Of a stretch of DNA of 20,977 nucleotides, positions 1-20,977 are shown piece by piece. The stretch spans positions 1 to 20,977 of the forward strand of contig JAUXWS010000089.1 in assembly GCA_030685015.1 (NCBI GenBank), given 5' to 3'. The position numbers were made by a program, and so were the translations under genes. Under the pieces are notes generated by a model, which saw only the letters and a list, made by a program, of their open reading frames with translations, did not search any database and was not told the origin of the DNA. Position 1 is the first letter of the stretch. Each line of letters opens with the position of its first letter. This stretch comes from a bacterium (GTDB lineage Bacteria > CAIWAD01).

Positions 1-330
1 TGCCTGAAGGCCGACGAGCCGAAGGCCATCCGCGCGCGGATGGGAACCATGGCCCACACCCGCCGCGACACGCAGCCCCTGCGGGAGTCCAGCTGCGGCA
101 GCGTGTTCAAGCGGCCCACCGGCGATTACCCGGGCCGGCTGATCGAGGCGGCCGGCTTGAAGGGCGCACGGGTGGGCGGCGCCGTCGTCTCCACGATCCA
201 CGCCAATTTCTTCGTCAATGAGGGCGGCGCCACGGCGCGGGACATGCTGGCGCTGGTGGCCCTGGTCAAGCGGACGGTGCGGGAGCGCTTCGGCGTGGAG
301 CTGGAGGAGGAGTTCCGCCATGTCCGTTGA
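1..330 (+). CDS. murB: UDP-N-acetylenolpyruvoylglucosamine reductase MurB, C-terminal part (5' end outside window)
   Basis: MurB reduces UDP-GlcNAc-enolpyruvate to UDP-MurNAc with NADPH and FAD, an early cytoplasmic step of peptidoglycan synthesis. The frame is open from base 1 and ends with TGA at 328-330, leaving 109 residues of the C-terminal substrate-binding domain. The family signature is clear: a QPL segment, then SCGSVFKRP (its second Ser, in GSVF, is the expected general acid), then GDYPGRLIEAAGLKG, GGAVVS and HANFFVNEGGATA. The tail FGVELEEEFR matches the usual FGV-LE-E-R ending that carries the second catalytic acid. The stop overlaps the ftsQ start by 11 nt, the usual murB-ftsQ order of a division/cell-wall cluster. 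The identification is firm; only the N-terminal FAD domain is missing because of the window edge. Confidence 0.95.
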   Translation, partial: CLKADEPKAIRARMGTMAHTRRDTQPLRESSCGSVFKRPTGDYPGRLIEAAGLKGARVGGAVVSTIHANFFVNEGGATARDMLALVALVKRTVRERFGVELEEEFRHVR

Positions 331-1048
331 ACGTGGTCCCCGCCGGGGATGGCGGCGCGCCCTGCGCCTCCTCGTCCTGTCGCTGCTGCCGCTGCTGCTG
401 CTGGCACTGCTGGCGGGATCGATCCTCTGGGTGCGCCGGGGCGAGACCTTCCAGCTGCGCGCCCACGTCATCCGTGGCGCCTGCCTGGCGGACAGCGCGC
501 GCCTGGCGGAGGTCCTCGACGGACGCCGGGGCACGCCCCTGGTCCAGCTGGACCTGGATCTGCTCAAGGCGGAGCTGGCGGGGGACCCCTGGATCACGGG
601 GCTGCGCGTGGTCAAGCGCTGGCCGGACGCCGTGGAGGTGGAGGTGTCCGAGGACGAGGCGCTGGCCTGGGCCATCCGCGACGGCCGGGTGCGGATCCTG
701 AGCACCGGCGGGCGCCTGCTGCCCCTGCCTCGCTCCGGCGTGGCCCTGGACCTGCCCGTGCTGGCCGTCCCCGCCGACGAATGGCTGGCGGCGGCCGCCG
801 GACTGGTGGAGCTGAAGCATGCCTTCCCCGCCCTCTATGCCCAGGTTGCCCGCCTGGAGTGGGGCCAGCACCCGGTCCTGCGGCTGGAGAAGGCCCCGCC
901 GCGCGTCATGTTGAACGCCGGGCAATGGCGGCACGGTCTCTCGTTGCTGAGCATCGTCGCCGCCACGCGCCCGGACCTGCTCCAGCGCGATGGCGAGCTG
1001 GATCTGCGCTTCGTCAATCAGGTGGTATGGAGGAAGGGCCATGTCTGA
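320..1048 (+). CDS. ftsQ: cell division protein FtsQ (POTRA domain)
   Basis: FtsQ is a bitopic inner-membrane protein that links the cytoplasmic Z-ring to FtsB/FtsL and septal wall synthesis. The 242-residue product has an Arg-rich cytoplasmic N-terminus, one very hydrophobic Leu-rich membrane segment at about residues 14-38, then a periplasmic POTRA-like stretch at about 44-117 with the typical DPWI-x-RV-KRWP-x-V-V pattern. The ATG at 320 was chosen because it puts the charged residues before the membrane segment and overlaps the murB end by 11 nt; a longer upstream frame would only read murB in another phase. The stop overlaps the ftsA start by 8 nt, so translational coupling is likely. FtsQ diverges fast, so position and topology carry much of the call. 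Confidence 0.88.
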   Translation: MSVERGPRRGWRRALRLLVLSLLPLLLLALLAGSILWVRRGETFQLRAHVIRGACLADSARLAEVLDGRRGTPLVQLDLDLLKAELAGDPWITGLRVVKRWPDAVEVEVSEDEALAWAIRDGRVRILSTGGRLLPLPRSGVALDLPVLAVPADEWLAAAAGLVELKHAFPALYAQVARLEWGQHPVLRLEKAPPRVMLNAGQWRHGLSLLSIVAATRPDLLQRDGELDLRFVNQVVWRKGHV

Positions 1049-2315
1049 GCCCGTCGTCGCGGCGCTGGACCTTGGCTCCTCCAAGGTCGTGGCCCTCATC
1101 GCCCAGGTGGACAGGAGCGGCATGCTGAACGTGGCCGGCATCGGCTTCGCCCCCAGCCGCGGCGTCCGCCAGGGCCTCATCGTCGACCTGGACGCGGCGC
1201 GGGACACGGTCCTGCAGGTGGTGCGGCACGCCGAGAACATGGCCCGCCTCAAGATGCCGCCCCCCGCCGTGGCCATCTCCGGCGCGCACATCAGCTGCAT
1301 GAACAGCTCGGGCAACATCGCCCTGGCCGGGCAGCCGGGGCGCGGCCGCGTGGTGAGCGAGATCGAGGTGGAGGGCGTGATGGCCAACTCGCAGTCCGTC
1401 CAGCTCTCCATCGACAAGAACCTGCTCCACGCCATTCCCCAGCGCTTCCACCTGGACGGCCAGCCGCTGGTCGACCCATTGGGCCGGGAGGGTTGCCGCC
1501 TGGGCGTCGACACTCACCTCGTGCTGGCCGGCGTGACCAACCGCGGCAACCTGCAGCGCTGCCTCCAGCTGGCCGAGTGCGAGCCGCGCCGCATGGTCTT
1601 CAGTCCGTTGGCGGACGCCCTGGCCGCCCTGGGCGACGAGGACCTCGAGCAGGGCGTCGTGCTGCTCAACTTCGGGGCCGGCACCTGCGACGCCCTCTAC
1701 TTCGTGGACGGGGCGCTGCAGCACAGCTGGGTCTTCCGCTACGCGGGCGACCGCGTGACGCGGGACATCGCCGCCGTGCTCAAGACCACCCTGCTGGAGG
1801 CGGAGGAGCTGAAGATCCGCCACGGCCGGGTCTCGCCCGGGCGGCGCGAGAGCGAGCAACGCCTGACCGTGCCGCTGGTGGACGGCGAGGGCACGCAGAG
1901 CGTCTCCCTGGACATGCTGGGCCGTGTCATGCAGGCCCGCGTGCGGGAGATCCTGCAGCACGTGGTGAAGGAGGCGCGCCGCCTCAGCCTGTTGGAGGGA
2001 CTGGGCGGCGGCCTGGTGCTGACCGGGGGCGGCGCCGCCATGAACGGCCTGGCCGAGTACGCCGAGAGCGTCACCGGCCTGCGCACCCGCCGGGGTCGCT
2101 GCGAGCACTACATCGGCCCGCGCGGCATCCTGGACAACCCGGGCTACCTGACGAGTCTGGGCCTGCTGGCCCTCGAGGCGGCCGGGCTGCCCGAGTTCTC
2201 GCACGAGGGCTTTCCGCTGCTGGACAGGCTGCAGGTCCATGGTCCGGAGGCGGAGCGGCGCAGTGGACGAATGGGGCAATTCTTCAACATCCTGAAGGGA
2301 AGGAGGACGACATGA
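1041..2315 (+). CDS. ftsA: cell division protein FtsA, first of two tandem paralogs (altered phosphate-2 motif)
   Basis: FtsA is an actin-fold ATPase that tethers FtsZ filaments to the membrane and recruits later division proteins. The product is 424 residues, the usual family length. Phosphate-1 is ALDLGSSKV (D10-K15) and the adenosine motif is LTGGGA (Gly 329-331). The phosphate-2 motif reads NFGAGTCD (210-217), so the first Asp, conserved in the actin/Hsp70 superfamily, is Asn here. The C-terminus ends in a short hydrophobic/basic stretch (MGQFFNILKGRR) that could be the membrane-targeting helix. The start overlaps ftsQ by 8 nt, and the stop overlaps the next ftsA-like gene by an ATGA. Family membership is certain. 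Which of the two copies is the main Z-ring tether cannot be read from sequence. Confidence 0.93.
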   Translation: MSEPVVAALDLGSSKVVALIAQVDRSGMLNVAGIGFAPSRGVRQGLIVDLDAARDTVLQVVRHAENMARLKMPPPAVAISGAHISCMNSSGNIALAGQPGRGRVVSEIEVEGVMANSQSVQLSIDKNLLHAIPQRFHLDGQPLVDPLGREGCRLGVDTHLVLAGVTNRGNLQRCLQLAECEPRRMVFSPLADALAALGDEDLEQGVVLLNFGAGTCDALYFVDGALQHSWVFRYAGDRVTRDIAAVLKTTLLEAEELKIRHGRVSPGRRESEQRLTVPLVDGEGTQSVSLDMLGRVMQARVREILQHVVKEARRLSLLEGLGGGLVLTGGGAAMNGLAEYAESVTGLRTRRGRCEHYIGPRGILDNPGYLTSLGLLALEAAGLPEFSHEGFPLLDRLQVHGPEAERRSGRMGQFFNILKGRRTT

Positions 2316-3553
2316 CGACCGGTCGCGCCGTGCAGAGCGCCCTGGACATCGGGCACGGCACCATCCGTGTCATCGTCGCGGAGCGGGTCGAACAGGATCG
2401 GATCAACCTGCTGGGGGCGGGGGCCGCCGCGTCAAAGGGCTTGAGCTGCGGCATGCCCGTCGCCGTCAAGCCGATGATCCTGGCCGTCGAGGAGGCGATC
2501 GCCGCCGCCGAGGCCGCCGCGGGCATCGAGATCGAGGACATCCATCTGGGCGTCTCCGGCGCAGACCTGGACTGCTCGGCCCGCGAGGCGCACCTGCTGG
2601 TGACGCGCAATCCCCAGGACCTGCGCAGCAGCCTCATCCAGGAGAACCACCTACGCCAGCTGCAGGAGCAGGCGGAGAGCGCGCAGACGGTGCAGATCGA
2701 CCGCCAGATCCTTCACCGTCTGCCCCAGGAGTACCTGGTGGACGGCGCCGAGGGCGTGCAGAACCCCCTCGGCCTCCACGGCATGCGCCTGGAGTGCCGC
2801 ACCCACTTCCTCTCCGTGCCCGTCAACACGGTGGAGAGCCTTAAGCGCTGCGTGCAGAAGGCCAGCGTCGAGGTGGGTACGGTCAGCCTGACCACCCTGG
2901 CCTCCTCCGGCCTGCTTAGCGCGGACGAGCGGGAGCTGGGGGTGCTGCTGCTCGACATCGGGGCGGCCAGCACCGACCTCATCCTCCACGCCGAGGGTCG
3001 CGTCTGCCATGCCGCCAGCGTGCCCCTGGGCGGCGCCGCCATCACCAGCGACATCTCGCGCGCCTTCCGCACGCCCAGCTCCGAGGCGGAGCGCATCAAG
3101 CGCACCTACGGCAGCTGCGACGACCGGCTGATCAAGCGCGACGAGCGCTTCACCATCGAGTTCGCCGGCGGGGAGTCCTCGGAACGGGCTTCGCGCAGCC
3201 AGCTCTGCCAAGTGATCCGGCCGCGCATGGAGGAGATCCTCGAACTGGTCGAGCGTCAGCTGGAGCTGGCCAACCTGCGTTGGATGCTGGGCGGCGGCGT
3301 GGTCCTGACCGGCGGCGGCGCCTGCCTGGAGGGCCTGGTCGAGCTGGTGCGCGAGCGCTACGCGCTGCCGGTGCGGCTGGGTTATCCGCGCGGTGTGCAG
3401 GGTCTGGAGTCGGGTCCGGCGGTGCTGGAATGGACGCCCGTCATCGGACTGGTGCAGCATGCCCTGCGCCATGCCCCGGTGAGCGGTGGCGCCCGCTCCC
3501 GCATCACTCTGATGAATTGGGTCAACCGGCTGCGCCGGCAGGTGGCCTTGTAG
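2312..3553 (+). CDS. second FtsA-like actin-fold protein, tandem paralog
   Basis: This 413-residue protein is also in the FtsA family. Phosphate-1 is ALDIGHGTIRV (D12-T17), phosphate-2 is LDIGAASTD with Asp215 and Asp222 kept, and the adenosine motif is LTGGGA (Gly 334-336). The segment between them carries FtsA-type landmarks such as QYLVDG-like EYLVDG, NPLGLHGMRLE and a GGAAITSDI loop. The C-terminus (ITLMNWVNRLRRQ) looks like a well-formed amphipathic membrane-targeting helix, better than that of the upstream copy. The start sits in an ATGA overlap with the first ftsA, behind AAGGAGG. Being next to ftsZ and having intact nucleotide residues, it may be the canonical FtsA, with the upstream gene the specialised one. 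It could instead act as a partner subunit of a mixed filament. Confidence 0.9.
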   Translation: MTTGRAVQSALDIGHGTIRVIVAERVEQDRINLLGAGAAASKGLSCGMPVAVKPMILAVEEAIAAAEAAAGIEIEDIHLGVSGADLDCSAREAHLLVTRNPQDLRSSLIQENHLRQLQEQAESAQTVQIDRQILHRLPQEYLVDGAEGVQNPLGLHGMRLECRTHFLSVPVNTVESLKRCVQKASVEVGTVSLTTLASSGLLSADERELGVLLLDIGAASTDLILHAEGRVCHAASVPLGGAAITSDISRAFRTPSSEAERIKRTYGSCDDRLIKRDERFTIEFAGGESSERASRSQLCQVIRPRMEEILELVERQLELANLRWMLGGGVVLTGGGACLEGLVELVRERYALPVRLGYPRGVQGLESGPAVLEWTPVIGLVQHALRHAPVSGGARSRITLMNWVNRLRRQVAL

Positions 3554-3636
3554 GGTGGCTCCTCTCCCGGACCATGAACCCGGGGGAAAGGGCTGGGACG
3601 GCGCGGGGCGGACAGGACTTTTTGGGGAGAAAGGCC

Positions 3637-4932
3637 ATGTCAGGATTGTTGTTCGAACTGGATGAGCGGCCGCAGGAGCCGCGTGTCCGCATCGTGGTGG
3701 TGGGAGTGGGCGGGGCGGGCGGCAACGCCGTGGACCGCATGATCCGCGCCCAGGTGGGGGGCGTGGAGTTCGTCGTGGTCAACACGGACGCCCAAGCGCT
3801 GGGCCAGAACACGGCCCCGGTCCGGGTGCAGATCGGCAAGACGCTGACGCGGGGCCTGGGCACCGGGGCGCGACCCGAGTTGGCCCGCGACGCCGTGCAC
3901 GAGGATGCCGACGAGCTGCGGGCCCTGCTCGCGGGCGCCAGTCTCGTCTTCGTCACGGCGGGGATGGGCGGCGGCACGGGGACGGGCGCCGCCCCCGAGG
4001 TGGCGCGCCTGGCCCGCGAGGCGGGGGCGCTGACGGTGGGGGTGGTGACAAGGCCCTTCCACTTCGAGATGCGGCCGCGCATGCGCCGCGCCGAGGAGGG
4101 GATCGCCGCCATGCGGGAGCAGACGGACACCCTCATCGTCGTCTCCAACCAGCGCCTCATGAGCATCGTCGATCAGCACCTGGGTCTGCGCGACGCCTTC
4201 AACGTGGCCGACGAGGTGCTCCTCTCCGCGGTGCGGGGCATCAGCGATCTCATCACCGTGCCCGGCCTCATGAACCTGGATTTCGCCGACGTGCGCGAAG
4301 TGATGAAAGTGCCGGGCGAGGCCCTGATGGGCGTGGGCATGGCCGAACTGGGGGCGGGCGCCTACGGCGCCCATCTGGCCGCCGAGCAGGCCATCTCCAG
4401 TCCCCTCCTGGACGAGTACTCCGTGCATGGCGCCCAGCGGCTGCTGGTCAACATCACGGGCGGGGAGACCATGTCGCTCATGGACGTCAACGACGCCATG
4501 CAGACCATCGCCGAGGCGGTGGGCGAGGACGCCGAGATCTTCCTGGGCGCCGTCACCGACCCCGCCCTGGCCGATCGCATCTGCGTGACGGTGATCGCCA
4601 CCGGGCTGGATCCGGCCGCCCGCCGCGAGGAGGAGAGCAGCCCGGCCCGCGCCCTGCCGGCCCGGCCGCTGGCCGCCTCCACCGTGCGCCCGCCGCGTCC
4701 GGCCGTCGCCGCCGAGAACCGCCCCGGGGCGCCGCTCCTCATCAGCTGGGAGCCATCCGAGACCGAGCACCTGTCCGTACAGCATCTGACCCCGGCGCGG
4801 GCGGCCCAGGAGGCCGAGCCCGCCGAAGGAAGCCGCCACGTGCCCTTCCGGCCCGCCTCCCGGGAGCCGGCGCCGGCCCAGCCGCAGGAGGACCTCAACA
4901 CGCCAGCCTTCCTGCGCCGCACCATGGATTGA
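3637..4932 (+). CDS. ftsZ: cell division GTPase FtsZ
   Basis: FtsZ is the tubulin-like GTPase that polymerises into the cytokinetic ring. The 431-residue product shows the nucleotide loop GVGGAGGNAV (23-32), NTDAQAL, the tubulin signature GGGTGTG (111-117), the region before the synergy loop (SNQRLMSIVD), and DFADVREVM. A Pro/Ala-rich disordered linker of about 100 residues follows the globular core. The final 14 residues, DLNTPAFLRR with a short tail, are the conserved C-terminal peptide that binds FtsA. The ATG at 3637 is preferred over the in-frame ATG at 3574: it has GGGGAGA 6-12 nt upstream, and FtsZ N-termini are short. The 83-nt gap from the second ftsA is larger than the overlaps upstream, so ftsZ may also be expressed separately, though no promoter was found there. 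Confidence 0.97.
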   Translation: MSGLLFELDERPQEPRVRIVVVGVGGAGGNAVDRMIRAQVGGVEFVVVNTDAQALGQNTAPVRVQIGKTLTRGLGTGARPELARDAVHEDADELRALLAGASLVFVTAGMGGGTGTGAAPEVARLAREAGALTVGVVTRPFHFEMRPRMRRAEEGIAAMREQTDTLIVVSNQRLMSIVDQHLGLRDAFNVADEVLLSAVRGISDLITVPGLMNLDFADVREVMKVPGEALMGVGMAELGAGAYGAHLAAEQAISSPLLDEYSVHGAQRLLVNITGGETMSLMDVNDAMQTIAEAVGEDAEIFLGAVTDPALADRICVTVIATGLDPAARREEESSPARALPARPLAASTVRPPRPAVAAENRPGAPLLISWEPSETEHLSVQHLTPARAAQEAEPAEGSRHVPFRPASREPAPAQPQEDLNTPAFLRRTMD

Positions 4933-4979
4933 TTTCCCCAAGAAGTCCGGGGCGGGGTGTTCATGGCCCTGTCCCGACC

Positions 4980-5026
4980 GGGACCGGTCGGCCGCAAGGC
5001 CGGCCGGTTCCAATTTCCGGCCGGTC
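4980..5026 (+). other. nested, mutually exclusive GC-rich hairpins after ftsZ
   Basis: Bases 4980-4993 pair with 4998-5011 across a GCAA tetraloop, giving a 14-bp stem with two G-U pairs and no bulge. The right arm can instead pair downstream: 4998-5007 with 5017-5026 (10 bp, one G-U, 9-nt loop). The two folds exclude each other. No U-tract follows either stem, so this is not a standard intrinsic terminator. It could be a 3' stabiliser of the ftsZ mRNA, a Rho-assisted stop, or an attenuation-like switch ahead of the next gene. Confidence 0.6.
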
Positions 5027-5082
5027 GCCCTCCGTTGTTCCGCCCGGTGGATCGTCATCCAGGGTGGAGCGCCGACCGGAAC

Positions 5083-5113
5083 TTGCACCCCCCCTGGGAA
5101 GAGTCCACTTTTG
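5083..5113 (+). promoter_or_regulatory. putative promoter of the DUF3078 gene (TTG-N20-CACTTTTG)
   Basis: TTG at 5083-5085 is followed after exactly 20 nt by CACTTTTG at 5106-5113. This resembles the TTTG/TAnnTTTG promoters of Bacteroidota and has the same spacing as the candidates before tRNA-Arg, merR and pcm. A start near 5120 would leave about 23 nt of leader before the ATG at 5143. The first base of the -7 element is C rather than T, so the match is imperfect. Confidence 0.45.
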
Positions 5114-5142
5114 GTCAGTCACACCAAGCGAGGAGATCGATC

Positions 5143-6000
5143 ATGCGCCGCACGCTGCGCACCGCCCTGCCGACCCTGCTCTTCCTGACCGTCGCCGGTC
5201 TGGCGCAGGGCGCCTCGTCACCGCCACCCGCCTGGGAGCGCACGGCCACGGCTGGATTGAATCTGACCCAGGCCACTTTCGACAACTGGCAGGGCGGTGG
5301 CGAGGATGCCACGGCCTGGCAGACCGAGCTGAACGGGAAAGCCGTGCGCCACCTGGGCCGGGCCGACTGGGAGTTCACGGGCAAGCTGGCCTACGGCGAA
5401 ACCAAGCTGGGGGACCGGGACTTCCGCAAATCCACCGATGATTTGAAACTGGGCACCACCTACACTTTCAACCGCGAACTGTACATCCGCCCCTACCTGT
5501 CCGGCAGCTTCATGACCCAGCTGGCCAACGGCTACATCTATGACGACGCCGTAGGCACCAAGGCGCAGAACTCGGCCATCTTCGAGCCGGCCTACCTGAC
5601 GGAAAGCGCCGGCGTGGGGATCGAACCCGTCGCCAATCTCAAGCTCAAGCTGGGCGCCGCCGCCAAGCAGACCATCTCCAGCGCGGACTATCCCTGGGCT
5701 GACGACCCGGAGACCACCGGCGAGGTCGAGATCCTGCGCAGCGAGTTCGGCGCCGAGGCCAAGGCCGACTACAGCCATGCCTTCAACGAGAACGTCTCGC
5801 TGAAAAGCAGCCTCGTGCTTTTCTCCAACCTGAAGGCCTTCGACGAGATCGACAGCGACTGGGACACCAGCCTCGTGGCCAAACTGACCAAGTCCATCCA
5901 GATGAGCTTCAATGTGCGCGTCCTGCGCGACGCCGACATCAGCCGGGTCAGGCAGTGGAAGCAGAACCTGGCCATCGGGGTGGTCTACACCCTGCTGTAG
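5143..6000 (+). CDS. DUF3078 family outer-membrane-type protein
   Basis: The 285-residue product begins with a signal peptide (MRR, then a hydrophobic stretch to about residue 20, cleavage probably near AQG-A at 22-24). The mature part opens with LNLTQATFDNWQGGGED (39-55), the hallmark of DUF3078 proteins known mostly from Bacteroidota and relatives. The rest alternates polar and hydrophobic residues in short strands (for example FTGKLAYGETKLG, LKLGTTYTFN, YIRPYLSGSF) and ends with AIGVVYTLL, as in a beta-barrel protein. A role in the outer membrane is inferred; no substrate is known. The ATG at 5143 follows GAGGAG by 8-9 nt and is the start that gives a proper signal peptide; an upstream in-frame extension would lie in the hairpin region. 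It is probably a single-gene transcript between ftsZ and the repeat element. Confidence 0.85.
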   Translation: MRRTLRTALPTLLFLTVAGLAQGASSPPPAWERTATAGLNLTQATFDNWQGGGEDATAWQTELNGKAVRHLGRADWEFTGKLAYGETKLGDRDFRKSTDDLKLGTTYTFNRELYIRPYLSGSFMTQLANGYIYDDAVGTKAQNSAIFEPAYLTESAGVGIEPVANLKLKLGAAAKQTISSADYPWADDPETTGEVEILRSEFGAEAKADYSHAFNENVSLKSSLVLFSNLKAFDEIDSDWDTSLVAKLTKSIQMSFNVRVLRDADISRVRQWKQNLAIGVVYTLL

Positions 6001-6025
6001 ACACTGCCCAACGCATAGATCCAGT

Positions 6026-6073
6026 GATCGGTATCGGTATCGGTATCGGTATCGCTATCGGGATCAGGATCAA
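6026..6073 (+). repeat. hexanucleotide array, left arm (TATCGG-type units)
   Basis: Eight consecutive 6-bp units in strict phase: GATCGG, three TATCGG, TATCGC, TATCGG, GATCAG, GATCAA. Read on the opposite strand this is the CGATAC/CGATCC pattern of the right arm at 6245-6352, so the two arrays are inverted. The array starts 26 bp after the DUF3078 stop codon and lies outside any supported gene. Confidence 0.9.
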
Positions 6074-6244
6074 GCGACAAGGAGCGATGCCAAGCTCTGC
6101 CTGGATCTGCTCCACGAATTCTGGTTCCACGGTTTGCGCCTCTGGCGCTGGCATCTGGGTTGGCTGGCTGCTGTCGCGAAGTGCTGGACCCGGGACCACC
6201 GCCAAGCAGGGGGAGTCGAATCGACATGGATGGGCGGGTATCGG
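6074..6244. other. 171-bp unique core between inverted hexamer arrays
   Basis: This segment separates the two arrays and does not itself repeat. Short open frames cross it on both strands. One on the minus strand begins MPAPEAQTVEPEFVEQIQAE near 6178-6119 and then runs into Ile-Pro/Ile-Ala repeats made by the array. None has a convincing ribosome site or a recognisable family, and I do not call a gene here. It may be the cargo or central loop of a repeat element, or the remains of a decayed gene. Confidence 0.5.
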
Positions 6245-6352
6245 CGATCCCCATCCCAATTGCGATCCCGATACCGATCCCGATACCGATAGCGATCCCG
6301 ATCCCGCTAGCGATCCCGATCCCGATAGCGATAGCGTTAGCGATAGCGATGA
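6245..6352 (+). repeat. hexanucleotide array, right arm (CGATNN units)
   Basis: Eighteen in-phase 6-bp units, mostly CGATCC, CGATAC and CGATAG, with a few drifted copies (CCATCC, CAATTG, CGCTAG, CGTTAG). Changes fall mainly in the last two bases of the unit, so CGAT is the conserved core. It is inverted relative to 6026-6073 and ends 32 bp before the candidate promoter of tRNA-Arg. Conceptual translations are only dipeptide repeats (Asp-Pro/Asp-Ser or Ile-Pro/Ile-Ala), so it is not treated as coding. Confidence 0.92.
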
Positions 6353-6384
6353 AGGCCTTTGGTGCTTTTCCCCCTTGCGCCATC

Positions 6385-6415
6385 TTGTTTCCCTACAACC
6401 TGAACTCTACCTTGT
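6385..6415 (+). promoter_or_regulatory. putative promoter of tRNA-Arg (TTG-N20-TACCTTGT)
   Basis: TTG at 6385-6387 lies 20 nt before TACCTTGT at 6408-6415. In sigma70 terms this is TTGTTT-N17-TACCTT. The mature tRNA begins at 6427, so the transcript would have a leader of only about 5 nt, which suits a tRNA promoter. The same TTGTTT and TACCTT hexamers at the same spacing occur before merR. Confidence 0.55.
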
Positions 6416-6426
6416 GCGGCTTCTGC

Positions 6427-6500
6427 GCCTCCGTAGCTCAGGTGGATAGAGCGGCGGTTTCCTAACCCGTAGGTCAGAGGTTCGAGTCCTCTCGGGGGCA
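6427..6500 (+). tRNA. tRNA-Arg (anticodon CCU)
   Basis: A 74-nt cloverleaf. The acceptor is GCCTCCG (6427-6433) with CGGGGGC (6493-6499). The D-stem is GCTC/GAGC with a GG-containing loop, the T-arm is AGAGG-TTCGAGT-CCTCT, and the discriminator is A6500. The anticodon CCT is at 6461-6463, reading AGG codons. No CCA is encoded. The anticodon stem is imperfect: the loop-closing pair (T6458 opposite C6466) is a mismatch and the outermost pair (G6454-T6470) is a wobble. All other stems are sound, so it is probably a real and expressed tRNA. Confidence 0.93.
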
Positions 6501-6548
6501 TGATCCTGGGCTGCGGGGAAGCGGGGCGGCAGGCAAGCGGGAGGATGG

Positions 6549-7229
6549 ATGAACCTGGAACGCTCGGATCTGCGCGACGAGGCCGAACACGACGCCTTCA
6601 TGACCTTCGTGGTCAAGGCGGCGGATGCCCTCACCCGCCACAAGTGGGCTTACATCGGCACCGCCGGCGCCCTGGCCGCGGTGGCGCTCATCGTGATGGC
6701 CGTGCTGCACGCCGGCCGCCTGAAGGAGGAGCGCGCCGCCGTCCTGATGGGACGCGCCACGGCCTTCATCGAGATCGAGCAGGTCGAGGCGGCCCGCCCC
6801 CTGCTGGAGAAGATGCGCGACGAGTACGGCGGCACGCGCTCCGGCCGGGAAGCCCGCTATTTCCTGGGCATGAACGCCCTGCAGGCCGAGCAGCTGGGCG
6901 AGGCGCGCAGCGAGCTGACGGCCTTCCTGGCCGCCGCCAAGGGCCAGGACTTCATGACGGCCGCCGCCCAGGCGGGACTGGCCGTGTGCGACGAACGCGA
7001 GCGGAAGTGGGAGGATGCGGCCCGCGCCTGGACCAAGGCCGCCCTGATGGATGAACAGGGCAATTTCAATGCGCCTGTCTACTTGCTCAACGCGGCCCTT
7101 TGCTGGGAGCAGGCGGGCAAGGCGGCGGAAGCCCTGCCCCTGCTGGACCGCATCCTGGAGAAGTATCCCAAGGCCGCCGTCAAATCGCGGGTCGAGGTCG
7201 TCCAGGCCCGCATGAAGGCCCGCGGCTGA
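6549..7229 (+). CDS. membrane-anchored tetratricopeptide-like protein
   Basis: This 226-residue protein has a charged N-terminus, a single membrane segment at about residues 33-53 (WAYIGTAGALAAV onward), and a helical domain built of TPR-like pairs: AARPLLEKMRDEYGGTRSGREARYFLG, QLGEARSELTAFLA, WEDAARAWTKAA and KAAEALPLLDRILEKYPKA. The layout resembles the YfgM/TPR_21 type of single-pass protein with an extracytoplasmic TPR domain, but I cannot assign it to a named family. It may be a scaffold or chaperone partner. ATG 6549 follows GGGAGG with a short spacer; an ATG at 6545 is out of frame. It begins 48 nt after tRNA-Arg with no promoter seen between, so it may share the tRNA transcript. A structured leader before rimP follows it. 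Confidence 0.7.
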   Translation: MNLERSDLRDEAEHDAFMTFVVKAADALTRHKWAYIGTAGALAAVALIVMAVLHAGRLKEERAAVLMGRATAFIEIEQVEAARPLLEKMRDEYGGTRSGREARYFLGMNALQAEQLGEARSELTAFLAAAKGQDFMTAAAQAGLAVCDERERKWEDAARAWTKAALMDEQGNFNAPVYLLNAALCWEQAGKAAEALPLLDRILEKYPKAAVKSRVEVVQARMKARG

Positions 7230-7466
7230 TCCGTCGCCGGGCCCTCTGCGCAGGGACCGGCCCCGTGCCAGGCATGGGCTTGGCAGGTTCCAAGACCCGG
7301 AACCATTCCCTTCCGCCGGCCATGCCGGAAGGATCGGCCCCGCGGCCGGTCTTGCCCGCGGAGGGACTGTCCCACGCCGTCGGCCGCCCTGGGGGTGCCG
7401 AGGGGGGACAGGAATTCCGTCCAAAAGATGGAAGTGGGCTCGGCCCACTTTTTGTTTGGAGACCGC
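7230..7466 (+). promoter_or_regulatory. structured leader of the rimP-nusA-infB operon
   Basis: This 237-nt gene-free stretch holds a series of hairpins. 7266-7270 pairs with 7281-7285. 7286-7291 pairs with 7299-7304 (GGTTCC/GGAACC). 7309-7332 folds with a CCTTCC/GGAAGG outer stem. GGAC 7406-7409 and GTCC 7419-7422 flank the palindrome GGAATTCC. The series ends in the terminator at 7432-7457. An attenuator-type leader before rimP is a known bacterial theme (a rimP leader RNA family has been described from attenuator surveys). Membership here is inferred from position and the terminator. I did not find a convincing promoter in it. Confidence 0.6.
7432..7457 (+). terminator. intrinsic terminator (attenuator) directly before rimP
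   Basis: AAGTGGGC (7432-7439) pairs perfectly with GCCCACTT (7443-7450) around a 3-nt loop, followed by TTTGTTT. The U-tract ends at the GGAG that serves as the rimP ribosome site (7458-7461), ten bases before the ATG. A terminator this close to the start codon of a seven-gene operon makes sense only if readthrough is regulated; control by NusA, encoded two genes on, is the obvious candidate. Confidence 0.85.
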
Positions 7467-7922
7467 ATGCCAGATCAGGATCTGAACAGTCGCCTGGCGG
7501 GTCTCGTCCAGGAACCCCTCTTCCTGGTCGCGCTGGAGTTGACGGGCGACAGCAAGGGTCGCGTGTTGCGGGTGGTGGTGGACACGGACAGCGGGGTGAC
7601 AGTGCAGCAGCTGTCCGACCTGAGCCGCAGCCTTGGGCGGGTGCTGGACGAGGAGGATCTCGTGGCCGGGCGCTACCGGCTGGAGTGCTGCTCCCCGGGC
7701 CTGGACCGCCCCTTGCAACATCCCCGCCTGCTGGCCCGGGCGGTGGGGCGCCGGGTGAGGGTGCGATTGGCCCGGATCCCCCGGGAGGTGGAGTCGCCGC
7801 CGGAGCTGGTGGGGCGCCTGCTGGCCTGCGACGGGGACGGCATTGGGATCGACGTGGACGGAGAAGTCGTGAAGGTGGGCCGGGAGCGGATCCAGGCCAT
7901 CCACCATTCGCTGGAGTGGTAA
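7467..7922 (+). CDS. rimP: ribosome maturation factor RimP
   Basis: RimP helps assemble the 30S subunit, acting on the S12 region. The 151-residue product carries the family hallmark CCSPGLDRPLQHPR (canonical form VSSPGLDRPL) and an N-terminal alpha/beta domain with LRVVVDTDSGVTVQQLSDLSRSLGRVLDEED. A short C-terminal SH3-like domain ends in GEVVKVGRERIQAI. ATG 7467 follows GGAG at 7458-7461; an upstream in-frame ATG at 7395 would place the terminator stem inside the coding region and is rejected. Translation ends 17 nt before nusA. The rimP-nusA-infB order is one of the most conserved in bacteria and supports the call. Confidence 0.95.
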   Translation: MPDQDLNSRLAGLVQEPLFLVALELTGDSKGRVLRVVVDTDSGVTVQQLSDLSRSLGRVLDEEDLVAGRYRLECCSPGLDRPLQHPRLLARAVGRRVRVRLARIPREVESPPELVGRLLACDGDGIGIDVDGEVVKVGRERIQAIHHSLEW

Positions 7923-7939
7923 GCAAGGAGTGCCTTCTG

Positions 7940-9463
7940 ATGAAGGAAGTGCGCAAGACGGATAGCGGCGGCATCGTCGACGCCGTGATCCAGCTGCTGG
8001 AGAGCAAGAACATCGACCGCCAGGACTTCCAGGAGGTGGTCCAGGAGGCTTTCATCTCCGTGCTGAAGAAGCGCTTCGACTCGGAGGAGAACTTCTCCGT
8101 CACCTTCAACATGGACAAGGGCGACATCGAGATCTACCGCGAGTGGGAGGTGGTCGCCGACGGCGAGGTGGAGAATGAGCACCTGCAGATGGAACTCACT
8201 CGGGCGCTCACCCACGATCCGGAGATCGAGGTGGGGGACGAGTTCGTCGAGATCATCGACTACCGGACCTTCGGGCGGCGCGCCATCCTGAACCTCAAGC
8301 AGGCGCTGATGCACAAGATCCGCGAGATCGAGAAGAACGCCGTCTACGACGAATACAAGGACCGGGTGGGGGAGATCATCCACGCCGACGTGCACCAGGT
8401 GGATCGCAACCGCGGGGTCATCCTCAACATCGACCGCGTCGAGTTCCGCATGCCGCCCATCGAGCAGGTCAAGTCCGAGAAGTACCACCGCGGCCTGCCC
8501 CTGCGCGTCCTCATCAAGGACGTGCGGCGGGAGAACAATCGCGATCCGGAGATCATCGTCTCGCGCAGCGACCCCAACTTCGTGCGCCGCCTCTTCGAGG
8601 TGGAGGTGCCGGAGATCGCCGACGGCATCATCCACATCCGCAAGATCGCCCGCGTGCCCGGCCGGCGCACCAAGATCTCGGTGGAGTCCACCGACAGCCG
8701 GATCGACCCGGTGGGGTCCTGCGTGGGCATGAAGGGCGTGCGCATCCAGGCCATCGTCAAGGAGCTGATCAACGAGAAGATCGACATCATCGACCACGCC
8801 AGCGATCCGGCCACCTTCATCAAGAAGGCGATGAGCCCCAACAAGCCGCTGGTGGTGCGCCTGCTGGATCCGGGGCGCGCCCTCGTCGTGCTGAGCGACG
8901 AGGAGTACGAGAAGATGATCGAGCGCCAGATGAAGCGCCTGGAAGGGCAGCCTGAGGCCGAGTTCGTCTTCAACCCGATGGACGACATGGTCTTCCGCTT
9001 GGCCAGCGAGATATCCGGCTATCAGCTGGAGCTGGTCAACGAGACCCAGCATCTGGCCATGCAGCTGCATGAGCAGGAGATCGAGGAGGATCTCAAGATC
9101 ACCGAGGTGGTGGGCATTCCCGACGAGGTGGCGGGCCGGCTGATCGACGCCGGCATCTACCTGGCCGAGCGCCTGCTGGACGAGCCGATGGCCAACCTCC
9201 TCGAGCGCACGGGCCTGCCCGAGGAGACCCTGCGCCAGGCGCGCCGCAGCGTCTCCACCTATTTCCAGGATTTCAAGATCATGGACGTGGTGGACCTGCC
9301 GCGGGCCTACAAGGACGTCCTCGTGCAGGGTGGCTACACCTACGTCGAGGACTTCCTGACCGACTCCTCGGCCCAGGCCATGGAGCGCACCGGCTTGGCG
9401 CGGGAGGACCTGGAGGAGATCATGCGCGTCCTGGGCGATTTCGACAGCCAGGGACAGGAGTGA
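7940..9463 (+). CDS. nusA: transcription termination/antitermination factor NusA
   Basis: NusA binds RNA polymerase and nascent RNA, modulating pausing, termination and antitermination. The 507-residue protein has the polymerase-binding N-terminal domain (about 1-130), an S1 domain starting near V135 and ending near residue 208, and two KH domains with the signature GSCVGMKG at 259-266 in KH1. Two C-terminal helix-hairpin-helix acidic repeats begin near L385 and F445. This two-repeat form matches the E. coli-type length (about 495) rather than the short Bacillus form (about 370). ATG 7940 follows AAGGAG with 10-11 nt spacing. It lies in the rimP-nusA-ylxQ-infB operon, behind the leader terminator that its own product might sense. 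Confidence 0.98.
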   Translation: MKEVRKTDSGGIVDAVIQLLESKNIDRQDFQEVVQEAFISVLKKRFDSEENFSVTFNMDKGDIEIYREWEVVADGEVENEHLQMELTRALTHDPEIEVGDEFVEIIDYRTFGRRAILNLKQALMHKIREIEKNAVYDEYKDRVGEIIHADVHQVDRNRGVILNIDRVEFRMPPIEQVKSEKYHRGLPLRVLIKDVRRENNRDPEIIVSRSDPNFVRRLFEVEVPEIADGIIHIRKIARVPGRRTKISVESTDSRIDPVGSCVGMKGVRIQAIVKELINEKIDIIDHASDPATFIKKAMSPNKPLVVRLLDPGRALVVLSDEEYEKMIERQMKRLEGQPEAEFVFNPMDDMVFRLASEISGYQLELVNETQHLAMQLHEQEIEEDLKITEVVGIPDEVAGRLIDAGIYLAERLLDEPMANLLERTGLPEETLRQARRSVSTYFQDFKIMDVVDLPRAYKDVLVQGGYTYVEDFLTDSSAQAMERTGLAREDLEEIMRVLGDFDSQGQE

Positions 9464-9470
9464 GCGCGGC

Positions 9471-9804
9471 GTGGAACACGGCCTCGATCCGGCGGCTCGG
9501 GGGTTGTTGGGGCTGGCCCGCAAGGCCGGCGCCCTGCTCATCGGGATGGATCGCCTGCGCGAGGCGGTGCGCCAGGGACAGCCGTTGCTGATCCTGGCCG
9601 ATCCGGCCCTCTCGGCGCGCAGCTGGCGGGAGCTGGAGGAGTGGCGCGCGGCGGACGGCCGCACGCGCGTGGTGGCGGTGACAGACATGGCGGAACTCAA
9701 CGCTGTGCTGGGGACGAGGGGAGTAAGGGCCGTGGGTTTGGCCGCCGGCGGGTTCCGCCGCGGTCTGGAAGCCCGGCTTGGTCCGCTCAACACGGGAGAC
9801 GAGG

Positions 9805-9824
<20 letters not shown>
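9471..9824 (+). CDS. L7Ae/L30e-fold RNA-binding protein, YlxQ-like
   Basis: This 117-residue protein sits between nusA and infB, where Firmicutes and other phyla encode YlxQ, an L7Ae-family RNA-binding protein that may bind kink-turns or ribosomal RNA. The family pattern is visible: LLGLARKAGALLIGMDRLREAV, then a strand QPLLILADPALS, a mid-domain RVVAVTD and a late AVGLAAGGF. It starts with GTG at 9471, 7 nt after the nusA stop, since no ATG is available in frame near the N-terminus. Its end overlaps infB by 20 nt. The companion gene ylxR, often found just before ylxQ, is absent here. Confidence 0.8.
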
Positions 9825-12726
<2,902 letters not shown>

Positions 12727-12729
12727 GCC

Positions 12730-13122
12730 ATGGCCAGCGAGAAGCGCCAGCAACGCGTGGCCGAGCAGATTCGCAAGGAGTTGGGCGGCATCCTGCTGCG
12801 CGAGCACGGGGAGCTGGCCGCCCAGATCACGGTGGGCGAGGTGCGTCTCTCCTCCGATCTCTCCCACGCCAACGTCTTCGTGGCCGTCATGGGGGACGCG
12901 GACAAGCGCGAGACCATGCTGCGCCAGCTGATGCACCGCAACAAGGAGATCCGCCGCGCCCTGGCGGCCCGCCTGCGGATCCGCGCCGTGCCCATCCTTC
13001 GCTTCCTCCTCGACGAGTCGCTGGACCGCGCCGAACAGGTGGAGGAGCTGCTGCGCCGCATCCAGTCCGAGCGGGCCGAGGAGGCGGGCGAAGCAGGCGG
13101 CGACCCGAACCCGGAGTCCTGA
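12730..13122 (+). CDS. rbfA: 30S ribosome-binding factor RbfA
   Basis: RbfA binds the immature 30S subunit and assists processing of the 16S rRNA 5' end. The 130-residue product has the KH-type fold typical of the family: R-V-EQIRKELGGIL, a strand ITVGEVRLSSDLSHANVFVAV, HRNKEIRRALAARLRIRAVPILRF and DESLDRAEQVEELL. An acidic tail of about 20 residues follows. It begins 3 nt after the infB stop and its TGA shares one base with the truB ATG (TGATG), so expression is coupled. The order infB-rbfA-truB is highly conserved. A DHH-family nanoRNase gene, often between rbfA and truB, is missing. Confidence 0.95.
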   Translation: MASEKRQQRVAEQIRKELGGILLREHGELAAQITVGEVRLSSDLSHANVFVAVMGDADKRETMLRQLMHRNKEIRRALAARLRIRAVPILRFLLDESLDRAEQVEELLRRIQSERAEEAGEAGGDPNPES

Positions 13123-13868
13123 TGCCCGGCCGGCCGCCGCAAGAGGCACTGCTCGTGGATCGCGGCGGCGCCGTGCCGACCCCCGCCCAGCTGGCCGGGG
13201 GCTGCCTTGTCCTCGTCGACAAACCCAGTGGACCCAGCTCCTTCGCCATGGTCAGCCTCCTGCGCCGCCTGAGCGGGATCAGGCGGATCGGCCACGCCGG
13301 CACGCTGGATCCCTTCGCCAGCGGCCTGCTCATCCTGCTGACCGGCCAAGCCTGCCGGTGGCAGGAAACGGTGACCGGCTCCGACAAGCGCTACCGGGCC
13401 CGCCTCCTGCTGGGCCGGGAGAGCGACTCCCACGACCGCACCGGGCAACTGGGCGGGACCTGGGACGGCCCGCTGCCCTCCCGCGGGGAGATCGAGGCCC
13501 TCCTCCCCGCCTTCACAGGGGAGATCGAGCAGATTCCCCCCATGCACTCCGCCGTCAAGATCCAGGGCGTGCGCCTCTACAAGCTGGCCCGCCGCGGGCA
13601 GTCGGTGGAGCGGCCGCCCCGCCGCGTCGTCGTCCATGCCCTGGCCGTGGCCGACTGGCAGGCTCCCTGGCTTGACCTGGACCTGCATTGCGGCAAGGGA
13701 ACCTATGTGCGCAGCCTGGCCCGCGACCTGGGGCGCGCCCTGGGCTGCGGGGCCCTGGTGCAGGAGCTGCGCCGCACCAGCATCGGCGGCTACGAGGTGG
13801 AGCGCGCCCTCGACCCGGCGGGTCTGCGCGCCCTGCTGGGTAGCGGCGGGACGGGGGAGGAGGCATGA
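13122..13868 (+). CDS. truB: tRNA pseudouridine-55 synthase TruB
   Basis: TruB makes pseudouridine 55 in the T-loop of tRNAs. The 248-residue product shows LVLVDKPSGPSSF, the catalytic motif GHAGTLDPFASGLL with nucleophile Asp63, TGSDKRYRARLLLG, IPPMHSAVKIQGVRLYKLAR and CGKGTYVRSLARDLG. Many TruB proteins have about 300 residues; this one stops soon after the catalytic domain and appears to lack a full C-terminal PUA-like domain, as in several other phyla. About 25 extra N-terminal residues precede the conserved core; a start nearer the core cannot be excluded, but the TGATG overlap with rbfA favours this one. It overlaps ribF by ATGA. Confidence 0.96.
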   Translation: MPGRPPQEALLVDRGGAVPTPAQLAGGCLVLVDKPSGPSSFAMVSLLRRLSGIRRIGHAGTLDPFASGLLILLTGQACRWQETVTGSDKRYRARLLLGRESDSHDRTGQLGGTWDGPLPSRGEIEALLPAFTGEIEQIPPMHSAVKIQGVRLYKLARRGQSVERPPRRVVVHALAVADWQAPWLDLDLHCGKGTYVRSLARDLGRALGCGALVQELRRTSIGGYEVERALDPAGLRALLGSGGTGEEA

Positions 13869-14815
13869 GAGTGGAGCGGGGCGCCCTGGAGGGGATCCGG
13901 CCCGGTGCCGGCAGCGTCCTCACCCTGGGCTCCTTCGACGGCCTCCACCTGGCCCACCGGCGGCTGGTGGAGCAGGTGGCGGAGCTGGCCCGGGCCGACG
14001 GCCACGAGGCCGTCCTCATCAGTTTCGAGCCCCATCCCCGCGAGGTGCTGGCCGACCTGGGACGGCCCCCGGTGGCCCGTCTCACCCTGGAGGAGGAAAA
14101 GCTGGAGCTGCTCGCCGCCTGCGCCCTCGACCGCGTGGTGCTGCTGGACTTCACGCCGGAACTGGCCCGCTGGGAGGCGGAGCGCTTCCTGCGCGACGGG
14201 CTGTTGCGGCACTTCGCCATGCGCCGGTTGGTGGTGGGGGACAACCACGCCTTCGGCCAGGGCCGCGGTGGCGACCTGGACCTGCTGCGCCGCCTATCCC
14301 GGGAACTGGGCTACGCGCTGGATGTGGTCGAACCCGTCCTCGTCGACGGGGAGCGGATCAGCTCCACGCGCATCCGCCATGAACTGCAGGCCGGGCGGGT
14401 GGAGGCGGCGGCCCGGCTGCTGGGGCGGCCCTTCCGCTTCCAGGGCCGGGTGGTTCCGGGGATGGGGCGGGGCCGGGGCCTGGGCATCCCCACGGCCAAC
14501 TTGGAGGTCTCTTCCCGCCAGATGATGCCCCGTGACGGGGTCTACGCCGTGGCCGCCCGGCTGATGGACGGCCGCCGCCTCCCCGGCATGATGAACCTGG
14601 GCCCCCGTCCCACCTTCGGCGAGAACGCCAGGCAGCCTGAGATCCACCTCTTCGACTTTGCGGAGAGCTTGTACGAGCAGGTGCTGAAGGTTGATATCCT
14701 GGGTTTCGTTCGCGATACTATGCGGTTCAATTCAGGGGAGCAGCTGGCGGCCCAGCTGCAGAAGGATCGCCACCGCATTCAGGACCGGCTGGCAACCCAG
14801 GAGGGGGGCGGCTGA
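13865..14815 (+). CDS. ribF: bifunctional riboflavin kinase/FAD synthetase RibF
   Basis: RibF phosphorylates riboflavin to FMN and adenylylates FMN to FAD. The 316-residue protein has the N-terminal nucleotidyltransferase domain with [15 protein letters not shown]; the usual HxGH is HLAH here. It continues with [14 protein letters not shown] and ISSTRIR. The C-terminal kinase domain starts near [24 protein letters not shown] and contains GPRPTFG and PEIHLFDF, whose Glu is the catalytic base of the kinase family. The ATG lies in an ATGA overlap with the truB stop. The last 130 bp are less GC-rich than the rest and may hold a promoter for rpsO. truB-ribF-rpsO is a conserved order. Confidence 0.96.
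14691..14721 (+). promoter_or_regulatory. possible internal promoter for rpsO inside ribF
   Basis: TTGATA at 14691-14696 and TACTAT at 14716-14721 are separated by 19 bp, within a locally AT-richer part of ribF. The spacing is longer than in the other candidate promoters of this window. A start near 14728 would give rpsO a leader of about 110 nt, which could suit autoregulation by S15. The evidence is weak. Confidence 0.25.
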
Positions 14816-14837
14816 CCTGGACGACAAGGAGAGCGCC

Positions 14838-15101
14838 ATGGACAAGCAGCGGATCAAGGAAATCGCCGCCAAGTTCGGCAAGAGCGAGACGGACACGGGC
14901 AGCGCCGCCGTGCAGATCGCCCTGCTCAGCGAGCGGATCAAGGAACTGACGGAGCACGTCAAGATCCACACCAAGGACCATCACACCCGGCGCGGCCTGC
15001 TCATGCTGGTGGGCAAGCGTCGCCGTCTCCAGACCTACCTGGAGCGCGTGGATCTGGATGGCTACCGCCGCCTGATCCAGGATCTCGGACTCCGTCGCTA
15101 G
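14838..15101 (+). CDS. rpsO: 30S ribosomal protein S15
   Basis: S15 is a primary 16S rRNA-binding protein of the 30S platform and forms bridge B4. The 87-residue product (E. coli has 89) has the expected helices: [61 protein letters not shown] and [14 protein letters not shown]. The DTGS turn and the [14 protein letters not shown] segment are rRNA contacts. ATG 14838 is preceded by AAGGAG and gives the canonical short N-terminus. It is 22 nt after ribF and is closed by an intrinsic terminator at 15132-15168, which splits it from pnp as in many bacteria. Confidence 0.98.
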
Positions 15102-15131
15102 GTGGTGTCCGGCTGATCGAGTTGGGAACGC

Positions 15132-15168
15132 GGCCGCTCCCGGCGTCGGGGGCGGCCCTTATTTTTTG
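15132..15168 (+). terminator. intrinsic terminator between rpsO and pnp
   Basis: GGCCGCTCCC (15132-15141) pairs with GGGGGCGGCC (15148-15157), 10 bp with one G-U, across a 6-nt loop. The stem is followed by C, TTA and six T. This is the end of the rimP-rpsO transcript; partial readthrough into pnp is common for this gene pair. Confidence 0.9.
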
Positions 15169-15326
15169 ACAGGCACTGGTTGAACGGACGCGTCGCCGAA
15201 ACCAGGCACAGCGGCAGGCAGGTCGATCCCGGCCCGGACCCGCCTTCCCGCCGGTGTGCCTCCTTTTGGACCGCGGCCGTTCGACCCCATCCGGAGCCAG
15301 CGGGCTCCCAGACCAAGGAGAACGGC
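15169..15326 (+). promoter_or_regulatory. pnp leader region
   Basis: These 158 nt between the rpsO terminator and pnp contain no supported gene. CTGGTT 15176-15181 can pair with AACCAG 15200-15205. A compact stem GGAGCC/GGCTCC (15293-15298 with 15303-15308, 4-nt loop) ends 6 nt before the pnp ribosome site AAGGAG (15315-15320). pnp leaders are often cut by RNase III and used for autocontrol; whether these stems do that is unknown. No convincing promoter was seen. Confidence 0.4.
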
Positions 15327-17567
15327 ATGATGATTGAAAAGTCCATCGACCTGGACGGCCGCCGGCTGAGCTTCCAGATCGGCAAGGTGGCCCGGCAGGC
15401 CCATGGTTCGGTGTGGGCGCGCTTCGAGGACACGGTGATCCTGGCCGCCGTCTGCGCCGAGACCAAGCCCCGTCTCGGGCAGGATTTCTTCCCCCTGCAG
15501 GTGGAGTACCGCGAGAAGCTCTATTCCGCCGGCCGCTTTCCCGGCGGCTTCTTCAAGCGCGAGGCCCGTCCGGCCGAGAGCGAGGTGCTCAACAGCCGCC
15601 TGATCGACCGGCCCCTCCGTCCCCTCTTCGACGAGGGCTTCAGCAACGAGACCCAGATCCACGCCACTGTCTTCAGCTACGACCGCAGCTGCGATCCCGG
15701 CCCCCTGGCCTGCTGCGCCGCCAGCCTGGCCCTCTGCGCCAGCCCCATCCCCTTCCGGCGCCTGGTGGGCTCCGTGCAGGTGGCCCGCATCCATGGCGAG
15801 CCCGTCGTCAATCCCAGCCTCGACCAGCTGGCCATGAGCGACGTGGAGATGGTGGTGGCCGCCACCAAGGAGTCCATCACGATGGTGGAAGGCGAATCGG
15901 GGGAGATCAGCGAGAGCGAGATGCTGGAGCTGATCCGCTTCGCCCACGAGCGCATCCGCCGCATCATCGCCCTCCAGGAGGAGGTGCTGGCCGAGCTGGG
16001 CGCCATCGAGAAGTGGCCGGTGACGCCGCCCGAGGTGGACGAGGCGCTCAAGGCCGCCTTCGAGACGGCCGCCCGGCCCGAGATGACGCGCCTCTGCGCC
16101 ATCGCCGACAAGACGGAGCGCAACGCCGCCTACGACGCCCTCAAGACCTCCCTGCTCGCCCCCTATGTGGAGGCGGCCGAGGGCGGCGCGGCGGAGGCCC
16201 TCAAGGCCCTGGACGAGGCCAAGGCCCTGGTCGGCAAGGTTCTGCACGACCAGATGGGCGAGGTGATGCGCCAGGCCATCGTCGAGCAAGGCCGCCGCCT
16301 GGACGGCCGCGGCACGGCGGAGATCCGCCCCATCACCTGCGAGGTGGACGTGCTGCCCCGCACCCACGGCAGCGCCCTCTTCACCCGCGGCCAGACCCAG
16401 TCCCTGGGCACCGTCACCCTGGGCACCGGCCAGGACGCCCAGCGCATGGACGGGATCTGGGGCGAGAAGAGCCGCAACTTCATGCTGCACTACAATTTCC
16501 CGCCCTACAGCGTGGGCGAGGTGCGGCGCCTGGGCTCCACCGGCCGCCGCGAGATCGGTCACGGCAACCTGGCCGAGCGCGCTCTCAAGGGCCAGGTCAT
16601 CCGCGACAGCTTCCCCTACACCATCCGCATCGTGAGCGAGATCCTGGAATCCAACGGCTCCAGCTCCATGGCCTCGGTCTGCTCCGGCACCCTGGCCATG
16701 ATGGCGGCGGGCGTCCCCATGCACAAGCCGGTGGCGGGCATCGCCATGGGCTTGGTGATGGAAAACAACAAGGTGGCCGTCCTCTCCGACATCCTGGGCG
16801 ACGAGGACCACCTGGGCGACATGGACTTCAAGGTCTGCGGCACGCGGGACGGCATCACCAGCTTCCAGATGGACATCAAGATCGACGGCCTCTCCTTCGA
16901 GATCATGGAGCGGGCGCTGCTGCAGGCCAAGGAGGGCCGCCTGCACATCCTCGGCAAGATGGCCGAGTGCCTGGCCGCGAGCCGGCCCGAGCTGTCGCCC
17001 TTCGCGCCGCGCCTGGAGGCGGTGGTGGTGCCGGTGGACAAAATCGGCATGATCATCGGGCCCGGCGGCAAGATGGTGCGGGAGATCCAGGAGTCGACCA
17101 AGACCAAGATCGACATCGCCGACGACGGCACGATCACCATCGCCAGCGAGAACAACGAGAACCTGATGCGCGCCGTCAACTGGATCCGCGACATGGTGGC
17201 GGAGGCCGAGGTGGGCAAGGTCTACACCGGCAAGATCGTCTCCATCGTCGAGTTCGGCGCCTTCGTGGAGATCATGCCGGGCAAGGAGGGCCTCCTCCAC
17301 ATCAGCGAGATCGACTGGGCGCGCACCGAGCGCGTGGAGGACGTGCTGAAGGTGGGGGACAAGATCGAGGTCCTGCTCCAGAGCGCGGAGAACAACAAGC
17401 TCAGCCTCTCGCGCCGCGCCCTGCTGCCCAAGCCCGAGGGCTACGTGGAGCGTCCGCGCCCGCCGCGTCCGGAGGGCGACCGGGGCCGGGGCGGGGATCG
17501 CGGCGGCCGGGGCGGCGGCGACCGGGGCCGCGGCGGCTCGGGCGGTGGCGGCGGACGGCGCTACTAA
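15327..17567 (+). CDS. pnp: polyribonucleotide nucleotidyltransferase (PNPase)
   Basis: PNPase degrades RNA 3'-5' by phosphorolysis and can add 3' tails. The 746-residue protein has the first RNase PH domain (with AGRFPGGFFKREARP and RLIDRPLRPLF), an all-helical linker, and the second RNase PH domain with TRGQTQSLGTVTLGT and the catalytic LGDEDHLGDMDFKV. A KH domain follows with GMIIGPGGK at 574-582, then an S1 domain from about 629 to 700. The last 38 residues (from about 709) are an Arg/Gly/Asp-rich tail with repeated RGG and DRGRGG units ending in GGGGGRRY, longer and more RGG-like than usual. ATG 15327 follows AAGGAG by 6 nt; ATG 15330 is an equal alternative. The upstream TTG frame lacks homology. 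Confidence 0.98.
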   Translation: MMIEKSIDLDGRRLSFQIGKVARQAHGSVWARFEDTVILAAVCAETKPRLGQDFFPLQVEYREKLYSAGRFPGGFFKREARPAESEVLNSRLIDRPLRPLFDEGFSNETQIHATVFSYDRSCDPGPLACCAASLALCASPIPFRRLVGSVQVARIHGEPVVNPSLDQLAMSDVEMVVAATKESITMVEGESGEISESEMLELIRFAHERIRRIIALQEEVLAELGAIEKWPVTPPEVDEALKAAFETAARPEMTRLCAIADKTERNAAYDALKTSLLAPYVEAAEGGAAEALKALDEAKALVGKVLHDQMGEVMRQAIVEQGRRLDGRGTAEIRPITCEVDVLPRTHGSALFTRGQTQSLGTVTLGTGQDAQRMDGIWGEKSRNFMLHYNFPPYSVGEVRRLGSTGRREIGHGNLAERALKGQVIRDSFPYTIRIVSEILESNGSSSMASVCSGTLAMMAAGVPMHKPVAGIAMGLVMENNKVAVLSDILGDEDHLGDMDFKVCGTRDGITSFQMDIKIDGLSFEIMERALLQAKEGRLHILGKMAECLAASRPELSPFAPRLEAVVVPVDKIGMIIGPGGKMVREIQESTKTKIDIADDGTITIASENNENLMRAVNWIRDMVAEAEVGKVYTGKIVSIVEFGAFVEIMPGKEGLLHISEIDWARTERVEDVLKVGDKIEVLLQSAENNKLSLSRRALLPKPEGYVERPRPPRPEGDRGRGGDRGGRGGGDRGRGGSGGGGGRRY

Positions 17568-17589
17568 CCCTTCCCCATCTGACAACAAT

Positions 17590-17620
17590 GAATCAGCCGG
17601 TCCGCGTGGCCGGCTGATTC
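17590..17620 (+). other. perfect 11-bp hairpin between pnp and the M16 peptidase gene
   Basis: GAATCAGCCGG (17590-17600) pairs perfectly with CCGGCTGATTC (17610-17620) across a 9-nt loop. No U-tract follows on either strand, and it ends 14 nt before the next start codon. It may be an mRNA 3' stabiliser, a processing signal, or a DNA operator. A standard intrinsic terminator is unlikely. Confidence 0.7.
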
Positions 17621-17634
17621 CATCCTGAGGCGGC

Positions 17635-18873
17635 ATGGAACAACATCTGCAGCGCAGCGTCCTGGACAACGGGCTGGTCGTCCTGAGCGAGCGCATGCCT
17701 GGCGCCCCCGCCTGCAGCCTCGGCCTCTGGCTGCGGCGCGGCAGCAGCGGGGAGGAGGGCTGGCCGGGCGGCATCACCCACCTGCTCGAGCACATGGTTT
17801 TCAAGGGAACGCGCACCCGCTCGGCCCGGGAGATCAGCCGTCTGGTGGAGAACCGGGGCGGACAGCTCAACGCCTCCACCGGGCGGGGCAACACCTCCTT
17901 CTACTGCAATTCCCTGGGCGAGGACTGGGAGCTGTGCCTGGACCTGCTGGCGGACATGCTGCTCGATTCCGTGCTCGACCCTCGCGAGCTGGAGAAGGAA
18001 CAGCGCGTCATCGTGGACGAGATCCGCCAGGTGGAGGAAAGCCCCGACGAGCTGCTCTACGACCAGGCCTTCCGCGACATGTACCCCGCCAGCCCCTGGG
18101 GCCTGCCCGTGCAGGGGACGGAGGAGGAGGTGCGCTCTGTGGACCGGGACAGCTTGGCCCGCTTCGCCGCCACTTTCCAGCGGGGCGGGGAGCTGGTGCT
18201 GGCCTACGCCGGCGACCTGGACCACGAGTTCCTCCACCGCCGGGCCGAGGCCCTTTTCGGCGGTTTGCCCGGCGGGCGTCTGGAGGTGCCGCCGCCGCCC
18301 GTCGTGGTCCCGGGCCGCAGCGACCATTTCAACGGCTTCGGCCGTCAGGCCCATGTGCAGATGGGGCGCAGCGGACCCGACGCCTCCCACCCCCAACTGC
18401 CGGCGCTCAGCCTGCTCACACTGCTGCTGGGGGACGGCATGAGCAGCCGCCTCTTCCAGCGCCTGCGGGAGGAGATGGGCCTTTGCTACACGGTCTTCTC
18501 CTGGCAGGAAAGCCTGGATCGCGGGGCCGCTTTCGGCGCCTACTTCGCCTGCGACGCGGCCCGCGTCGACGAGGTGGAGGCGGCCTGCCGGGCCGAGTTC
18601 ATCAGCCTGCGGGAGGGTGGCGCGGATGCGGAGGAGTTGGAGCACGCCCGGCGCCAGATGCGCGGGGGCTGGCTCATCGCCCAGGAGCAGAGCATCAGCC
18701 GCATGGCCCAGCTGGCCAAGGGGGAGCTGCGCTACGGGCGCCTGGTGTCCATCGACGAGCGGCTCGAGCGGCTGGAACGCCAAAGCGTGAAGAGCCTGGC
18801 CGAGGCGGCCTGGCACTGGCTGGATCCGGACACCCTGCACATCAGCCGCCTGTTGCCCGAGGAGGACGCATGA
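17635..18873 (+). CDS. M16 family zinc metallopeptidase (processing-peptidase-like)
   Basis: The 412-residue protein is a single-chain M16B peptidase. The inverted zinc motif HLLEH is complete (H49, E52, H53), and the third ligand Glu129 follows 75 residues later in VDEIRQVEESPDE. Other family landmarks are HMVFKGTRTRSAREI, ENRGGQLNASTGRGNTSFYCNSL, and in the second half LGDGMSSRLFQRLREEMGLCYTVFSW. There is no signal peptide, so it acts in the cytoplasm, where relatives clip peptides or small proteins; the substrate is unknown. Downstream of rpsO-pnp it corresponds to mlpA-type genes of Firmicutes. The ATG at 17635 is preceded by GAGG; the stop overlaps dut by ATGA. Confidence 0.93.
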   Translation: MEQHLQRSVLDNGLVVLSERMPGAPACSLGLWLRRGSSGEEGWPGGITHLLEHMVFKGTRTRSAREISRLVENRGGQLNASTGRGNTSFYCNSLGEDWELCLDLLADMLLDSVLDPRELEKEQRVIVDEIRQVEESPDELLYDQAFRDMYPASPWGLPVQGTEEEVRSVDRDSLARFAATFQRGGELVLAYAGDLDHEFLHRRAEALFGGLPGGRLEVPPPPVVVPGRSDHFNGFGRQAHVQMGRSGPDASHPQLPALSLLTLLLGDGMSSRLFQRLREEMGLCYTVFSWQESLDRGAAFGAYFACDAARVDEVEAACRAEFISLREGGADAEELEHARRQMRGGWLIAQEQSISRMAQLAKGELRYGRLVSIDERLERLERQSVKSLAEAAWHWLDPDTLHISRLLPEEDA

Positions 18874-19313
18874 TCCGCGTGAAGGTGGAACGCCTGCCCC
18901 ACGGGGCCGACCTGCCGCTGCCCGCCTATCAGACGGAGGGCGCCGCCGCCCTCGACCTGCACGCCGCGGTGGAGGGGGAGGTGGTCCTGGCCCCGGGCGA
19001 GACCCGCCTGCTGCCCACTGGCCTCAAAGTGGCCATCCCCAAGGGCTACGAACTGCAGATCCGGCCCCGCTCGGGCCTGGCCCTCAAACACCGCCTGGCC
19101 GTGCTCAACAGCCCGGGCACCATCGACAGCGACTACCGTGGCGAGGTGCAGGTCATCCTCAGCAACTTCGGCGCTGAGCCCTTCACCGTCACACGCGGCC
19201 TGCGCATCTGCCAGGCCCTGCTGGCCAAGGTGGAGCGCCTGGAGTGGCAGCCCGTGGCGCGCGTTCCCGAGACGGAGCGTGGCGCCGGCGGCTTCGGCCA
19301 CACGGGAGCCTGA
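18870..19313 (+). CDS. dut: deoxyuridine 5'-triphosphate nucleotidohydrolase (dUTPase)
   Basis: Dut hydrolyses dUTP to dUMP and pyrophosphate, keeping uracil out of DNA and supplying dTMP synthesis. The 147-residue trimeric-type enzyme has all five motifs: ALDLHA (I), RPRSGLALKH (II), GTIDSDYRGEV with catalytic Asp86 (III), QALLAKVERLEW (IV) and the C-terminal lid ERGAGGFGHTG (V). Length and motif spacing match the homotrimeric family (about 150 residues). It starts in an ATGA overlap with the M16 peptidase gene and is followed after 28 nt by the deacetylase. The pairing of dut with an M16 peptidase gene looks like an operon rather than a functional link. Confidence 0.97.
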   Translation: MIRVKVERLPHGADLPLPAYQTEGAAALDLHAAVEGEVVLAPGETRLLPTGLKVAIPKGYELQIRPRSGLALKHRLAVLNSPGTIDSDYRGEVQVILSNFGAEPFTVTRGLRICQALLAKVERLEWQPVARVPETERGAGGFGHTGA

Positions 19314-19341
19314 CCCCCCGGATCCATGGAGGTCGGCGCCG

Positions 19342-20109
19342 ATGCGGCCCATTCCCGTCCTGACCTGGCACAAGATCTCCCGGCGGCGGGAAGCGGGCCT
19401 CACCGTGGTGTCTCCCGGACGCTTCCTCCAGCAGGTGGAGGCCCTGGTCGCCCACGGCGCCCGCGCCATCAGCCTGGAGGACTACCTGGGGCGGCGGGGC
19501 CGGCAGGGCGATGACGAGCGGCTCTGCCTGCTGGCCTTCGACGACGCCTACGTCTGCGTGGCGGAGGAGGCCCATCCCGTCCTGGCCCGCCGCGGCCTGC
19601 CCGCCACCCTCTTCCCCGTGCTGGACTGGATCGGCCTGGACAACGGCTGGGACCGCAGCCTGGCGGGGCGCCCCTTCCGCCACCTGGACGAGGACGGCAT
19701 CGCGCGACTGCTGGCGGAGGGCTGGTCCCTGGGCTTGCACGGTCGCAGCCACCGCCACTTGGCCGGCCGCGGGCTGGCTGTGCTGGAGCAGGAAGTGGTG
19801 AAGGCCCGCGCCGAGCTGGAGCTGCGCTTCGGCCGCAGCGTCCACGCCCTGGCCTGGCCCTACGGCCGTTGCGACCGCCGGGCCGTGCTGGTGGCTGAGG
19901 CGGCCGGCCTGCGCCTGGGCTTCGGCAACGCCCGGGGGGACGACCACCCCCTCTGCCGGCGCCGCCATCTTGTTTATCCCCTGCATGGCCCCGCCGCCCT
20001 CCGCGCCATGCTGGACGGGGCGCCGCCCGATCACCTGCAGCGCCTGGCCGCCCGCGGGGCCTGGCTGGCGTCCCTCGTGGGCGGCGGCCACCCGCCCCAT
20101 CTTGTTTGA
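19342..20109 (+). CDS. NodB-domain polysaccharide deacetylase-like protein
   Basis: This 255-residue protein has the carbohydrate esterase 4 pattern. It opens PIPVLTWHKIS. Motif 1 is LLAFDDAY (Asp67, Asp68; the usual following Gly is Ala), motif 2 is GLHGRSHRHL (His133, His137 as likely metal ligands), and motif 3 is AWPYGRCD (172-178). No signal peptide or membrane segment is visible, so it either acts in the cytoplasm or is exported in an unusual way. Substrates of the family include N-acetylated glycans; none can be named here. ATG 19342 has GGAGG 9-10 nt upstream. A deacetylase also lies near pnp and an M16 gene in Bacillus (ylxY), so the context may be ancient. The tail after about 215 is Arg/His-rich and unassigned. 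Confidence 0.85.
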   Translation: MRPIPVLTWHKISRRREAGLTVVSPGRFLQQVEALVAHGARAISLEDYLGRRGRQGDDERLCLLAFDDAYVCVAEEAHPVLARRGLPATLFPVLDWIGLDNGWDRSLAGRPFRHLDEDGIARLLAEGWSLGLHGRSHRHLAGRGLAVLEQEVVKARAELELRFGRSVHALAWPYGRCDRRAVLVAEAAGLRLGFGNARGDDHPLCRRRHLVYPLHGPAALRAMLDGAPPDHLQRLAARGAWLASLVGGGHPPHLV

Positions 20110-20132
20110 GCGGCCCGCCTTGGCTACCTTTC
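20102..20132 (+). promoter_or_regulatory. putative promoter of merR/tRNA-Pro (TTG-N20-TACCTTTC)
   Basis: TTG at 20102-20104, within the last codons of the deacetylase gene, is followed after 20 nt by TACCTTTC at 20125-20132. In sigma70 terms this is TTGTTT-N17-TACCTT, identical in both hexamers and spacing to the candidate before tRNA-Arg. A start near 20139 gives merR a leader of about 27 nt that includes its ribosome site CCGGAGG (20154-20160). Confidence 0.6.
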
Positions 20133-20165
20133 GCCCCTGCCACGTGACCCTTTCCGGAGGCCTTC

Positions 20166-20479
20166 ATGGAATCCGAGGCGGCGGGCGGCAAGCTCTATTA
20201 CAGCATCGGCGAGGTGTGCGAACTGACGGGGCTCGAGGCGCACGTGCTGCGCTTCTGGGAGTCCGAGTTCCCGGAGTTGGAGCCCAGAAAGAGCGCGGGG
20301 GGAACCCGGCGCTACCGGGCGGAGGATGTGGAGCTCATCCGCCGCATCCAACACCTCGTGCACGGGGAGAAGTACAGCCTGGAGGGGGCGCGGCGGCAGC
20401 TGCGGCGTTCGCCCGAGGAAGGGCGCGTCCGCCTGCGGGCGGAGATCCAGGCCATTTTGAAATTGCTGAACAAGACAAT

Positions 20480-20489
<10 letters not shown>
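20166..20489 (+). CDS. MerR family transcriptional regulator, short form
   Basis: The 107-residue protein is a MerR-type DNA-binding domain with almost no effector region. The winged-helix segment is clear: YSIGEVCELTGLEAHVLRFWE, then the wing PRKSAGGTRRYRAEDVELIRRI and the helix LVHGEKYSLEGARRQL. A short helical tail (RLRAEIQAILKLL) probably dimerises it. Its target and inducer are unknown. Small MerR proteins of this kind precede tRNA-Pro in several Deltaproteobacteria, often after ihfA, so this is a conserved neighbourhood. The ATG follows GGAGG by 5 nt. The TAG stop lies at positions 8-10 of the mature tRNA-Pro, so processing of the tRNA would remove the stop codon from the mRNA. Confidence 0.93.
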
Positions 20490-20556
<67 letters not shown>

Positions 20557-20560
20557 AATG

Positions 20561-20593
20561 AAAGCTCTGCACGTGATATGCAGGGCTTTTTTT
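20561..20593 (+). terminator. intrinsic terminator after tRNA-Pro
   Basis: AAAGCTCTGCA (20561-20571) pairs with TGCAGGGCTTT (20579-20589), 11 bp with one G-U, across a 7-nt loop. The run of seven T (20587-20593) overlaps the end of the stem and forms the U-tract. It closes the merR/tRNA-Pro transcript. Confidence 0.93.
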
Positions 20594-20778
20594 CGCTCTG
20601 AATTCTCGATCTTCAGTGTGATAGCTTATTTCCCATACGACATATTTGATTATTCATTTCAAGCATCGCCTCGATCTTGGAACAGTACTGAATCTCAAGA
20701 GTGGTGCGAAAAATCCATCTCTCTATTTGATTTTCGCATGGGATTTAGGTCATATACGTTCGCAATTTAGGCTTCAGC
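20594..20778. other. AT-rich gene-free island downstream of tRNA-Pro
   Basis: Bases 20641-20880 count to 90 G+C of 240 (about 38%), against about two thirds in the neighbouring genes. I see no gene with a ribosome site or family signature; short open frames (for example one at 20646-20840 from a TTG) look random. No direct repeat of the tRNA-Pro 3' end was noticed. It may be the scar of an integrated element or a relaxed intergenic region serving the promoter at 20779. Confidence 0.6.
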
Positions 20779-20809
20779 TTGACAGTGCAACGCTTTCTTC
20801 TTATATTCA
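20779..20809 (+). promoter_or_regulatory. near-consensus promoter upstream of pcm (TTGACA-N17-TATATT)
   Basis: A perfect -35 TTGACA (20779-20784) is followed after 17 nt by TATATT (20802-20807). This is the best promoter in the window and also fits TTG-N20-TAnnTT. Transcription would start near 20814, giving about 88 nt of leader before the pcm ATG at 20903. Confidence 0.75.
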
Positions 20810-20902
20810 AAAGTTAAAGATAGACTGGGGAAGACTATAACGCAGGATCTTCTGGATTACAAGGCTATATTCTTGTTAAATTACAAGTTATCAAGAGATG
20901 AG

Positions 20903-20977
20903 ATGGTGCACACGCAGATCGAGCATCGCGGAATATCCGACCTGCGGGTGCTGGATGCGATGCGCAGAGTGAAGCGC
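20903..20977 (+). CDS. pcm: protein-L-isoaspartate O-methyltransferase, N-terminal 25 residues (3' end outside window)
   Basis: Only 25 codons are present, but MVHTQIEHRGI-DLRVLDAMRRVKR matches the typical Pcm N-terminus (MV--QI--RGI-D-RVL-AMR-VPR). Pcm methylates L-isoaspartyl residues in aged proteins to start their repair. In several Deltaproteobacteria surE and pcm follow a merR/tRNA-Pro pair, which supports the call by position; surE is absent here. The ATG at 20903 is chosen because the homology starts exactly there; a purine-rich AAGAGATGAG just upstream may serve as ribosome site. GC rises again right at this gene. The rest of the gene lies beyond the window. Confidence 0.75.
   Translation, partial: MVHTQIEHRGISDLRVLDAMRRVKR

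Follow-up and report, generated by a model that had tools for sequence, protein, structure and literature searches.

Two old and distinct FtsA paralogs encoded side by side upstream of a single ftsZ in a small bacterial phylum

The FtsZ ring can be held to the membrane by redundant tethers that both bind the FtsZ tail, such as FtsA and ZipA in E. coli or FtsA and SepF in B. subtilis. Components of the ring can also be doubled into long-diverged paralogs, as is the case for the FtsZ pairs of archaea. The FtsZ1 and FtsZ2 proteins of chloroplasts likewise correspond to long-diverged paralogs forming one division ring (PMC8142252). The canonical FtsA, in contrast, is encoded by a single gene of the dcw cluster, as in E. 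coli, Vibrio maritimus and T. maritima. In the E. coli and Vibrio proteins, domain IC provides the lateral contact of antiparallel double filaments, involving residues M96, P98, S118, R153 and Q155, and borders the FtsN site (PMC7613929, PMC11323482). The control that FtsA exerts on the divisome through its polymer form, be it miniring, arc or double filament, is not yet understood and has been approached mostly through point mutants of a single protein.

The window analysed here is a stretch of 20,977 nucleotides (contig JAUXWS010000089.1 of assembly GCA_030685015.1; GTDB lineage Bacteria; CAIWAD01) from a member of a little-known small phylum that has two old, distinct FtsAs encoded side by side before a single ftsZ, whereas nearly all bacteria examined have one. 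The gene order in the window is ftsQ-ftsA1-ftsA2-ftsZ (Table 1). This bears out the initial annotation, which had described two ftsA genes in tandem between ftsQ and ftsZ, overlapping by an ATGA and clearly different in sequence; the two proteins share 29% identity over 363 residues. The sequence AAGGAGG is present upstream of the ftsA2 start. Farther along the window, the interval from the end of an ORF at 6000 to a tRNA-Arg(CCT) gene (6427-6500) contains two hexanucleotide arrays, at 6027-6065 and 6245-6350 (ATCGGT and CGATAC/CGATCC units), which are inverted relative to each other and enclose some 180 bp, and a PNPase-like ORF (about 15330-17567) has a RG/RGG-rich tail encoded by short tandem repeats (17475-17567).

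Table 1. Coordinates of the division genes and of the features discussed in the text (positions in the window).
Feature	Position	Strand	Evidence and remarks
ftsQ	320..1048	+	243 codons including stop; overlaps the start of ftsA1; POTRA_1 domain above cut-off
ftsA1	1041..2315	+	424 aa; TIGR01174 302.7 bits; Pfam FtsA and SHS2_FTSA; orthologs in 5/5 phylum genomes
FtsA1 domain IC (SHS2)	1281..1523	+	residues 81-161; Pfam SHS2_FTSA 81-161; longer loop, 17 residues
FtsA1 phosphate-2 Asn (D210N, E. coli numbering)	1668..1670	+	alignment; D in 40/42 controls; N also in T. maritima FtsA
FtsA1 IIB residues equivalent to E. coli R300 and E303, presumed FtsZ-tail site	1938..1949	+	kept in 10/10 sequences
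FtsA1 C-terminal basic segment, weak amphipathic helix in the window genus	2262..2312	+	hydrophobic moment scan
ATGA stop-start overlap ftsA1/ftsA2	2312..2315	+	read from the sequence
ftsA2	2312..3553	+	413 aa; TIGR01174 315.6 bits; Pfam FtsA and SHS2_FTSA; orthologs in 5/5 phylum genomes
FtsA2 phosphate-1 motif LDIGHGTIRV, without the usual lysine	2342..2371	+	K in 90% of 42 controls
FtsA2 domain IC	2561..2809	+	about residues 84-166; SHS2_FTSA 105-166; loop 19 residues; IC retention 0.58
FtsA2 IIB residues R305 and E308 (E. coli R300 and E303)	3224..3235	+	kept in 10/10 sequences
FtsA2 C-terminal amphipathic helix SRITLMNWVNRLRRQVAL	3497..3550	+	hydrophobic moment 0.72 versus 0.78 in E. coli FtsA
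ftsZ	3637..4932	+	431 aa; TIGR00065 393.1 bits; sole ftsZ found in the genome
FtsZ C-terminal tail EDLNTPAFLRRTMD	4888..4929	+	translation; tail motif kept in 5/5 phylum genomes

The two proteins resemble canonical single FtsAs in their family, domain plan with the IC/SHS2 insert, position between ftsQ and ftsZ and IIB site, and FtsA2 also in its strong C-terminal amphipathic helix, which is weak in FtsA1 of the window genus. They differ from them in that the phylum has two diverged tandem copies, with a remodelled IC carrying a longer loop and phosphate motifs altered in each copy. As in the FtsZ pairs of chloroplasts and archaea, a ring component is doubled into old paralogs that would serve one ring, but there it is FtsZ that is doubled, whereas here it is the putative actin-like tether, FtsZ being single.

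The family tests applied here place both copies in FtsA. Each exceeds the cut-off of the TIGR01174 ftsA equivalog (175.85 bits) by more than 120 bits and contains the FtsA-specific SHS2 (IC) domain, with PF14450 and PF02491 above their cut-offs; the PF02491 match in FtsA2 begins only at profile position 16. The possibility raised in the initial annotation that one copy falls outside FtsA, for example with PilM, did not materialize: the NCBIfam PilM profile gave 57.3 bits for FtsA2 (cut-off 133) and no match for FtsA1, and the NCBIfam MreB profile at most 30.9 bits for either copy (cut-off 293). In Pfam, where the cut-offs for MreB_Mbl and PilM_2 are low (27), FtsA2 exceeds both (36 and 35), but its FtsA score is far higher (108). 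FtsA1 and FtsA2 are no more identical to each other than either is to the single FtsAs found in other phyla (some 30-39% for the best hits). AlphaFold2 monomer models of FtsA1 and FtsA2, computed with three close sequences as input, had mean pLDDT values of 32 and 36 and were unusable.

Five genomes (G000 to G004, G000 being that of the window) represent the phylum in our sample and belong to two families and three genera; completeness is 67% for G004 and at least 90% for the other four. All five present ftsA1, ftsA2 and ftsZ in the same order, so that the tandem, whose occurrence across the phylum the initial annotation had proposed to check, is not specific to this assembly, and this conservation excludes chance. 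The two ftsA genes touch or overlap everywhere: the overlap is 4 bases in the window genus (the window, G001 and G002) and reads TGATG in G004, whereas one base separates the genes in G003. No adjacent FtsA pair was detected (E <= 1e-30) among 381 genomes from outside the phylum, a survey of 327 genera that is itself a sample, beyond which other lineages could hold pairs. A literature search of titles and abstracts, covering few subscription papers, returned no description of paired FtsA paralogs.

Eleven of these outside genomes gave two FtsA hits. In G035, G151 and G158 they stem from a fragment or from one gene divided between contigs, in G054, G196 and G338 they involve a FtsA-like protein of roughly 700 aa, and in G136, G273, G222, G080 and G339 they reflect a second FtsA on a separate contig. 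Two further lineages have two FtsAs on different contigs, one being a small phylum (G136/G273) and the other comprising G222, G080, G387 and G388. They are similar to the phylum studied here in having two FtsA-family proteins per genome, but in G136, G222 and G080 just one copy adjoins ftsZ and the other lies at a different locus, uncoupled from it. The FtsZ of G136 (L140, 4145-5332) has EDLYKAPTIK at its C-terminus and lacks the PxFLR tail normally seen there.

In a maximum-likelihood tree, the five FtsA1 and the five FtsA2 sequences form separate groups (supports 100/98 and 99/92, respectively). A first tree that included very long rows had drawn the FtsA2 of G004 to another long branch; once these rows were removed, it joined FtsA2. 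Each group also has a diagnostic residue found in none of the controls, Q at E. coli position 48 in all FtsA1 and H at position 108 in all FtsA2. From the separate clades and these residues, the two copies therefore diverged before the split of the two families. The union of both clades had a support of 19/55, and grouping them was not rejected (p-AU 0.44); the data are compatible both with a duplication in the stem of the phylum and with the acquisition of one copy from elsewhere.

We compared the subdomains of the two copies with those of 42 control FtsAs, scoring as retention the fraction that a sequence keeps of the alignment columns with conservation of 80% or more among the controls (subdomain limits are approximate, in E. 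coli numbering, and the ten FtsA1 and FtsA2 sequences are non-independent). Judged by this measure, domain IC is disproportionately diverged and remodelled differently in each copy, whereas IIB is ordinary. IIB retention is 0.80-0.90 in both copies, against a control mean of 0.83, and the residues preserved there include the equivalents of E. coli R300 and E303, two residues with an established role in the binding of FtsZ by FtsA. IC retention falls to 0.50-0.75 in FtsA1 and 0.33-0.58 in FtsA2, for a control mean of 0.89. Subtracting the mean retention of the remaining subdomains from that of IC gives -0.08 to -0.36 for the two copies versus 0.00 +/- 0.07 for controls (minimum -0.13), and eight of the ten sequences lie below all 42 controls, the exceptions being FtsA1 of the window genome and of G003. 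The most divergent controls show no IC-specific loss; in several of them the loss falls on IIB. In the loop bounded by E. coli positions 95 and 108, the two copies have 17-19 residues, compared with 12-14 in 40 of the 42 controls. Among the lateral-contact positions, R153 is retained in nine of the ten sequences, position 96, mostly hydrophobic in controls, is N (FtsA1) or H (FtsA2) in the window genus, and at position 155 the FtsA1 proteins of this genus carry G or A instead of E.

A single FtsZ with a canonical PxFLRR tail is present in each of the five phylum genomes. Neither SepF nor ZipA was detected in any of them (four at least 90% complete, G004 67%), in a search aimed at these two families, which would overlook an FtsA-independent tether of unknown family. 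Unlike in the FtsA/ZipA and FtsA/SepF combinations, both putative tethers would here be FtsAs. Purifying selection acts on both FtsA copies about as strongly as on FtsZ (NG86 dN/dS of 0.24-0.35 for the FtsAs and 0.17-0.31 for FtsZ).

The membrane-helix-like end that the initial annotation saw in both copies holds for FtsA2 and only in part for FtsA1. The FtsA2 helix is strong in all five genomes (hydrophobic moment 0.71-0.91, against 0.78 in E. coli). That of FtsA1 is short and weak in the window genus and stronger in G003 and G004 (0.62 and 0.74).

We lean slightly towards the view that the two anciently diverged paralogs jointly tether one FtsZ ring to the membrane with split roles. The two-subunit tethering suggested by the initial annotation fits the single FtsZ with its normal tail, the lack of detected SepF and ZipA, the abutting or overlapping genes, the purifying selection and the preserved IIB; the mixed filament that it also put forward is less secure. 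Both FtsAs would be made together, as suggested by the stop-start coupling of their genes throughout the five genomes, and each could dock the FtsZ tail via IIB. FtsA2, with its strong C-terminal helix, would be the main membrane anchor, and FtsA1, with the weaker helix of the window genus, would join chiefly by binding FtsA2 and FtsZ. The remodelled IC would most likely mean that FtsA1-FtsA2 contacts have taken the place of self-pairing or been added to it, or that the late partners differ between the copies. Against this joint tether, the weak FtsA1 helix is confined to the window genus and the helix is strong in G003 and G004. The account is drawn from the sequences of five genomes, one of them 67% complete.

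A narrower form of the joint tether, an obligate mixed double filament with one strand each of FtsA1 and FtsA2 in which the remodelled IC favours unlike pairing, is plausible and compatible with the IC-specific divergence, though we consider it less likely than not; this divergence could also reflect changed partners rather than unlike pairing. The strongest rival, possible though short of probable, is a division of labour in which no mixed filaments arise and FtsA1 and FtsA2 polymerise separately, with different partners, for instance as early tether and late activator or in a special division mode. It agrees with the different divergence in the two copies of IC, which borders the FtsN site, with the differences between them in nucleotide motifs and membrane helices, and with the second FtsA found at a separate locus in some other lineages. 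The stop-start coupling is less easily reconciled with it, as is the polar residue at position 96, a lateral contact, in both copies of the window genus, which may weaken self-pairing. Most of the probability remaining beside the mixed filament and these separate polymers goes to a looser FtsA1-FtsA2 partnership with some contact.

The nucleotide-binding motifs bear on a third explanation. Phosphate-1, phosphate-2 and adenosine motifs, reported in both copies by the initial annotation, are indeed recognisable and the adenosine motif is intact in each, but both proteins depart from the consensus: in FtsA1 of the window genus phosphate-2 reads LLNFGAGT (D210N), and FtsA2 has lost the lysine at position 19 in all five genomes (T/T/T/T/R), phosphate-2 being GAAST in the window copy. 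Together with the weak FtsA1 helix of the window genus, these departures could suggest that one copy is regulatory or degenerating, either FtsA1 (weak helix, D210N) or FtsA2 (K19 lost) being inactive itself and modulating the other copy, whose polymers it would cap or disperse. We regard this as improbable, for both copies are under purifying selection similar to that on FtsZ, each is retained throughout the five genomes, and the same N occurs in phosphate-2 of T. maritima FtsA, a protein crystallised together with nucleotide. Because of this shared residue, D210N is not proof of lost ATP binding, and we dropped that interpretation. Finally, that one copy is a PilM or MreB, that the pair is an assembly error or that it is a recent duplicate was rejected, the chance of any of these being negligible: despite the weak secondary PilM match of FtsA2, its family scores place it with FtsA, the pair recurs in five genomes, and 29% identity with separate ortholog clades indicates that it is neither recent nor artefactual.

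If true, the mixed double filament would be a two-component FtsA tether of a kind not described in the literature searched. An FtsA split in two, with the FtsZ site kept and the lateral-contact domain changed, would amount to a natural separation-of-function experiment, and the existence of two distinguishable FtsA subunits makes the double-filament model testable.
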